A program made the position numbers and the translations under genes. From positions 62,001 to 126,000 of the forward strand of contig JAHBUR010000010.1 in the NCBI GenBank assembly GCA_019637975.1: 64,000 bases of DNA, given 5' to 3'. Positions 1 through 64,000 of this stretch are shown piece after piece. Source of the DNA: Bacteroidota bacterium. GTDB taxonomy: Bacteria > Bacteroidota > Ignavibacteria > UBA10030 > UBA6906. The first letter of the stretch is position 1; each line of letters begins with the position of its first letter. The notes beneath the pieces were generated by a model. That model saw nothing but the letters and a program-made list of their open reading frames with translations, ran no database searches and had not been told where the DNA came from.

Positions 1-1067
1 TTCCGTTGCTGGGGTGTCCCGACTTTGTACAATGCGCTGATCACCTGCTTGCCGTTGAGCATCGAACGGACAGCCAATCGTTGTTCGCGGTTGAGACGCT
101 GCGTGTTGAACAAAACGGCAAACAGCGTCGTGCTGACATTGGACTTCACAAAGAATTTCGTGCTGTCATTCAAGATCGGTGAGAGACTGCCGAACGGCGT
201 ATCGAGCAGAACGTTGATGCGATTGTTCTTCAACTCCGTCGTGAATGTGCTGTTGTCAATGAACGGCGACAACATCACGCTGGCGATATTTGCAGTCCCG
301 TCGGGACTCTTGTGATAATTCGAAACGCCTTCCTTCGGGGGCAACATCAGGAATGCGTTGCTGCCGATTGTGTAGTTCAACGCATTCATGTCGGAACCGT
401 CCGGCAGAACCTTGAACGACAACACTTCTTTGATATCGGTTTCCTTCCAGATGCGGTCGCCGCGGAATCTCATGCGAATGACGTTACTCGCATCCGGTCC
501 TTCAAAAGCAAGCGGGTCAATTGCCTGAGAGACAAGAATGTAATCGGGAGAGAGACTCCCCAGCGCCTGAATACGCCGCAGCGTGAAATTCAAATCAGCG
601 GCACTGAAGAGATGCTCACGCGTCTTGTCAATCGACTTGAGTTCATCTTTCTCCATCGTTGCGGTATAGCTGTCGTGCCAGTACTTGTTCGTTTTGAGCC
701 GCACCGACACGATATTGTTCTCGTCTATGCCAATCAATTCTCCCAAACCATCTTCATACACTACGCCGCTGGCATCGGCGGAGATATTAAAGAGTCCATC
801 GAACTGGATTTCTTCCAACTTGTCCGACAGCGCCGTTGAACTCGGCAAATGCGGATCAATCGTCGGTTTTTGATGGGAGATGTAGGGGATGACGATCATC
901 CCGCGAAGTTTATCGAGCGTGAGATAATAGTACAATCCTCCGGCTATCAACAGCAGTACCGCGATACTTGAAGCGATGATGATGTTCCGCTTCTTATTCG
1001 ACTTCGGAGGCGGAGGTGGCGGAGTCCAAGCCGGGATGGCGGTTTCCTGGGTCTTTTGTTCGTCCAT
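1..1067 (-). CDS. Membrane-anchored family-5 solute-binding-like protein (partial)
   Basis: The gene runs off the left edge; about 355 codons are visible from an ATG at 1067, preceded by AAGGA. The N-terminus is a short cytoplasmic segment with a run of six prolines (about residues 17-22), then one hydrophobic helix at about 27-49. It looks like a signal anchor rather than a cleaved signal peptide. The rest resembles the SBP_bac_5 (oligopeptide/dipeptide-binding) fold: a VRLKTNKYWHD segment, FSAADLNFTLRRI at the usual AdDV-type position, and near the visible end a FNTQRLNREQRLAVRSML segment matching the family's fN-pf-d-RqAl region. It starts 18 bp after the stop of the large lipoprotein gene, so the two are probably one operon. 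Anchored relatives without an adjacent permease may be receptors or structural proteins rather than transporters; that is inference. Confidence 0.65.
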   Translation of the reverse strand, partial: MDEQKTQETAIPAWTPPPPPPKSNKKRNIIIASSIAVLLLIAGGLYYYLTLDKLRGMIVIPYISHQKPTIDPHLPSSTALSDKLEEIQFDGLFNISADASGVVYEDGLGELIGIDENNIVSVRLKTNKYWHDSYTATMEKDELKSIDKTREHLFSAADLNFTLRRIQALGSLSPDYILVSQAIDPLAFEGPDASNVIRMRFRGDRIWKETDIKEVLSFKVLPDGSDMNALNYTIGSNAFLMLPPKEGVSNYHKSPDGTANIASVMLSPFIDNSTFTTELKNNRINVLLDTPFGSLSPILNDSTKFFVKSNVSTTLFAVLFNTQRLNREQRLAVRSMLNGKQVISALYKVGTPQQR

Positions 1068-1085
1068 AGTTTCGTTCTTCCTTTG

Positions 1086-3311
1086 CTAATTCTTGCGGAT
1101 GATCGGCACTTGCGCCATTGTGCTCACTTCAAACACTTTGTATCCGGGATACTTGAAGCGAATCTCAAGCACGTTGTTTCCGTCTTTGTCCATTTGCACA
1201 GGCGAAATCTGCGACTCGTAATTGTTGTCCGCCGTCGGTGAGGTGACGGTGTGGCGTCCCTCGTTCTTGATGACTGTCCTGTTCAGCTTGATGGATTCGA
1301 ACCATGCTTGCGTACCGGCTTTCTCTGCTACCTCCTTCGGAAGCTTCACGTTAATCTCAAACACCGGGAATTGCGCCTCCGACGGAATCTTGAGTGTGAC
1401 TCTGAAGAGATATTCGTTCGTTCCGCGGGGATTGGTTGTCACGGGCATGACGAACAACTTGCGGTATTCTTTCGGCCTGATAATCCATTTCGAAACATTG
1501 GGGTCGCATTCATTCACCATCGAACGAATTTGGTTGTCAGTGCCCTTATAGTATTTGCCGTGCTCGACAACAGCCCGCGCCCTGTCAACGCCGCGATCGT
1601 TGATGTTTCGTGTGAAGTCGCGGTAAATTGCCGTAATCGATGCGGCAGGGAAATCATTGAACTTCAGCTTGTCAATGTAGTTCTGGACTTCGGCGCGTTT
1701 GCGCTGCACTTCTGCATCGCCGCTCGCCGAGAAACTGATTTGATGCACGGGCAGAAACGCAGAGTCGAGATACAATGCAGGCACATTGTCAATCGCCGCT
1801 TCGTTTGCTTTCACGAACGCGTCAACCCGCTGATGCGACACTTGCTTCACACGATTGAAGATCTCTCCCTCGAAAGAGCGAACAATCCTGTTTTTCTGTT
1901 CGTTCACCGCCGGAACTCCGGCGAACGAGGCGTTGTAGTGAATTTCCCGCAGCAACGCTTCCGCTGATGCCCACGAGTTGGCGCCGAGCCGTTGCGCACA
2001 TTGCTGGGACATACCGAAGAGTGTCTCCGAAGCATTCACGCGTGCCGTCGCGTTGCGAATCTCGGCATCAAGCATGGTAGCGCACACATACCGGCCGTAT
2101 TTTTCAAATGACAGCCTTCTTGATTCGGGAAGTTTTGACCGGGCGTCTGCAATTTTTGAAAGGAAGTCCGAGAACAGCGCTTCGGTTGTGAGCGGGGGAT
2201 TTGCGGCAAACGCCCTGTCGATTTGCTGGAACTTCTCGTTCACCAACGCCATACCCGACGCTTCCACGTTGAACCGCTCGACAAACGACATCAGTGTTCT
2301 GAAATCGGCGGGCACCTGCACACCGCAGGCTTCGTAGAGTTTTCTCGCATTGTCGGCAGGAGGAGTGATGTTGATTTTCTTTGCATCATTCTTTGCACGC
2401 AGCTGATCGTCATAGAATGATGGCGCATCGGTAAGTCGTCTGATGAATGTTGTGCGGGCTTTTTCCAGAATCGGCCGCGGGAAGCGATCCCGCTGCACAA
2501 CAAACTCCGCGAACTCGGGCGCCGCTTCAAGGAATGCCCCGATATTGCCGTGCGAATCCTGCTCTTTTTTGAAAACATTCAGGACGGTGGCATAATTCTC
2601 CTGGAACTGTAACTCATCGTTTGTCTTGTTGCGTAGCGCAGCGAAATTCTCGTACGCCGTATCGCGTGAGCTGGCGATATTGGGCGGGAAGATATTCTCC
2701 AACTTCACCAACTCACCCTTCATGCCGCGGATGTTCCTCGTTGCCCCGTCCAGTTGGCGGAGTTTTTCTGCGAAGGCAAATCCCGAGAAACTGAACCGGT
2801 CGTCAATCGAGTTGTAGGTATCGCGCTCAATGGTATTGTCGGCGAGAATTTTCTTGTATTCGGTGTATTTGTTCTCGAACGTGAAGCGCCATTGCGGCAC
2901 GTAGCGGTATGTCATCTCCAATTCGACATCGTACGGAACGGATTCAATCACCCAAAAATATTCGGGCGGAAGCTTGCTGATCATGTACGCACTGGTGTTG
3001 TCATGCGAGGCGAGTTCATCAGGAATCTTCTGGAAGGGCCCGTCGCCGCCGTCAAATCTATCCGTCAAGAAGTACTGGAGGGCGGACTTCGCATTCAGCT
3101 TCAGCGCAAGCACGAATTGGTCGCCTTCCGGGCGCGGAAACTTGATAAAGTACTTCTTGTCCTTGTCAAGAGTAAAATTGTCCTTGCCGTCCTTCAGCTC
3201 AATGTAGCCCCGCTCGGCGGGCGAAAGCTCTGGCTTGGGCGAGAGTTCCTTGTACGCAGCGCAGCCGCCAAGCAGAAATCCAAAGAGTATCAGGGGGAAA
3301 ATGCGTTTCAT
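1086..3311 (-). CDS. Large outer-surface lipoprotein of unknown function
   Basis: 741 residues from an ATG at 3311 with a GGAG Shine-Dalgarno. A longer reading from 3377 would overlap a predicted promoter, so the shorter start is preferred. The first 20 residues form a lipoprotein signal with a LLGGC lipobox, so the mature protein should be lipid-anchored. The body is mostly charged and helical, with alternating helices and strands, and the last 120 residues look beta-rich (paired strands around PVFEINVKLP and NNVLEIRFKYPG). I recognise no domain. It leads the operon that continues into the anchored solute-binding-like gene, so the two may act together at the cell surface. The coding prediction is secure; the function is unknown. 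Confidence 0.8.
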   Translation of the reverse strand: MKRIFPLILFGFLLGGCAAYKELSPKPELSPAERGYIELKDGKDNFTLDKDKKYFIKFPRPEGDQFVLALKLNAKSALQYFLTDRFDGGDGPFQKIPDELASHDNTSAYMISKLPPEYFWVIESVPYDVELEMTYRYVPQWRFTFENKYTEYKKILADNTIERDTYNSIDDRFSFSGFAFAEKLRQLDGATRNIRGMKGELVKLENIFPPNIASSRDTAYENFAALRNKTNDELQFQENYATVLNVFKKEQDSHGNIGAFLEAAPEFAEFVVQRDRFPRPILEKARTTFIRRLTDAPSFYDDQLRAKNDAKKINITPPADNARKLYEACGVQVPADFRTLMSFVERFNVEASGMALVNEKFQQIDRAFAANPPLTTEALFSDFLSKIADARSKLPESRRLSFEKYGRYVCATMLDAEIRNATARVNASETLFGMSQQCAQRLGANSWASAEALLREIHYNASFAGVPAVNEQKNRIVRSFEGEIFNRVKQVSHQRVDAFVKANEAAIDNVPALYLDSAFLPVHQISFSASGDAEVQRKRAEVQNYIDKLKFNDFPAASITAIYRDFTRNINDRGVDRARAVVEHGKYYKGTDNQIRSMVNECDPNVSKWIIRPKEYRKLFVMPVTTNPRGTNEYLFRVTLKIPSEAQFPVFEINVKLPKEVAEKAGTQAWFESIKLNRTVIKNEGRHTVTSPTADNNYESQISPVQMDKDGNNVLEIRFKYPGYKVFEVSTMAQVPIIRKN

Positions 3312-3348
3312 TGTTGCTCTCCGTTGTCGTTTGATTTTGGGCCAGACT

Positions 3349-3377
3349 AATATCTGAAAGTGGGGGGGATTGTTCAA
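3349..3377 (-). promoter_or_regulatory. Sigma-70-type promoter for the lipoprotein operon
   Basis: Read on the minus strand, TTGAAC (3372-3377), a 17-bp spacer and GATATT (3349-3354). Transcription would begin near 3342, about 30 nt before the ATG at 3311. The -10 box matches only 4 of 6 consensus positions. Confidence 0.4.
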
Positions 3378-3453
3378 GCCTTAAGTGGTTAAGTTGGCTT
3401 AATACCTTTTGTGAGTTCTTTGCCCTTCACTCCCCTTTTCCAGATATTCTCCC

Positions 3454-5982
3454 ATGCCAGCACTTGCCAACGTTGCACTGCCTGTTGCAGTCGATTCGAC
3501 ATTCACGTATCAAATCCCGCCGGAGCTTGAGCAGTCTGCCGTTATCGGCGTCCGCGTCGTTGTGCCGTTCGGCAGAAAGTACACAACGGGATTGATCGTC
3601 GATCTTCCGGTTTCAACTTCTCTCACTTCTCTCAAACCTATTAAAGATGTGCTTGATGCATCGCCTGTCGTGTCAGATGAACTTCTGCACTTGTGCAAAT
3701 GGATTGCCGATTACTATTTCGCCCCTCTCGGTGAAGTGCTGAAGACCTCGCTGCCGCACGGGTTCAGTTCGTCGAGCAAGAGAATGGTAAGACTCGCAGC
3801 ATCTGCAACGCCCGAACAGATTGCCGAAGCGAAGCGTATCTCGAAGCAGAGAGTACGGCTCTTCGAGCTTCTCGCACAACATGAATCAGTCCTTTCTTCC
3901 GATCTCCAAAAGAAAACCGGACTCAAGAACATCAACACCATCCTGAACGAGCTCGCTGCGGCCGGATTGATTGAGACGGAAGAAGTTCTCCCGAAACAGA
4001 AAACCAAATTGCCGACGAAGGATGTCGTTCTTCTTGACAAACTTGACTCCGAACAACTTGCGGCAGCAATCACTGGACTCTCCAAGAAAAAGAAGAAGGC
4101 CCGCCAACTGCTCGAAGCATTAGACTGGCTGAAACAGCAAGGCACGCAGGAGATTTTCTTGACGGATTTGCTGAAGAAATCGGGCACAACGTCGGCGGCT
4201 GTCAAGGAGTTCAGAACGTCGGGACTTCTTGCCGTTGAGAAGAGGGAAATCAAAACGCAACAGTCCTTCGGCACGGAAGAACAGACGCTTGCGATTGCGT
4301 TGAACGAAACCCAGCAGAAGGTTCTTACAATTTTGCGGACGGCAATGGATGCCGGTACAAACAAGACGTTCCTTCTGCACGGCGTCACCGGAAGCGGCAA
4401 GACGCAAGTGTACATCGAAGCCATCCGGCGTTGTTTGGAAAGAGGAAAAACTGCCATCGTACTTGTGCCGGAAATTTCGCTAACGCCGCAGACGGCGCGG
4501 CGGTTCAAGAGTCATTTTGAAGAACGTGTCGCCGTCGTGCACAGCAACATGTCCGCAAACGAGCGGCACGAAGTGTGGCAACGGGCGCGGCGCGGGGAGT
4601 ATCGCGTCATCATCGGGCCGCGGTCGGCGGTGTTTGCTCCGCTGCAGAATCTCGGCTTGATTGTGGTAGATGAAGAGCATGAGCCGTCGTACAAGCAATT
4701 CGACGGCGTGCCCCGGTACAATGCGCGGGATGTTGCCGTTGTGCGGGGGAAAATGGACAATGCCGTCGTCGTTCTCGGCTCGGCAACACCCTCGGCAGAG
4801 TCGTATTTCAACGTCCTGCAAGGCAAGTACGACCTGCTTGAAATGCCGAACCGGGTGGAGCAGATTTCCCTACCGGAAGTTCTGATTGTTGACATGACGG
4901 AGGAAAGGAAGCGCGAGTACTTCGCAATGAAAGAGGCGGCAACAGAAGAGAATCGTGTGAAGTTGCGCGAATTTCAGCAGTCGTCGTTCTCAAATCTGCT
5001 CCGCGAGAAGATTCAGGATCGTCTGAATAAAAAGGAGGGTATCATCCTCCTGCAAAATCGCCGCGGCTTCGCCCCGTTCATTGAATGCGTTGACTGCGGC
5101 AATACGTTGATGTGCCCCAAGTGCAACGTCACGCTCACGTACCACATCACCCGCAAGCACCTCCGATGCCATTACTGCGGATTGACGAAACAACCGCCTG
5201 CCGTGTGTCCACATTGCCAAAGCATCGCGTTGCAGCAGCGTGGCGCCGGGACGCAACGCGTCGAGCAGGAACTTGCGCAACTCTTCCCTTCCGCAAAATT
5301 GCTGCGAATGGATATGGACACAACGACGCGCAAGGGCTCGCATCAGCGGCTGTTGGAGAAATTCGGTAACGGCGAAGCGGACATCCTGCTCGGAACGCAA
5401 ATGGTTGCAAAGGGGTTGGACTTCGCCCGCGTCACGCTTGTCGGTGTGGTTTCGGCGGACACGCAGATGTTGCTGCCGGACTTCCGTGCCTCCGAGCGGA
5501 CGTTCCAGCTACTCACGCAAGTCGCCGGCCGCGCCGGACGCAGCACGCTGAAAGGCGAAGTGGTGATTCAAACGCATCAGCCTGATCACTATACGCTCAA
5601 GCACGTCATTGACCATGATTTCAAGAAGTTCGTCGAGGTAGAATTGGAAGAAAGGAAAGAACTCGACTACCCGCCGTTTTCCCGCCTCGCACTTGTCGAG
5701 TTCAAAGGGAAGAATGAAAACAACGTCAAAGCCGAAGCCGAGCGGTTCGTCAAGCATTTGCGCGCAATCCTCGGAACGTTCACCATCCTCGGCCCGTCGC
5801 CTGCCGTCATCAGCAAAATCAACAATCAATACCGCTGGCACATCATCGTGAAGAATCTCAAGTCGAAAGACCCGGCAGGAACCGAGCTGCGTTACGCGTT
5901 GCGCAAGTCGCTTGCGGATTTCGGAAGAAGGAAGTCGTCGGTGAAACTGACGGTGGATATTGATCCGGTGGGGTTGATGTAG
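3454..5982 (+). CDS. priA: Primosomal protein N' (replication restart helicase PriA)
   Basis: 842 residues, longer than the roughly 730 of E. coli PriA, mainly through a larger linker before the helicase core. PriA recognises stalled or abandoned replication forks and reloads the replicative helicase. The N-terminal 3'-DNA-binding domain (about 1-100) has the typical FTYQIP and RVVVPFGRK segments. Walker A, GVTGSGKT, lies at 310-317 and the DEEH Walker B box in VDEEHEPSYKQ. The zinc module shows four CxxC-type pairs (CVDCG, CPKC, CHYCG, CPHC). The C-terminal helicase motifs include GTQMVAKGLDF and QVAGRAGR. Its stop is 2 bp from the stop of the convergent DUF983 gene. Upstream it is divergent from the lipoprotein operon. 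Confidence 0.96.
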   Translation: MPALANVALPVAVDSTFTYQIPPELEQSAVIGVRVVVPFGRKYTTGLIVDLPVSTSLTSLKPIKDVLDASPVVSDELLHLCKWIADYYFAPLGEVLKTSLPHGFSSSSKRMVRLAASATPEQIAEAKRISKQRVRLFELLAQHESVLSSDLQKKTGLKNINTILNELAAAGLIETEEVLPKQKTKLPTKDVVLLDKLDSEQLAAAITGLSKKKKKARQLLEALDWLKQQGTQEIFLTDLLKKSGTTSAAVKEFRTSGLLAVEKREIKTQQSFGTEEQTLAIALNETQQKVLTILRTAMDAGTNKTFLLHGVTGSGKTQVYIEAIRRCLERGKTAIVLVPEISLTPQTARRFKSHFEERVAVVHSNMSANERHEVWQRARRGEYRVIIGPRSAVFAPLQNLGLIVVDEEHEPSYKQFDGVPRYNARDVAVVRGKMDNAVVVLGSATPSAESYFNVLQGKYDLLEMPNRVEQISLPEVLIVDMTEERKREYFAMKEAATEENRVKLREFQQSSFSNLLREKIQDRLNKKEGIILLQNRRGFAPFIECVDCGNTLMCPKCNVTLTYHITRKHLRCHYCGLTKQPPAVCPHCQSIALQQRGAGTQRVEQELAQLFPSAKLLRMDMDTTTRKGSHQRLLEKFGNGEADILLGTQMVAKGLDFARVTLVGVVSADTQMLLPDFRASERTFQLLTQVAGRAGRSTLKGEVVIQTHQPDHYTLKHVIDHDFKKFVEVELEERKELDYPPFSRLALVEFKGKNENNVKAEAERFVKHLRAILGTFTILGPSPAVISKINNQYRWHIIVKNLKSKDPAGTELRYALRKSLADFGRRKSSVKLTVDIDPVGLM

Positions 5983-5984
5983 GG

Positions 5985-6353
5985 CTATTTTTCGGAATCA
6001 ATGATCTTCTGGGATTGTCGCTCAACATAATAATCAATCCCGATCGCTATCGCCTTCCTCAACGGCAACGTCAACAGGATAATGACGAACCACGCCAGCA
6101 AAACGCCAATCTGTCCCAACAAGATATCCGGCACATCAATCAGCAGCATACCAACGACAACAACTCCGGTGAGTCCTGCCGTTGTCATGTAAATGAAAAA
6201 CCATCCCTCCTCCTCCCTGCGCTGGAACAAGCAACCACATTGCGTGCAGCGTTCCCGCAGGACGTTCCATCTCACATAGAGATTGCCTTCGCCGCATTGC
6301 GGGCATCGCAAGCGTATTGCGTAGCGGAGAATTGAACTGAGAAAGGGTGACAT
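5985..6353 (-). CDS. DUF983 family small zinc-ribbon membrane protein
   Basis: 122 residues. The N-terminus carries two CxxC pairs (RCPQCGEGNLY and RCTQCGCLF), forming a probable zinc ribbon. Two hydrophobic helices follow, at about 52-75 and 80-102. Order and length match the DUF983 family, common in Bacteroidota and Alphaproteobacteria and of unknown biochemical role. It converges on priA with no room for a separate terminator, so the two transcripts probably overlap at their 3' ends. The family assignment is from memory of the Cys pattern plus the paired helices. Confidence 0.85.
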   Translation of the reverse strand: MSPFLSSILRYAIRLRCPQCGEGNLYVRWNVLRERCTQCGCLFQRREEEGWFFIYMTTAGLTGVVVVGMLLIDVPDILLGQIGVLLAWFVIILLTLPLRKAIAIGIDYYVERQSQKIIDSEK

Positions 6354-6552
6354 TAACGAAAGAGAGTCTGTTGAACGCGCGTTGGGTCAGGCATACCCCG
6401 TCCCACTGATGAACCTGCGCAACTTACCCTGTTTCACTTTCAAAGGCAAGCTCCATTCACCGATTCGGCGCCGCCGTTCGCCTAAATCACTCTAACATCT
6501 ACAGCGGCTCATCGTATATTGGTGCAGAAGCACAAACACAAAGGAGATTTTC

Positions 6553-6930
6553 ATGGATATGACAATGCATCGTTGGGCAAACGGGAGGAACATCATCGGT
6601 GCCGCATTGATTCTGCTCGGCGCCATCATTCTGCTCATGAACATCGGAATACTGGATCGCTTTCCCATATGGAAATTCTGGCCGGTGATTTTGATGGTCA
6701 TAGGCATCAACAAATTCTTCGAGCCGTACAAACGGGCTGAAGGTTTCTGGCTTCTCGGTCTGGGACTGTGGCTTCAGTGGTCTGTGCTGCGACTCTATGA
6801 TTACGGATTCAGCGATACGTGGCCTGTCGTGCTGATACTGTTCGGCGTGTACCAAGTCTGGGAAGCGTTTGAACGTGATGCACGAAAAAAGCAGCGGCTT
6901 GAACAAGCAAACACGATTTCTGTACATTGA
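6553..6930 (+). CDS. LiaI/LiaF-like four-helix membrane protein
   Basis: 125 residues from an ATG 6 bp after AAGGAG (6541-6546). There are four hydrophobic helices in two similar pairs. Short tryptophan-rich turns such as IWKFWPVILMVIGINKFF and DTWPVVLILFGVYQVWE are typical of the LiaI/LiaF transmembrane module (DUF5668-like). The last 15 residues are charged and cytoplasmic. In Firmicutes such proteins sense or dampen cell-envelope stress together with a two-component system, and here a kinase-regulator pair follows two genes later. A TATATT -10-like box sits at 6515-6520 without a clear -35. It lies 20 bp upstream of a second protein with the same fold, so the pair probably arose by duplication. 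Confidence 0.8.
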   Translation: MDMTMHRWANGRNIIGAALILLGAIILLMNIGILDRFPIWKFWPVILMVIGINKFFEPYKRAEGFWLLGLGLWLQWSVLRLYDYGFSDTWPVVLILFGVYQVWEAFERDARKKQRLEQANTISVH

Positions 6931-6950
6931 ACTATCATTCGAGGATTGTT

Positions 6951-7664
6951 ATGGAAGAGAAAACCGGATTTCGCATTTCACCCCAGATTGTTTTGGGACT
7001 CATTATCGTGGCCGTCGGCGTGTTGTTCACGCTCGACAATCTTGACGTTCTCTACGCACGTGACTATCTGCGCTATTGGCCTGCACTCCTTGTCGTGTAC
7101 GGCGTTGTCAAGATGTTGAACCCTGAGCGCCACGGCGGCAGATTTTGGGGACTCGTACTGACATTTGTCGGGGCAGCCCTTCTGATTGACAAGTTGTACA
7201 TTCTCGAATTCCGGCTCTGGGACTTCTGGCCGTTGCTTTTGGTTGCGCTGGGTGCTATGATGATACTGAGAACGAAACAGGCGCCGTTCCGCTCCCCGAT
7301 AAACCGGTGGGACACAAAGGATGTTGACAGCGACGCCATTGTCAACGCCTCTGCATTTCTCGGAGGGTCGCGCAGGAACATCCATACAAAGGATTTCCAG
7401 GGCGGCGAACTGACCGCAGTCATGGGTGGCTGCGATATTGATTTGCGCAATGCCGCCATTGCCAAAAGTCCGGCAGTGTTCAATGTGTTCGCCTTTTGGG
7501 GCGGTATCGAAATCAAAGTCCCGCAAAGCTGGGAAGTCTCGTTCGAAGGAACGCCCATCCTCGGCGGGTTCGACGACAAAACGTTTCACCAAAGCGGCGA
7601 ACCGCAACAGCGTCTTGTTATCCGCGGCACTATTGTGATGGGCGGAGTGGAAGTGAGAAACTGA
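6951..7664 (+). CDS. LiaF-like membrane protein with C-terminal beta domain
   Basis: 237 residues from the ATG at 6951, with GAGG 7 bp upstream. A start at 6927 is possible but would overlap the previous gene and lacks a ribosome site. Four hydrophobic helices with FWPLLLVALGAMMIL-type segments occupy about 10-110. A soluble C-terminal domain of about 100 residues follows, with repeated strands (SAFLGGSRRNIHTKDF, AVMGGCDIDLRNAAI, VFAFWGGIEIKVPQSW, IVMGGVEVRN). This is the LiaF C-terminal (DUF2154-like) beta-helix pattern. In Bacillus, LiaF inhibits the LiaS kinase. Here the neighbouring kinase is LytS-type, so an inhibitory link is only an analogy. Confidence 0.82.
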   Translation: MEEKTGFRISPQIVLGLIIVAVGVLFTLDNLDVLYARDYLRYWPALLVVYGVVKMLNPERHGGRFWGLVLTFVGAALLIDKLYILEFRLWDFWPLLLVALGAMMILRTKQAPFRSPINRWDTKDVDSDAIVNASAFLGGSRRNIHTKDFQGGELTAVMGGCDIDLRNAAIAKSPAVFNVFAFWGGIEIKVPQSWEVSFEGTPILGGFDDKTFHQSGEPQQRLVIRGTIVMGGVEVRN

Positions 7665-7675
7665 TTGGAGATTGG

Positions 7676-7729
7676 GGATTACGGATTACAAATCGATATC
7701 CGTAATCTGCAGTCTGTAATCTGTAATCC
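7676..7729. repeat. Inverted GGATTAC repeat between LiaF-like and kinase genes
   Basis: Arms GGATTACGGATTACA (7676-7690) and TGTAATCTGTAATCC (7715-7729) are complementary except for one base, with a 24-bp spacer that itself contains CCGTAATCTG. It fills most of the 83-bp gap. No T-tract follows, so it looks more like a short dispersed repeat than a rho-independent terminator, though it could still form a hairpin in the transcript. Confidence 0.6.
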
Positions 7730-7747
7730 GAAATCTGTCAACACACT

Positions 7748-8815
7748 ATGCATCCCATATTTGCCGACAAACAACGACTCGCGCTGTACATGGCAGCCTG
7801 GCTGGTTATCGCCGGGCTGCTGTGTGTATTGATGGTGATGATGAACGCCCTTCAGTGGAGTGAAGCCGTCGCTCTACTTCTTCCGATGTCGTTCATCTAC
7901 GCGTTCATGTGTCTTGCCTCCCTGTACGTCTGCAAAGCGTTTCCGCTTCAACAAACACCGTTTCTCAAAACTCTTTCGGTGGTCGTTGCTGCGTCGTTTC
8001 TCAGCTCGGGCCTCTGGCTTCTGGTCGGCAAAGGCGTTGCAACGATTCTGTCACGATTCGACCTTTTCGCAGGACTCACCGTTAAATTCGACAGCGGCAT
8101 TCCGCTTCTCTTCGGCATCGGAATGTTGTTGTTCGTGCTTGCAACCGTTGTTCACTATCTGCTTCTTGCGTTCGATTCGGCGAGGGCGGCGGAACGCAAA
8201 GCGCTTGAACTTCAAGTGCTTGCGCGTGAAGCGGAATTGAAAGCGCTGCGTTCGCAGATTCAACCGCATTTCCTGTTTAACAGTCTGAACTCCATCAGTG
8301 CTCTCACAGCCTCGGATGCCGCCGCAGCGAGGGCGATGTCCATTCAACTGGCGGATTTCTTTCGCACGACACTGAAGTTGGGACAACAACAGTTCATTCC
8401 GTTAGTCGAGGAATTCAACTTGGCGGAAGGGTTCTTGTCTATCGAACGGGTACGGTTCGGATCACGATTGATGTTCGAGAAACGTCTTGCAGAGGGATGC
8501 GAAAACATCCCTGTTCCTTCCCTCATTCTCCAACCTATTGTCGAAAATGCCGTGAACCATGGTATCGCGCATCTCGTTGAAGGAGGGACGGTTACGCTTT
8601 CTTCCGAGAGAAACGAATCACTTCTCCGGCTTCGTGTCGGCAATCCGTGCGACCCCGGCCGGCCCCGAAGCAAAAGCACCGGTGTCGGACTTGAGAATAT
8701 CAGGCGACGACTTCGTACACTCTACGGTGACGAGGCGCGACTCGCAATCACAAATGGGACACACGAGTACTCCGTGGAATTGACTCTGCCGGTTCACCAC
8801 ACGAGCAATACATAA
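7748..8815 (+). CDS. LytS/YehU-type sensor histidine kinase
   Basis: 355 residues. Four transmembrane helices span about 12-140, followed by a short coiled coil (AAERKALELQVLAREAEL). The His_kinase (PF06580) domain carries the phospho-accepting H174 in SQIQPHFLFNSLN. A HATPase_c domain follows, with PIVENAVNHGI as N-box and GVGLENIRRRL as G-box. There is no periplasmic sensor domain of any size, so the membrane helices themselves or a partner must sense the signal. The gene lies 22 bp upstream of a LytTR regulator, its evident partner, and downstream of two LiaF-like proteins that are candidate accessory sensors. Confidence 0.92.
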   Translation: MHPIFADKQRLALYMAAWLVIAGLLCVLMVMMNALQWSEAVALLLPMSFIYAFMCLASLYVCKAFPLQQTPFLKTLSVVVAASFLSSGLWLLVGKGVATILSRFDLFAGLTVKFDSGIPLLFGIGMLLFVLATVVHYLLLAFDSARAAERKALELQVLAREAELKALRSQIQPHFLFNSLNSISALTASDAAAARAMSIQLADFFRTTLKLGQQQFIPLVEEFNLAEGFLSIERVRFGSRLMFEKRLAEGCENIPVPSLILQPIVENAVNHGIAHLVEGGTVTLSSERNESLLRLRVGNPCDPGRPRSKSTGVGLENIRRRLRTLYGDEARLAITNGTHEYSVELTLPVHHTSNT

Positions 8816-8837
8816 CAATCTTTCACCTCCAAGACTG

Positions 8838-9578
8838 ATGACATCGGAAGTACTGAAAGCAATTATTGTAGATGACGAGCAACTTGCGCGACAGATTGTC
8901 CGTGAGTTCCTTTCCCATCATCCCGAAATCGAAATCGTTGCCGAGTGTCCAAACGGATTCGAGGCCGTGAAGGCGATTACGGAACTCAAGCCCGACATTC
9001 TCTTCCTCGACATCCAAATGCCGAAGCTGAGCGGGTTTGAGGTTCTTGAATTGATTGATCACGATGTCACCGTTATTTTCACCACGGCCTACGATGAATT
9101 CGCTTTGAAGGCGTTTGAAGTCCATGCCGCCGACTATTTGCTCAAGCCCTTCAGTCGTGAGCGGTTCGATGAGGCATTGGAGCAAACGAAGAAACGGATT
9201 CCTGACTCAACACGCCTCGATGCCATCGCCGAAGAATCAGCTTCGCGAACAAAGCCGCTGGAACGCATCCTCGTGCGTGACGGTGCAAAGGTGCATATCA
9301 TTCCCATCGAAAGCATTGACTACATCGAAGCACAAGATGATTATGTTTCGATCAAAACAGAGGGCAAGAGTATTCTGAAACAGGCGCGCTTATCGGCGCT
9401 TGAGCAACAATTGGATGAGAAGAAGTTCATCCGCATTCACCGCTCATACATCCTCAACATCGAGCGCCTTGCCAAAATCGAGCCGTATGCCAAAGATAGC
9501 CGTGTTGCGATTCTCGCGGACGGAACGCGACTACAGGTCAGCAGAGCGGGGTATGCACGATTGAAAATTCATCTCTAG
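8838..9578 (+). CDS. LytTR-family response regulator
   Basis: 246 residues. The receiver domain has the acidic pair D12-D13, phospho-acceptor D58 in ILFLDIQMPK, and the conserved T in VIFTTAYDEFA. A linker leads to a LytTR DNA-binding domain at about 140-245 (ERILVRDGAKVHIIPIESIDY, RIHRSYILNI). LytTR proteins bind direct repeats upstream of their targets. The gene follows the LytS-type kinase by 22 bp, and the two form one system. Targets are not identifiable here, but the LiaF-like genes in the same run are natural candidates. Confidence 0.94.
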   Translation: MTSEVLKAIIVDDEQLARQIVREFLSHHPEIEIVAECPNGFEAVKAITELKPDILFLDIQMPKLSGFEVLELIDHDVTVIFTTAYDEFALKAFEVHAADYLLKPFSRERFDEALEQTKKRIPDSTRLDAIAEESASRTKPLERILVRDGAKVHIIPIESIDYIEAQDDYVSIKTEGKSILKQARLSALEQQLDEKKFIRIHRSYILNIERLAKIEPYAKDSRVAILADGTRLQVSRAGYARLKIHL

Positions 9579-9630
9579 GAATCTGGTTTCCTTCGAATTC
9601 TTCAATTCATCAACAATCATCTACTATCTC

Positions 9631-10092
9631 ATGAAGACTTATATCTTGTACGCAGTTATTGCGGGATTGGCATGGGGCATTGGCGGCTATTTTGAAAAAT
9701 CCGGTCTGCGCGAGCTCGGACTGCCGCCGATTGCGGGAATATTTCTGCGAACTGCAGTTGCGGTTATATTGCTGGGACTCATCTCGATTCCAGCCTGGAA
9801 AGCATACACGCCATCGTCAAGTGTGAACGGATGGCTGATGATTATTATTGGTGGAGGGATTGTCGCAGGAAGTCTGGGCATGTGGAGTTTCTACGCGTCG
9901 CTTGCGACTTCGGAGAATCTCGGCGTGACGCTTGCAGTAGCCTTCGCGCTTTCACCGATTGCCGGAACAGTAATAGGACTGGTGAAGGGAACACAAGAGA
10001 TTGACATCAAGACGGGATTGGGATTGCTGGCCATCGTGGGAGGCATCATCTTGATACAGCTTGCCCACCGGAGTCCGGAAAAGATCAACTAA
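9631..10092 (+). CDS. Half-size EamA/DMT-family membrane protein
   Basis: 153 residues with five hydrophobic helices. The start GLAWGIGGYFEKSGLRELG and the end LGLLAIVGGIILIQLAHR are typical of one EamA repeat. Full EamA transporters have two such repeats (about 290 residues, as in the gene at 27815-28705), so this one should work as a homodimer or with another half. Small proteins of this type resemble the small multidrug resistance branch of the DMT superfamily. It follows the LytTR gene by 52 bp and ends at a strong hairpin. Confidence 0.8.
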   Translation: MKTYILYAVIAGLAWGIGGYFEKSGLRELGLPPIAGIFLRTAVAVILLGLISIPAWKAYTPSSSVNGWLMIIIGGGIVAGSLGMWSFYASLATSENLGVTLAVAFALSPIAGTVIGLVKGTQEIDIKTGLGLLAIVGGIILIQLAHRSPEKIN

Positions 10093-10094
10093 GG

Positions 10095-10124
10095 AGAAGC
10101 CCCGGTTTTGTGGCCGGGGCTTCT
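10095..10124. terminator. GC-rich hairpin between convergent genes
   Basis: Perfect 11-bp stem AGAAGCCCCGG (10095-10105) and CCGGGGCTTCT (10114-10124) with an 8-nt loop, placed just after the EamA stop and before the stop of the convergent peptidase gene. It can serve both strands. A U-tract is lacking on either side. Confidence 0.65.
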
Positions 10125-10134
10125 GACATCTCCC

Positions 10135-11313
10135 TTACACTCTAATCAACTCTTCCTGAATCTCGCCCGTCACTTCCGGCACACCATCGTGACGGATGAA
10201 CATGTTGACTTCTGTACGGCACGCCATATTCTCGTGCGGCAAATAGATGCCGGGTTCAATCGAGAAGCAGCAACCGGGCATGAGTTGCCGCTCGTCTTTT
10301 GTTTCAAGATTATCAATATTCCCGCCGTTGCCGTGCACTTCCTCGCCAATGGAATGCCCCGTCCGATGCACGAAGTATTTTCCGTACCCGGCCTTCTTCA
10401 CGACGTTACGGCATGCGTCGTCAACTTCCCATCCGCCGCAAGCTTTCCCCTTCGCAAAGCGATCTTTGACAAGCGCGATAGCCGCATTGCGCGCTGCTTT
10501 GACTGTGTTGAAAATTTCCTGGTACTTCTTCGATGGCTCGCTGCCGATGTACCCGCACCACGTCACGTCATAATAAATCGAACCCGGCTTGTCCAACTTC
10601 GCCCACAAATCAATCAGTACAGTGTCGCCTTGTTTGAACGGCCGTGCATTTTCGGGAGTCGACTCGAAATGCGGGTCGGCGGGATGTTCATTCGTTCCTA
10701 CAATCGGCGGATCGACAGTGACAAGTCCGTTTTCCTTGAACCGCCGCATGATGAATTGCTGGAGTTGGTATTCCGTCAATCCGTTGTTCGTTGCAATCGC
10801 ATTGCGAATCTGGTCATACGCTTCCGCACGAACCTTGTCAACAATAACACCCGCCTCTTTGTGCATCCGATATCCTTCTTCACTGATTGTCGCCTCAAAC
10901 ATCTGCACAAGGTCGGCAGATGACACGACTTTGTGCTTGAAACTCTTCACCAGCTCGATAATCCCCGCATCCACCATGGAGACGGCGGGAATATGATTGA
11001 GAGGAGAGTATTGCATGGCGATCTTCTTCGGCGAGCCGAGCATTTTCTTCAGCGATGAATGCAACTGCTTCCACGGAAGGAAGATTTCCTTTTTCCCGGG
11101 CAACGAGTCGAGCTTACGGGGCTCAACACTGTGAACGAGCTTGCGCGGTTCACCCTTCGCCGGAATGTAATAGAACCAGCGGCGGGTCGTCATTTTCGTG
11201 ATGTCGAGGCCGAGGACTCGGTAGGCGAGATGATCACGATTGTGGAAGTCACACAGCAGCCAGCCGTCAATCTTGCGTTCGCGCAGGGCTTGTTGAATTG
11301 CGGTGATGTTCAT
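10135..11313 (-). CDS. M24 family metallopeptidase (Xaa-Pro aminopeptidase-like)
   Basis: 392 residues from an ATG at 11313 preceded by AAGGAAG; an extended start at 11391 has no support. The N-terminal creatinase-like half begins at ALRERKIDGWLLCDF. The C-terminal pita-bread domain shows the five metal ligands of the M24 family: D in VLIDLWAK, D in YYDVTWCGYIG, H in HRTGHSIGEEVHG, E in FSIEPGIY and E in CRTEVNMFI. Such enzymes remove N-terminal residues ahead of proline, using two divalent metals. There is no signal peptide, so it is cytoplasmic. It lies 100 bp downstream of the ABC permease gene, in the same direction. Confidence 0.9.
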   Translation of the reverse strand: MNITAIQQALRERKIDGWLLCDFHNRDHLAYRVLGLDITKMTTRRWFYYIPAKGEPRKLVHSVEPRKLDSLPGKKEIFLPWKQLHSSLKKMLGSPKKIAMQYSPLNHIPAVSMVDAGIIELVKSFKHKVVSSADLVQMFEATISEEGYRMHKEAGVIVDKVRAEAYDQIRNAIATNNGLTEYQLQQFIMRRFKENGLVTVDPPIVGTNEHPADPHFESTPENARPFKQGDTVLIDLWAKLDKPGSIYYDVTWCGYIGSEPSKKYQEIFNTVKAARNAAIALVKDRFAKGKACGGWEVDDACRNVVKKAGYGKYFVHRTGHSIGEEVHGNGGNIDNLETKDERQLMPGCCFSIEPGIYLPHENMACRTEVNMFIRHDGVPEVTGEIQEELIRV

Positions 11314-11412
11314 AATTCTTCCTTGATTGAATTGAGAATGGTCAGGTTTGTTTTGACGAAGCAGCGTCTTGATTTCTGTAGTTGTCTTCATGATAACGGC
11401 AATGCCCGCCAG

Positions 11413-12249
11413 TTAACTCAGCACATCCTTCTTGACAAAAATATACCAAGTAACCGCATAAAAGCCAATGATGAAACCACCGAGAACGCCGCCATGCTGC
11501 GCTATCGTTTGCCAGGGAATCGGATCCTCAAAGGCCATCTGCCAGATGTTGAAATATGTGGTGAACAGGTACGGTTTGATCGATTCAAAGAACTCGATCT
11601 GGATATTGGAAAGAATGAAGAAGACGATAATCACCGTCATCGTCCCGACAATCGGGCCGATGGCATTCTCCACCAACGACGAAAACAAATATGCGAGCGA
11701 AGCAACACACCACATGCTCCACGTCGCGAGTCCGAAAGCAATCAACATTCGCAGCGGTAACTGGGTCTGCGGAAGAATAGTCAGCACCTTGCCGGCAACA
11801 AGCAAATCACCGCCACCAAACAGATACAACCCGAGGCTAAGGCTTACCACCGCGAGAAAGAGGACAAGCGAAAATGCATAGAACAGTGTTGCAACATACT
11901 TCATGAGGAGAATCTTCGTGCGCGATGCGGGACGAATCAGCATCAGGCGAAACGTACCGCCTGTTGCCTCGCCTGCAAGCTGGTCGCCGGCAACAAGAGC
12001 AATGAGGAACGGAACATGTACCCACAAGCTATTCATGATGAAATAGGTGACGAAGTATCCGTTAAAGAGATTTCCGACAAAGAAAAAATCCTGCGACAAG
12101 TCACGCGTCATCCGCCTGACCATGCCGCCCCCTTCAAGCTTTAACGCAATCTCAACCAACGGAACGAGCACGGCAATGGCGATGAACCCGATATAGGTCC
12201 GCCACTTGAGATATGTTTTGAGAAGCTCGTTGCGAAGTATCGTGTTCAC
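11413..12249 (-). CDS. ABC-2 type transporter permease
   Basis: 278 residues, GTG start, 7 bp after the stop of the ATPase gene. Six hydrophobic helices are spaced as in ABC-2 exporters: TM1 near residue 18, a large extracytoplasmic loop (GGGMVRRMTRDLSQDFFF), then helices to the end. The motif GDQLAGEATGGTFRLMLIRPASR after TM2 is characteristic of the cytoplasmic loop in NatB/YhaP-like permeases. Together with the upstream ATPase it should export a lipid-like, peptide or drug substrate that cannot be named from sequence. Confidence 0.9.
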   Translation of the reverse strand: MNTILRNELLKTYLKWRTYIGFIAIAVLVPLVEIALKLEGGGMVRRMTRDLSQDFFFVGNLFNGYFVTYFIMNSLWVHVPFLIALVAGDQLAGEATGGTFRLMLIRPASRTKILLMKYVATLFYAFSLVLFLAVVSLSLGLYLFGGGDLLVAGKVLTILPQTQLPLRMLIAFGLATWSMWCVASLAYLFSSLVENAIGPIVGTMTVIIVFFILSNIQIEFFESIKPYLFTTYFNIWQMAFEDPIPWQTIAQHGGVLGGFIIGFYAVTWYIFVKKDVLS

Positions 12250-12256
12250 GTTTCCA

Positions 12257-13180
12257 CTACGGTTCGTCGGATGGATGGTCTGTGATCGAAAGAAAATATT
12301 CTTCCAGCGAGCGCCGCGGGATCAACGCCCGTACGTGAACGCCTTCCGTAACCAGCATGGCATTCAACTCACTGATGTGTTCGGACGGGACTGTCACATC
12401 AAGTCCTTCGTTGCGGACGAGAACATCTTGAACATCCGGGTGCCGCCTCAGTACCGCAAGCGCTTTCTCTTGCGGATGGGCATCAACCCTGACCACGCTT
12501 CTGCCGTTGTTCAACAGTTCCCCGACTTTTCCCTGCACAACGAGTTTGCCGCGGTTGATGATTGCCATTGAGGTTGCCGTTTGTTCAATTTCGTTGAGAA
12601 GATGGGAAGAGAGGAATATGGTGATGGCGCGTTCTGTTGAGAGGCGCCGAATGAGCTCGCGCACCTCCTTGATTCCTTGTGGATCGAGTCCTGTTGTCGG
12701 CTCATCAAGGATGATGAACTCCGGTGAACCGAGCAGAGCCTGCGCTATGCCGAGACGCTGCCGCATACCATGCGAAAAAGTCTTCACCCTTTCATCGGCA
12801 CGTTCACGCAACCCGACAAGCTCCAACACCTCATCGATTTCCTTTGCCGAACAACCGCCGCGCAATCCTGCTACAATCTGCAAATTTCTTCTTGCCGTCA
12901 GATACAGATAAAAATCCGACGCTTCGACCAATCCCCCAACATGCGACAATATCTCATTGCGATGGTACCGCAGCCGTTTTTCAAAGAGAAAAACTTCCCC
13001 CGCGGTGGGCCGCACAAGCGAGAGCAACATGCGAATGGTTGTGCTTTTGCCGGCGCCATTCGGTCCGAGAAAACCGAATACGTCTCCCCGTCGTACCTCC
13101 AGGTTGAGGTTGTGTACAGCCCACCGATTCTTGTATCGTTTGCTCAAGTTATGTGTTTGCAACACAATTGCTTCATGCAT
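12257..13180 (-). CDS. ABC transporter ATP-binding protein (ABC-2 exporter)
   Basis: 307 residues. It contains Walker A GPNGAGKST, signature FSHGMRQRLGIAQ, Walker B EFIILDEPTTGLDP, and the switch histidine in IFLSSHLLNEIE. After the nucleotide-binding domain (1-230), about 75 residues form the C-terminal extension seen in CcmA/BcrA-like exporters (VRVDAHPQEKALAVLRRHPD). The permease follows 7 bp downstream, so the pair is one transporter. The ribosome-binding site is weak. The 121-bp gap to the divergent kinase gene holds both promoters. Confidence 0.93.
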   Translation of the reverse strand: MHEAIVLQTHNLSKRYKNRWAVHNLNLEVRRGDVFGFLGPNGAGKSTTIRMLLSLVRPTAGEVFLFEKRLRYHRNEILSHVGGLVEASDFYLYLTARRNLQIVAGLRGGCSAKEIDEVLELVGLRERADERVKTFSHGMRQRLGIAQALLGSPEFIILDEPTTGLDPQGIKEVRELIRRLSTERAITIFLSSHLLNEIEQTATSMAIINRGKLVVQGKVGELLNNGRSVVRVDAHPQEKALAVLRRHPDVQDVLVRNEGLDVTVPSEHISELNAMLVTEGVHVRALIPRRSLEEYFLSITDHPSDEP

Positions 13181-13199
13181 TACGGCAACGTCACAATTC

Positions 13200-13228
13200 T
13201 TGATTCTCCTGAGTGATTTGACTATACT
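13200..13228 (+). promoter_or_regulatory. Sigma-70-type promoter for the cNMP/GAF kinase gene
   Basis: TTGATT (13200-13205), a 17-bp spacer and TATACT (13223-13228). Transcription would start near 13235, leaving a leader of about 65 nt before the ATG at 13302. Confidence 0.5.
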
Positions 13229-13301
13229 AACACTGCAATTCTTGGCATGTTACTCCTCGTTGAGAACAGCCATCACGCCCTAATCAACCGCAAATCCTGC
13301 G

Positions 13302-14987
13302 ATGCAACCGAAAAAACGAAAGCCTGCCAAACGTACTTCTGCCCCAAAAAAGAACGACCGGCATGTGCTGATTGAATTGGTGCAGAGCAACACCCTCTTT
13401 TCCAATGTAAGCAAACGTACTCTTGAACGAATCATCTCCAAACTTGTTACGCAGCATCACAAGAACGGTGAGACGATATTTGACGAAAGCACCAAAGGCC
13501 GTGATCTGTACCTGATTTTGACGGGCAAAGTCCACATCAAAAAATATACAAAATACGGAACGGAATCACTTTTAGCAGTTCTTCATGAACGGGACTTCTT
13601 CGGCGAGTTGTCTCTCATCGGGGGCTTTCCCCGGTCTGCGCGGGCGGAAGCCGTCGGCGATTGTACGATCATCTGCCTCGGATACGATCACTATCAGGCA
13701 TTGCTGAAAGAAAGCAGAACGTTTGCGCAAAATCTCTTGCAGCATCTTGCTCTCCGGCTCCGGACAATCGACCAGATGTTCGTGTCCGAGCTTGAGCGGA
13801 ATGTTGCATCGTACCAGGCACAATTGGACAAGCTGCAACTTCTGATCGAGGCAAGCAAAACCCTCAACTCAACGCTTGACAGCGACGAGCTTCTCGATGT
13901 AATTCTCACGGCAGCAACCACAAGTTTACGGGCGGATCGCGGCACGCTGTATTTGATCGACCCCGTTACACACGAACTCTGGTCAAAAGTCGTAAAGGGA
14001 GAAGGGGTGGTTGAGATTCGGCTGTCGATGGGCAAAGGCCTTGCAGGGTATGTTGCGAAAACTGGTCAAACAGTCAACATTGTTGATGCGTACAAAGACC
14101 CGCGTTTCAATCCGGAGATTGACAAGAAAAGCGGTTACAGAACGCATAACGTGCTGTGCATGCCGTTGCGCAACAAAGATGGCACGATTGTCGGCGTGTT
14201 CCAATTACTGAACAAACGAGGCGGCCCGTTCACCAAGGAGGATGTCGATTTCATCGATGCATTGTCGGTGCATGCATCGATAGCCATTCAAAACGCCCAA
14301 ATGATCAGAGATCTCGTTCAGAGCGAACGCCTCTCGGCGATCGGCAGAATGGCAAGTACGATTATTCATGACATCAAGAACCCGATGGCAACCATGCGCA
14401 TCTACGCGCAGGTTATTAAAAGCAAAACCCAGGACAGTGAAGCCGCCGAGATCGCCGATCTGATGATGAAGCAGGTTGACCGGTTTGTGACTATGACTCA
14501 GGAAGTGTTGGACTTTTCACGCGGGGTAAGCGAATTGCATGTGGAGCCGGTTGAACTGAAGGACGTTCTTCCGGCAATCCTCACGTTTGTTGATCACGAT
14601 CTTGCTAAACGCGGAATTACATTTGTGAAGAACTTCGACTACACGGGCACTGTTTTGATGGACGCCGAGAAGATCATGCGGGTATTCCAGAACATTGCCG
14701 GCAATGCCGCCGATGCCATGCCCGAAGGTGGCACGCTGACGCTGACGATCAAGCCAAAAGGCGACAGGCTTTCGTTCGAGTTCAGCGATACCGGGCAGGG
14801 GATGCCCGAAGAGATACGCGCGAGAGTATTCGAACCATTCTTCACGCGGGGGAAAAAGCATGGTACCGGACTCGGCATGGCAATAGTCAAGAAAATCGTG
14901 GATGACCACAAAGGCTCCATCGAACTTGACTCCGAGACCGGACGCGGCACAACCGTTCGTATCCTGCTTCCGCTCGAATGCCCGTAA
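13302..14987 (+). CDS. Cytosolic histidine kinase with cNMP-binding and GAF domains
   Basis: 561 residues, no membrane segment. Order: a basic N-terminus; a cyclic-nucleotide-binding domain at about 22-155 (FGELSLIGGFPRSARAEA is the phosphate-binding cassette, with its FGEL and RSARA signatures); a short coiled coil; a GAF domain at about 183-335; a HisKA helix with phospho-acceptor H356 in STIIHDIKNPM; and HATPase_c at about 450-558 (NIAGNAADAMPEGG, DTGQGMP, GTGLGMAIVKKI). The HDIKNP H-box is typical of NtrB-like kinases. No response regulator adjoins it, so its partner is elsewhere. The likely input is a cyclic nucleotide plus a second GAF ligand, inferred from domain content. Confidence 0.92.
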   Translation: MQPKKRKPAKRTSAPKKNDRHVLIELVQSNTLFSNVSKRTLERIISKLVTQHHKNGETIFDESTKGRDLYLILTGKVHIKKYTKYGTESLLAVLHERDFFGELSLIGGFPRSARAEAVGDCTIICLGYDHYQALLKESRTFAQNLLQHLALRLRTIDQMFVSELERNVASYQAQLDKLQLLIEASKTLNSTLDSDELLDVILTAATTSLRADRGTLYLIDPVTHELWSKVVKGEGVVEIRLSMGKGLAGYVAKTGQTVNIVDAYKDPRFNPEIDKKSGYRTHNVLCMPLRNKDGTIVGVFQLLNKRGGPFTKEDVDFIDALSVHASIAIQNAQMIRDLVQSERLSAIGRMASTIIHDIKNPMATMRIYAQVIKSKTQDSEAAEIADLMMKQVDRFVTMTQEVLDFSRGVSELHVEPVELKDVLPAILTFVDHDLAKRGITFVKNFDYTGTVLMDAEKIMRVFQNIAGNAADAMPEGGTLTLTIKPKGDRLSFEFSDTGQGMPEEIRARVFEPFFTRGKKHGTGLGMAIVKKIVDDHKGSIELDSETGRGTTVRILLPLECP

Positions 14988-14990
14988 ACG

Positions 14991-15019
14991 TTGTGGTTCC
15001 ACCCGAAAAACCGTATCTT
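14991..15019 (+). promoter_or_regulatory. Sigma-70-type promoter for tRNA-Leu
   Basis: TTGTGG (14991-14996), 17 bp, TATCTT (15014-15019); initiation near 15026 would give an 8-nt leader before the tRNA. The -35 box begins 4 bp after the stop of the kinase gene. Transcription may continue into tig-clpP-clpX. Confidence 0.45.
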
Positions 15020-15033
15020 AATTCTGCTTTTTT

Positions 15034-15115
15034 GGGCACGTGGCGAAATTGGCAGACGCGCTAGACTTAGGATCTAGTGGGGTAACCCGTGGGGGTTCAA
15101 GTCCCTCCGTGCCCA
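15034..15115 (+). tRNA. tRNA-Leu (anticodon UAG)
   Basis: The 7-bp acceptor stem GGGCACG (15034-15040) pairs with CGTGCCC (15108-15114), with discriminator A at 15115. The anticodon stem CTAGA/TCTAG encloses the loop CTTAGGA, with TAG at 15068-15070. A class II variable arm (TGGGGTAACCCGT region) and the TTCAAGT T-loop follow. The 3' CCA is not encoded, so it must be added by the CCA enzyme. The D-loop GGCAGACGCG and the long variable arm are typical of leucine tRNAs. Confidence 0.97.
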
Positions 15116-15132
15116 CGTGGCGTCTGTGAACG

Positions 15133-15165
15133 ATGAGTTTTGAGAAAAAAATGAAAAGGGATTAG
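15133..15165 (+). other. Ten-codon open frame ahead of trigger factor
   Basis: ATG at 15133 opens a frame of ten codons (MSFEKKMKRD) that ends with TAG at 15163-15165, 4 bp before the TTG start of trigger factor. The trigger-factor Shine-Dalgarno (AAGGG, 15156-15160) lies inside it. There is no good ribosome site in front of this ATG, so it may be chance. Confidence 0.2.
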
Positions 15166-15169
15166 CGAG

Positions 15170-16444
15170 TTGGAAGTAACGATCAATAGCGTTTCCGATG
15201 TTCAGCGTGAAGCCGAATTCCTCATGACGCACGAGGAACTTCAGCCGCATTTTGAGCGTGCGTACAAGAAATATGCACCGAAAGTGGAACTCAAAGGGTT
15301 CCGCAAAGGTAAGGTGCCGATGGAGATGATCAAGAAACTCTACGGCGAAGCAATCGAGCAGGATGCGCTTGACGATATCGCCAATGAGTCGTTCCGATCG
15401 GCAATGATCGAACGCAACGTTGAACCCTTGGGCCGCCCGTCGTTGACCGATATGGATTTCAAACGCGGCGGACATTTCAAATTCACCATCAAATACGAAG
15501 TCAAACCAACCATCGAATTGAAGAAATACAAGGGCATTGCCGTCGAGAAGCCCGTACACCATGTAACGGATGAGGAGGTTGAATCCGAGATCGAACGTCT
15601 CCGCCGCATCAACGCCTCAATGTTGGGGGTAACAATCGTACGCGATGAAGGCGACCACGTTATCACTGCCGATGTTCAGGAACTTGCCGAGGACGGAATG
15701 CCGTTGGTAGGCAAGAAGACGAAAGATGCCCGTTTTTCCCTTTCGGATGAGACGCTTGTCAAGGAAATCAAGGAAGTCCTCGCCAAAGCCGAAGTCGGGG
15801 GTGAATACCGGGTTCGCTTCGAACAGCAGCACGGTGACCATGCGCATTCTCATTTCATTGCGATTTCCGTAAAGAAGATTGAGAAAGTTGAACTGCCCGA
15901 TTTCGACGATGCATTTGTTCAGAAGGTCACGCAGGAGAACATTGCAACAAAGGAGGAGTTCCTTGCAAATGTTCGAACCGATATTCAGTCCTACTGGGCG
16001 GAACAGTCGGAGCGAAGAGTCGCCGATACAATCATTGATGAAATCGTCAAAGCTCACGAGGTTGTTGTACCGGGATCGCTTATTGAACTCTATCTCGATT
16101 CATTTATCGAGGATATGAAGGGTCGATCACGTGACAGCAAATTGCCTGCCGGATTTGACGAGGCGAAATTCAGGAATGAAAACCGCCAGTACGCAACATA
16201 TCAGGCAAAATGGGGCTTGCTGCGGGAGGCGATTATCGAACAGGAGAAAATCGCTGCAACGGACGATGAGATCGAACAATACGCCGCTGACGAGGCTGTA
16301 CGACTTGGTATCAAGAAAGAGCAGGTGGTGAATTATTTCAAAAGTTCCAATGTCGGTGCGGAACGGGTTATCGGACAAAAGCTGATGAAGCTGTTGCGCG
16401 ACAACGCAAAGATCACGGAACAAGTGATTGAAGAAACACGTTAA
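15170..16444 (+). CDS. tig: Trigger factor (ribosome-associated chaperone)
   Basis: 424 residues from a TTG codon at 15170, with AAGGG 9 bp upstream; no in-frame ATG lies nearby. The N-terminal ribosome-docking domain holds the signature GFRKGKVP at 43-50. The middle FKBP-like domain is diverged (about 150-245), rich in acidic residues and with a DHAHSHF segment. The C-terminal arms are long helices. Trigger factor binds nascent chains at the exit tunnel. The gene leads tig-clpP-clpX, the classical order in many bacteria, and follows tRNA-Leu by 54 bp. Confidence 0.95.
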
Positions 16445-16485
16445 ACCGGTTTACGTATCTTTACCCGAATAGAAAGGATCAGGGG

Positions 16486-17100
16486 ATGAGTTTCAGCACA
16501 CAGAGTCAATTGGTGCCGATGGTTGTGGAGCAAACGGGACGCGGCGAGCGGGCGTACGATATTTTCTCGCGCCTTCTCAAGGAGCGTATCGTGTTCATCG
16601 GAACGCCGATTGACGACACGGTCGCCAGCCTCGCCATTGCGCAACTGCTGTTTCTGGAATCAGAGGATCCGGACAAGGATATAAATCTCTACATCAACAG
16701 TCCGGGAGGAAGCGTATCATCCGGTCTGGCAATTTACGATACGATCCAGTACATTCGTCCCGACGTTGCAACGATCTGCATCGGCATGGCCGCAAGCATG
16801 GGCGCTGTGTTGCTGGCGGGCGGAACAAAAGGAAAGCGTGCAGCATTGCCGAATTCCCGCATCATGATTCACCAGCCGTGGGGGGGCGTACAGGGCACGG
16901 CATCCGACATCAGCATTCAGGCTGAAGAAATTCTCAAAACGAAAAAGCGTCTGAACCAGATTCTCTCGCATCACACAGGTCAACCCCTCGAATCCATCGA
17001 GCGCGATACTGATCGTGACCGCTATCTCGCAGCCGAGGAAGCAAAGAACTACGGACTGATTGATACTGTCTATTTCAAAAAAGAGAAAGAGAAAAAGTGA
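16486..17100 (+). CDS. clpP: ATP-dependent Clp protease proteolytic subunit
   Basis: 204 residues, full length. The catalytic triad is S104 (GMAASMGA), H129 (MIHQPWGG) and D178 (ERDTDRDRY), with the same spacing as in E. coli ClpP (97/122/171). The N-terminal axial-loop region and the [17 protein letters not shown] segment are intact. ClpP forms the two-ring peptidase that works with ClpX, whose gene overlaps it by 3 bp. The last five residues are alternating Lys/Glu (KKEKEKK). Confidence 0.97.
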
Positions 17101-18356
17101 ATCAGCGTACACGAGGCAACGAGAAGATCCATTGCTCGTTCTGCGGGAGAAGTCCCGAAGAAGTGCAGAGCATCATCGCCGGGCCGGATGTCTACATCTG
17201 CGATATCTGCGTATCAAGCTCCGTGGATATTATCCGCAACAATCTTGCGGCGTTCACGGCTCGCAAGGGAATGAAAGGCGCGCTTACGCCATCACAAATC
17301 AAAACCGCCCTCGATGAGTATGTTATCGGACAAGAGCAGGCGAAGAAGAGTCTTGCGGTTGCGGTGTACAATCACTACAAGCGCATCGACGAGAAAGATC
17401 GCCTGTTCGATATTGATGATGTGGAGATCGAAAAATCGAATATTCTTCTCATCGGGCCGACAGGAACCGGCAAGACACTGCTGGCAAAAACACTTGCCAG
17501 GATTCTTGATTTACCGTTTGCAATCGCCGATGCCACAACATTGACGGAAGCGGGTTATGTAGGCGACGATGTCGAGACGATTCTGGTCCATCTTCTCCAG
17601 AATGCCGAATACAACGTGGAGAAGGCGGAACGCGGCATCATTTACATTGACGAAATCGACAAGATCGCCCGCAAAAGCGACAGCGCTTCCATTACCCGCG
17701 ACGTTTCCGGCGAAGGTGTGCAACAAGCGCTGCTCAAGATTCTGGAAGGAACTGTTGCCGGCGTGCCGCCGAAGGGCGGCAGAAAGCACCCTGAACAGAG
17801 TCTCATCAACATCAACACACGGAATATTCTGTTCATCTGCGGCGGCGCATTCGAGGGGCTCGACAAAATCATCGCCCGCCGCGTGAACAAGAACCCGATG
17901 GGATTCGGCGCCGACATCAAAGGGAAACACGACTCGAACGGTACGGATATGCTGCAACTGGTGCAGCCTGAGGATTTGATGAAATTCGGGCTCATCCCGG
18001 AATTCATCGGTCGCATGCCGCTGATTGCCTCATTGCATGCACTGGGCGAAGAAGCGCTGCGTAACATCCTCACCGAACCGAAGAATGCGCTTGTCAAACA
18101 GTACAAGAAGTTGTTCCGTATGGAAGGTGTCGAGTTGCATTTCGAAGACTCGGCAATCAGGATGGTTGTGCAGAAGGCCATCGAGCGCGGCACAGGAGCC
18201 CGGGCGCTCCGTTCCATCATAGAAGAAGTGATGCTCGAGATCATGTACACCTTGCCCGAACGCGAAAACGTCGCGACCTGCACGATAACAAAGGATGTCA
18301 TTCTCAAGAAGAAAGACCCTCTCTACACGTTCGAAGAGAGAAAACAATCTGCATAG
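17097..18356 (+). CDS. clpX: ATP-dependent Clp protease ATPase subunit ClpX
   Basis: 419 residues from a GTG at 17097 that overlaps the clpP stop, implying translational coupling. The N-terminal zinc-binding domain has C13, C16, C35 and C38. The AAA+ core follows with Walker A GPTGTGKT, Walker [11 protein letters not shown], the pore-loop GYVG segment (AGYVGDDVE), and sensor 2 in [10 protein letters not shown]. It unfolds substrates and feeds them to ClpP. Codon use and motifs are ordinary. A strong terminator follows. Confidence 0.97.
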
Positions 18357-18383
18357 ACACTCAGGGGGTTCTTGAAAAACAAC

Positions 18384-18411
18384 AAAGGCGAGCTTTTCAC
18401 GGCTCGCCTTT
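18384..18411 (+). terminator. Rho-independent terminator after clpX
   Basis: Stem AAAGGCGAGC (18384-18393) and GCTCGCCTTT (18402-18411), 8-nt loop, T-rich 3' flank TTTCTGTCTT. The A-rich left flank makes it usable for the convergent gene as well. Confidence 0.8.
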
Positions 18412-18436
18412 CTGTCTTATGAGAGTGCCTGCCGTT

Positions 18437-21400
18437 CTATCGCGTCAAGACCATCTTCCGCGCCTCCGCAAACGTGCCTGCTGTCAGTCGATAAAAGTAG
18501 ATTCCGCTGGCAACCGGCATTCCTTTTGCGTTCTTACCATCCCACGCTACGGTGTATGTTCCGGCACGTTGCGTTTCGTTGACGAGTGTCCGGATTTCCT
18601 GTCCGTTGATACTAAAGATTTTCAATACCGCGTTTTCCTGTCGCGGTAACTGGTAGCTGATACGCGTTTCGGGATTGAAGGGGTTCGGAAAATTCTGTTC
18701 GAGGGCAAAGCGGGACGGCCCACCGTTCCCTTCTGCAACATCTGTAATCCGCTCCTGAATTTCGAGATTGTCAATTGCCCAGCCCCAGCCGGTGACTCCC
18801 GCATCCGTATAAAGCCGGAACCGGACAAAGATGTTCTCGCCGGTATTGAATACATCGCGGAGATTCAGTTCGTGATGGCGAAACATTGTCGCGTTCCCGG
18901 GGGTTGACGTATTGTACGCATTCAACCACGCCGGGTCGTATGTTGCATCGTAGCCGTTTGCCAGCGGAATCCAGTTAATACCGTCCCGCGTTCCTTCGAC
19001 AATAACATAATCGTAGAAGGACGGATCGCCAAACGGAGCGCCCGGTTCACCGGGTTCAACAAGGGCGACGTTATCATATGCAAGATATGCGTTTGTTGGC
19101 GCAACTATAATCGGGATTGTAAGCGTATACGTGTTGTTGAGATTGTTGCCATAGGGATGGGCGGTGTGAATTCCGCCGTCCGTAAATCCTGTCGGCGTCG
19201 TAACACTGAATCCAGTCCCTGTGAAATCACTTGTTGCAGCATTGAATGTATTCGAGTAGGCGGACCGCGCAGGGGCAATCACAATAACTGCGATACTCCT
19301 TGCGATAGAGGGGTACACAACTCCCCCTTTATAGGAAGCCACTGAGACCGTCAGCGTGCGAGCTTGAAGGACAGGATATTTGACAATGGTATCGCGCATC
19401 GCAACAGGATTGGCTCCGAGCTTGACGAACGGAGTGTCGTTGATGGCAACGATGGTCGAGTCATACAGCCCGCGCAACGTCACGGGAATTGAAAGCATCC
19501 CGTCCGGTGCCTGCGCCATCGTTCCAAGCAGCGGCTTGAACGTTTGACCTCCAGCAAGACCCGGTATGTTCACGCTCCAGATTCCTCTGCCGTGCGTCGC
19601 AAGCACAACTTCATCCTCAACATGCGTCATAAACCAAATGCAGGCTGCAGGCATACCGTTATTGGCAAGATGCCAGCTTGTGCCGTTGTTCGTGGATTCA
19701 AACAAACCGATCTCCGTTCCCGCCCACAAAACGTTCGGCGTATGCGGAAGGACAAGAAGATCATACACAGCAACGTCGGGGAAGCCGTTGTTGCTCGAAG
19801 GGCCGGGTATGTACCCGCTGATATCTTCCCACGTTTGACCGAGATTGGTTGTGCGCAGAATCTTTGGTTTCTGTGCAAAACTGAAGAGAACATAGGCTGT
19901 CGAATCCTCCCACGGATGCGTTGCAAGTCCGGAAATGCCCCCCATTGTTGTTCCCGTGAAGTCGGGAACGGGTGTGAACGTCACTCCCCGGTTCGTTGAA
20001 AGATGGATCTTGCCTGTCGCATCCATTCGCGAACCGGCCCACACGATATCCGGATTGGAGCGCGAAATTCTGACATCGTGGAAAGAACTGATTGCCCCCC
20101 AGGTGCCGCTGGGAATTGAAGTCAACACCCAGTTCTGACCGAAATTGGTCGAACGGTACACGCCGCTGGCGCCGACTGCGAACAGCAAATCGGGTTCCAT
20201 GTTTGTCTTGGCAATTTTTGTGATGAACGGCGCATTGCCCGAACCCGTTGCCAATCCGCTTGTTGCGGAAACAAAACTCGATCCGCCGTTCGTTGATCGT
20301 CGCAAGCCGTTGTACTGCGAGCCGCCGATGAGTCTCAACGGATCGTCGAAGTGCCAAGAGGTTTCGTATCCGTCACCGCCGATTTGGGATGTCCATCCCG
20401 TCAAGGCATTCGGATCGATGGGCGAGCGCCACGTCCCGTTGTCCTGCATACCGCCGAAGTAGGCACTGGCGCCGGGACGTTTATCAACGCCGTAGAATTG
20501 GCTCGTGATCATACCATTGCCGGGATTAATCCAGCCCGTTGAGCTATCGGTAGAAATTCCCATACCTCCATCATTCGCATTGATAATACGGAATGAATTG
20601 TTCGGCTTCGGTATAATCATGAGGTTATGATGATCAACGTGAACTGCGCCGGCAGACATGGAGGCAATCGTACGCTGGGTCTCAGAGATCATCGTGATCA
20701 CATAGAGATTCACGCCGCCGACGTACACGCGGTTCTCGTTTGTCGGATGTACAACAATCGTGTTATCATACCAGCCTTGCGATGAAAGCCAATTCACGTT
20801 CGTGCCGCTTACAGTTGTGAGAGTCCAACTGGCCCCTGCATTGGTGGTAACATAGAGATTGGAATTCGGCGTCCCTTCCGAGGCCGCGTAGATCTTATTC
20901 ACGTTCGATGGGGCAATCGCAAGCTCGTATCTCCCCGTCTGATCATTGATGCCGCTTGACGAAAGGAACCACGTCTCTCCGGCATCCGTCGACTTAATGA
21001 TCCCCTTTTCATCGATTGCCGCATATTGAATATCAAAGTTGCCGGGTGTTTCAATTATCTGAAGTACTTTCTTTACGCGGTCGAACGTCCCGATATCAGT
21101 CTCAAGATACACTTGATACCAACTCACACCGCCGTTTGTCGATTTATAAATACCCGACTTGTTCACGGTGTTCTGTTTGTAGCGTCCCGATGAGGTTGCC
21201 GCCAAAACAACATCCGGGTTCTGCGGGTGGACAATCATCCGGGCAATGTTGTTGAAGTTATCGTTGTTGATCGTGCTGGTAAGTTGAAACCACGTTTCGC
21301 CGCGATCTGTGGACTTGAGAATTCCATCTCCATTCACGACATCCACACTGAACATACTCTCTCCTGTTCCGACGTACATGATATTCGGGTTGGAGGGAGA

Positions 21401-21976
21401 TTGGATAATCACGGAGGCGGCAAGGTTCGGCATATTCGCCGTCAACTCACGCCAGCTTGCCCCAGCATTTGTGGTTTTCCAGACGCCCCCTCCGACCGAG
21501 CCAAAATACCACGTATTATAATTCGGGTCTGCCGGATCGACGACGATACCTCTTGCCCGACCCGGAACATTGCCCGGCCCCCGACTGATCCAGGTAAGAA
21601 TGTTTGGAGAAGTCGGCGCGCTGTAGCGTGCTTTTGTCAGCTCCGTCATTTTGTGGTTTGGAGGATACGCGTGAACCGCCTCGCCGTACGGGATGCGCAT
21701 TTCGTGCAGAATGCGGGCAAACTGGTGTGGTGCTTCCGCCTTTGCTTCGCCCAGCCGGATCTTTTCAAGCGTCCTGACCCGGGCAGCATTCCGGATTCCT
21801 TCGGGCGAATCGGGATCGAGTTTGGATTTGAGTTTCAGCAATTGCTGATACTCACTCACTTCCTCCGCCGTCAGATACATGGCGTCATCAGTGACCTTGT
21901 CTTTGCCAAAAAAATACACACCCGAAATGCCGAGCGTTAGCAGAACAACAACTCCGATGAGTAGCTTCCGGTTCAT
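18437..21976 (-). CDS. Secreted BNR/sortilin-like propeller protein with type IX sorting domain
   Basis: 1179 residues. An N-terminal hydrophobic segment (about 5-24) serves as signal peptide. The first two-thirds (about 130-800) contain repeated Asp-box/BNR units, for example GGGVWKTTNAGASW, GDGILKSTDRGETW, KSGIYKSTNGGVSW, GVYRSTNFGQNW and ILRTTNLGQTW. This is the pattern of the sortilin/VPS10-like and glycosidase-like multi-blade propellers. A beta-sandwich region (about 940-1080, including SFYDYVIVEGTRDG) precedes the sorting domain FALEQNFPNPFNPETRISY, which ends MVLTR. The sorting domain predicts export by type IX secretion. No catalytic residues can be identified, and substrate or ligand is unknown. 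A small lipoprotein gene lies 57 bp upstream in the same direction. Confidence 0.88.
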   Translation of the reverse strand: MNRKLLIGVVVLLTLGISGVYFFGKDKVTDDAMYLTAEEVSEYQQLLKLKSKLDPDSPEGIRNAARVRTLEKIRLGEAKAEAPHQFARILHEMRIPYGEAVHAYPPNHKMTELTKARYSAPTSPNILTWISRGPGNVPGRARGIVVDPADPNYNTWYFGSVGGGVWKTTNAGASWRELTANMPNLAASVIIQSPSNPNIMYVGTGESMFSVDVVNGDGILKSTDRGETWFQLTSTINNDNFNNIARMIVHPQNPDVVLAATSSGRYKQNTVNKSGIYKSTNGGVSWYQVYLETDIGTFDRVKKVLQIIETPGNFDIQYAAIDEKGIIKSTDAGETWFLSSSGINDQTGRYELAIAPSNVNKIYAASEGTPNSNLYVTTNAGASWTLTTVSGTNVNWLSSQGWYDNTIVVHPTNENRVYVGGVNLYVITMISETQRTIASMSAGAVHVDHHNLMIIPKPNNSFRIINANDGGMGISTDSSTGWINPGNGMITSQFYGVDKRPGASAYFGGMQDNGTWRSPIDPNALTGWTSQIGGDGYETSWHFDDPLRLIGGSQYNGLRRSTNGGSSFVSATSGLATGSGNAPFITKIAKTNMEPDLLFAVGASGVYRSTNFGQNWVLTSIPSGTWGAISSFHDVRISRSNPDIVWAGSRMDATGKIHLSTNRGVTFTPVPDFTGTTMGGISGLATHPWEDSTAYVLFSFAQKPKILRTTNLGQTWEDISGYIPGPSSNNGFPDVAVYDLLVLPHTPNVLWAGTEIGLFESTNNGTSWHLANNGMPAACIWFMTHVEDEVVLATHGRGIWSVNIPGLAGGQTFKPLLGTMAQAPDGMLSIPVTLRGLYDSTIVAINDTPFVKLGANPVAMRDTIVKYPVLQARTLTVSVASYKGGVVYPSIARSIAVIVIAPARSAYSNTFNAATSDFTGTGFSVTTPTGFTDGGIHTAHPYGNNLNNTYTLTIPIIVAPTNAYLAYDNVALVEPGEPGAPFGDPSFYDYVIVEGTRDGINWIPLANGYDATYDPAWLNAYNTSTPGNATMFRHHELNLRDVFNTGENIFVRFRLYTDAGVTGWGWAIDNLEIQERITDVAEGNGGPSRFALEQNFPNPFNPETRISYQLPRQENAVLKIFSINGQEIRTLVNETQRAGTYTVAWDGKNAKGMPVASGIYFYRLTAGTFAEARKMVLTR

Positions 21977-22033
21977 GATATACCTTTCGGTGATGATGAA
22001 ATGATATGATGGTTGATAACTAATCCGATCCGG

Positions 22034-22426
22034 TTATTTGGATGAGGTTCGTGTACTCAGGTCGTAGATTTCGGTGAACGCATCCGCCGTTTCGTCGCCT
22101 GAAATGTTGCCGGGAATCCGGACGATGGAGAGTTTTCCTTCCTCCAACCATTTTACGGTTCCGCTCTCCAACTCACGCTCGTACACAATTGAGTCCGCTG
22201 TTGTTGAATAGACGAAGAATGCGAGAGGTTGAACGCCGGGTTTCGGTTTCTCTTTCTTCACACACAAAACAAACTCGCCACCGCCGGGAACGATCTCAAA
22301 CTCGCCGCCGAATCTCTCGTTTGCAAAGTACTCTGCCCTCTGCTCGCTGTTCGGCGCCCCGGAACAGCCCGCAAGCAGGAGAAGAAAAAACGCAACAACA
22401 CGGTTTAGCTGATAAATGCCGGTCAC
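22034..22426 (-). CDS. Small lipoprotein
   Basis: 130 residues from a GTG, the first start codon after an in-frame TAA four codons upstream. The signal ends in a clear lipobox (LLLLAGC), so the mature protein starts at Cys 21. The mature part is a single small domain with alternating strands (GEFEIVPGGGEFVLCVKK, AFFVYSTTADSIVY, GKLSIVRIPG). I do not recognise the fold. It lies 57 bp upstream of the 1179-residue propeller gene and could be co-transcribed with it. Confidence 0.72.
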   Translation of the reverse strand: MTGIYQLNRVVAFFLLLLAGCSGAPNSEQRAEYFANERFGGEFEIVPGGGEFVLCVKKEKPKPGVQPLAFFVYSTTADSIVYERELESGTVKWLEEGKLSIVRIPGNISGDETADAFTEIYDLSTRTSSK

Positions 22427-22527
22427 TGACCAATCACGTTATGGAAGTAGAATCGAGAAAACCCGGAAAGGTTTTGTCGCGAGGGCTGCGAATAAGGTAA
22501 GCATTGAACGGGGGAAAAGTCAATACA

Positions 22528-22551
22528 AAGGGCGGAGTTTTCTCCGCCCTT
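22528..22551 (-). terminator. Hairpin terminator of the 22586-23923 gene
   Basis: Perfect 10-bp stem AAGGGCGGAG (22528-22537) and CTCCGCCCTT (22542-22551) with a 4-nt loop, 35 bp beyond the stop on the minus strand. A weak T-rich flank follows. Confidence 0.7.
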
Positions 22552-22585
22552 CAGGTATTTCGTTCCTGTTGAGTTACTTGCCGGG

Positions 22586-23923
22586 CTAACGTACGAGAAG
22601 CATCCGCTTTGTTTGCACGAACGATCCCGCCTGCAACTTGTAGAAATACACCCCGCTCGCCTGCCCGGTTGCGTCGAACTGAACCGAATGGTTGCCTGCG
22701 TTTCTTCTCCCGTTCACCAACGTCGCCACCTCCCGCCCCAACATATCGTACACCGTGAGCGTAACGTCCGCCACGACCGGCAGTTGATACGTGATGGTCG
22801 TGGTGGGATTGAAGGGATTTGGATAATTCTGAGCGAGGAAGAACTCTGACGGCACGCCGTTCTCTGTTGATGGAGTGGAGAGAACAAAACTGTTGTACAA
22901 ATTCAGCGCCTGAATAGCCGTGCTCTGCAATCCCGTTAAGTTGTACGCACACACAATTGCCAAGGCGAACCGCATCGTATCGTACGGCGCGAGGTGGAAC
23001 GGACCAATAGCGAGAAGAAAACGCGTGTCGGACAAGGACGGGAATTCATCGGGCGCTATCCCGCCGGAACTCATCATATCGTAAGTTGCTGCATCCGAGT
23101 TTGGTATACCGGAAAGAGGAAACCTCTGAAACGTAATGCGCGCCGAAGAGGAGGGATCCAACAAGCTGACACCAAATGGCGTCGAGCCGGAATCAAGCGG
23201 ATTGGCAACGTATGCCATTCGCGTTGAGGCAAAGAAGCCCGCAAAATTACGCGTGTGGAAAAGGGGCACATCGTTTGGGCCGACATCAGGATCCGCATAC
23301 ATACCGATGTAGCAGCTGTCAACCGTCCGCGTTGATGTATTGATGATATGATATCGAATAATCTCTATGCCCTCGTTGATGGGAGAGTCCCACGTGAATG
23401 AACTCTGGATCACCTTCAATCCAATAGGGGTATGTCCCGCGGGTCTGACATCGTAGTCCGTATACCGGCAGAAGAAGTTCTGATCCGCGACAGGCGTGTA
23501 CGCCAATGACGTCCCCCAGTATGCATCCCACCCGGGAGGTTTCGGAGTACCTTGCCCATACACTCTCCAGATGGAATCAGCAGCGGTGAGTCCCGGAGCA
23601 AACTCAGTGAGAGTTGACACGGCCTTTGCCTTCGGACCGGTTCCCGTACCTGTTGTATCAATCAATCCCCCAACCCACATCCCGCCAATGTAGAGATGTT
23701 CGATCCGTGCACCGGCGGGAAAATCCAATCCGATGGAATCATGCGGAGGAGGTGTGATGAGATACGAAACCTTGCCCATCATCCCTCGATTGTCCATTTG
23801 GAGCAACATGGTTGTTCCCTGCTTTGCAGAGACAACATTTGGCTGCGCAACGATTTGACCGTAGATGAAAAGTGATACAGCGAGGGGAACCAACAGCAGG
23901 TGTTCTGTTCGAGAGTGTGTCAT
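22586..23923 (-). CDS. Type IX-secreted protein, tandem paralogue A
   Basis: 445 residues: a signal peptide (about 1-26), a body of about 340 residues without a domain I recognise, and a sorting domain (FFLAQNYPNPFNPTTTITY, ending KRMLLVR). It is clearly homologous to the next gene upstream (24029-25378) along its whole length: both begin MTHSRTEHLLL, share WDAYWGTSLAYTP and FFCRYTDYD, and match with few gaps. The final 50 residues differ completely at DNA level from the paralogue, while the 5' leader is about 96% identical to it. The body is probably a beta-rich surface domain, as DSCYIGM(Y/F)AD(P/A)DVGP and ISLLDP-type segments alternate with polar turns; that is inference. Confidence 0.85.
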   Translation of the reverse strand: MTHSRTEHLLLVPLAVSLFIYGQIVAQPNVVSAKQGTTMLLQMDNRGMMGKVSYLITPPPHDSIGLDFPAGARIEHLYIGGMWVGGLIDTTGTGTGPKAKAVSTLTEFAPGLTAADSIWRVYGQGTPKPPGWDAYWGTSLAYTPVADQNFFCRYTDYDVRPAGHTPIGLKVIQSSFTWDSPINEGIEIIRYHIINTSTRTVDSCYIGMYADPDVGPNDVPLFHTRNFAGFFASTRMAYVANPLDSGSTPFGVSLLDPSSSARITFQRFPLSGIPNSDAATYDMMSSGGIAPDEFPSLSDTRFLLAIGPFHLAPYDTMRFALAIVCAYNLTGLQSTAIQALNLYNSFVLSTPSTENGVPSEFFLAQNYPNPFNPTTTITYQLPVVADVTLTVYDMLGREVATLVNGRRNAGNHSVQFDATGQASGVYFYKLQAGSFVQTKRMLLVR

Positions 23924-23968
23924 AGCTCTTCCCTTTCAGATAAGAAGTGAGGAATAGTTGACAGCCGA

Positions 23969-23997
23969 AATATACTACACCAAATGCCGAACTGCAA
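23969..23997 (-). promoter_or_regulatory. Sigma-70-type promoter of paralogue A
   Basis: On the minus strand TTGCAG (23992-23997), 17 bp, TATATT (23969-23974). The leader to the ATG at 23923 is about 40 nt. The same promoter is present in copy B at 25426-25454. Confidence 0.6.
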
Positions 23998-24019
23998 CGG
24001 AAATCCGCAGCCCGGCATT
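23983..24019 (-). terminator. Interrupted hairpin overlapping the promoter, copy A
   Basis: Arms AATGCCG (23983-23989) and CGGCATT (24013-24019) enclose an inner CTGC/GCAG pair. It lies 10 bp after the stop of the 24029-25378 gene and overlaps the -35 box of the following gene, so end and start signals share the same DNA. Confidence 0.5.
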
Positions 24020-24028
24020 CGGTAAGAA

Positions 24029-25378
24029 TTACTTCACGACCATCATCTTGCGCGTCGCAACAGAGCCGGGAATCGAAAGTCTGTAAAAATAGACGCCGCT
24101 GGCCAATCCCGAAGTATTAAATTGTACCGCATACTCACCAGCAGTCTTCACTTCATCTACCAACGTCGCCACCTCCCGCCCCAACATATCGTACACCGTG
24201 AGCGTGACACCTGCCGCTGTTGGCAGTTTGTACGTGATGGTCGTGGTGGGATTGAACGGGTTGGGATAATTCTGAGCGAGGAAGAACTCTGACGGCACGC
24301 CGTTTTCTGTTGATGGAGTGGAAAGAATCAGACTGTTATATAAGTTCAATGCCTGAGCAGCGGCGTTCTGCAATCCCGTTAAGGTATATGCGCACATAAT
24401 TGCTACGGCAAACCTCAATGTATCGGAGGGCTGCAAGAAGAACGGGCCGATAGCAAGGAGAATTTGAGCGTTGTAGAGTGACGGGAAGTCATCAGGGGCA
24501 ATAGTCCCGGAACTCATCGCAAGATATTTTGGACCATCCGGGCTTGGAATATTGAAAAGGTAATATCGCTGAAACGTGAGACGCTCCGATGAAGGCGGAT
24601 CCAACAAACTGATCCCGAACGGCGTCGAACCGCTGTCAACACGATTGTGGACATACGCCAACCTGTTGAGTGAATAGTAGCCTGTATGGTTGCGAAGATA
24701 GTATTGCGGTACGCCTGACGGACCGACATCAGCGTCGGCAAACATACCGACATAACAGCTATCAATCGTTCGTTGTGAGTTGTTAATGATATGATAGCGC
24801 ATAATCTGAATAGGAGAGTCCCACGTAAATGAACTCTGGATCACTTTCAATCGCATCGGAACATGAGCCATGGGCCGTATATCATAATCGGTGTAACGGC
24901 AAAAGAAGTTTTGATCCGCAATCGGCGTGTATGCCAACGACGTTCCCCAGTATGCATCCCAGCCCGCGGGTTTTGGCGCGCCTTGGCCGTACACTTTCCA
25001 AATTGAATCTGACTGAGATTGGACCGGATAGAATTCATACAATGGACCGGCATATCCCTCGTACGCCGTCGAAACGACTCGAATCTTCTCACCAGTTCCG
25101 CTGAGTGTCGTATCAATCAATCCACCAATCCATAATCCGGCGGCATAGAGATGTTCAATCCGTGATTCAGCAGGGAATTCCAATCCGATGGAATCTTCCG
25201 GTGGTGGAGTAATGAGATACGAGACCTTTCCGATCGCTCCCCGATTGTCCATTTGAAGCAGCATGGATGTTCCCTGCTTTGCAGAGACAACAATTGGCTG
25301 CGCAGCTATTTGACCGTAGATGAAAAATGATACAGCGAGGGGAATCAACAGCAGGTGTTCTGTTCGGGAGTGTGTCAT
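24029..25378 (-). CDS. Type IX-secreted protein, tandem paralogue B with swapped tail
   Basis: 449 residues with signal peptide, body and sorting domain, homologous to the 22586-23923 product. The sorting domain is a mosaic. From the NYPNPFNP box through YDMLGREVATLV the DNA follows paralogue A, including an uninterrupted identical run of 42 bp (24164-24205 against 22721-22762). The last 45 codons (24029-24163) instead follow the subtilase gene upstream, ending GSVATRKMMVVK in both. The body of about 340 residues has diverged from paralogue A much more than the flanking leader has. Promoter and hairpin are copies of those around paralogue A. Function unknown. Confidence 0.87.
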   Translation of the reverse strand: MTHSRTEHLLLIPLAVSFFIYGQIAAQPIVVSAKQGTSMLLQMDNRGAIGKVSYLITPPPEDSIGLEFPAESRIEHLYAAGLWIGGLIDTTLSGTGEKIRVVSTAYEGYAGPLYEFYPVQSQSDSIWKVYGQGAPKPAGWDAYWGTSLAYTPIADQNFFCRYTDYDIRPMAHVPMRLKVIQSSFTWDSPIQIMRYHIINNSQRTIDSCYVGMFADADVGPSGVPQYYLRNHTGYYSLNRLAYVHNRVDSGSTPFGISLLDPPSSERLTFQRYYLFNIPSPDGPKYLAMSSGTIAPDDFPSLYNAQILLAIGPFFLQPSDTLRFAVAIMCAYTLTGLQNAAAQALNLYNSLILSTPSTENGVPSEFFLAQNYPNPFNPTTTITYKLPTAAGVTLTVYDMLGREVATLVDEVKTAGEYAVQFNTSGLASGVYFYRLSIPGSVATRKMMVVK

Positions 25379-25425
25379 AGCTCTTCCCTTTCAGATAAGA
25401 GAAGTGAGGAATAGTTGACAGCCGA

Positions 25426-25454
25426 AATATACTGCACCAAATGCCGAACTGCAA
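25426..25454 (-). promoter_or_regulatory. Sigma-70-type promoter of paralogue B
   Basis: TTGCAG (25449-25454), 17 bp, TATATT (25426-25431), identical in both boxes to the copy at 23969-23997. Confidence 0.6.
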
Positions 25455-25476
25455 CGGAAATCCGCAGCCCGGCATT
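25440..25476 (-). terminator. Interrupted hairpin overlapping the promoter, copy B
   Basis: AATGCCG (25440-25446) and CGGCATT (25470-25476), 10 bp after the subtilase stop, with the same inner pairing as copy A. Confidence 0.5.
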
Positions 25477-25485
25477 CGGCAAGAA

Positions 25486-27783
25486 TTACTTCACGACCAT
25501 CATCTTACGGGTCGCAACAGAGCCGGGAATCGAAAGTCTGTAAAAATAGACGCCGCTGGCCAATCCCGAAGTATTGAATTGTACCGCATACTCACCAGCC
25601 GTCTTTACTTCATCTACCAATGTCGCTACTTCCCGACCGAGAAGGTCAAACACCTTCAGCGTCACATGGTTGGTATTCGGGATTTGGTATTTGATGTTTG
25701 TTGTCGGGTTGAACGGGTTGGGATAGTTTTGAGAAAGAATGAATGCAGCGGGAAGTTCGGGAATCCCGGTCACATCCGTTACGATCAGGTTCAACGAATT
25801 GGCAATGCGCAGTTTGCCGAACCCCCACGTTGTGTTGGGAACGGTTCCGGTGTACTGATCGGCGATGGCGCCGGCTTGCAGAAGCGCCTTGACGTGCCTG
25901 TGTCGCAGTGTGGTGTCGGCTTGAAGCAGAAGTGCCGCTGCACCGGCAACATGAGGCCCGGCCGAGCTTGTTCCTCCGAACCCGGTGTACGTTACGTTGC
26001 GCCCGATGGTGTACACTGTACTGCCGGGCGAGGCAACGTCAACAATGCGGAAGCCGTCGAGACGGGTTCCTTTTCCGCTGAAGGTATTGATGTTGGTGTC
26101 GTTGGATTTGTTCTTGTACGCGCCTACGCCGATGGCGCTATCGGCGGTGGAGGGCCATGTTGCCGTATTGTCTTCGGAGGGAGAACTCCAACGCGCCAAG
26201 CCGCTCCAACTGAATCCGTTGTCGCCCAACATACAATCAATGCGCTTCGCCGTACCGCTTGTATTGACAACGCGAAGATTGTACGTCGTCGAGCCGCTTG
26301 ATGCGATATACACAGCCATCATTGTGGTGTTGCGTGATGACGTACCTTTGTTGGAGTAAACGGATTTAGTCCCGATCGTGATCGTCGAACCGTCACCCGG
26401 CAGCGGCACAAAGCTGCTCGATGCAACTTGGAGCGATACGGTAACATCACTCGCGTTTCCCATCCATCTGACTGAAGGCCATACTTGCGATGACGAACCG
26501 CCCGTGAAGGTAATCGTTGTCGAGTCGCTGGCATTGACCGTGACTGTTTTCTGCATAAATCCGCCGGTGAGATTGCCGGCAGGCATTACTTGTACGATGC
26601 CGTTCGCCGCATACTCGTTGATCATGATTTCTTCGTTCGACGAACCGTCCAGATACTCCCACACCCATTCTCCATCCTCCACCAAAAACACATCGGCGCC
26701 CTCAGCCGCGGCCCATGCCATCATAGCCGCCAGTCCGGTAAAGAAACGGGGAGTGTTGTTGTACTCGATTGATCCGAAAATCATGTCGGCACCGGGGGCA
26801 ATTCCGGCGAGACGGTGAACACCTTCGATTCCGCCGACGGCAATTCCCGCAACCGAAGTTCCGTGTCCGCCGTACGGGCCGGTATCAGGATTCGCATTGA
26901 TCAAATCAATTCCGCGTCGCCGTACAACTCCGCTTGTTTCTCTGATTGCCCGGATCTTCGATGTCTTCAATCCGACCAACTTCTCCCCCACATTCAGTCG
27001 ATTGTTGCCGTTTGCATCAAGCGCAATGAACCACTGCTCACCGTACGTCGGCGATGCTTCGGTGAATCCGGCACCGGTACCGGAGTTTCTCGTGCCGTCG
27101 TTGTTCGCATCATTGTAGAGAAAATCGAGATTCACGTCGTACACACCGCCTGTATTGCCGGAGTAGGAGATTTCACGGTATCGGAGGATTTCGCCCGGAT
27201 CGGCAATTCCGTTTCCATTCAAGTCTACGGCATCAGTTCCCGGATCGAATACGCTGTTACTGTTGACATCGAGCCAGTTGAGCGTATCGCCATCGGCGAA
27301 GAAGAGCATCGGGTGAAAGAAATCCACACCCGTATCGAAGTCGGCAATGATCGCGCCTTTCCCGGTGATTTTTCTTCCAAGCTGATCGTTGCGCTGCCAG
27401 ACAGTATCGGCCTGAATTTGCGGACGGCTGACATCGAGCGGAGGAACTCGGACGGGACGCCACGAAGGTTGAACGGCAATAATTCCGTGAACACGATCAA
27501 GCTTCTGCATATCATCAAACGTAACTTCAACGGGAAAGACTGTCTCGGAACCGAGCCGCTTTCCGTTGTACATCACAAAACGTACTCCCGACCGTTCCAC
27601 AAGTTGAAGCAGGGCCTCATCCGGCTTTTCCGAAAATCTGATCGTGGCAGAAACCGGCACATCAACCTGTCCCGCTGCCTCGGCCTGACGTTTCAGAAAA
27701 TCGAATCGAAAGTCAATACGAGATGATTGAGAGAAGGCGGAGAAGGCTCCGCACAATAGCAAAATGAGAGAAATGGTTTTCAT
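25486..27783 (-). CDS. Secreted subtilisin-like (S8) protease with type IX sorting domain
   Basis: 765 residues: signal peptide (1-19), an I9-like propeptide region (about 40-110), the S8 domain, and a sorting domain ending TRKMMVVK. The catalytic residues are D150 (IIADFDTGVD), H307 (YGGHGTSVAGIA) and S606 (GGTSSAGPHVAG), with oxyanion N404 (VMPAGN). D and H are 157 residues apart, far more than the roughly 30-60 usual in the family. The insert contains four Asp/Asn-rich loops (DVNSNSVFD, DLNGNGIAD, DANNDG, DANGNN) that look like calcium-binding EF-hand or dockerin-type loops. A second insert of about 170 residues lies between N404 and the serine. It should be an active, exported protease. 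Its tail was shared with the next gene by recombination. Confidence 0.92.
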   Translation of the reverse strand: MKTISLILLLCGAFSAFSQSSRIDFRFDFLKRQAEAAGQVDVPVSATIRFSEKPDEALLQLVERSGVRFVMYNGKRLGSETVFPVEVTFDDMQKLDRVHGIIAVQPSWRPVRVPPLDVSRPQIQADTVWQRNDQLGRKITGKGAIIADFDTGVDFFHPMLFFADGDTLNWLDVNSNSVFDPGTDAVDLNGNGIADPGEILRYREISYSGNTGGVYDVNLDFLYNDANNDGTRNSGTGAGFTEASPTYGEQWFIALDANGNNRLNVGEKLVGLKTSKIRAIRETSGVVRRRGIDLINANPDTGPYGGHGTSVAGIAVGGIEGVHRLAGIAPGADMIFGSIEYNNTPRFFTGLAAMMAWAAAEGADVFLVEDGEWVWEYLDGSSNEEIMINEYAANGIVQVMPAGNLTGGFMQKTVTVNASDSTTITFTGGSSSQVWPSVRWMGNASDVTVSLQVASSSFVPLPGDGSTITIGTKSVYSNKGTSSRNTTMMAVYIASSGSTTYNLRVVNTSGTAKRIDCMLGDNGFSWSGLARWSSPSEDNTATWPSTADSAIGVGAYKNKSNDTNINTFSGKGTRLDGFRIVDVASPGSTVYTIGRNVTYTGFGGTSSAGPHVAGAAALLLQADTTLRHRHVKALLQAGAIADQYTGTVPNTTWGFGKLRIANSLNLIVTDVTGIPELPAAFILSQNYPNPFNPTTNIKYQIPNTNHVTLKVFDLLGREVATLVDEVKTAGEYAVQFNTSGLASGVYFYRLSIPGSVATRKMMVVK

Positions 27784-27814
27784 GAGATTCCCTTCTGATC
27801 ATAATTGATGAATA

Positions 27815-28705
27815 TTAGCGCCGCGCAATCCACACACCTGCAATAGTAATCGCGGAGCCGAACACTTGAATCAGATATACTTGCTCGTCGAGCACAACGT
27901 ACGAGACAACAAAGGCAAGGACCGGAACAAGATTACTGAAGCTGCTCGTCTTTCCCGGGCCCAGTCGTTGAACGCCGTACGACCAGAATGCGTTCGCAAG
28001 CCCAATCGAAAGAATCCCGGACACAATTGCCGCAACCCAAATTGTCCAGCCAACTGATGACCAGTCCGTCATGATTGCCGAAGGTACAGCCGCAAGCACA
28101 AGCCCTACTGCCCCGATGCCAATCATCATTGTTGCAAGATGGAGTGATGAGTAGCGGACAAGCAGAGGTTTTTGGAGATTTGTGCTGAATCCCCATAAAA
28201 TCGCTGCCGCGAGGCAAACGAGATCGCCAATAATTTCATGTCCGCCCAACTGGAGTTTTTTTCCGCTTCCCGCAATAATCATGATCACGCCGGCAAGGGA
28301 AAGTCCCATGCCGAGCCACATCATTTCTTGAATTTTCTCCTTGTGCAACCGCGCGTGAAAGAGGATTGTCCACAGTGGAGACGTTGCCATGAGAATGGCG
28401 GCATTGCCCGCTGTTGTGAGCGCGAGGCCGACAATGAACGCGCATTGATACAACACGTTCGCAATAAATCCGGCCCGGAGAATACTCTTCCAATCTGATT
28501 TCTGAACGGGAGTCCAAACCGATGTCGAAAAGAACATCGCCGCCAGCACAAGAAATGCCACGACAAAACGGATGCCGTTGAACACAAACACGTCAAGATG
28601 GGAGATGGCAAACTTGGCAATCGGGAAATTGGTTGCCCAGATGATGACGACGAGAAGGAGAAGCAGTTGTGCACGCTGCTGGCGAATGCGCTCAAGCTCA
28701 GTCAT
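27815..28705 (-). CDS. EamA-family (DMT superfamily) transporter
   Basis: 296 residues with ten predicted helices in two EamA repeats (ATNFPIAKFAISHLDVFVFNG and AAILWGFSTNLQKPLL open the two halves). It is close to the usual family length. These are inner-membrane metabolite or drug exporters, and the substrate cannot be told. Its ATG overlaps the stop of the upstream membrane-protein gene by 4 bp (28702-28705), so the two are translationally coupled. Confidence 0.9.
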   Translation of the reverse strand: MTELERIRQQRAQLLLLLVVIIWATNFPIAKFAISHLDVFVFNGIRFVVAFLVLAAMFFSTSVWTPVQKSDWKSILRAGFIANVLYQCAFIVGLALTTAGNAAILMATSPLWTILFHARLHKEKIQEMMWLGMGLSLAGVIMIIAGSGKKLQLGGHEIIGDLVCLAAAILWGFSTNLQKPLLVRYSSLHLATMMIGIGAVGLVLAAVPSAIMTDWSSVGWTIWVAAIVSGILSIGLANAFWSYGVQRLGPGKTSSFSNLVPVLAFVVSYVVLDEQVYLIQVFGSAITIAGVWIARR

Positions 28706-29367
28706 GCAGCAGCCTTTGATGTGCTACGAGGCCGGCAGGCTGCAATGTACCCGCCGACATACAACGCCAGTCCGGACACAAGCAAATCGTACCGGTACGG
28801 CAGCGGCATACTGCCACGAACTGTCGCATCTGTATCGTTCATGAATGAATAGAGAATAGCCGCCGTGCCGAGAATGGCAAGCAACCAACTCAGGATGGCG
28901 GGAGCAAAGTACTTGTGAAGCGCAATGCGATAGACGATATCAACACCAACGACAACCAAAAGAGCCGCGATCAAGCCCGCTGACACTACCGGGCCAATCC
29001 ACGGAACAGGAATCAAAAAGAGAACATCCCAATCAGTGAGCGAAGCCGGCCAGTCGAGAATCACCTTGAGCCACACATAATAGAAAATATCCCACACGCC
29101 GAAGGCAATACAGAAGTATCCGAATTTCTGCCAGCCTCTTCCCCCGGCAACAATTCCTATTGCAGCAAGCATTACAATCGTGGCTGCCTCGCGGGCAAGT
29201 TCAACCGCAAGATGCGTTGTACTAATCATCTTCAGCGGAAAGCTGAAGCCCTCAGGGTAGTACAGCGCGCGCAGATAGACGACGATGCTCGACTCGACAA
29301 ACGCAAAAGCGATGGCGAACAATGCCACCCAGACAAGTTTCCGCACCGGAACATGATCACGCGTCAT
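28702..29367 (-). CDS. Six-helix inner-membrane protein of unknown function
   Basis: 221 residues from the ATG at 29367, with AAAGG 8 bp upstream; a TTG at 29385 is in frame but lacks a ribosome site. About six hydrophobic helices span the whole protein. A conserved-looking stretch FGVWDIFYYVWLKVILDWP lies near the middle and acidic residues sit in two helices (VESSIVVYLRALYYPE). I do not recognise the family. It sits between an AhpD-like gene and an EamA transporter, overlapping the latter, so it belongs to that small operon. Confidence 0.78.
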   Translation of the reverse strand: MTRDHVPVRKLVWVALFAIAFAFVESSIVVYLRALYYPEGFSFPLKMISTTHLAVELAREAATIVMLAAIGIVAGGRGWQKFGYFCIAFGVWDIFYYVWLKVILDWPASLTDWDVLFLIPVPWIGPVVSAGLIAALLVVVGVDIVYRIALHKYFAPAILSWLLAILGTAAILYSFMNDTDATVRGSMPLPYRYDLLVSGLALYVGGYIAACRPRSTSKAAA

Positions 29368-29385
29368 CTGTTTGCCTTTCAGCAA

Positions 29386-29745
29386 TCACGCGTTGTTCTG
29401 TTCCGGTTCGTTGTATTCATCGAGAAATGCAACGGCACGGCGCAAATGCGGAATCACAATCGAGCCGCCGACGACCAGCGCAATGCTGAACACATCGTAC
29501 AGTTCTTCGTTTGTGACGCCTTCCTTCCTGCACTCTTGGATGTGATAGGCAATGCAATCATCGCAGCGCAGAACCATCGAGGCGACGAGGCCGAGCATTT
29601 CTTTCGTTTTGACATCGAGAGCACCCGGCTCGTATGTCAACGTATCAACTCCGAAAAATCTCTTGATGGGCCGGTTTTCGATGGCGAGTATCCGCTCGTT
29701 CATTCTCGAACGAAAGTCATTGAATTCTTTTACCCTGCCGGACAT
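29386..29745 (-). CDS. Carboxymuconolactone decarboxylase/AhpD-like protein
   Basis: 119 residues, all helical. The redox motif is CDDC followed by IAYH, which is the CxxCxxxH pattern of AhpD-like alkylhydroperoxidases. The rest (KEMLGLVASMVLRCDDCIAYH then TNEELYDVFSIALVVGGS) matches the CMD family well. The Cys pair makes a peroxidase or disulfide-reductase role more likely than decarboxylation. It lies 21 bp downstream of a two-helix membrane protein and 18 bp upstream of the six-helix protein. Confidence 0.9.
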   Translation of the reverse strand: MSGRVKEFNDFRSRMNERILAIENRPIKRFFGVDTLTYEPGALDVKTKEMLGLVASMVLRCDDCIAYHIQECRKEGVTNEELYDVFSIALVVGGSIVIPHLRRAVAFLDEYNEPEQNNA

Positions 29746-29766
29746 ACTTTTCTCCTTAGAAGTGGT

Positions 29767-30174
29767 TTAGTGGGATTCCAGCGGCGGCAGACTGTGCTTT
29801 ACCTGCAGAGCCCGCAGTCTACCGATAGCTTCAAACGCTTCTTGCCAGCCGCCGTCAAGAACATCTTTCATGATTTCTTTGGTCTCGGAAATTGCCGCGT
29901 GTGTTGGTTCCGTCGAAGAAAACGGAAACGGAATGTGCAGGTATTCCTCGAGGGCCGCGATGTTCTGCCACACGACGGCGAATCCCGCGAACATTGTCAG
30001 GACGGCAAGCAGAACTTCCATTGGTCCGGCAGTTCTTCCGAACTGCCATCCGAGCGGAATACTCAAGCATCCCAACAGAACAATCACCCATCCCGTAATC
30101 GACGTCAGCCGGTACCGTTTCAGCACTTTGTAAAAGCCAAAATAGAAAAATTGCAACTCTGCGTCAGTCAACAT
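29767..30174 (-). CDS. Small two-helix membrane protein
   Basis: 135 residues. Two hydrophobic helices (about 27-45 and 53-70) are followed by a soluble C-terminal half of about 60 residues (EIMKDVLDGGWQEAFEAIGRL), probably helical. I do not recognise the family. It starts the minus-strand run that continues into the AhpD-like, six-helix and EamA genes, all with short gaps or overlaps. Confidence 0.7.
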   Translation of the reverse strand: MLTDAELQFFYFGFYKVLKRYRLTSITGWVIVLLGCLSIPLGWQFGRTAGPMEVLLAVLTMFAGFAVVWQNIAALEEYLHIPFPFSSTEPTHAAISETKEIMKDVLDGGWQEAFEAIGRLRALQVKHSLPPLESH

Positions 30175-30321
30175 TGCGTATAAGTTGGCGTTACGGTGAA
30201 CACTATGGGCTTCATTTCAAAATGAACACGTCGGGCACCATCCTTCCGGCATCAGAAACAGTTGTCGCAGAAAAATGAAACTATCACAGCGACAATGAAG
30301 CTGGTATCAGCGAACTTCCGA

Positions 30322-31863
30322 TCACGGAAATCTCCATCGTCGACCGTCTTTTGCGAGCAACTCATCGGCCTCTTTCGGACCCCACGTTCCTGAAGTGTAC
30401 TCGTATATGTTGGAATTCTTGTTTGCAATCCATCCTTCATGAATAGGTGTGATGAATTGCCAGGCAACGTCAACGCTGTCGCCGCGGGCGTACAACGTCG
30501 CGTCTCCCAGCATGCAATCGAGAATCAGGCGTGTGTACGCATCGGTAAGATGTCCTCCGAAGGATGACCCGTAGCGGAAGTCCATCGTTACGGGACGCAT
30601 CCGCAAGGACGAGCCGGGAATTTTCGAACTGAACTTGAGCGAGATGCCCTCATCGGGCTGGACACGAATCACAATAGTGTTGTGATCGATCGAGTCCGCA
30701 GGCAAATGCCTGAACAGATGGTGGGGAGTTTTTTTGAATTGAATGGCAATCTCCGTCACCCGTTTCGGCAACCTCTTTCCCGAACGAACATAAAACGGGA
30801 CATCCGCCCAGCGCCAACTATCGATTTGAAGTTTCAACGCCACGTACGTTTCCGTCACGCTGTCCGGCGAAACGCCCTGCTCGGATTTGTACGCAGGCAC
30901 AGAAGTACCATTCACAGTCCCGCTTGCATACTGTCCCCGCACCGAGTATTCGTGAACCTCTTCAGGCCGGATGCTGCGGATTGCCTGAAACACCTTCTGT
31001 TTCTCATCACGTACCTGTTGGGCATCGAACAAGACGGGAGGTTCCATTGCAGTCAGCGCGAGCAACTGCAGCATGTGATTCTGAATCATGTCGCGCATTG
31101 CCCCCGCATGTTCATAGTATCCGCCACGGTTCTCGACACCCACGGTTTCAGCCGCCGTTATTTGAACGTGATCGATGTAGTTTCTGTTCCAGATCGGCTC
31201 GAAAATCCCGTTTGCGAATCTGAACACCAACAGGTTCTGTACGGTTTCCTTGCCGAGATAGTGATCAATGCGGTAGACCTGCTCTTCATCGAACACACTC
31301 AACACTTGGCTGTTCAGTTTGCGGGCCGAGTTCAAATCAACCCCGAACGGCTTTTCGATGATGATCCGCACCCAGGCGTTCTGTCCTCCGGGTTTGTTCA
31401 TCGCCGCGCCCGCAAGGCCTCTTACGATTGGCGAGTACATGCCCGGCGGAGTTGAAAGATAAAAAAGGACATTCTCCCCCACCTCTCTTGCTGCATTGAT
31501 AACTTCAAGTTCTTTCTTCAGCTTTGGATATTCTTCCGGCCTGCCCGGATCGATAGTCACGTAGAACAATCCGCGAACGAACGTCTCCCATAGAGCCTTC
31601 TCGGAATCCTGAAATCTGCCGAATTCTTTCAAAGCTTTTAGCATGTAATCGCGGAACATTTCATGCGACATGCCTGTTCTGCCCGCGCCAACAATGGTGA
31701 AACCGGATGGAAGCACACCTTGCCGGGCAAGATCAAAAATTGCGGGAATGAGTTTCCGTTTCGTCAAATCGCCCGAAGCGCCGAAAATCACCATTGTACA
31801 CGGGTCGGGCATTTTCTCGATGCGGCTTGATCCGGCGAGAGGATTGGGAAGTTCTGATTGCAT
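30322..31863 (-). CDS. zwf: Glucose-6-phosphate 1-dehydrogenase
   Basis: 513 residues, full length. The nucleotide-binding motif FGASGDLTKRKL begins near residue 28 and the active-site signature RIDHYLGKE is intact. It oxidises glucose 6-phosphate to 6-phosphogluconolactone, producing NADPH, as entry to the oxidative pentose phosphate branch. The start at 31863 has a weak ribosome site; an alternative ATG 17 codons downstream (MPDPCTMVIFG) is possible. It is the last gene of tkt-rpiB-tal-zwf, separated from tal by a hairpin that may reduce read-through. No 6-phosphogluconate dehydrogenase or lactonase gene is present in the window. Confidence 0.96.
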   Translation of the reverse strand: MQSELPNPLAGSSRIEKMPDPCTMVIFGASGDLTKRKLIPAIFDLARQGVLPSGFTIVGAGRTGMSHEMFRDYMLKALKEFGRFQDSEKALWETFVRGLFYVTIDPGRPEEYPKLKKELEVINAAREVGENVLFYLSTPPGMYSPIVRGLAGAAMNKPGGQNAWVRIIIEKPFGVDLNSARKLNSQVLSVFDEEQVYRIDHYLGKETVQNLLVFRFANGIFEPIWNRNYIDHVQITAAETVGVENRGGYYEHAGAMRDMIQNHMLQLLALTAMEPPVLFDAQQVRDEKQKVFQAIRSIRPEEVHEYSVRGQYASGTVNGTSVPAYKSEQGVSPDSVTETYVALKLQIDSWRWADVPFYVRSGKRLPKRVTEIAIQFKKTPHHLFRHLPADSIDHNTIVIRVQPDEGISLKFSSKIPGSSLRMRPVTMDFRYGSSFGGHLTDAYTRLILDCMLGDATLYARGDSVDVAWQFITPIHEGWIANKNSNIYEYTSGTWGPKEADELLAKDGRRWRFP

Positions 31864-31906
31864 AAGAGGTTACGGATTATTGAGTACGTTTGACTCGCAA
31901 GAAGGA

Positions 31907-31937
31907 AAGCCTTTCACCCGCAAAGGATGAAAGGCTT
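31907..31937 (-). terminator. Hairpin between tal and zwf
   Basis: A perfect 10-bp stem AAGCCTTTCA (31907-31916) and TGAAAGGCTT (31928-31937), with an 11-nt loop and a pyrimidine-rich flank TTCCTTCTT on the minus strand. It may end most tal transcripts before zwf. Confidence 0.6.
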
Positions 31938-31979
31938 CTTCGGACACTCGGACAGAAACGAATCCGGATCACAGGCCAA

Positions 31980-33095
31980 TTACATACGGGCTGCAGAAAA
32001 TTCATTCCGCTTGTTCTGAAGATTCTGATAGAGGCCGTCAAACGATTTTTCGAAAGCGGCAACGCCGTCATCTTCAAGCTTCTGCAAAACCCATCGCATG
32101 TCAATACCTGCACGCGCAACATCGCACAGTGCCTCAAGCGCCTTGTCCATATCACGCTCGACAGTGAGCGCGGGCTTTGCATGTTCGAGAATCGCGTTGT
32201 ATGTCGCCGGGGGTACGGTATTCACCGTGTACCGGCCAACGAGGGTCTCGACATAGAGCAAGTCGCTATAAGCGGGGTTTTTCGTTCCGGTACTTCCCCA
32301 CAACGGACGCTGCGCAACGGCTCCTTTTGCCTTCAATGTCTTCCATCGTGTTGATGAGAACACATCCTTGAACGCTTGATAAACATACTTGGTGTTTGCG
32401 ACTGCTGCTTTGCCCATGATGGCCTGCATCGCAGGATCGTTCTTCTTTGCAAGAAGATCATCAACCAGTGTATCAATGCGACTGACGAATACACTTGCAA
32501 CAGAAGCAACATCACGAACGGGAAGTCCGACCTGAACTCTCCGCTCCAACCCTGCAACGAATGCCCGCGTCACCGCCCGATAGCGATCAACAGAAAATAT
32601 CAGTGTAACGTTGATGTTGATTCCCTCGCTGAGACACTGTTCTATTGCCGGAAGCCCTTCCTTTGTAGCAGGGATTTTTACCATAAGATTCCTCCTGCCG
32701 ACGAGATTCCACAGAAGGCGTGCCTCTTCAATCGTTTCTTGCGTCATCCGGGCTTTTGAAGGGGTCACCTCTATGCTAACGTACCCGTCGCGGCGGTTTG
32801 TACGCTCGTACACCTCGTGCAAAACGTCGCACGCCATCTGAATATCAGTCACCATCAACGCACGAATAATCTCCGCAGTATCGATATCCGGGTTCCTGGA
32901 AAGCAATCCGGCAATCTGGTCGTCATAATCCGTGCTGCCTGAAATGGCCTTGTCGAAAATGGTCGGATTGGAAGTAACGCCAAGCAGTCCTTCGTCCACC
33001 ATTTTTTTCAGCTGGCCCGATTGCAGAACGTTTCGGCTGATGTTATCATACCAGATGCTCTGCCCGAGCTGTTCCAGTTTCCGGATATTCGTCAT
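31980..33095 (-). CDS. tal: Transaldolase
   Basis: 371 residues from the ATG at 33095, with GAGG 9 bp upstream; the in-frame GTG at 33110 would put that ribosome site inside the gene. Signature GVTSNPTIFDKAI lies at the N-terminus. The Schiff-base lysine is in LMVKIPATKEGLPA. The length matches the longer transaldolase subfamily (about 370 residues, TIGR00876-type) rather than the 220-residue fructose-6-phosphate aldolase group. It interconverts sedoheptulose 7-phosphate plus glyceraldehyde 3-phosphate with erythrose 4-phosphate plus fructose 6-phosphate. It follows rpiB by 24 bp. Confidence 0.95.
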   Translation of the reverse strand: MTNIRKLEQLGQSIWYDNISRNVLQSGQLKKMVDEGLLGVTSNPTIFDKAISGSTDYDDQIAGLLSRNPDIDTAEIIRALMVTDIQMACDVLHEVYERTNRRDGYVSIEVTPSKARMTQETIEEARLLWNLVGRRNLMVKIPATKEGLPAIEQCLSEGININVTLIFSVDRYRAVTRAFVAGLERRVQVGLPVRDVASVASVFVSRIDTLVDDLLAKKNDPAMQAIMGKAAVANTKYVYQAFKDVFSSTRWKTLKAKGAVAQRPLWGSTGTKNPAYSDLLYVETLVGRYTVNTVPPATYNAILEHAKPALTVERDMDKALEALCDVARAGIDMRWVLQKLEDDGVAAFEKSFDGLYQNLQNKRNEFSAARM

Positions 33096-33119
33096 GTCGA
33101 TGTTCCTCACTGTACAATT

Positions 33120-33569
33120 TTATTGTTGCTGTTGTTCAATATCGAGAATTTTCTTCAGTCTCCGGACGTGCCGTTCTTCATTGGTAAATCGCGCTGCCAG
33201 AAATGCCCGCGCTATTTCAAGTGCGGGCGCAACTCCGATGACGCGTGAACCGAGGCATAACACGTTCATATCGTCATGCTCGACGCCCTGATGCCCCGAG
33301 TATGTGTCGTGCGCAAGTCCCGCCCTGATGCCTCTGATTTTGTTCGCCGCGATGCAAGCACCGACTCCGCTGCCGCAGACGAGGATGCCGCGTTCCACTT
33401 CCTGTGTTGCAACCGCCTTCCCGATTTTGCGGGCAAAATCGGGATAGTCCGAAGCCGTTTCGTCGAACGCTCCAAGGTCAACAATGTCGTGGCCGTCTTT
33501 CTTTAACTCGGCAATGAGTTGGTGTTTGAGGGCGAATCCGGCATGATCTCCCGCAAGGGCGATTTTCAT
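33120..33569 (-). CDS. rpiB: Ribose-5-phosphate isomerase B
   Basis: 149 residues. The N-terminus ([13 protein letters not shown]), the catalytic cysteine region [17 protein letters not shown] and [21 protein letters not shown] are all typical of RpiB. It interconverts ribose 5-phosphate and ribulose 5-phosphate. The ATG overlaps the transketolase stop by 4 bp. The C-terminus ends in four glutamines. It is the only ribose-5-phosphate isomerase visible in the cluster. Confidence 0.96.
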
Positions 33570-35656
33570 GCAAGCACCTTTTTTGCTGCTGCGACCACGG
33601 CCCCGGCTGTGATGCCAAAGCCCTTGAAGACTGCATCAACCGGAGCCGACATGCCAAATGTTGTCATCCCCACAAACTCGCCCTGCTGTCCGATGTATCG
33701 TTCCCATCCCAACTTCATTCCTGCTTCAACGGCAACGCGTGCTGTAACGGAAGGAGGCAATACACTTTCTTTGTACTCCCCGGATTGTTTTTCAAACAGT
33801 TCCCACGAAGGCATGCTGACAACGCGGGCACGGATTCCTTCCGAAGAAAGCTGTTCGTACGCTTTGACGGCGAGCGATACCTCCGACCCGGTGGCAAGAA
33901 GTAATACATGCGGATTCTTCTCGCCGATCAAAATGTAGGCGCCACGTGAAAGGTTCGCAGCAGAAGCACACTTCGTTTGATCAAGAACGGGCAGTTTCTG
34001 CCGTGTTGTGGCAAGAACGACGGGGCCGTCACGATGTTCAAGCGCGAACTTCCACGCGTATGCTGTTTCGTTCGCATCGGCGGGACGAAGAATAATCAAG
34101 CCGGGCATGGCACGCAACGATGCGAAATGCTCAACTGCCTGATGGGTCGGGCCGTCCTCGCCAAGCCCGATGCTCTCATGCGTGAAGACGAAAATGGTCG
34201 GATATTTCGATAGAGCTGCGAGCCTGATGGAGGGTCGCATATAATCAGTAAAGGCGAAGAACGTCGCCCCGTACGGAATCAGCATGTCACTCACAGCAAT
34301 GCCGTTCATGATGGCGCCCATGCCGTGCTCGCGCACGCCGTACCGGATGTAGCGTCCGAGCCTGTTCGTTTTGCTGAAATCCGTCGAGCCTCTGAATTTT
34401 GTATTGTTCGATGGAGTCAGGTCGGCCGAACCGCCGAGTACAAGCGGCAGCTTCGGCATAATTGCATCGAGCGTCTTCCCCTGGGCTTCACGCGTGGCAA
34501 GCGGCGTAGCCGGATCGAACTTCGGAACATTCTCTTTCCATATCATTTCCCAGTTCCCGGGGAGTTTGCGCTCCGTAGCCCGCTTGAATTCCCTTGCCAG
34601 GTCGGGATGCGCGTTCTCGTAACCGGCAAACAACGAGTTCCATTCCGCTTCTTTCGTGGCACCTTTCTCAACTTCTTTCCGGAATACTGCCAGCGCTTCA
34701 TCGGGGATGAAGAGTTTCTTCCCGGTATCCCATCCCAGTTGTTTCTTCGTTAATCTAATCTCATCATCACCGAGAGGCGAGCCGTGAGCATCGGCGGTAT
34801 CGTGCTTGTTGGGACTGCCGTACCCGATGTGTGTACGCAACTTGATCAGTGAAGGACGATTGTTTTCGTTCCGCGCTGCAATTAGCGCCTTTTCAATGGC
34901 GTCGAGATCATTGCCATCTCCGCCGACTGTTTGAACGAACCACCCGTATGCTTCGTAGCGCTTTGCCGAATCCTCCGTGAAGGCAAGATCGGTACTTCCA
35001 TCGATGGAAATATGATTGTCATCGTAGAGTACAACGAGTTTGTTAAGACCGAGAGTTCCGGCAAGCGAACACGCTTCCGATGAAACACCCTCCATCAAAC
35101 AACCATCTCCCGCTATCACATAAATGGTGTAGTCGATAACCGGAAAGCCATCACGATTGAAGTATGCAGAAAGATACTTCTCCGCCAACGCCATCCCGAC
35201 AGCATTCGATATTCCCTGCCCCAACGGACCCGTTGTCACTTCAACCCCCGGGGTGTGTCCGTATTCCGGATGGCCCGGCGTTTTGCTTCCCCACTGTCTG
35301 AAATTCAGAATCTCATCAAAAGACAAATCATACCCTGTCAGATGAAGCAATGAATACAATAACATGCAACCGTGTCCCGCGGAAAGCACAAATCTGTCAC
35401 GATTCACCCACTTCGGGTTGCGCGGGTTGTGCTTGAGATGGCGGGACCACAAAAGATATGCGGCGGGCGCCATTCCCATCGGCATTCCGGGATGTCCTGA
35501 TTTGGCTTTTTGTATCGCATCAATCGAAAGACAGCGAATAGTGTTGATGCAAAGTTCGTCCGATTCGGTCTGGCTCGGATGCCTCGGAAGTTTCGAGAGT
35601 TTATCCAATTGATCAATTGTAATTGAGGGGGATGAACCGGAGGATACGCTTGACAT
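33566..35656 (-). CDS. tkt: Transketolase
   Basis: 696 residues, full length, with AAGGA upstream of the ATG. The thiamine diphosphate motif [13 protein letters not shown] and downstream [12 protein letters not shown] are intact. The second domain shows [19 protein letters not shown] and the C-terminal domain [13 protein letters not shown]. It moves two-carbon ketol units in the non-oxidative pentose phosphate pathway. It is the first gene of the operon. The enzyme depends on thiamine diphosphate, which links it loosely to the thiamine operon at 49484-54197. Confidence 0.97.
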
Positions 35657-35958
35657 TAAAAAATTCCTTGAAATTCATCTGGAATGTTGAAACTAAGTCC
35701 TCTAAAGATAGGCATTTCTTTATGATTTTCAATCATTTTGCCATTGAACTTGCTCGAACGGAAGGCAGGTCACATTTTTACATATATATTTTGTAAAAAC
35801 TACTAAAGATGTCTGTCCTTATGTCCGATAATCTGTAAAGAAACAGGTAAGTTCTACATAAATCGGTCAAAAGCGTTACAACTCTTGCTCAAAGGTGGAT
35901 GAGTTTGGAGAATTGTGCTGCTTCGAGTAAGTAAAGTTCACATTTGAGGGGGTATTTT
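35657..35958. other. Intergenic region between tkt and the NtrC-type regulator
   Basis: About 300 bp, distinctly AT-rich compared with neighbours, between divergent genes. It holds the tkt promoter (35705-35732). On the plus side only weak -35/-10 candidates are seen. GAGGGGG at 35946-35952 is the regulator's ribosome site. I found no convincing sigma-54 GG-N10-GC promoter, and no RNA gene. Confidence 0.6.
35705..35732 (-). promoter_or_regulatory. Sigma-70-type promoter of the tkt operon
   Basis: On the minus strand TTGAAA (35727-35732), 16 bp, TATCTT (35705-35710), giving a leader of about 42 nt to the tkt ATG. Confidence 0.5.
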
Positions 35959-37326
35959 ATGGCAAAGAAGGATCAAACAATTCTGGTGGTTGATGATGAG
36001 GAAACATTCAGATATATGCTCTCGACCCTTATCTCCGGGGCAGGATACACGGTTGAAACTGCGTCGGACGGCATAGCCGCAATCAACGCCATCCAGACAA
36101 GTCTTTACGATGTGGTTCTCTGTGATGTAAGAATGCCGAAGGTAGATGGCATTGAAGTGTTGAAATTCATCAAGACAAACTATCCCCGAACGGAAGTTGT
36201 GATGCTTACCGGAACAGCGGACGTGCGGATTGCCGTTGAGTGTATGAAAACCGGCGCGTACGATCACATTCTCAAACCCACAACATCGGACGATCTTCTT
36301 TCAACCATTGAGCGGGCATTGGAACACCAGCAACTTATCCGCAACAATGCCGTGATGAAAACTGAACTCGAACGGTTGCAAGGCAACGGCGACATCATTG
36401 GCGAAAGTTCGGCCCTGCGCAGGGTGCTGGACGTTGCAGCAAAAGTCGCTCCGACCGAATCAACGGTCTTGATTCAGGGGCCGGGCGGTACCGGCAAGGA
36501 ACTGATTGCAAACTACATCTATCAACGCAGCGAACGGTACGGATTGCCGTTTGTGACGGTCAACTGCGCCTCCATTCCCGATACACTGATCGAGGCCGAA
36601 CTGTTCGGCTATGAGAAGGGCGCCTTTACCGACGCCCAGAAGATGAAACCGGGCATTGTTGAAATAGCGGACAAGGGAACCCTGTTCCTCGACGAAATCG
36701 GCGACATCAGCCCGATCGTGCAGCCGAAAATCCTGCGTTTCATTCAAAGCGGGGAGTTCCGTCGTGTTGGCGGCAACCAAATTCTGAAAGCGGATTGCAG
36801 AATTCTTTCCGCCACGAACAAGAACTTGAAAGAGGAAGTGAAAGAAGGGCGGTTCCGTGAAGATTTGTTGTACCGTCTGAACGTCATTACCATCGAGTTA
36901 CCTTCATTACAGCAGAGGCGTGACGATATTCCGCTGCTTGTCAATTCGTTCCTCACAACGAAAATGAAAACCCGCGTGCCGAAGTCGATCTCCGACAAGG
37001 CAATCGAGGTACTGCTTTCGTACGATTGGCCGGGAAATATCCGGGAGTTGGAGAACGTTATCGAGCGGGCGGCGATTCTTTGCCAGAATAACATCATTGA
37101 ACCGCGGGATCTTTCGTTGCCGAATTCGCCGATGACGCTTCCTGCCGCGACCGACCGCGACAGCAAGGTCGGCACGACAATTCCCTTAAGGGAAATCGAG
37201 CGCATGCACATCGAAGCCGTGCTGCGAAGTTTGAGAGGCAATAAAACCGAGACGGCGAAGATTCTCGGCATCAGTCTGAAAACACTCTACACGAAAATCC
37301 AGCAGTACCAGCTTCGCTGGAATTAG
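35959..37326 (+). CDS. NtrC-family sigma-54-dependent response regulator
   Basis: 455 residues from an ATG 6 bp after GAGGGGG; a TTG at 35944 is in frame but would include that site. Receiver domain: D12, D13, phospho-acceptor D56 in VLCDVRMPK. The AAA+ domain at about 140-370 has Walker A GPGGTGKE and Walker B GTLFLDEIGD. The sigma-54-contacting loop reads GAFTDA instead of the usual GAFTGA. A Fis-type helix-turn-helix closes the protein (ETAKILGISLKTLYTKIQQY). There is no adjacent kinase. The loop change may weaken or alter sigma-54 contact; that is inference from the family. Confidence 0.93.
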   Translation: MAKKDQTILVVDDEETFRYMLSTLISGAGYTVETASDGIAAINAIQTSLYDVVLCDVRMPKVDGIEVLKFIKTNYPRTEVVMLTGTADVRIAVECMKTGAYDHILKPTTSDDLLSTIERALEHQQLIRNNAVMKTELERLQGNGDIIGESSALRRVLDVAAKVAPTESTVLIQGPGGTGKELIANYIYQRSERYGLPFVTVNCASIPDTLIEAELFGYEKGAFTDAQKMKPGIVEIADKGTLFLDEIGDISPIVQPKILRFIQSGEFRRVGGNQILKADCRILSATNKNLKEEVKEGRFREDLLYRLNVITIELPSLQQRRDDIPLLVNSFLTTKMKTRVPKSISDKAIEVLLSYDWPGNIRELENVIERAAILCQNNIIEPRDLSLPNSPMTLPAATDRDSKVGTTIPLREIERMHIEAVLRSLRGNKTETAKILGISLKTLYTKIQQYQLRWN

Positions 37327-37340
37327 GCAGTTCCCCCGAC

Positions 37341-37392
37341 CATTGCATCATTGGCACGCAACTCGTAGTTTATTGCAGCCAATGATGCAATG
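37341..37392. repeat. Perfect 15-bp inverted repeat after the NtrC-type gene
   Basis: Arms CATTGCATCATTGGC (37341-37355) and GCCAATGATGCAATG (37378-37392) are exact complements with a 22-bp spacer. They begin 14 bp after the regulator stop and end 12 bp before the next start codon. No U-tract follows. It could be a transcript hairpin or a binding site for a dimeric protein. Confidence 0.7.
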
Positions 37393-37404
37393 TGAATTGT
37401 TGAC

Positions 37405-38490
37405 ATGATGCCATCTCCTCCCCACTCCCTGCTCCGAAGAAAGTCATTCGTATCACTGCTCTATCTCTTCACCGCAATGTATGTATTCGGCGTGTGGGTG
37501 TGGAGTGCAGATACGCCGACAACGTCGTTCAACAGTGACCCGCGTTCAAAACTCTCTGAACTGATTTACGGAACGGCACACAAACCCTACGTGCAGCGAG
37601 TGCTTGTGCCGCTTGTTACCCGAGGCGTTTTCTCGATCGTTTCAGGCTCCGCCATTGATTCAATTGAGAAGAGTCTCCTTGAACTTCCGAAAGTTCAAAA
37701 GGAAACGGCACGATTGGGTTGGGAGACGGATTTCTTCATGGAATACCTCATCGCTCTCGCATTTGCATTTGCCACGCTTGTGGCATTTCCATTTGTCATT
37801 CGAGAACTCTGGGCGAGGCTTTACAATACCGACGAGTCGATTACCGATATCATTCCCCTGCTTGCCCTGCTGGCACTTCCGCCGATATTTCCAACGGGGC
37901 CGCATTACATTTATGACTTGCCGGCGTTGCTCCTTTTCACGTCAGGCATGCTCTTCATGATAGAACAACGATGGGCCTTGTTCTATACAATCTTCGCTCT
38001 CGGATGTCTCAACAAGGAAACGATGGTTTTGCTCGCGTTGCTGTTTGCGATGTTGTATAGGAAGGAAATGGGGCAACAGACCCTTGTTCTTCATCTAGTT
38101 GCACAAGCATTCCTTTTTGCCGTGATCAAGCTGATCATCATGAATGCATTCGCTGACAATCCGGGGCCTGTCATGGATTTTCACCTCAATCTCAATCTGC
38201 ACATCTTGCTATCGGGGTACAATCTCGTCCCAATGATTGTCGCGGGATTTACTTTGTGGTTGGTTTTCAGCAACTACAACAGCAAACATGTTATTCTCCG
38301 AGCGGCGTTATTGCTTGCTGTTCCTCTCGGATTTCTCGTATTGGTGAGCGGCGTTATCACCGAACTGCGGGCTGTTCTCGAGCTGTATCCAATCGTCTTG
38401 CTGCTTGCGCTGCACACCATCTTCTTCACTCTATTGAAAGTTCCGTACCAGAAAGAGCCTTTCCCCATCAATCCGGCGACGGGCAGATGA
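37405..38490 (+). CDS. Polytopic membrane protein of unknown function
   Basis: 361 residues with about eight to nine hydrophobic helices. After TM1 there is a loop of about 90 residues containing HKPYVQRVLVPLVTRG. Segments such as PPIFPTGPHYIYDLPALLLF and LGCLNKETMVLLALLF resemble uncharacterised families with a GT-C-like or EpsG-like arrangement, but I cannot assign one. It overlaps the following methyltransferase gene by 4 bp (ATGA at 38487-38490), so the two are co-expressed. The C-terminal 20 residues are soluble. Confidence 0.75.
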   Translation: MMPSPPHSLLRRKSFVSLLYLFTAMYVFGVWVWSADTPTTSFNSDPRSKLSELIYGTAHKPYVQRVLVPLVTRGVFSIVSGSAIDSIEKSLLELPKVQKETARLGWETDFFMEYLIALAFAFATLVAFPFVIRELWARLYNTDESITDIIPLLALLALPPIFPTGPHYIYDLPALLLFTSGMLFMIEQRWALFYTIFALGCLNKETMVLLALLFAMLYRKEMGQQTLVLHLVAQAFLFAVIKLIIMNAFADNPGPVMDFHLNLNLHILLSGYNLVPMIVAGFTLWLVFSNYNSKHVILRAALLLAVPLGFLVLVSGVITELRAVLELYPIVLLLALHTIFFTLLKVPYQKEPFPINPATGR

Positions 38491-39302
38491 GTAATTTGAA
38501 TATCGAACACATCATATCTCTCGACTCCCCGCAGTTGCAACCATACCGCACACTCCGCCGTCCGCAGGATCATCTTGATCAGGGAATTTTTGTTGCAGAA
38601 GGTGAGAAGGTTGTCCGCCGTTTTCTTGATTCGGATTGGAAAGTAATTTCCCTCTTGTTAACCCCTGAATGGTTGGAAGCAATCGTTCCTTCAACCACAG
38701 AATCTAGGTTGCGCGCTGCACAGATTTTCGTTGGAGGAAAGAATCTGCTTGAAACGATTGTCGGATTTCCCCTGCATCAAGGAATCATGGCAGTAGGAGA
38801 AGTGCCACGTGAAGCATCATTGGAGGCAACAATTCAGCGACTTCCCTCCCCGCATTTTCTTGTGGCGTTAGATGGATTGGTTCACGCCGAAAACGTCGGT
38901 GTTGTTGTTCGGAACTGCGCCGGATTTGGCGTTGACGGCATTCTCATAGGCAAAACGACGGCAAGTCCGTACCTTCGACGGGCTGTGCGCAACTCGATGG
39001 GCGGGATTTTCAAACTCCCCTGCAAGCACGTTGATGATTTGGCTGTTTCACTTGCATGGCTGAAAAACAACTACGCCACGCGCATCATCATCGCAGACGC
39101 ACACGCTGAGACAACCGTTGACAGGGCGAATTTCTCAGGCAACATCTGTATTGTGTTCGGAAACGAGGATGCGGGAGTTTCCGAAGAAGTAAATGCCATA
39201 GCCACCGACCGAGTGCGCATCCCGATGCACAACTCAACCGACTCCCTCAACGTCGCCAGCGCAAGCGCGGTGGTGCTGTGGGAGGGAAGGAGGGGGAGAT
39301 AA
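38487..39302 (+). CDS. SpoU/TrmH-family RNA 2'-O-methyltransferase
   Basis: 271 residues from the ATG at 38487, overlapping the upstream stop. A longer frame exists upstream but only as an overlap with the membrane-protein gene. The N-terminal substrate-binding domain includes QGIFVAEGEKVVRRFL. The C-terminal SPOUT domain has the three family motifs: AENVGVVVRNCAGFGVDG, CIVFGNEDAGVSEE and IPMHNSTDSLNVASASAV. The deep trefoil knot binds S-adenosylmethionine. It methylates a ribose in rRNA or tRNA; the exact target cannot be decided. Confidence 0.93.
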   Translation: MSNLNIEHIISLDSPQLQPYRTLRRPQDHLDQGIFVAEGEKVVRRFLDSDWKVISLLLTPEWLEAIVPSTTESRLRAAQIFVGGKNLLETIVGFPLHQGIMAVGEVPREASLEATIQRLPSPHFLVALDGLVHAENVGVVVRNCAGFGVDGILIGKTTASPYLRRAVRNSMGGIFKLPCKHVDDLAVSLAWLKNNYATRIIIADAHAETTVDRANFSGNICIVFGNEDAGVSEEVNAIATDRVRIPMHNSTDSLNVASASAVVLWEGRRGR

Positions 39303-39406
39303 GATGCGAGCAAAAAAAATTGACTACATTCATCAATCCAACCCGGCAGTCTCCTGTCGGCAAGTCGGGATTGAAGCGGACCAGATTGAAATTCTGATGA
39401 GACTCG

Positions 39407-39733
39407 CTACTTGAATTTCACCGCAATGCCAGAAGCTCCGTTGCCGTACTGCACGAATCCAACGACAGCGTCAGCTCCAATCTTCGCTGCTTCCTCCTTG
39501 ATGCGTGCAATATATTTTGCTCCATTAAGTTCATTATGCAAGGACACTGCAACGCTCCCCAATTCAACATAAGAGCGGCCAATGTCCTTCGAGGCATATA
39601 TTCTTATTGTTTCCGAAGCGGTGGCCTGTTCTGATGTAATGCCGGGATTCAAAGTACTGAAGCCGGCAGTAGAGCCGCAACCTGCAAGCAAGGAGCCCAA
39701 AACACAAACCAGGATGACGGAATATGATTTCAT
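39407..39733 (-). CDS. Small lipoprotein with YbjQ-like domain
   Basis: 108 residues with signal peptide and lipobox LLAGC. The mature domain has strand-helix-strand order: IRIYASKDIGRSYVELGSVAV, then a helix ARIKEEAAKIGADAVVGFVQY, then a terminal strand. That resembles the YbjQ/DUF4156-type fold. It lies 18 bp after the stop of a similar lipoprotein gene (39752-40120) and probably arose from the same ancestor: both have an IGxV-type strand followed by an amphipathic helix ending in Ala-Gly/Ala-x-Ala. Function unknown. Confidence 0.72.
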   Translation of the reverse strand: MKSYSVILVCVLGSLLAGCGSTAGFSTLNPGITSEQATASETIRIYASKDIGRSYVELGSVAVSLHNELNGAKYIARIKEEAAKIGADAVVGFVQYGNGASGIAVKFK

Positions 39734-39751
39734 TACGCTTGCTCCTCACTG

Positions 39752-40120
39752 TTATTGATATTTGACAACCATCCCGTGAACTCCATAAATTGACTCATAA
39801 ATAGGGATGAAAAGAATGAACCCGGAGAGAATAACGTGAACGTCACTGCGGCTGTTGATGATCGCATTACCGCCTGCACTAGCGGCTTTTTCTCTGGCAA
39901 ACTTTGATGCTTCGTCAAGTGAACTGCCTCGCGCAAAGACATACCCGATTTCCGTAATCGGCTTATCCAAGCTCTCATTTGTTGTGATGAGAATTTTGGC
40001 CGGCTCAGTTGGCGGGAACATTTTTTCTTCGTTCGTAGGAGCAAGGATTACGGGCTTGACACATGCGACAGCAAAAATTGCAAGCGCAGAGATCACACAG
40101 GAAAGCAGAAATCGAGACAT
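39752..40120 (-). CDS. Small lipoprotein, companion of the 39407 gene
   Basis: 122 residues. The signal peptide ends with AVAC, lipobox-like although its -3 residue is not the preferred leucine. The mature part shows ITEIGYVFARGSSLDEASKFAREKAASAGGNAIINS, the same strand-helix plan as its neighbour. A hydrophobic stretch (VILSGFILFIPIYESIYG) follows. It is the first of the two-gene unit. The family is not assigned beyond the resemblance to YbjQ-like domains. Confidence 0.7.
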   Translation of the reverse strand: MSRFLLSCVISALAIFAVACVKPVILAPTNEEKMFPPTEPAKILITTNESLDKPITEIGYVFARGSSLDEASKFAREKAASAGGNAIINSRSDVHVILSGFILFIPIYESIYGVHGMVVKYQ

Positions 40121-40261
40121 AGTGAGTACCTTTCGCTTATGGGAAAAGTTTTCTTATACAGTGACGCCTTTCGTTCGTTACCTATTCCATCATGCTCGGC
40201 TTCGTTCTCCGAGGTCATTGTCCAAACCGAGTCTACCAAATCAAAGAGACTACCATCGACA

Positions 40262-40540
40262 TCACCGCAACAGCAAAAGCTTCCTCGTCTCCACAAACCC
40301 TCGTGCTGAGCCTGTCGAAGCACTCACGGCCTGCATTCTGTACAGGTACACGCCACTCGCAAACGCCGCAGCATTCCACGTAGCCGAGTACGTTCCTGGA
40401 CTCATTCGTTCGTTGACGAGCGTTGCCACTTCGCGGCCGAGGAGGTCGTAGATCTTTAGCGTGACGTCACTGGCGATGGGGATTTGGAAGCTGATCTTCG
40501 ATTCAGGGTTGAAGGGGTTGGGGTAGTTTTGGGAGAGGGA
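40262..40540 (-). repeat. Sorting-domain module repeat, copy 1
   Basis: Aligns to 41412-41690 at a constant 1,150-bp offset with no indels. An 85-bp stretch (40455-40539 against 41605-41689) is identical. It encodes the sorting domains of two otherwise unrelated proteins. Confidence 0.9.
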
Positions 40541-41335
40541 GAAGATACTTGGCATACTATCCCCCTCTTTAACCGCTGTTACCGTGTCGTAGAGACGCCA
40601 GTTTCCTTCGAGGTCACCGTGGTTTTGGTAAATCGAAAAATCACGAATGTCATCGACGCCACCTCCCAATATTCCTAAGTCCTCAGCAATTTCGAATCGC
40701 CAGTAAGCAACAAGTCCGCTGTCGGCCGTGCTGTAGTACGGAGGACCTAACGTATCGTTCATGGTCGACTGAATCTGCTGTGCGGTACGAGATTGATTCC
40801 ATATTCTAACTTCATCAATGATCCCCGTTGAAAAGGTGTTCACATTGCCATAGATTGCAGCTCCTATCAGAACCTTGGCATCCGACATATAGAAACCTGC
40901 CGAGCCCCTACGTTTACCTCGCAGAACCCCGTTTACATAGATTCTCATTGTATCATCTGCCACGCTGTAGGTTGCAGCAATGTGGGAGAATTGTTCTAAT
41001 GGCAACACGCTGTCCGCATATAATTCAGGAGCTCCGGTTATTCCATCAGGCGATATCATATACAACGGACGCGACACAATACTACCCGTGGCTAACCACC
41101 AGCTTCCTCGCACTGAAGCCTCGGTTTTCCATTTAGTCATGATTGGACCGTAATGTAAGCTTGGTCTTACCCATGTTTCTAGCGTAAGGTGTTGACCCAT
41201 CCCCAAACTCTGGCTACTCGGGATTCTCATATACGCACTGCTTCCATCCAGCCAAAGCCCACGACCAAGAGGAGGCTGCGCAACAAGAAGCGAAGTCCAG
41301 AACAACAACAGCAACGAACAATGAAGTGGCTTCAT
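40262..41335 (-). CDS. LamG-type secreted protein with type IX sorting domain
   Basis: 357 residues from an ATG at 41335 (a TTG at 41347 is in frame). A signal peptide is followed by one concanavalin-like LamG/LamGL domain at about 25-215, recognisable from LTLETWVRPS, HIAATYSVADDTMRIYVNGV and IGAAIYGNVNTFSTGIIDEVRIWN. The sorting domain starts FSLSQNYPNPFNPESKISF and ends TRKLLLLR. Near its end it carries an extra SASTGSARG-type segment encoded by a short dispersed repeat (40303-40323). LamG domains bind carbohydrate or protein. The sorting-domain DNA is near-identical to that of the next gene although the passengers are unrelated. Confidence 0.87.
   Translation of the reverse strand: MKPLHCSLLLLFWTSLLVAQPPLGRGLWLDGSSAYMRIPSSQSLGMGQHLTLETWVRPSLHYGPIMTKWKTEASVRGSWWLATGSIVSRPLYMISPDGITGAPELYADSVLPLEQFSHIAATYSVADDTMRIYVNGVLRGKRRGSAGFYMSDAKVLIGAAIYGNVNTFSTGIIDEVRIWNQSRTAQQIQSTMNDTLGPPYYSTADSGLVAYWRFEIAEDLGILGGGVDDIRDFSIYQNHGDLEGNWRLYDTVTAVKEGDSMPSIFSLSQNYPNPFNPESKISFQIPIASDVTLKIYDLLGREVATLVNERMSPGTYSATWNAAAFASGVYLYRMQAVSASTGSARGFVETRKLLLLR
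40303..40323. repeat. Dispersed TTCGACAGGCTCAGC-type repeat inside a coding region
   Basis: A 21-bp imperfect palindrome with GTGCT/AGCAC ends and the TTCGACAGGCTCAGC core on the minus strand. It adds residues such as ASTGSARG to the sorting domain, in frame. From memory, this core is a widely dispersed intergenic repeat in many bacteria. A near copy lies at 41453-41473. Confidence 0.75.
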
Positions 41336-41411
41336 TTGAACACTCAAGACTCTGGAACTGCTAAGAATCGTACGATTTCAAACTTCTATTCCCAAAAAAG
41401 TCGACTCAGTT

Positions 41412-41690
41412 TCAACGCAACAGCAAAAGCTTCCTCGTCTCCACAAACCCTTGTGCTGAGCCTGCCGAAGCACTCCCTGCTTGCAAGCGGTAGAAATACA
41501 CCCCGCTCGCAAACCCCGCAGCATTCCACGTAGCTGAGTACGTTCCCGGATTCATACGCTCGTTGACGAGCGTTGCGACTTCGCGGCCGAGGAGATCGTA
41601 GACCTTTAGCGTGACGTCACTGGCGATGGGGATTTGGAAGCTGATCTTCGATTCAGGGTTGAAGGGGTTGGGGTAGTTTTGGGAGAGGGT
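41412..41690 (-). repeat. Sorting-domain module repeat, copy 2
   Basis: Counterpart of 40262-40540 at a 1,150-bp offset; it contains the second in-frame dispersed repeat. Confidence 0.9.
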
Positions 41691-43151
41691 GAACGTATTT
41701 GGATACTGCTCATCAGGTTGCTCAATAACAGTGATGATTGGTCTGAACCTCCACGTAGGCGACCAAGCGCTTGAATCAACCGTGTTTGCGGCCTTTACGT
41801 GCCAATAATAATAATCAGCCGACGGAAGCGCGTTAATCATTTTGAATGATAAGGAATCGATTGATGAAACATCAAGGACATTGTTCTGAAAAGTAGAGTC
41901 CGGAGATACTTGTAGACGATATCTCAAGGCGGCTGGGGAGATCCTCCATCGGAACTCTGGAGTTTGCCCTGTTCCAACGCTGTCATTTCGTGGGAAGACG
42001 GGCTGAGGCACGTGCGGCACTGAGTTGCTTGTAAAGACATTCACATCATCAATATGGAACCCCTTGAGACTGGGACAACCAAAAGTATTACAGAATCCTG
42101 TGAACGTAAAAGCAACGCGAATGCGTTTTCCAGAGAAACTTGTCGGTAGGGTGAGTAGAGGAGCTATCCAAGGTGTTGAAGTAGAATACGATGCCAACAC
42201 TGTCTCTTGGCTCCATCTTCCTCTACCAGAATCCTCCACCACAGAGACTCCCGCACTGGTGTAGCCAGTTCTTTCAAGGGTATACCGAAAACGCAATAGT
42301 AAGTCTTCGTTTGTTCCGAGGGCGGGGACACCCATACTAGGTGAAAAAAGTCTAACGGTGTAGGACGATGCAGGCACATGGCGACGATTGAGGTTAGTGC
42401 CGGCCAAAATGGGCTTACTAGGCGGAACAACAAATGTATCTGTCCCGACGCGGAAAAGGCCGTAATTATCCCACCACTTGTCAGCATCTGCATCAACGGT
42501 CCAGTCCTGGTCAAAGTCCCAAGCAATCGGAAGACCGTTGTTTCGGAACCGAGACTTTACAACCCGAACATCGTCAATTCGCCACCCTCTTCCACTAGGA
42601 CATCCAAAGGTATTGCAGAAACCGTACAAGCGGAACCCTATGTTCACTCTCCTTCCTGCATATTGTGAAATAATTATAGAAACATCCCTCCAGTAATCGA
42701 GATTTAGATTCGAATTGTACTCCACAGATACAGTCTGCCAGGGCCCTTGATTTCCTGCCGAGTCCAGCCTAACCGCAACATATGCCCTGCAATAGGCATT
42801 GATGTTGTACCAGTGAGTAAAACCTATTCTCAAGTCTTCATTGTCTGAAATTCCGGGCAAAAGGATTGGGGGGGAAACAAGATATGTATCGAATCCAGTT
42901 GCGGGAACGTCACCGTTAAGAACTCCACCGCCAATTTTTCCGATCCGTGCAACATTGCTTGGTAGTGTTGTATCTTCTCCGACACTCCATAACCCGTTCG
43001 TTACCTGCCACAATCCCGGCCCAAATTCAAAGTCCTCCAAGAAAATCACTGAATCTGGACTATTTTGACAAAATACTCTGGTGGCCTCACCTATGCACAA
43101 TGACAGTAAGAAAACCAGTGCAAGCCCCCATTTCCTTGTGGTTGCGATCAT
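41412..43151 (-). CDS. Secreted protein with two MAM/choice-of-anchor-like domains and type IX sorting domain
   Basis: 579 residues with GGAGG before the ATG. A signal peptide (1-28) is followed by two related beta-sandwich repeats (about 33-205 and 206-375). Each contains an (F/L)YGFCNTFGCPS or FTGFCNTFGCPS segment and then an IDDV motif, as in MAM-like or choice-of-anchor J domains. A fibronectin-III-like domain follows (about 385-480, LRYRLQVSPDSTFQNN, YYYWHVKAANTVDSSAW). The sorting domain ends TRKLLLLR and carries the in-frame repeat SASAGSAQG. These are adhesive or carbohydrate-contacting architectures. A sigma-70-type promoter at 43194-43222 precedes it. Confidence 0.87.
   Translation of the reverse strand: MIATTRKWGLALVFLLSLCIGEATRVFCQNSPDSVIFLEDFEFGPGLWQVTNGLWSVGEDTTLPSNVARIGKIGGGVLNGDVPATGFDTYLVSPPILLPGISDNEDLRIGFTHWYNINAYCRAYVAVRLDSAGNQGPWQTVSVEYNSNLNLDYWRDVSIIISQYAGRRVNIGFRLYGFCNTFGCPSGRGWRIDDVRVVKSRFRNNGLPIAWDFDQDWTVDADADKWWDNYGLFRVGTDTFVVPPSKPILAGTNLNRRHVPASSYTVRLFSPSMGVPALGTNEDLLLRFRYTLERTGYTSAGVSVVEDSGRGRWSQETVLASYSTSTPWIAPLLTLPTSFSGKRIRVAFTFTGFCNTFGCPSLKGFHIDDVNVFTSNSVPHVPQPVFPRNDSVGTGQTPEFRWRISPAALRYRLQVSPDSTFQNNVLDVSSIDSLSFKMINALPSADYYYWHVKAANTVDSSAWSPTWRFRPIITVIEQPDEQYPNTFTLSQNYPNPFNPESKISFQIPIASDVTLKVYDLLGREVATLVNERMNPGTYSATWNAAGFASGVYFYRLQAGSASAGSAQGFVETRKLLLLR
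41453..41473. repeat. Second in-frame dispersed repeat
   Basis: Same 21-bp element as 40303-40323 with one base changed (TCGGC for TCGAC on the minus strand), at the equivalent position in the sorting domain. Confidence 0.75.
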
Positions 43152-43193
43152 TGCTGCCTCCTACTACTCATGAGAAACATTCTTTTACTCAAA

Positions 43194-43222
43194 ATATTAC
43201 TTGAATGAATATGAACATGTAA
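43194..43222 (-). promoter_or_regulatory. Sigma-70-type promoter of the 41412-43151 gene
   Basis: TTACAT (43217-43222), 17 bp, TAATAT (43194-43199) on the minus strand; leader about 35 nt. Confidence 0.45.
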
Positions 43223-43239
43223 CCACCCCCAAGGGTGGT
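43222..43239 (-). terminator. Short hairpin after the NarL-type regulator
   Basis: ACCACCC (43222-43228) and GGGTGGT (43233-43239) with a 4-nt loop, 49 bp past the regulator stop. It touches the next promoter's -35 box. No strong T-tract. Confidence 0.4.
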
Positions 43240-43287
43240 ATTGTGGCTAGGGAGTTTTAGGGGAGGGGGTGACCGCAATCGGTAGGA

Positions 43288-43884
43288 TTACCGCGACTGC
43301 ATCTTCCTATAAATATTCCTGATGTGAAACTTCACCGTGTTTTTTGCGATGAAGAGCTTGTCGGCAATGGCTTTGTAGCTGTTGCCCTGGTCGAGGAGGG
43401 TGAGGACTTCGTTTTCGCGGGTGGTGAGCGGCTCGGGGGGCGGGGCCTTTTGGAAATGGCGGATCACTTTGCGGGCAATGGTCGGACTCATGGGCGCGCC
43501 GCCATCTACTGCTTCCGAGATGCCGTCGAGAAGCTCTTCGCGGCCCGCACTTTTGAGCAGGTAGCCTGTCGCTCCGCGGGTAAGCGACTCAAAAACGTTC
43601 TCGTTCTCTTCATGCACGGTGAGCATGATGACCTCTGCCGCCGAGAGTCTCTCTTTGAACATCGCCACTGCATCAACGCCCGTCATATGTTGCCGCTGAC
43701 CCGGCTTATCGAACCCGATGTCGAGCAGGATAACGTCCGGCTTGTCGCGGGCGATGTTCCTGAGTGCAGACTCGCAGTCGGGATATTCGCTGACACACTT
43801 GAAGCCCCTCGCTCCGTTGATGAGTTTTGCGATGCCCCGGCGAAAGGAATCGTCGTCGTCAATAATGGAGATTTTGATGGTCAT
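43288..43884 (-). CDS. NarL/LuxR-family response regulator
   Basis: 198 residues. The receiver domain has an acidic cluster at 9-12, phospho-acceptor D55 (VILLDIGFD) and an unusually long loop after it (DKPGQRQHMTG). The GerE helix-turn-helix at the C-terminus reads LTTRENEVLTLLDQGNSYKAIADKLFIAKNTVKFHIRNIYRK. It lies 91 bp downstream of the propeller-type kinase gene in the same direction and is its probable partner. The gap between them is filled by palindromic repeats. Confidence 0.94.
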   Translation of the reverse strand: MTIKISIIDDDDSFRRGIAKLINGARGFKCVSEYPDCESALRNIARDKPDVILLDIGFDKPGQRQHMTGVDAVAMFKERLSAAEVIMLTVHEENENVFESLTRGATGYLLKSAGREELLDGISEAVDGGAPMSPTIARKVIRHFQKAPPPEPLTTRENEVLTLLDQGNSYKAIADKLFIAKNTVKFHIRNIYRKMQSR

Positions 43885-43908
43885 GTCGCCGCTTTGTCTG
43901 GTCTATTC

Positions 43909-43971
43909 AGGACACGGCGGAGCCGTGTCCCTACAAAAACCCATCGGTAGGGACACGCCTCCCGCGTGTCC
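43909..43971. repeat. Double palindromic REP-like element
   Basis: Two adjacent hairpins: GGACACGGC/GCCGTGTCC (43910-43930, 3-nt loop) and GGACACGC/GCGTGTCC (43951-43971, 5-nt loop). The outer GTGTCCCTAC (43926-43935) and GTAGGGACAC (43947-43956) are also complementary. It lies between the kinase stop and the regulator start. The GTAGGGACAC core resembles dispersed intergenic repeats of many genomes. Confidence 0.75.
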
Positions 43972-43975
43972 TATT

Positions 43976-46900
43976 CTAGAATACTGCTGCGATCTTCTGA
44001 GAGAAATATACCCCTCGCATCCGCATGGAAACCACCACCCGCAAGGGTAGTTTTGCTGTGAGTGTGACGCGGGTTCCGATGCCGTTTGCCGGCTCGACGG
44101 TCAGGCCGCCTCTGAGGAGGGCAGCCCGGCGTTGCATGTTGTCCAATCCGTTGATGCGGGTGAGGTTCTCCTTGCTGAATCCGGGACCGTCGTCAGCGAG
44201 CGAGGCGACAAGCAAGCGCCCTTCGAGTGTGAACGTGAGGACGACGTTTGTGCATCCCCTCGCATGTCTCGCAACATTGTTCATCGCCTCCTGAAAGATG
44301 CAGAGAAGATTCTCGCGCCATCGCATGTTGAGACGGATGTTCTCCGACTCTTCCGGAAGCGCTGCAAGAGAAAATGCAATATCCAAATGGTCAAACAACT
44401 TGCCGCCAAATCCTGCAAGATGAAGGGCGAGGTCACGCAACGAGCTGAGCGTGGGATCCTGAAGCCATGTCGCCTGACGAACACCGAGCGAAAGTTCGTC
44501 AATCAGTTTGGTGACATCCTCCAGCGTTCTTTCCGCGGTTGCGGAGCCGTTCTTGAGGTCCTGCCGGGCAGCTTCCGTTTGCACTTTCAGCGTCGAGAGT
44601 ATTGCGCCTCCCCTGTCGTGAACATTTGCTAAAATCCTTCGATGCAGTTCCTTGTCACGTTTCCTTCTTCTCCACAACGACGTAATGGCAACAATTCCCA
44701 ACACAAACGGCACACCCGTGAGAAACCACCACGCTACCCAAAAGGGCGGGGAGATAGTCACGAAAAGTGTTGCAGGATTCGTACTCCACACGCCATCTCT
44801 GTTTGCGGCTTTCACTTTGAATGCGTACTCGCCAGGCTGCAAATCCGTGTACGTCATCTCCCGTTGACTGTTGAGCACGTTCCATGTTGTGTCATGCCCT
44901 TCGAGCATGCATGAGTACCTGTTTCTTGCAGGATCCTGAAAATGAAGTCCCACAAAATCGAATGTGATTGTGTTATCGGAATGAGAGAGCGAAACCTTCT
45001 CCAGAGACGAAATCGGCACTCGGAAGTCAACCCTCTTTCCGAATTTTTTGAATCCCGTGATGAGTACGTCGGGAGAAACGGGGTTCATGTTCTCTGCAGG
45101 GCGGAAGCTGTTCAATCCCTGAGGCCCGCCGAAAAACATTCTGCCATCCTTCAACTTGAGTGTTGCACCGAGATTGAATTGGTTGCTCTGCAATCCGTCA
45201 GCCACGGTGTATGTTCTTACAAATCCCGTAGTCGGATTGAACCTGCACAGTCCGTTGTTTGTGCTGAGCCAGAGATTCCCGAAATCGTCGGCGAGTATGC
45301 CGTAGATCGTGTTATCCGGCAGGCCGTCCCTTTCCATGTAATGTGTGTACAATCCCCGAGTCTTGTCGAAACGCTTCAGCCCTGCGCCGTACGTTCCAAG
45401 CCACAAGATGTTGGTGTCAAAAGGGTCGGATGCAACGCAGATGACTCGTGTCTCTGGAAGCACGGGGTACTTTCCTTCTTCAAAGGTATGTTGCAGTTCA
45501 TGCGTCTGTTTGTCGAACCTGAGAAGACCATCGTTCCACGTTCCGAGCCACAGTGAGCGTCCGTCATCACATATTGAAAGAACCCACCAGTTGGGATCGT
45601 TGCGAAGTCCTGAAGAAGGGAACCGTCGGAATTTCCCTGTAGCGAGATCTATCGAAGCCAATCCCCCTTGATTACTTCCCACCCACAATGTCTTTCCTCC
45701 ATCCCCGTGGAGGGTGTAAACATTTTTGTCGTCTCCTCCGTTCGGCAACTTGGGAGGAATAACGGGATGCGAAATCTTCCGCGTCTGCATATCAACCTGC
45801 ATCACGCCTCCGGAGAGCGTGCCGAGCCAGAGAAAACTCTCATGTTCGACGATTGCGCGTACAGGGAATTCTTTCAGGGGAGGAGTATAGTCTCTGAATT
45901 CTTTCTTCTCCTCATCAAGAACACACACGCCGTTATCGGTGCCCACCCAGATTCGACCGTCCTTTCCCTCCGAGAGTGACCAGACAGAATGGTCGCCGCG
46001 CAGAAGCTGGCGTGAGGAACTATGCTTGTATAACAAAAACTGCTCGTGTTGCCGTCGCACTGTTCTCACTCCATCTCCACCTGAACCAATCCAGAGCATA
46101 CCGCTCCGATCCGCGAAGAGGGTTTCTATCTTACGAGTGATTTTTGGTTGCGGCTCGACCGGGGTAAGTTTCTTGGTTCCGATATCCAGCCGCGCCACCG
46201 AGCCATCTGAGAATCCGAAGAGGAGAATCGAATCGCCTTCCGGATACATCTTCAACACAGGGCCACCGGCGAATTGACTTGGCGGTGGAACGGGAAGTTG
46301 TGTGAAGGTACGAAATCGTTCCAGTTTGGTATCAAAAACTACGACACGCCCGGTGATCGTCGCTGCATACACGATGTTTGGGAAGACCGGGTTTGAAGAA
46401 CTCAAGGAGATCAAAGAATTATGGCCGTTCTCTCTCGTATCGGATGAATCTACCAGGAATCTCTTTAGAACCGAAGCATTCGCTGACAGCATCGTCAACC
46501 CGACCTCCGTTGCCAACCAGATGTTGCCTTCGTTATCTTCACAGATTGCACGCACATTGTCACTGCGGTCGCACAGTGCCAAACGTGGTTGATGTGGAAC
46601 CGGAAAGAAGCGGGTGAACGTCTGATTCTCAGCATTGAATCGGTTGAGACCATGCTCGGTGCCGACCCAGACCGTGCCTCGTGAGTCCTCGAAAAATGAG
46701 ATAACTCCGTTATCGCTGAGAGCCCCGGGATTGTACCAATCGGCGCGCCATCGTTCGCATTCGCCCGTGTGTGTATTCAGCCTGTTGAGTCCGCCGTTGT
46801 CCGTGCCTACCCAAAGGACGTGGTCGGGCTCGAAGGAGGGCTGCAAAATTGCTGTAACGTAGCTTGAACTGAGGGTTTTCTTGTTCTGAGGATCGGAAAC

Positions 46901-47122
46901 AAATTTCTGAATGGAATACCCGTCGTACTTGTTCAGTCCGCTTCTCGTTCCGAACCACATGAAGCCCCGGCGGTCCTGGTAGATGCAGTGAACATTGTTC
47001 TCGGAAAGGCCTTGATCAACAGTGAGATAAGTGATTTGTCCGCGCGCCGATGTATGTGCAAACAGTGACAGGCACGAAAGCAGAGCAAGGTGAGTTATAA
47101 GGAAGATTTGCCAGCTTGGCAT
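43976..47122 (-). CDS. Propeller-sensor histidine kinase (Reg_prop/Y_Y_Y type)
   Basis: 1048 residues. A signal peptide precedes a large periplasmic sensor of repeated two-component-propeller units (GFMWFGTRSGLNKYDG, GTVWVGTEHGLNRF, GRIWVGTDNGVCVL, NLWLSTNNGLCRF), probably two seven-bladed propellers. A Y_Y_Y domain follows (about 690-765, YSCMLEGHDTTWNVL, YAFKVKAANRDGVWS). One transmembrane helix lies at about 775-797. The cytoplasmic kinase has a HisKA_3-like box with the histidine in NVHDRGGAIL and HATPase_c (NNVARHARG, GLDNMQRRA). No receiver domain is fused; the NarL-type regulator is downstream. In Bacteroidota such sensors often detect polysaccharide breakdown products. Whether this one does is unknown. 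Confidence 0.93.
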   Translation of the reverse strand: MPSWQIFLITHLALLSCLSLFAHTSARGQITYLTVDQGLSENNVHCIYQDRRGFMWFGTRSGLNKYDGYSIQKFVSDPQNKKTLSSSYVTAILQPSFEPDHVLWVGTDNGGLNRLNTHTGECERWRADWYNPGALSDNGVISFFEDSRGTVWVGTEHGLNRFNAENQTFTRFFPVPHQPRLALCDRSDNVRAICEDNEGNIWLATEVGLTMLSANASVLKRFLVDSSDTRENGHNSLISLSSSNPVFPNIVYAATITGRVVVFDTKLERFRTFTQLPVPPPSQFAGGPVLKMYPEGDSILLFGFSDGSVARLDIGTKKLTPVEPQPKITRKIETLFADRSGMLWIGSGGDGVRTVRRQHEQFLLYKHSSSRQLLRGDHSVWSLSEGKDGRIWVGTDNGVCVLDEEKKEFRDYTPPLKEFPVRAIVEHESFLWLGTLSGGVMQVDMQTRKISHPVIPPKLPNGGDDKNVYTLHGDGGKTLWVGSNQGGLASIDLATGKFRRFPSSGLRNDPNWWVLSICDDGRSLWLGTWNDGLLRFDKQTHELQHTFEEGKYPVLPETRVICVASDPFDTNILWLGTYGAGLKRFDKTRGLYTHYMERDGLPDNTIYGILADDFGNLWLSTNNGLCRFNPTTGFVRTYTVADGLQSNQFNLGATLKLKDGRMFFGGPQGLNSFRPAENMNPVSPDVLITGFKKFGKRVDFRVPISSLEKVSLSHSDNTITFDFVGLHFQDPARNRYSCMLEGHDTTWNVLNSQREMTYTDLQPGEYAFKVKAANRDGVWSTNPATLFVTISPPFWVAWWFLTGVPFVLGIVAITSLWRRRKRDKELHRRILANVHDRGGAILSTLKVQTEAARQDLKNGSATAERTLEDVTKLIDELSLGVRQATWLQDPTLSSLRDLALHLAGFGGKLFDHLDIAFSLAALPEESENIRLNMRWRENLLCIFQEAMNNVARHARGCTNVVLTFTLEGRLLVASLADDGPGFSKENLTRINGLDNMQRRAALLRGGLTVEPANGIGTRVTLTAKLPLRVVVSMRMRGVYFSQKIAAVF

Positions 47123-47202
47123 TGCTTATCACCGGGTCAGTCAGAATTGTGATAAAAGCAACTACGGGAGCTACCCTTCGGTATTGAAGGACAGCGCAAA
47201 AA

Positions 47203-47231
47203 AAGGTAGTGCTGCAAAAAGAGAAAGTCAA
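47203..47231 (-). promoter_or_regulatory. Sigma-70-type promoter of the propeller kinase
   Basis: TTGACT (47226-47231), 17 bp, TACCTT (47203-47208) on the minus strand, giving a leader of about 75 nt. The -10 box is weak. Confidence 0.42.
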
Positions 47232-47265
47232 GGAAAATTACAATGTCAGAAGCTGTCCCTCGAAT

Positions 47266-47472
47266 TCAGCGCTTTGAGTCGATCGGTACCGGGTTGAGGC
47301 ACACGACTTCTTCAGAAGGCGCTACGTTCGTGAGCGCATCGTTGAGTCTTGACCGAAGGGCATCACCATCTCCACCGTCAGGCAAGTCCATAAGCCTGCA
47401 TGCACGACGGAGTTCTTCCGCTGAGCGTGTGGGGTCATTCACCCAATCTACTGCTGATTGTTTGGAAGGCAT
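47266..47472 (-). CDS. Small protein with SAP-like helix-extended-helix motif
   Basis: 68 residues from an ATG at 47472, preceded by AAGGA at the right distance. A longer reading from 47538 would run through the terminator at 47490-47517 and is rejected. The sequence AEELRRACRLMDLPDGGDGDALRSRLNDAL has the length and Leu/Gly spacing of a SAP or HeH motif, which binds DNA or RNA. It sits alone between the terminator of the upstream secreted-protein gene and the promoter of the kinase. The family call rests on the motif pattern alone. Confidence 0.55.
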   Translation of the reverse strand: MPSKQSAVDWVNDPTRSAEELRRACRLMDLPDGGDGDALRSRLNDALTNVAPSEEVVCLNPVPIDSKR

Positions 47473-47489
47473 CTTCTTTCCTTCACAAC

Positions 47490-47517
47490 AAAAAGAGCGG
47501 GACTGCATGCCCCGCTC
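47490..47517 (-). terminator. Rho-independent terminator of the 47541-49325 gene
   Basis: On the minus strand GAGCGGG, a 9-nt loop and CCCGCTC, followed directly by five T residues (the A run at 47490-47494). It starts 23 bp after the stop codon. This is the best terminator in the window. Confidence 0.88.
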
Positions 47518-47540
47518 CTTGTTTTCTACAACATGCAACT

Positions 47541-49325
47541 TTATTTCAGCAGAATAAGCTTTTTCACATCACCGAACGACCCGGCTGCCATACGGTAGTA
47601 GTATATGCCGCTGGCGAGATTGGCCGCATTCCACGTCACCTCATACGTACCCATCGGCTTCACGTCGTTCACAAGTGTTGCCACTTCACGGCCGAGCATA
47701 TCGTACACTTTGAGTGTCACTTCACTCGTCTGCGGCATGCTGAACTTGATTGTGGTAGACGGGTTAAACGGATTCGGATAATTCTGCTCAAGCGCGAATG
47801 TCCCCGGCAATTCGTTTGTCGGCCGTACATCCGTAATAATGTTCGAGCCATCATAGAACACACCGGTGGGCCCGAGTTGCGAGTAGATCACACCGCCTCC
47901 GAATGCAGCCGCCCCGGTTCTGAAGCCGGCAACGCTTGGCGCAGTGGAAGTGCTGGCGTTGCGATTCTCATTCACAATCTGGCGGGCTGTGAACGGCGGA
48001 TTGAATGCGCTCGTGTAAATGACGGTATCGCGCGACGGCCCCTTCGACACGTAGGCAACTCTGAACGCACTCTGCGCCTCCTGACAGTCAAGGTCCGCAC
48101 GTTGCTGATTGTTGGCTTGAGGCTGGAGAATCTGATCCAACGTCCAGTTTGCAAGCGCCCACGCCCCCGTTGGACTGGTGGCATAGCCTATATTATCAAC
48201 ACCCGCCTGAGTCCGAGTAAACATTACCATCAGCGCGTTGTTTTGCCGGCTCGCCACAAAGCTGGTTCCAAACTCGGGATCCGCTGTGTTTGCAACATTG
48301 ATCTGGCTCCACGTTGAGCCGGTTCCCAAACCCGAGAGCGGAATCCTCTGCATCCGGAGGTTCGGGTTGGTCGCCGTGATATCGTTCGTTAACACCACAC
48401 CGATCGTGTCCGACCTGAAATTGTAGTCGATATCAAGATCGAAATCATTGAACGAGTTACGCGCCGTGTCCAATGCCCACGTCACTCCCCAATTTGTCGA
48501 AAACGACGCGAGTGCCTGGTTGCCGACACCGGTGGTCGAATCCACGTTCTGAAATGCGGCGTACCAGTACGTTAATCCGGCGCTCCACATGTACCCGTCG
48601 GAAACAACTGCGGGATTGATATGTCCCCTTCCTGCAGGGCGAGTAGCAATTCCGGTAGCCCTGAAGCCGGATCCATTCTCAAGACAGGAAAACCAGAACA
48701 ACTGTCCGCCATATCCCGACGCTGCAGTCGTCCGGACAGCAGTAAATCCGAGAACGTGATTGTTCACTGAATCCGTGACAAAAAAATCAAATGAATGCCA
48801 CTTTGTTGTTCCGCCGGGGGAAATATTGAGAAGGCGAGTCCACGAAAGCCCCTGATCAGTCGACCGGAAAACACAGATCGAATCCCTGTTGCTGGCAATG
48901 TATGCAACGTACTTATTTCCCAAACTATCAACGCGAAGCCTGAGGCTCTTGGTGTTTCCGGCTGTAAGCGGGCTCAAGATGTCCGCAGGTGAAATCGGAA
49001 CATCTCCCGGACCCCAATCATTGGATGTCCCGTTCCCGTTTGATAAACCCGGAAGAACAGCATACGGATCGTCAGGAGCGGGAGCAACCCGGGAAAAGGC
49101 ATTTGCATACAGGTGGTTGTATTGTGAGGTGAGGGTTTCGTACAGCGCGAGATTTTCGGCGCGGCGGGCCGCAACAATATCAGCCCAAAGTTGCGCTCGG
49201 GGGGATGTGTCGACAATTTCCACTGCTCCTATGCCTGCTTCACGCGCAATGTCCTCCGGTGTTTGGGCAAGCACGGGAGCGAAAGCAACTAGACAGATGA
49301 GCAAAGCTTTCGCCAATTGTGTCAT
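47541..49325 (-). CDS. Secreted sialidase-fold-like protein with type IX sorting domain
   Basis: 594 residues. A signal peptide (1-20) leads to a helical region (about 22-80). A propeller-like region follows (about 100-490) with Asp-box-like SICVFRSTDQGLSW and SFSTNWGVTW and strands such as NKYVAYIAS. The sorting domain starts FALEQNYPNPFNPSTTIKF and ends KLILLK. The Asp boxes suggest a sialidase-like six-bladed fold. No catalytic Arg triad or Tyr/Glu pair can be assigned by eye. It has its own promoter (49445-49473) and a strong terminator, so it is monocistronic. Confidence 0.85.
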   Translation of the reverse strand: MTQLAKALLICLVAFAPVLAQTPEDIAREAGIGAVEIVDTSPRAQLWADIVAARRAENLALYETLTSQYNHLYANAFSRVAPAPDDPYAVLPGLSNGNGTSNDWGPGDVPISPADILSPLTAGNTKSLRLRVDSLGNKYVAYIASNRDSICVFRSTDQGLSWTRLLNISPGGTTKWHSFDFFVTDSVNNHVLGFTAVRTTAASGYGGQLFWFSCLENGSGFRATGIATRPAGRGHINPAVVSDGYMWSAGLTYWYAAFQNVDSTTGVGNQALASFSTNWGVTWALDTARNSFNDFDLDIDYNFRSDTIGVVLTNDITATNPNLRMQRIPLSGLGTGSTWSQINVANTADPEFGTSFVASRQNNALMVMFTRTQAGVDNIGYATSPTGAWALANWTLDQILQPQANNQQRADLDCQEAQSAFRVAYVSKGPSRDTVIYTSAFNPPFTARQIVNENRNASTSTAPSVAGFRTGAAAFGGGVIYSQLGPTGVFYDGSNIITDVRPTNELPGTFALEQNYPNPFNPSTTIKFSMPQTSEVTLKVYDMLGREVATLVNDVKPMGTYEVTWNAANLASGIYYYRMAAGSFGDVKKLILLK

Positions 49326-49444
49326 GGCTTCTCCTTACGTGTTGTGGTTGGATGGTTAGTTGGCCGCTGTAGCGCGGAAACTCTCAACTCACTCAACATC
49401 TCATGCTCAAGCTTATCGACGCATATGCAAGGAACAATGTATTC

Positions 49445-49473
49445 ATTATGTAAAAAGGAGAACTCATTTGCAA
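49445..49473 (-). promoter_or_regulatory. Sigma-70-type promoter of the 47541-49325 gene
   Basis: TTGCAA (49468-49473), 17 bp, CATAAT (49445-49450) on the minus strand; leader about 115 nt. Confidence 0.5.
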
Positions 49474-49483
49474 GCACATGGGT

Positions 49484-50881
49484 TCATTTCTGCCTCTCCC
49501 GGTAAAGTACTCCGGCCGTCCACACTGTTGCAGAAATCAACAGCCCCGGGTAGATTGGCTCAATTTCAAACGGATACAGTGCAGAGTTTCCAATTTCCCC
49601 CGTCCATCCAAGGAGCAGCCATGTTACCGAGCCGACCCAGCCGAACAGCATTGACGTAAATGCAAAACCGGACGATATCCTCAACCTTTTAGAATAGCTC
49701 GCCATCAGCGGAATCAACAGACCCGGCACGATAACCGTCCCGATCGTGTACCAAAGCTTGATGACGGAGGGGATCGCAATACTCAACGCTATTGAAAGCG
49801 CGGCGGTAACTATGAGCCCGGCCTTCGTGTAGCGCGCAACGTTCGAGTCATCGCCCTCATTCTTCCACCTCCACACAATATCACGCCCCAATGTCGTTGC
49901 GGAGATGAATGCCAACGTGTTGAGGCTCGACATGATTGTGGCAAGCATCCCGATGTAGAACATCCCCTTCGCAATTGGAGGGAGCGTTACTTCGGCGAGA
50001 AGAGGAAACGCCATAACGGGTTGATCAAGCAGAGGAAGCGCGGCACGGGCGTACAATCCTGCTGTTGCTGTCATCGCATCGAAGATGAACCAAAAGATGA
50101 TAGATATGAGAATACCCCGTTGCGCGACTTCTCCTGACTTTGCAGCATAGCATCGTTGGTGAAATGCCGGATCCACCAGCGTCCACAACGCAATGAAGAA
50201 CCACACCAACACGAACTGAATCGAATTCCCGCCGTTCCATGTCAGATGCAGATGCGGAACATTTCGTTGAATGAAATCGAACCCGCCGAACTTGTCGTAG
50301 GCGAACGGAATGATTACTGCGAAGCCGATGAACATGAGAACAAACTCGAACACATCAGTATTCACATCCGCCCGGAATCCGCCGAAGTACAGATATACCG
50401 TCGTCGAGATTGTGCCGATGAACAAGCAGGTCACGTACCCCCACCCTGTTACCAGTTGCAGCAACATGGCAAGCATCAGCACGTATGGTGCGGGAGTTGT
50501 AAGAATGAATGTGAGAATCGAGCCTAATATCGCCGTCTTGCGGTCGTATGATTGCTGGAGTTTATCGGGGATGGTGAGAAGATTGGACTCACGAATACGC
50601 CTGGCAAGAAACAGCGCAAACAGGAGGGCAAAGATGTAATACGGCACTCCTTGCACAACCCAGTTGGAGATTCCGTAGAGATACGAGAATTCCCCGACGC
50701 CGAGAATGCCACCGTACCATGTTGACACAAGCGTCATCACGAACAGCGGCAGGGTCAACGAACGACCTGCAAGCAGAAAATCGGCCGCTTCGCTTTTTGA
50801 CTTTGAGAGAAATCCGATAAGAAGAACCGCGACAAAGTATGCCGCAATCAGCAGAAGGTCAACCGTGGAAAATGTTACCAT
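49484..50881 (-). CDS. Sodium:solute symporter (SSS family), candidate thiamine transporter
   Basis: 465 residues from the ATG at 50881, which shares one base with the thiN stop (TGATG). About twelve to thirteen helices show the SSS plan, starting DLLLIAAYFVAVLLIGFLSKSK, with the family's AGRSLTLPLFVMTLVSTWYGG segment in TM2 and a TM8-like region LNTLAFISATTLGRDI. It is the third gene of a TPP-riboswitch operon after a TonB receptor and thiN, which makes thiamine or a thiamine precursor the likely substrate, driven by sodium. Comparative work has proposed an SSS-type thiamine transporter (ThiV) in other bacteria; I cannot confirm relatedness to it here. Confidence 0.9.
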   Translation of the reverse strand: MVTFSTVDLLLIAAYFVAVLLIGFLSKSKSEAADFLLAGRSLTLPLFVMTLVSTWYGGILGVGEFSYLYGISNWVVQGVPYYIFALLFALFLARRIRESNLLTIPDKLQQSYDRKTAILGSILTFILTTPAPYVLMLAMLLQLVTGWGYVTCLFIGTISTTVYLYFGGFRADVNTDVFEFVLMFIGFAVIIPFAYDKFGGFDFIQRNVPHLHLTWNGGNSIQFVLVWFFIALWTLVDPAFHQRCYAAKSGEVAQRGILISIIFWFIFDAMTATAGLYARAALPLLDQPVMAFPLLAEVTLPPIAKGMFYIGMLATIMSSLNTLAFISATTLGRDIVWRWKNEGDDSNVARYTKAGLIVTAALSIALSIAIPSVIKLWYTIGTVIVPGLLIPLMASYSKRLRISSGFAFTSMLFGWVGSVTWLLLGWTGEIGNSALYPFEIEPIYPGLLISATVWTAGVLYRERQK

Positions 50882-51546
50882 CAATCCAACATCGTGAGTG
50901 GATTCCGAAGTGAAGGAACGATCATCAGCATCTTCCCTCTCTTTATATCAACAGAGAAGGGAGATTTCACAACGACGTTGCTGACGCCTATCTCCCCCAC
51001 CTTCATCGAGGCATTAAGAAGCCGATAGCGCAAACCGCGCAGCGTAATCCCTGCACATTCACCGAACGGCACAAGGCTGATCGTCGTTCCGATCTTTGCG
51101 CTCAGGCGTTTCTTCTTCTCAAGAGGCATCGCCAACCACGAATCGCCGACCAAGGATATGTCCAGCGAAGATGTGTAGTTCCAGATAATCGAAAGATTGC
51201 CGAGCGTATGATCGAGCCTTTTTCCGGTGGCAGCAACTATTATGGCTTTCCTCACCTTAATTTCAGCCAGAAAATCCAGCGCCTTTTCGAGGTCAGTATT
51301 ATCCTGACGCGGAACGTGCAGGAGTTGTGCTGCGGGGAAGTATCGCACGGTTTGTCTCGTGACAGAATCAAGATCACCGATGATGACATCGGGCCGGATG
51401 CCGAGCGAACGGGCAACATTTGCCCCGCCATCAGCAGCAACGATGACGTTCGAGCGACGGGCAAGCTCGTGTACGAGTTTGCGTCCCGGCGGTTCACCGT
51501 TACAGATGACGAGCGCTCTCCGGAATCGTGATGAGGATTGCTTCAT
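50881..51546 (-). CDS. thiN: Thiamine pyrophosphokinase
   Basis: 221 residues. Motifs of the bacterial thiamine pyrophosphokinase family are all present: VAADGGANVARSLG, VIIGDLDSV, QDNTDLEKALDF, AATGKRLDHTLGNLS and, in the C-terminal beta domain, GVSNVVVKSPFSVDI. It transfers pyrophosphate from ATP to thiamine, giving thiamine diphosphate in one step, so the organism can use imported thiamine. Its ATG overlaps the TonB receptor stop by 4 bp and its stop overlaps the symporter start, so the three are translationally coupled under the riboswitch. Confidence 0.95.
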   Translation of the reverse strand: MKQSSSRFRRALVICNGEPPGRKLVHELARRSNVIVAADGGANVARSLGIRPDVIIGDLDSVTRQTVRYFPAAQLLHVPRQDNTDLEKALDFLAEIKVRKAIIVAATGKRLDHTLGNLSIIWNYTSSLDISLVGDSWLAMPLEKKKRLSAKIGTTISLVPFGECAGITLRGLRYRLLNASMKVGEIGVSNVVVKSPFSVDIKRGKMLMIVPSLRNPLTMLD

Positions 51547-53975
51547 AAGTTGATTGCCATGCTGAAGAAGATGTTCCTTTCCGCGCCGACAAAGAAATCC
51601 TTTCCCTCGCCGTACGTTGCGTAAAAACTATCGAAGATATTGTTGACATGCAGCTTCAGTTCAACTCCGATATCGCTCAGCACATTTTTCATAGAATAGC
51701 TTACCAGCGCATCACTGACAAAATACGGATCGACGGTGTTTTGTTCATCCCTGAAGTTATCCGTGTACTGCTTACCGACGTACCGGCCTGCAAGTGACAG
51801 CAAAAGGTTTTCGTACCTGTACGTGAGCCGGAGATTTCCCAACACATCGGGGAAGCCTGCAATGGGATTCCCTTTCAGATTGAGAGGAGGGCTGGTCGAA
51901 TAGTCCGTGTGCCGGACAAACCTGTTGCGGCTGAATGTTGCATTGCCGCTCACTTCAAGTCCGTCGATCAGGCTTGCCCGAAGGCTCAGTTCAATTCCGA
52001 TATGCCTTGTGCGATCGGCATTTCCGGTGATCGGCTGGCCGAAACGATCCACCTGACCGCTTTTTACGATCTCATCTGAAAATTCCATCCAGAAAACATT
52101 TGCCATAACCTTCACCGTTTCATCGGAGAATCCTCCACCCAACTCGACATTCAACAAGCGTTCGGGTTTCACAAGCGGCGAGCCGAAATCAAATCCGCCG
52201 GCGGCTTCCGGCGCAAACTGCGGAACAATGGCTCCCCACGATTCGGGGGTGCTTGATTCTGCCGCATCGTACAGGTTCTTCAACCGCGGCTCCCGCGATG
52301 TGTATGCAACACTGATGTAGCTATTCCAATTCTCGTCGAAGTTATGGTTGAGTCCTGCACGGGGATTTATGAAATGATACGGAACTGAAAAATTCGTGCC
52401 GACATATTTCTCATCATACAATCTGTACCGATTGTACGCATACTGCACGCTGATCATTCCGGTCCAGTCGGGTCGGAAACGATACAACTCTTGCGCGTAC
52501 AGAGAAAAAATGTCCTTTCCCCCTTTGTAATCGTAGTAACGGTAATTTTGAGGAAGTGAAACAGGAAGCAGATCGGCACGTTTCAAATTCCCCCAATGAT
52601 CGGACCGGTGAATGCGAAGCTCCGAGCCGATCACCAGTTCGCCGTTATCATGTTTTAGTGTCACACGCGGCAACCAACCCCATTGTTTGTTGCTGACGAC
52701 GGCGTGGATAAGCGCCCTCGACATATACAGCGTGTCGGGATCGCCCGTTATGTCGAAGCCGTTTTGTCGCGTAATGCGAAAATACGAATACGGGGCCCAC
52801 GATCCGTCATAGTCGAAGAAGCCATCGCCTGTGACGAGAAACAGAGTATTGTTGAGTGTAAGATTGTCGGACAACCGCCATTCGTGGAACAATTCGTAAT
52901 GCGGTTGGGAGAAATTCTCGATCTCATCGTCGCCTTGAATCGGATTGGCGCGGCGCTTCTCACGATTCTTCACGTCCTCTTTCGGGATGCCGTAATACGC
53001 GAGATGGTCGGAAACCGGCCCTCCGTAAAAATTCACCTGCGTCGTCATTTCTTCATCATAACGAATCAGGCCAAGGAAGTAGCTGTTGAAATCCACCCAC
53101 GAACGTTCGCGATAGCCGCTACTCAAGATTTTCGAGAGACGGCCATGAATGGCGTATTGGTTGTCGATAAGTCCCGAATTGAACGATGCTGAGTAGCGGC
53201 GTGTATTGTAACTCCCGACGCCGCCGGAGAACTGAAAAAGCCGCTCGCGTCCGAAGTTATTCGTGACGAGATTCACCGAGCCGCCGATAGCAGGAGAGCC
53301 GTAGAATGCGCTGCCCGCTCCGCGTTGAACCTGAATATCCTCGACGCTCGCAGCAATGTCCGGCATATCGAGCCAGTACACATTATGATCTTCGGGATCG
53401 TTTTGGGGAATGCCGTTTACCATCACGGCAATACGCCGCGCATCGAAGCCGCGAATGTTCAGATATGTATAGCCGATACCGTTGCCCGCTTCAGAATAGA
53501 ATGTTGTGGAGGGAAGTTCGGAAAGAAGGACAGGAATATCCTGCGTTGAATACCGTTCGCGGATCTGTTCCCGTTCGAGAGTTGAGAATGTTGCAGGCGT
53601 TTCCCGTTCCCTTCCGCGTGTAGCGGAAACGACTATCGGTTGGCCGACAATCTCCGATGGAGAAAGTGAGAATGTAAGGGACGCAACACCGCCGCCAACC
53701 ACGACAACTTCCTTTCTCAGCGCAGAATACCCGACAAATGATGCACGCAATTGATATGTCCCGGCTTTCACATTCCCAATTGTGAATTCACCGTCGGCAT
53801 CAGTTGTCGAGCCGAGAGAGGTTCCCCTGATCGTGATGTTGGCCCCGAGCAACGGATTCATCGTCGATGCGTCAACAACTTTCCCCTTGATTGTGCCCGT
53901 CTCCTCTGCAAACGAAAAAGCGTAGAGGAGAAATGAACACAGCACAATCTGCAAAGTGGTTTTCGTTCGTCTCAT
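51543..53975 (-). CDS. TonB-dependent outer-membrane receptor, probable thiamine receptor
   Basis: 810 residues from an ATG at 53975 preceded by AAAGGA; an extended start at 54023 has no ribosome site. Signal peptide 1-22. A carboxypeptidase-regulatory-like beta-sandwich follows (about 25-110, GTIKGKVVDASTMNPLLGANITIRG). The plug domain at about 125-230 includes YTYLNIRGFDARRIAVMVNG and QRGAGSAFYGSPAIGG. A 22-strand barrel continues to the end (FFSMAINL). It imports a scarce ligand across the outer membrane using TonB energy. The TPP riboswitch, thiN and the symporter identify the ligand as thiamine or a derivative; this is inference from context. Confidence 0.93.
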   Translation of the reverse strand: MRRTKTTLQIVLCSFLLYAFSFAEETGTIKGKVVDASTMNPLLGANITIRGTSLGSTTDADGEFTIGNVKAGTYQLRASFVGYSALRKEVVVVGGGVASLTFSLSPSEIVGQPIVVSATRGRERETPATFSTLEREQIRERYSTQDIPVLLSELPSTTFYSEAGNGIGYTYLNIRGFDARRIAVMVNGIPQNDPEDHNVYWLDMPDIAASVEDIQVQRGAGSAFYGSPAIGGSVNLVTNNFGRERLFQFSGGVGSYNTRRYSASFNSGLIDNQYAIHGRLSKILSSGYRERSWVDFNSYFLGLIRYDEEMTTQVNFYGGPVSDHLAYYGIPKEDVKNREKRRANPIQGDDEIENFSQPHYELFHEWRLSDNLTLNNTLFLVTGDGFFDYDGSWAPYSYFRITRQNGFDITGDPDTLYMSRALIHAVVSNKQWGWLPRVTLKHDNGELVIGSELRIHRSDHWGNLKRADLLPVSLPQNYRYYDYKGGKDIFSLYAQELYRFRPDWTGMISVQYAYNRYRLYDEKYVGTNFSVPYHFINPRAGLNHNFDENWNSYISVAYTSREPRLKNLYDAAESSTPESWGAIVPQFAPEAAGGFDFGSPLVKPERLLNVELGGGFSDETVKVMANVFWMEFSDEIVKSGQVDRFGQPITGNADRTRHIGIELSLRASLIDGLEVSGNATFSRNRFVRHTDYSTSPPLNLKGNPIAGFPDVLGNLRLTYRYENLLLSLAGRYVGKQYTDNFRDEQNTVDPYFVSDALVSYSMKNVLSDIGVELKLHVNNIFDSFYATYGEGKDFFVGAERNIFFSMAINL

Positions 53976-54063
53976 AATTCCTTTCTCCAAAAACAAATGC
54001 CGTTTCCCGTTGCGAACCTGCAAAAGGAAACGGCAGAAAAAGAAATCAAGAACGAACTTGGTT

Positions 54064-54156
54064 CCGTTTCCCTACGCCGGTATTGTCCGGATCAGGTTCT
54101 TAGGGTTTTATCTCAGCCCCGTCCCGACGAAGTCGGGATCGGTACACCCCTAACGG
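54064..54156 (-). promoter_or_regulatory. TPP (THI-box) riboswitch
   Basis: Read on the minus strand. P1 pairs CCGTT (54152-54156) with AACGG (54064-54068). The conserved blocks are TTAGGGGTG on the 5' side, then a variable stem CCCGACTTCGTCGGG (P3 extension), the GGGGCTGAGA pyrimidine-sensing block, ACCCTAAGAACCTGATCC, and CCGGACAATACCGGCGTAGGG. These match the thi-box consensus almost exactly. It begins a few bases after the predicted start site and ends 88 nt before the TonB receptor ATG. Bound thiamine diphosphate should lower expression of the receptor, thiN and symporter. The switching mechanism (termination or translation) is not evident. Confidence 0.96.
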
Positions 54157-54168
54157 TTTTCTGTTATG

Positions 54169-54197
54169 AATATACACCATTCGCACCGCGAATTCAA
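54169..54197 (-). promoter_or_regulatory. Sigma-70-type promoter of the thiamine operon
   Basis: TTGAAT (54192-54197), exactly 17 bp, TATATT (54169-54174) on the minus strand. Initiation near 54162 would place the riboswitch at the very 5' end of the transcript, which supports both calls. Confidence 0.7.
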
Positions 54198-54215
54198 CTT
54201 CACAGGGTACAACTC

Positions 54216-54244
54216 TTGACTCTTGGCGCGGAGCTTCTTAAGTT
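54216..54244 (+). promoter_or_regulatory. Candidate promoter of the PEGA gene
   Basis: TTGACT (54216-54221), 17 bp, TAAGTT (54239-54244). The -35 box is good, the -10 weak. Leader about 125 nt. Confidence 0.32.
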
Positions 54245-54374
54245 GATTCCAGCATATCGTGGCTCGGGCCGAACCCCCTTTTCGATGCCACGCCTTTCTG
54301 TACGAGTTCTTTACGTAGCCGCATCTCCAATAAATCCCGGATGCATTTCCCTCTTACCAGAAATGAGGAGCCCT

Positions 54375-55541
54375 ATGAACTCTTTCTCTGTTCTCTTTCT
54401 CATCTTACTTATCGCAATGCACGCAAGGGCTGAGTCCCCTTTTGCAGCGCCGGATGATACAACACGCGGATACTGCAGCCTGAGCATCACGTCTTCTCCG
54501 CCGGGAGCAGAGGTGTTGCTCAATGGGAAGATTTTCGGTGTTACCCCGATCGTGTGCGGCGATCTGCCGCTTGGCAAGCACATATTGCGTTTGCGGCTCG
54601 AGGGCTTTCTGGATCATACCGACACGTTGACGTTTGATTCGGCTAAAGTGTTCGTCAGAGATATCCAGCTCATTGAGCCCGGAACGTTGACAATTACTTC
54701 CGACCCTCCGGAGGCGGATGTGATTATTGACGGCTCGAACATCGGAAAGACGCCGATTGCCGGACTTCGCATGAAGCCGGGAATCATCTTGCTTCGCGTG
54801 ACAAAAGTGCATCATACCCCGTTCGAGCAGAGTGTTGTGATCCAGCAGGACAAGGAAGCAAATATTGCCGTTCAGCTTCTGCGAAGGCAAGGTTCGTTGA
54901 CGGTTCACGTCACGCCTTCAAACGCCGACGTGTTTGTTGACGGAAAGAATATCGGGAAAGGTTCGATCGAAAATTATGAACTTGAAGCCGGCAGGTACTT
55001 GATCTCTGTTGAGGAAGGCGGCCACAAGCTGCAGCACAACATCTTCGTTCCTCCCGGTTCGAGAGTGGAAGTACAGGCAACGGTCAACCAGTATTCTCTC
55101 GCGGCCTTCCGGACATCGCTTCTGGCCCCGGGCTTGGGACAGTTCATGGACGGAGCGGCTGCAAAGGGAATCGCTATGATGGGAGCCTTCGCTGGAAGCA
55201 CATCATTTCTGATTGCTTCACTCAGCGACTACTCGACAAAGCAAGAGAACTACACACTTCTCCGGCAGGCATACCGTTCGGCAAACACGGAGGCGGATGC
55301 ACTCGCCGCCGGAACCAAGGCGCTGGCGGCTCATCAGGATATGGAATCGAGTTTCAAGAAGCGGAGAACGGCCATCGTGCTTATCGGCGTGGTGTATGCA
55401 GCAATAGTTCTCGATGCGTATCTGCATCACACGCGCGTCGGGAGTTTCGAGGCTGTGCCTCAGAAACTCTTCTCATCTCTGCACCCTGTCCTTTCCGCCG
55501 ATGGGCATTCGATGTCGGTCGGCATTCAATTGAACTTCTGA
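54375..55541 (+). CDS. Triple-PEGA-domain membrane protein
   Basis: 388 residues from the ATG at 54375, with GAGGAG just upstream. Longer frames run through the riboswitch region and are rejected. Signal peptide 1-19. Three PEGA repeats follow at about 35-90, 95-155 and 165-225 (SSPPGAEVLLNGKIFGVTP, SDPPEADVIIDGSNIGKTP, VTPSNADVFVDGKNIGKGS). A region with two hydrophobic helices ends the protein (APGLGQFMDGAAAKGIAMMG and RTAIVLIGVVYAAIVLDAYL) around a helical linker rich in Ala/Glu, like DUF5683. PEGA domains are thought to bind surface polymers. It lies 15 bp before the first WD40 lipoprotein, so the three genes form one unit. Confidence 0.88.
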   Translation: MNSFSVLFLILLIAMHARAESPFAAPDDTTRGYCSLSITSSPPGAEVLLNGKIFGVTPIVCGDLPLGKHILRLRLEGFLDHTDTLTFDSAKVFVRDIQLIEPGTLTITSDPPEADVIIDGSNIGKTPIAGLRMKPGIILLRVTKVHHTPFEQSVVIQQDKEANIAVQLLRRQGSLTVHVTPSNADVFVDGKNIGKGSIENYELEAGRYLISVEEGGHKLQHNIFVPPGSRVEVQATVNQYSLAAFRTSLLAPGLGQFMDGAAAKGIAMMGAFAGSTSFLIASLSDYSTKQENYTLLRQAYRSANTEADALAAGTKALAAHQDMESSFKKRRTAIVLIGVVYAAIVLDAYLHHTRVGSFEAVPQKLFSSLHPVLSADGHSMSVGIQLNF

Positions 55542-55556
55542 TTCCCGAGGTGACTC

Positions 55557-57077
55557 ATGAGATTCCGCTCTGTTTTCAGCCTTCTCTTTTGCCTCTTGTT
55601 CTGGCAAACATCATGTACACTGGAAGATTTCCAACTGGATAATCCGAAAGACCCCAACTCGAATCTTTACACCCCGGAAGCAGCATCTATATGGGGATTT
55701 CCCCTGGTCAATGCGGAAGGAATTTACCTTTCAATGATACTGCCAAATTCGAAATATGTATCTTCCCTTGTTTTCGAACGTCGCACGGCGAATCAACCAT
55801 ACACGCGCATTGCAGAAGTCGCGGGAACGGTACGGGTGTACACCGACACGAATGTCACGGCCAATGTGGCTTACACATATCGAGTCTCGTCCGTCTGGCA
55901 AGGCCGCTCTACCGTATCGAACGAAGTCACGGTCACCTGGCAGTTCGCTCCTCCAACCAACGCATCCGTTTTCGTCCCTATGATGACAGCCGGAGTGGGC
56001 GTATCCTGGGCGACGTATTCGGGTTTGGCAGCCGGCTTCATACTGGAACGCTCGGCCAACGGATCAATCTTTTCAGAGATTGCGAGGATTCCGAACAACA
56101 CAAGAACGGCTGTCGACTCGACGGCAACGCCGGGGAATGTATACTCGTACAGGGTTCGCTCTTTTACATCGCGCAACGTGAGCGAGCCATCGAACATTGT
56201 TCGCGCACAGTTCCTGCCTATTGGTCTTCACACTCTTCCGACAAAGACCTTGGTTGGCCCCACTTCCTCGTTGGCGTTCTCACCTGACGGGAGTCATTGG
56301 GTATCCGGAGCTGCCGGAACGTGCCATGTGTGGTCCTTGGGAACATCGTCTCAATTGCTCGAGCTTCAGAATCCGGGTATTACATCCGTTGCCTCGAGCG
56401 GAGCCATGGTGGCAGTGAGCGGTTCAACAAGGTCAATTGCATGCAGATTCGAGCCGTTTGGAACCCTGGTCATTACCCCTGCCGTCCGCGGAAATGCAAT
56501 TACTTTTTCGCCCGACGGTGCCCACATTGCCGCGTGCATCACGCAAGGGGTTGCTATTTCGTTCTCCGGATCCGGGGCACACGTACGGACAATCGCGTAC
56601 GATTCAACGCGTTCTGTAGCCTATCGGCCCGACGGCACCATGGTTGCGGCAGGAGCAGACGGCGGAGTCGGCCTCTGGATGGCTGCATCCGGAAGCCTTG
56701 TTCGTTCCATACCGATTCCAGGCAACACGAGTATTCGCGTCGGGTTCTCATCCGATGGCACCAAACTTGTCAGCGGCGGAACTGACGGTATCGTACGTAT
56801 CTGGGATGTCGTCAGCGGCACAGAGGTTCTCTCTTGGAATGCGGGTGAACCCATCACAGCATTCTCCGTCAAAGGACAGAAGGTGATAACTGCGGGAGCC
56901 CATGATGCGAGATTGTGGGATCTGGCTTCGGGCACTATTGACCTGGCGTTTTCAGGCGGGACGTTGATACCAACTGCGGTCGATATCTCAAATAACATGC
57001 GGATTATCATGGTTGGATATTCGAATGGGACGGTAAAATTCTGGTCATTGGGAAATCATTGGTGGCCTACTCCCTAA
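55557..57077 (+). CDS. FN3/WD40 lipoprotein, tandem copy 1
   Basis: 506 residues. The signal ends FWQTSC; the Cys is well placed, though glutamine at -3 is unusual for a lipobox. The mature N-terminus has the LDNPKDPNS motif common after lipidation sites in this phylum. Two FN3-like domains follow (about 45-130 and 135-215, with AYTYRVSSVWQG and VYSYRVRSFTS). A WD40-type propeller makes up the rest (about 225-506, SLAFSPDGSHWVSG, AVAYRPDG-like segments, VRIWDVVSGTEVLSW, VKFWSLGNHWW). It is a paralogue of the next gene along its whole length, about two-thirds identical by eye. It is probably a periplasm-facing or surface binding scaffold. Confidence 0.87.
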   Translation: MRFRSVFSLLFCLLFWQTSCTLEDFQLDNPKDPNSNLYTPEAASIWGFPLVNAEGIYLSMILPNSKYVSSLVFERRTANQPYTRIAEVAGTVRVYTDTNVTANVAYTYRVSSVWQGRSTVSNEVTVTWQFAPPTNASVFVPMMTAGVGVSWATYSGLAAGFILERSANGSIFSEIARIPNNTRTAVDSTATPGNVYSYRVRSFTSRNVSEPSNIVRAQFLPIGLHTLPTKTLVGPTSSLAFSPDGSHWVSGAAGTCHVWSLGTSSQLLELQNPGITSVASSGAMVAVSGSTRSIACRFEPFGTLVITPAVRGNAITFSPDGAHIAACITQGVAISFSGSGAHVRTIAYDSTRSVAYRPDGTMVAAGADGGVGLWMAASGSLVRSIPIPGNTSIRVGFSSDGTKLVSGGTDGIVRIWDVVSGTEVLSWNAGEPITAFSVKGQKVITAGAHDARLWDLASGTIDLAFSGGTLIPTAVDISNNMRIIMVGYSNGTVKFWSLGNHWWPTP

Positions 57078-57173
57078 TAAGGAGGATTGCCACCAAAAGC
57101 GAATTTCATCACTATTTCCAATTCTATTTGACAATTTTCGTTCTTTTTGAATTCTGATGTCCCGAGGTGACTC

Positions 57174-58700
57174 ATGAGTTTCCGTTCTGTTCTTCATCTA
57201 CTTGGCTTTTGCTTGCTGATGCAGACATCCTGCACGATTGAGGATTTTGCATGGGATAATCCCATGGACCCCAATTCCGAACTGTACCAACCCAAGACGC
57301 CGACTCTGTTTGCACACCCGCTCGTCAATCTGGAAGGAATCAGACTCGTGGTCTATGTGCAAAGCCCCGCTTACATATCCACGTTTCTGATTGAGCGGCG
57401 TTCAGGCGGCGGGGCGTTCGCGCGTGTTGCAGAAATTCCCGGGGGAGATCGCGAATACATCGACACCACGATTTTGACAAACACCACGTACACGTATCGC
57501 GTAACCTCCTTTTGGAAGAAGAACTCAGCCTCTTCAAATGAATCATCCGCTACATGGATCTTCTCTCCGCCGACGGGGGCCGCGTTCTTCGTCCCTATGT
57601 CAACGGCCGGAGTCGGCATGACATGGACGCTCTATTCCGGCTTCGCCAGCGGATTCATTCTCGAACGGTCTGCGGATGGGCAGAATTTCCATGAAGTGTC
57701 CAGACTGCCGACCGATGTACGAATTGCAGTAGACTCCACTGTGACGCCAGGCAACCAATATTCATATCGTGTTCGTGCATTCACTCCACGAAGTATCAGC
57801 AATCCTTCAAACACGGTTCGCGTACAGTTCCTGCAAGCAGCGCTGTATTCACTACCGCCAAAGCACTTGCCCTCATCGGTCACGTCGGTTGCATTTTCGC
57901 CCGATGGAAGGCATTGGGTATCCGGCTCGGGAGAGTTGTGTCAGACGTGGACGTTGGGAACTTCGTCCCAAGTTGTGGAAATGCTGAACCCCCTTGTCAC
58001 GGCAGTTGCCTCATCGGGACCCATTATTGCGGCAAGCGGAACAACCCGCTCGATAGCATTGAGATTCGAACCGTTTGCAACCATGGTGATTTCTCCGGTC
58101 GTTCCGGCAAAAGCCATCGCATTTTCCGTGGATGGTTCGCGGATCGCCACGTGTACCGTCCAGGGAGTTGCAATCTCCTTCTCCTCGTCAGGAAGCGACT
58201 TGCGTTCGTTCCAATATGACTCAACCCGCTCGGCGGCATTTCGTCCCGACGGGTCAATGTTCGCCGTCGGCGCGGATGGCAGAGTCGGAGTCTGGCTGGC
58301 AAGTGCAAATACGTATACTTTCGTACACAGTATTCAGGTTCCCGGCAACAACAATATTCGGGTCGGGTTCTCCTCAGACGGAACCCGGATCATTGGTGGC
58401 GGTACCGACGGGATAATTCGGGTCTGGGATGCGGTCGCCGGCACCGAAGTCAACTCGTGGCACACCGGCAGCCCGATCAAGTCCCTTTCATCAGTGGCTG
58501 GACAAATATTGACTGTCGGCGGCTCCGATGCTCATTTGTGGGATTTCAACAGCGGAACGCTTGATCATACCTTCCCAAGCGGAGGATTAACGCCGACAAC
58601 GGGTGACTTGTCTACGAATGGCAGGTTGGTTCTGGTCGGACATTCGAACGGCACGGTAAACCTCTGGTCGTTCGGAAATCATTGGTGGATAGTGCCCTAA
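57174..58700 (+). CDS. FN3/WD40 lipoprotein, tandem copy 2
   Basis: 508 residues, same plan as its neighbour: signal ending LMQTSC, WDNPMDPNSELY, two FN3-like domains and a WD40-type propeller ending NLWSFGNHWW. Both copies are preceded by the same CCCGAGGTGACTC directly before the ATG, so the duplication included the ribosome-binding region. A TTGACA box sits at 57128-57133 without a good -10, so it may depend on transcription from upstream. Divergence is spread evenly, which suggests an old duplication retained for distinct ligands. Confidence 0.87.
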   Translation: MSFRSVLHLLGFCLLMQTSCTIEDFAWDNPMDPNSELYQPKTPTLFAHPLVNLEGIRLVVYVQSPAYISTFLIERRSGGGAFARVAEIPGGDREYIDTTILTNTTYTYRVTSFWKKNSASSNESSATWIFSPPTGAAFFVPMSTAGVGMTWTLYSGFASGFILERSADGQNFHEVSRLPTDVRIAVDSTVTPGNQYSYRVRAFTPRSISNPSNTVRVQFLQAALYSLPPKHLPSSVTSVAFSPDGRHWVSGSGELCQTWTLGTSSQVVEMLNPLVTAVASSGPIIAASGTTRSIALRFEPFATMVISPVVPAKAIAFSVDGSRIATCTVQGVAISFSSSGSDLRSFQYDSTRSAAFRPDGSMFAVGADGRVGVWLASANTYTFVHSIQVPGNNNIRVGFSSDGTRIIGGGTDGIIRVWDAVAGTEVNSWHTGSPIKSLSSVAGQILTVGGSDAHLWDFNSGTLDHTFPSGGLTPTTGDLSTNGRLVLVGHSNGTVNLWSFGNHWWIVP

Positions 58701-58706
58701 ACAGGC

Positions 58707-59468
58707 CTATGTCTCCTGATCAAACCCCGGTCGGATGAATTTCCTGGCATCAGGAAACTCTTGCTCAAGAGACTTGCGCATTTGTTCAAGCTGCACAATG
58801 ACGTCCCACAAGGCATCGGACTCGGAATGCAAATGCTGCGTCAATTCATGCCACGCCTCACAAGAGCGGTCAATGCAAATAAGCGCCACTTTCGTCGAGC
58901 CGTTGATGTAGTGTGAATCTCCTCCCACTATTCTTCTGGTGGCCAGAGCGTCGATCACCTTTTCAAGGATCAGGCTTCGGTAGCGGTAAATGACTTCATT
59001 CGCATTTTCGATGGCATCGAACGTCGAACGCGGATCGCTAATTCCCATCTCGTCCTCGCTTTCCAGCTCGTCGGCTTTTTCTTCGTACACGCTTCTGCTC
59101 TTTTCAAACCACTCGCCGACAAATGTGCCGTATCGCAGAACCTCGATGGCAAGCGGAAGCTCCCGCACTTCAAGGCACATATCCTTGTACACCTGCCGGA
59201 ATGACTGCAACTCCTCGTCGGTGAAATTCAGCCCGTCGTCACCCAGGATCTCTTTCATCGTCTCGATGGAAAGAATGTACGGTTCTTCTATTGCATCAAG
59301 AAACTCTTCCACCGTCTGGTACGTCCCCTCCCTCAAGGGGCCTTCGTCCATTGCATAGGCATAGCAGCGTTTGGTGAACGCGCATCGTTCACACCAACGA
59401 TCACAGTACTCGTCAATGCCCTTGATGAAGGGTGATTGCCTGTCAGCGGTTGAGTCTTCATTCGCCAT
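58707..59468 (-). CDS. Cys-rich hypothetical protein
   Basis: 253 residues, acidic, no signal peptide. Near the N-terminus is a Cys cluster (YCDRWCERCAFTKRCYAY, with spacing C-x3-C-x2-C-x5-C), which could bind a metal or an iron-sulfur cluster. The remainder is almost entirely helical (SFRQVYKDMCLEVRELPLAIEVLRYG, ALWDVIVQLEQMRKSLEQEF). I do not recognise the family. It converges on the WD40 lipoprotein gene with 6 bp between stops and precedes the flavin oxidase gene on its 5' side by 36 bp, in the same direction as that gene. Confidence 0.72.
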   Translation of the reverse strand: MANEDSTADRQSPFIKGIDEYCDRWCERCAFTKRCYAYAMDEGPLREGTYQTVEEFLDAIEEPYILSIETMKEILGDDGLNFTDEELQSFRQVYKDMCLEVRELPLAIEVLRYGTFVGEWFEKSRSVYEEKADELESEDEMGISDPRSTFDAIENANEVIYRYRSLILEKVIDALATRRIVGGDSHYINGSTKVALICIDRSCEAWHELTQHLHSESDALWDVIVQLEQMRKSLEQEFPDARKFIRPGFDQET

Positions 59469-59504
59469 TGTCAGTCCATATTGTGTTGAGATGGTGGGAA
59501 GCTG

Positions 59505-60869
59505 TCAGGAATTCAACAACGCCCTCGCCGCCTCTTCGCCCGTCACCACCGCGCCTTCCATGAATCCCTGCCAGTCTGCAATATGCTCGCCCGCAAAGAA
59601 CACCCGCCGGTGCGGCTTCGCCAGAACGGGCTGAAGTGTAAACCACTGATCCTTCCCGTAGATAGCATACGCCCCCATCGAATGCGGGTCGTTGCCCCAG
59701 TAGTAGTTGACTTGCCGGACAATCTTTTCGGATACATCGCCGAAGCCGGGACGCAGCGCATCGGCGATGATGCGTTTGCGGTACTCGTTGTTCTGTCGCG
59801 CAATCACATCCGCTTTGTCGCCAATCGAATACGAAATCAAAACACCTTGTGCTGACTGCTGGCTTTTTGTGGCGTGATAGAAGTAGTGGGCGTTAGAGTC
59901 TGTAAGAAGATCAAATGCCTCGTCCTGCCAGAACCGTTCGTTGAACAGGACGGCATGTTTGTTAATGCGGGAATATTGCAGTGCATTCAACGCCATCATT
60001 TTCTCTTTCGGTAATTCCGGTGACCATTGAATGCTGCCGATGGCAAATGTTGGAATCGTGCAAATGACGAAATCGCAAACGAATGTCGAGCCGTCTTCGC
60101 ATGTAACGGTCGTTGATTTGCTCTCCTGCTTCACGGAGGTGACCTTGTGCTGCAGCTTGACTTTATCGAGTCCGATGTTCTCCGCCATTGCATGAGGGAG
60201 CCGGCTGTTGCCACCGCGGATTTTCAAATCCATTTCATTCTTCGGGCTTGATTCCGCATATTCGGTGATTGCCGGATAGCCGGACACATGCCGGATACTC
60301 TCGCCGAAATCCGTGCTATCGGCAAGTTCCCGCAAATCCAAATCACGCTCATTGATGCCGTGATTCACCAAATGGCGCCACCAATCTGTTCTATCAAGCC
60401 CCCGCTTCTGTACTTCCGACATCTTCCCGAAATCCGCCAACAACTTCTCGAACTTTGCATTCCATTCTTGCGAAAATCCCCACTTCCCGGACGGCGAGTA
60501 TTCGTTTTTATAGATGAGATGGGTTTCGAATTGATTATTGAAGAGTTCGAGATTGAATTCCTTGCACAAAGCAATGACTCGTTCGTGCGAGTTGCCGACC
60601 CATTCGGCGCCGAGTTCGATGGTGAGTTTCTTCTCATCATCGATTTCATGGGAGAGAACCCTGCCGCCGATTCTGTTGCGGGCTTCAAGAACAACAACCT
60701 CGATGTTCTGCTTCGTGAGTTCGTATGCCGCCGAAAGTCCGGCAAGTCCTGCGCCGAGCACAACTACACGGGGCTTCTTGTTCTTTGCCTGAGAGAACCC
60801 TTTGTCCGACAGCATCATGCCGGCAGAAAGGATTGCGGATTGTTGCAAAAACTCGCGGCGGGTACTCAT
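59505..60869 (-). CDS. Secreted flavin-containing amine oxidase
   Basis: 454 residues from an ATG at 60869 with GGAGG 7 bp upstream. An extended frame to 61070 is not supported: it would run through the terminator at 60922-60949. The N-terminus MSTRREFLQQSAILSAGMML is a Tat-type signal (RREFL). The FAD-binding motif is VVVLGAGLAGLSAAYEL, followed by VVLEARNRIGGRV, and the C-terminal flavin motif VFFAGEHIADWQGFMEGAVVTG. It is close to monoamine oxidase and related deaminases in length and order. Folding with FAD before export fits the Tat signal. The substrate is unknown. Confidence 0.92.
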   Translation of the reverse strand: MSTRREFLQQSAILSAGMMLSDKGFSQAKNKKPRVVVLGAGLAGLSAAYELTKQNIEVVVLEARNRIGGRVLSHEIDDEKKLTIELGAEWVGNSHERVIALCKEFNLELFNNQFETHLIYKNEYSPSGKWGFSQEWNAKFEKLLADFGKMSEVQKRGLDRTDWWRHLVNHGINERDLDLRELADSTDFGESIRHVSGYPAITEYAESSPKNEMDLKIRGGNSRLPHAMAENIGLDKVKLQHKVTSVKQESKSTTVTCEDGSTFVCDFVICTIPTFAIGSIQWSPELPKEKMMALNALQYSRINKHAVLFNERFWQDEAFDLLTDSNAHYFYHATKSQQSAQGVLISYSIGDKADVIARQNNEYRKRIIADALRPGFGDVSEKIVRQVNYYWGNDPHSMGAYAIYGKDQWFTLQPVLAKPHRRVFFAGEHIADWQGFMEGAVVTGEEAARALLNS

Positions 60870-60921
60870 ACGGAAGCCTCCGTGAATATGATTGTAAGAG
60901 AACGTTAAATTGAAAAGAAAA

Positions 60922-60949
60922 GGCCGGTACGCAAACAAACGTACCGGCC
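60922..60949 (-). terminator. Rho-independent terminator of the 61001-61375 gene
   Basis: Stem GGCCGGTACG (60922-60931) and CGTACCGGCC (60940-60949), 8-nt loop. On the minus strand it is followed by TTTTCTTTTC. Confidence 0.82.
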
Positions 60950-61000
60950 CAAATCTACAACGTGAAGAGTTGGATTGCAAGATGCAGCCCGATGTTTTCC

Positions 61001-61375
61001 CTATTCGGTTTTCTTCAATACCCGCGCAGAAACAAACGACTTGACGGTCAACGCTACGAACGCCAGACAAATTACTGCCATAATAGATTGAGCAATTGCA
61101 GCTTCCGGACGATCAATGGCCTCACCACCCATCATTCGAAATACCTTCCAAATTCCGCCAACTGAACCGATAAATCCAAGTAATCCCACAACTGCGGCAG
61201 CGTGCATTGCATGTTTTCGCATGTTTTCGTTGCGTGCAATGATTCCAAAGGTAAGCAACAACAAACCAATAATTGCGGGGATCAAGGCTGTAATTGATGC
61301 TGCTCCTGTAGCAATGTAACCGACAATTCCGAGCACAATCAACACGACTCCAAAGCCGACTGTGGTATTTGCCAT
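61001..61375 (-). CDS. Small four-helix membrane protein
   Basis: 124 residues with four hydrophobic helices (about 5-23, 28-45, 60-78 and 95-113). The short loop MMGGEAIDRPEAA lies between helices 3 and 4, and GIIARNENMRKHAMHAA between 2 and 3. Similar small proteins are common in Bacteroidota, but I cannot name a family. It has its own terminator and is probably monocistronic. Confidence 0.75.
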   Translation of the reverse strand: MANTTVGFGVVLIVLGIVGYIATGAASITALIPAIIGLLLLTFGIIARNENMRKHAMHAAAVVGLLGFIGSVGGIWKVFRMMGGEAIDRPEAAIAQSIMAVICLAFVALTVKSFVSARVLKKTE

Positions 61376-61429
61376 TGTATTTCTTCTCCTATAAATGTTA
61401 TATAAAGAAAACCGCGAGGTATTGGACGA

Positions 61430-62095
61430 CTATATGATCTGAGGTAGAACGTGGAGAACATCCGAAAGCGATTGTTCAACATGAAGCGCAAACGCAACAA
61501 CATCTGCCCCCGGGGGCTTCAGATCCGGCACGATGATCACCGACATGCCGGCGGCATGCGCCGATCGGGCACCTGCATCCGAGTCTTCAAGAACAAGACA
61601 CCCGTTCGCGCTTACGTCTAATCGTCCGGCTGTCTCAAGATAAATGTCGGGGGCAGGTTTACCCCGATGTACGTCGTCGCCTGAAACGACAACCCGAAAC
61701 CGTTCGAACAGTCCCGTTCGCTTCAACTTCATTGCCGCGCGTTCCCGCGTTGACGATGTTGCAACAGCTTTGCGAATCCCCCTCCCGTCTAAAAAATCAA
61801 GCAACTCAAGCAATCCCGGTTTTAACGGTATGCCGACGTTGATGATATGATCGTCCGTGTATGAGAGACGGAGTGCCTTCAACTCATCCAAAGCCACTTC
61901 CTCGCCGAGATTCCTGCGAAGAATTGCATCCGAGTCGGGACCGGTTCTGCCGATCATTTCATGCACGACGTGCTCGGTCAGCGGATAGCCCATTTCGGAA
62001 CTTGCCCGCAACCATGCATCGGAGGCAATCCGCTCGGTATCAATCATGAGACCGTCAAGGTCGAAAATCACCGCCTCGAATTTCGTTCCGGGCAT
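61430..62095 (-). CDS. HAD-superfamily hydrolase, beta-phosphoglucomutase-like
   Basis: 221 residues. The HAD motifs are FDLDGLMIDTE (nucleophile D12, general acid D14), TSSTRERA with the motif II Ser/Thr, GKPAPDIYL with the motif III Lys, and VLEDSDAGARSAHAAGM with the acidic motif IV. A helical cap lies between motifs I and II. This subgroup covers beta-phosphoglucomutase-like and phosphatase enzymes. The sequence does not separate them. It follows ettA by 7 bp and is likely co-transcribed with it. Confidence 0.9.
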   Translation of the reverse strand: MPGTKFEAVIFDLDGLMIDTERIASDAWLRASSEMGYPLTEHVVHEMIGRTGPDSDAILRRNLGEEVALDELKALRLSYTDDHIINVGIPLKPGLLELLDFLDGRGIRKAVATSSTRERAAMKLKRTGLFERFRVVVSGDDVHRGKPAPDIYLETAGRLDVSANGCLVLEDSDAGARSAHAAGMSVIIVPDLKPPGADVVAFALHVEQSLSDVLHVLPQII

Positions 62096-62102
62096 TCGGC
62101 GG

Positions 62103-63776
62103 TTACTCCCTCATCAGTTTTTTGTACTTGATGCGATGCGGCCGGTCGGCGTCGATGCCGTACCGCTTCAGCATATCCTCGTGATATTCGGAGTAGTTGC
62201 CGTCATACCACACAACTTTGCTGTCGCCTTCAAAAGCAAGAATATGCGTTGCGACACGATCGAGAAACCAGCGGTCGTGGGAAATAACAACGGCGCAGCC
62301 TGCAAAGTTCAGCAACGCTTCTTCCAGCGCCCGTAACGTGTTGACATCGAGATCGTTTGTCGGTTCGTCGAGAAGCAGTACGTTTGCGCCTTCACGCAGG
62401 ACTTTGGCAAGATGCACACGATTCCTCTCGCCCCCGGAGAGGATTCCGACCGGCTTCTGCTGATCTGTTCCGCTGAAGTTGAAGCGCGCAACATACGCTC
62501 GCGAATTCATTTCACGATTGCCGAGCATGATCAAATCTTCGCCACCGGAAATTTCCTGCCAGATTGTTTTGTCCGGATCGAGCGGGCGGTTCTGATCGAC
62601 ATAGCCGAGCTTGACTGTATCACCGATTGCAAATGTACCGGAGTCGGGTTTTTCATCCCCCGTAATCATTCTGAAGAGCGTTGTCTTTCCTGCACCGTTC
62701 GGGCCGATAATGCCGATGATACCGCCGGGCGGCAGCATGAAGCTCATATCTTCGTAGAGAAGATTTTCGCCGTAGGCTTTGGCGACATTCTTTGCCTCGA
62801 TCACCACGTTGCCCAACCGGGGGCCGGGCGGGACGTAGATTTCGATCTCCTCGTTCCGTTTGTCTTTTTGCTCGGCGAGCATTTTTTCGTAGGCGGCAAT
62901 GCGCGCTTTGCTCTTGGCGTGACGCCCTTTCGGATTCATCCGGACCCATTCCAACTCTTCCGCTAATGCCCTCTGCCGCTTCGATTCCTGTTTCTCTTCA
63001 ACCGCAAGTCGCTGCCGCTTCTGCTCAAGCCAGGACGAATAGTTACCCTCGAACGGAATGCCCTCTCCGCGATCCAATTCCAAAATCCATCCCGCAACAT
63101 TATCAAGGAAGTAGCGATCGTGCGTCACCGCGAGAACCGTGCCTTTGTATTGCGCAAGATGCTGCTCAAGCCATCCGACCGACTCTGCATCAAGATGGTT
63201 GGTCGGTTCGTCTAACAGAAGCACGTCGGGTTCCTCCAGAAGCAAACGACACAGTGCAACACGGCGCCGTTCGCCACCCGAAAGAACTTTCACGGGCGTT
63301 TCGCCCGGCGGACATCGCAATGCATCCATCGCTTGCTCGAGCTTGCTGTCAAGATCCCATGCATTGAGATGATCGATCCTCTCCTGCAGCTTTCCTTGTT
63401 TCTCCAGCAACGCATCGTAATCCGCGTCGGGCTCCGAGAATTTTGCGCTGATAGCTTCGTACTCTTTCAGCAACTTCACTGTATTTGAGACGCCTTCCTC
63501 GACGATATCCTTTACCGTTTTTGAGTTATCGAGTTCAGGTTCTTGAGGGAGATAGCCGAATGTGATCCCTTTCTGTGCTGTAATGTTGCCGAGATAGTCT
63601 TTGTCAACACCGGCAATGAGCTTGAGCAGAGTACTTTTTCCGGCGCCGTTCAGGCCGAGCACACCGATTTTCGCCCCGTAGAAGAATGAAAGGTAGATGT
63701 CTTTGAGAATTTGTTTGTTGGGCTTGACGACTTTCCCGACCCCAACCATCGAGAAGTTGATCTTGTTGTCACTCAT
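62103..63776 (-). CDS. ettA: ABC-F translation factor EttA
   Basis: 557 residues with two ABC domains and no membrane segments. First domain: Walker A GLNGAGKST, signature VLSGGERRRVALCRLL, Walker B DVLLLDEPTNHLD. Second: GPNGAGKTT, GILSGGERNRVHLAKVL, NVLLLDEPTNDLD. The linker carries the EttA arm and the P-site tRNA interaction motif region. It has the N-terminus typical of EttA (FSMVGVGKVV). EttA gates the first steps of elongation according to the ADP/ATP ratio. The close similarity and length distinguish it from Uup and ribosome-protection ABC-Fs. Confidence 0.92.
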   Translation of the reverse strand: MSDNKINFSMVGVGKVVKPNKQILKDIYLSFFYGAKIGVLGLNGAGKSTLLKLIAGVDKDYLGNITAQKGITFGYLPQEPELDNSKTVKDIVEEGVSNTVKLLKEYEAISAKFSEPDADYDALLEKQGKLQERIDHLNAWDLDSKLEQAMDALRCPPGETPVKVLSGGERRRVALCRLLLEEPDVLLLDEPTNHLDAESVGWLEQHLAQYKGTVLAVTHDRYFLDNVAGWILELDRGEGIPFEGNYSSWLEQKRQRLAVEEKQESKRQRALAEELEWVRMNPKGRHAKSKARIAAYEKMLAEQKDKRNEEIEIYVPPGPRLGNVVIEAKNVAKAYGENLLYEDMSFMLPPGGIIGIIGPNGAGKTTLFRMITGDEKPDSGTFAIGDTVKLGYVDQNRPLDPDKTIWQEISGGEDLIMLGNREMNSRAYVARFNFSGTDQQKPVGILSGGERNRVHLAKVLREGANVLLLDEPTNDLDVNTLRALEEALLNFAGCAVVISHDRWFLDRVATHILAFEGDSKVVWYDGNYSEYHEDMLKRYGIDADRPHRIKYKKLMRE

Positions 63777-63859
63777 GAAGAAATGGATTCCTGATTTTTG
63801 AATTGTTCAATATAACGAAAATGAGGGAAGGGAGAAAACGCTGAAGGTGACGAAACACA

Positions 63860-63881
63860 AACCCCGCATCGCTGCGGGGTT
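63860..63881 (-). terminator. Terminator of the partial right-edge gene
   Basis: AACCCCGCA (63860-63868), 4-nt loop, TGCGGGGTT (63873-63881), 27 bp past the stop on the minus strand, followed by a T-rich TTGTGTTT. Confidence 0.8.
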
Positions 63882-63907
63882 CAGTTATTGAAGCAACTCC
63901 GTTAGGG

Positions 63908-64000
63908 CTATTCCTTTCCTCCCCACAACAACTCAAGATCACGAAATGCCTCAACTGGTATTGAAGCAATCGCATCAGCAGGGATTTTGCCGGGCGGACA
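63908..64000 (-). CDS. C-terminal fragment of an unidentified gene
   Basis: The last 30 codons of a minus-strand gene that starts beyond the window. The tail reads PADAIASIPVEAFRDLELLWGGKE, then TAG at 63908-63910. A good terminator follows at 63860-63881, which supports it as a real gene end. Too short to assign a family. Confidence 0.6.
   Translation of the reverse strand, partial: CPPGKIPADAIASIPVEAFRDLELLWGGKE

Follow-up and report, generated by a model that had tools for sequence, protein, structure and literature searches.

A TPP-riboswitch operon of a thiamine-auxotrophic Bacteroidota bacterium in which an SSS-family symporter is the predicted inner-membrane thiamine importer

What does a sodium-solute symporter (SSS) carry when its gene stands in one operon with genes of vitamin B1 supply? 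The question is posed by a locus on the minus strand of the 64,000-nucleotide stretch of Ignavibacteria DNA analysed here (the window), where a TPP riboswitch, a conserved terminator/anti-terminator, a TonB-dependent receptor, a thiamine pyrophosphokinase (TPK, thiN/tnr3) and an SSS-family symporter follow one another in that order. The locus is best read as a TPP-repressed thiamine importer of the ThiV type. We hold it highly probable that the operon serves a thiamine auxotroph in acquiring thiamine (vitamin B1), with the SSS protein as the inner-membrane step.

The three genes are tightly packed. The OMthi-like outer-membrane receptor (51543..53975, minus strand, 810 aa) contains CarboxypepD_reg, Plug and TonB barrel domains by profile search (PF13715, PF07715 and PF00593). 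Its longest mechanically called reading frame opens at TTG 54023, which sits in the terminator hairpin, while ATG 53975 has the Shine-Dalgarno sequence GGAGAAAGG upstream and opens a signal peptide, and is therefore the sensible start. The receptor gene overlaps the TPK gene (50881..51546, minus strand, 221 aa) by 4 bp (ATGA); the TPK scores 160 bits against TIGR01378, about twice the cut-off of 76.4, and has both TPK domains (PF04263 and PF04265). A 1-bp overlap, the A of TGATG, then joins TPK to the predicted inner-membrane thiamine importer (49484..50881, minus strand), which is 465 aa long from ATG 50881 or 466 aa from TTG 50884; start positions in orthologues back the ATG. The initial annotation had described a promoter, riboswitch, receptor, thiN and symporter coupled by these overlaps, and the parts and overlaps stand. 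The promoter is less secure: the sigma-70-like hexamers TTGAAT-17-TATATT (54169..54197, minus strand), found by consensus scan, are well placed, ending 8 bases 5′ of the aptamer, but a region scan gave 5 such sites against 5.0 expected by chance, and we have therefore left them out of the evidence.

In 20 of 21 genomes of the family the riboswitch and the symporter are found again, with the receptor after the riboswitch, and the order is the same at every locus that lies uninterrupted on its contig. This gene order is far beyond chance. Two neighbouring genes were considered separately. At 47541-49325 (minus strand), 158 bp downstream, lies a gene whose product is a secreted protein carrying a C-terminal sorting domain for type IX secretion; of the family loci that were read, only that of one close relative (G002) has it in this place, and it was rejected as a fourth gene of the operon. 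On the plus strand, the longest reading frame of a divergent PEGA/DUF5683 protein (53997-55541) covers the riboswitch; its true start is probably at about 54363-54375, where a signal peptide begins.

The aptamer matches the full RF00059 model (positions 1-105) at 54161-54052 on the minus strand, scoring 70.5 bits (Rfam, gathering score 54.3, E = 7.5e-12 for the window), and it is the one TPP riboswitch in the entire 4.25-Mb genome (98.65% complete). Its P1 stem pairs CCGTT (54156-54152) with AACGG (54068-54064). In the expression platform (53989..54072, minus strand), delineated by RNA folding and by the leaders of relatives, two hairpins compete. In the anti-terminator, GGAAACGG (54071-54064), which holds the P1 3′ strand, pairs with CCGTTTCC (54033-54026); the latter doubles as the 5′ arm of the terminator hairpin, in which TGCCGTTTCC (54035-54026) pairs with GGAAACGGCA (54007-53998), followed by TTTGTTTTT (53997-53989). 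The folding energies are -24.2 kcal/mol for the terminator region and -22.4 kcal/mol for the anti-terminator region. The leaders of relatives have a hairpin and a T run at the equivalent place, most with the hairpin 5′ arm GCCGTTT(C/T) and several family members with a CCCGC/GCGGG stem. When exact matches are counted, the complement does better than shuffled sequences in some leaders only, and the switch pairing is accordingly read off the sequences, not established statistically.

Read in this way, the leader would be an ordinary off-switch. When TPP is scarce, the P1 3′ strand would pair with the terminator 5′ arm and transcription would read through; ample TPP would close P1, free the terminator and stop the operon, and we expect TPP to regulate the operon in the cell accordingly. 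In a fold of the full leader the terminator hairpin is extended and takes in the Shine-Dalgarno sequence too, which makes an additional control of translation possible. Once expressed, the TonB-dependent receptor would take thiamine through the outer membrane and the SSS protein, probably with Na+, through the inner one; the pyrophosphokinase would convert the vitamin to TPP.

The gene content of the genome narrows down what has to enter the cell. Family searches found no ThiE/TenI, no ThiC, no PnuC/PnuT (no PF04973 match) and no ThiT in the genome, and named control genomes were positive in each search. A PnuT or ThiT gene under another TPP riboswitch, which the initial annotation had singled out as evidence against its reading, is likewise absent, together with any second TPP riboswitch. 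Since ThiE is absent, HMP and thiazole cannot be joined into thiamine; with all four gene types missing, HMP is unusable and thiamine itself must enter. Among the gene types searched, the importer and the pyrophosphokinase are the sole visible route to TPP. The host is thus a thiamine auxotroph, as is nearly the whole order: in a sample of 86 genomes of the order, each at least 80% complete, ThiE above the cut-off is missing from 83.

These absences bear directly on the idea that the SSS protein imports the thiamine precursor HMP and not thiamine, as is thought for SAR11 ThiV. SAR11 ThiV (SAR11_0811), an SSS protein controlled by a TPP riboswitch, is tied to HMP uptake; SAR11 cells import HMP and are unable to use thiamine, and in the part of the source available neither a receptor nor a TPK is described beside ThiV (PMC11452348). 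Two genomes of the order also keep thiE near the SSS operon. In G022 a single run (L109, G022:C9, 536-7496) holds the riboswitch, thiM, thiE, thiL, receptor, TPK and SSS, without ThiC, and in G021 thiM-thiE-thiL lie ahead of the operon in the same way, by position only. We regard the run in G022 (and, by position, that in G021) as a salvage plus uptake operon, and precursor could therefore also be carried there. For the genome under study, an HMP importer is rejected on the absence of ThiE. The partner enzyme, TPK, acts on thiamine, and the protein that replaces the SSS in relatives, PnuT, has been shown to carry thiamine in Bacteroides (PMC5613172). An HMP importer is accordingly an improbable account of the locus.

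Still less credence is due to import of TMP or TPP, or to a role as exporter, and we regard either as very improbable. The genomic context does not tell thiamine from its phosphates or close analogues, and secondary vitamin carriers have been considered as possible exporters (PMC6593275). Yet the TPK encoded in the same operon needs unphosphorylated thiamine, a TPP-repressed exporter would make no sense in an auxotroph, and the receptor is an uptake protein. Thiamine itself is very likely the substrate of the symporter.

The best support for the SSS doing the job of PnuT is that the inner-membrane protein is exchanged while riboswitch, receptor and kinase stay. Across the 86 genomes of the order, an SSS orthologue (E ≤ 1e-40) is found in 69, a TPP riboswitch in 79 and a PnuC/PnuT-family protein in 15. 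SSS alone occurs in 67 genomes, a Pnu protein alone in 13, both in two and neither in four, an exclusion with a Fisher p of 2.6e-10, uncorrected for relatedness. In all 13 Pnu-only genomes PnuT follows TPK, in the SSS slot. The riboswitch shares a contig with PnuT in 11 of these, and in the remaining two (G077 and G088) contig ends split the operon. Well-supported branches in the receptor tree and in the TPK tree force at least two SSS/PnuT changes in each. The claim of the initial annotation that the SSS is a strong candidate for a thiamine transporter is thereby supported: relatives without the SSS have PnuT at this position of the operon. No earlier report of the exchange was found in a search covering part of the literature.

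The genomes outside this pattern are few. G001 and G018 have the SSS operon plus a PnuC-type gene elsewhere, with no TPK beside that gene; these lone PnuC-like genes (L066 in G001, L065 in G018) are possibly nicotinamide riboside transporters. Of the four genomes with neither protein, G058 has a riboswitch that heads thiM-thiE-thiL-thiC-thiD (L096, G058:C75, 2985-8349), which includes the only ThiC among the 86 genomes. In G009, G054 and G083 the riboswitch is missing as well and the whole locus is gone, perhaps because of gaps in the assemblies; with G009 at 97% completeness, a real loss of the locus is possible there.

We then asked what the protein itself says of its substrate. It belongs to the SSS (SLC5, TC 2.A.21) family by PF00474 (115 bits against a cut-off of 22.8, E = 4.7e-33), and its structure model (pLDDT 83, pTM 0.86) has a LeuT-type fold. 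Among the NCBIfam equivalogs, panF (TIGR02119) is the best match, though at 104.6 bits it is far under its cut-off of 328; putP (TIGR02121) scores 65.4 bits against 515.5, and no amino-acid, sugar or pantothenate equivalog reaches its cut-off. The nearest solved fold is that of the high-affinity Na+/choline symporter CHT1 (Z = 40.6 over 452 residues, 17% identity), with sugar and sialic-acid symporters behind the choline transporters at a best Z of about 33, and a profile search also ranks choline transporters first (CHT1, E = 6e-26; sfCHT, E = 5e-19). These matches, the PanF score and the CHT1 fold, are what favours another solute, such as choline or pantothenate, carried by a symporter that is merely co-transcribed with thiamine genes.

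Thiamine, like choline, is an organic cation. The published choline site of CHT1 is an aromatic cage of W62, Y91, W141 and W254 (PMC11589582). In the profile alignment only the first two have aromatic counterparts, W56 (W/F among homologues) and the invariant Y82, while W141 aligns to T130 and W254 to D238; with the cage half kept, the protein is not a choline transporter by this test. The protein may plausibly still have a site for a cation. An invariant E65 aligns to CHT1 E73, and the Na2-site hydroxyls are kept (in 14 homologues S319 is invariant and position 320 is S or T; the two align to S346/S347 of CHT1 in TM8), while the CHT1 Na3-site Asp is mostly Asn or His in the SSS homologues. 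E65, Y82, Y134, D238 and F241 are all invariant or almost so and may be close to the pocket. Coupling to Na+ is likely. CHT1 (SLC5A7) and the bacterial sfCHT resemble the window protein in an organic-cation substrate, predicted for the latter, and in the aligned TWxGG/E motif and Na2 serines, but differ from it in sequence (17-18% identity), in W141 and W254, which are not kept, and in context, which is here thiamine and not choline. HMP/thiamine symporters are said to be marked by Tyr at SiaT position 78, Asp at 139 and Phe at 254 (PMC11452348). The invariant Y82/Y83, and F241 followed by H/Y242, may correspond to parts of this signature; SiaT itself gave only a weak match to the window protein.

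We next placed the protein in its wider family. The comparison with PanF that the initial annotation had proposed sets the whole group apart from E. coli PanF and PutP, the only outgroups, by a very long branch, and the placement is unsure owing to such long branches. The bit score of the protein and the tree both speak against a PanF role, which was rejected. The sugar or amino-acid SSS clade that had been raised as a possible home for the protein finds no backing either, with no such equivalog reached and E. coli PutP on a very long branch. A plasmid search with the SSS protein returned only distant members, below 30% identity, among the matches listed.

Across the phylum, a relative at E ≤ 1e-60 is found in 85 of 296 sampled genomes. 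We compared 40 loci from outside the order, with riboswitches called by Rfam at most of them. TPK adjoins SSS in 33. Riboswitch, receptor, TPK and SSS are all present in 17 loci, counting L186, where the riboswitch was recognised by pattern only, and L196, where the receptor is placed after the SSS. In 16 further loci TPK lies directly 5′ of SSS, and neither a receptor match nor a clear riboswitch is seen, part of these loci having been run through Rfam. The remaining seven (L161, L166, L169, L170, L173, L176 and L179) have an SSS with no thiamine gene alongside. They form one more divergent subclade in the tree, and their neighbours are housekeeping genes, for example ftsY-like, rnhB-like and phosphatidyltransferase-like reading frames (named by eye). 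The substrate of this subclade may be the same or different, and the family name alone therefore does not fix the substrate.

These seven divergent relatives add to the case for another solute. Against it stand the adjacency of TPK and SSS across the phylum, riboswitch or not, the way in which SSS and PnuT almost entirely exclude each other from the one slot, and the fact that, with the SSS removed, no inner-membrane thiamine step is left among the types tested. We therefore consider a merely co-transcribed carrier of another solute unlikely, and retain thiamine import as the role of the symporter. A bolder proposition is that dedicated Na+/thiamine symporters form a clade across the phylum, defined by the window protein, with a fold like that of choline transporters and separate from both ThiV and PanF, and that this clade has been swapped with the PnuT facilitator at least twice in an otherwise unchanged operon; on this we find the arguments for and against evenly balanced.

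Comparison with known systems shows which features are shared and which are not. By its published description, Cabys_3975-3977 of Caldithrix abyssi, a thiamine auxotroph of a different phylum, has the same set of parts, a TPP riboswitch, TonB-dependent receptor, sodium-solute symporter and TPK, and its authors considered the receptor probably involved in thiamine transport (PMC5317091). The arrangement is thus already published and is not novel as such. In the OMthi-PnuT-tnr3 operon of Bacteroides, PnuT carries thiamine over the inner membrane; this form, with riboswitch, receptor and TPK in common with ours, is usual in gut Bacteroidetes (PMC5613172), in line with the receptor, PnuT and pyrophosphokinase that the initial annotation had given as the usual Bacteroidota set. 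It has PnuT (PnuC family) where our operon has SSS, and B. thetaiotaomicron also makes thiamine.

ThiV, a long-standing proposal, is described as an SSS protein under TPP riboswitches, homologous to PanF (PMC2211319, PMC6593275). Going by that description, the window protein shares with it the SSS family, TPP riboswitch control and a proposed B1-related transport, and an SSS gene under a TPP riboswitch is, by position, what is found here. The Candida protein Dur31 is a thiamine transporter with an SSF domain, as in the window protein; the pyrithiamine resistance of its deletion strains backs this role genetically, and it is under a TPP riboswitch in many yeasts, but it belongs to a eukaryotic DUR3-like branch and the riboswitch works through splicing (PMC5997356).

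What is new here is that PnuT and SSS replace each other within one operon slot, that thiamine auxotrophy runs through nearly the whole order, and how far the clade extends. Together these findings provide strong genomic evidence on what a large, uncharacterised group of sodium symporters carries; automatic annotation would label its members generic or pantothenate symporters. The natural pairs of operons, with the same receptor and kinase and either PnuT or SSS, allow facilitated and ion-driven thiamine uptake to be compared. For the organisms themselves, the finding accounts for the supply of vitamin B1 in nearly a whole order of thiamine auxotrophs.
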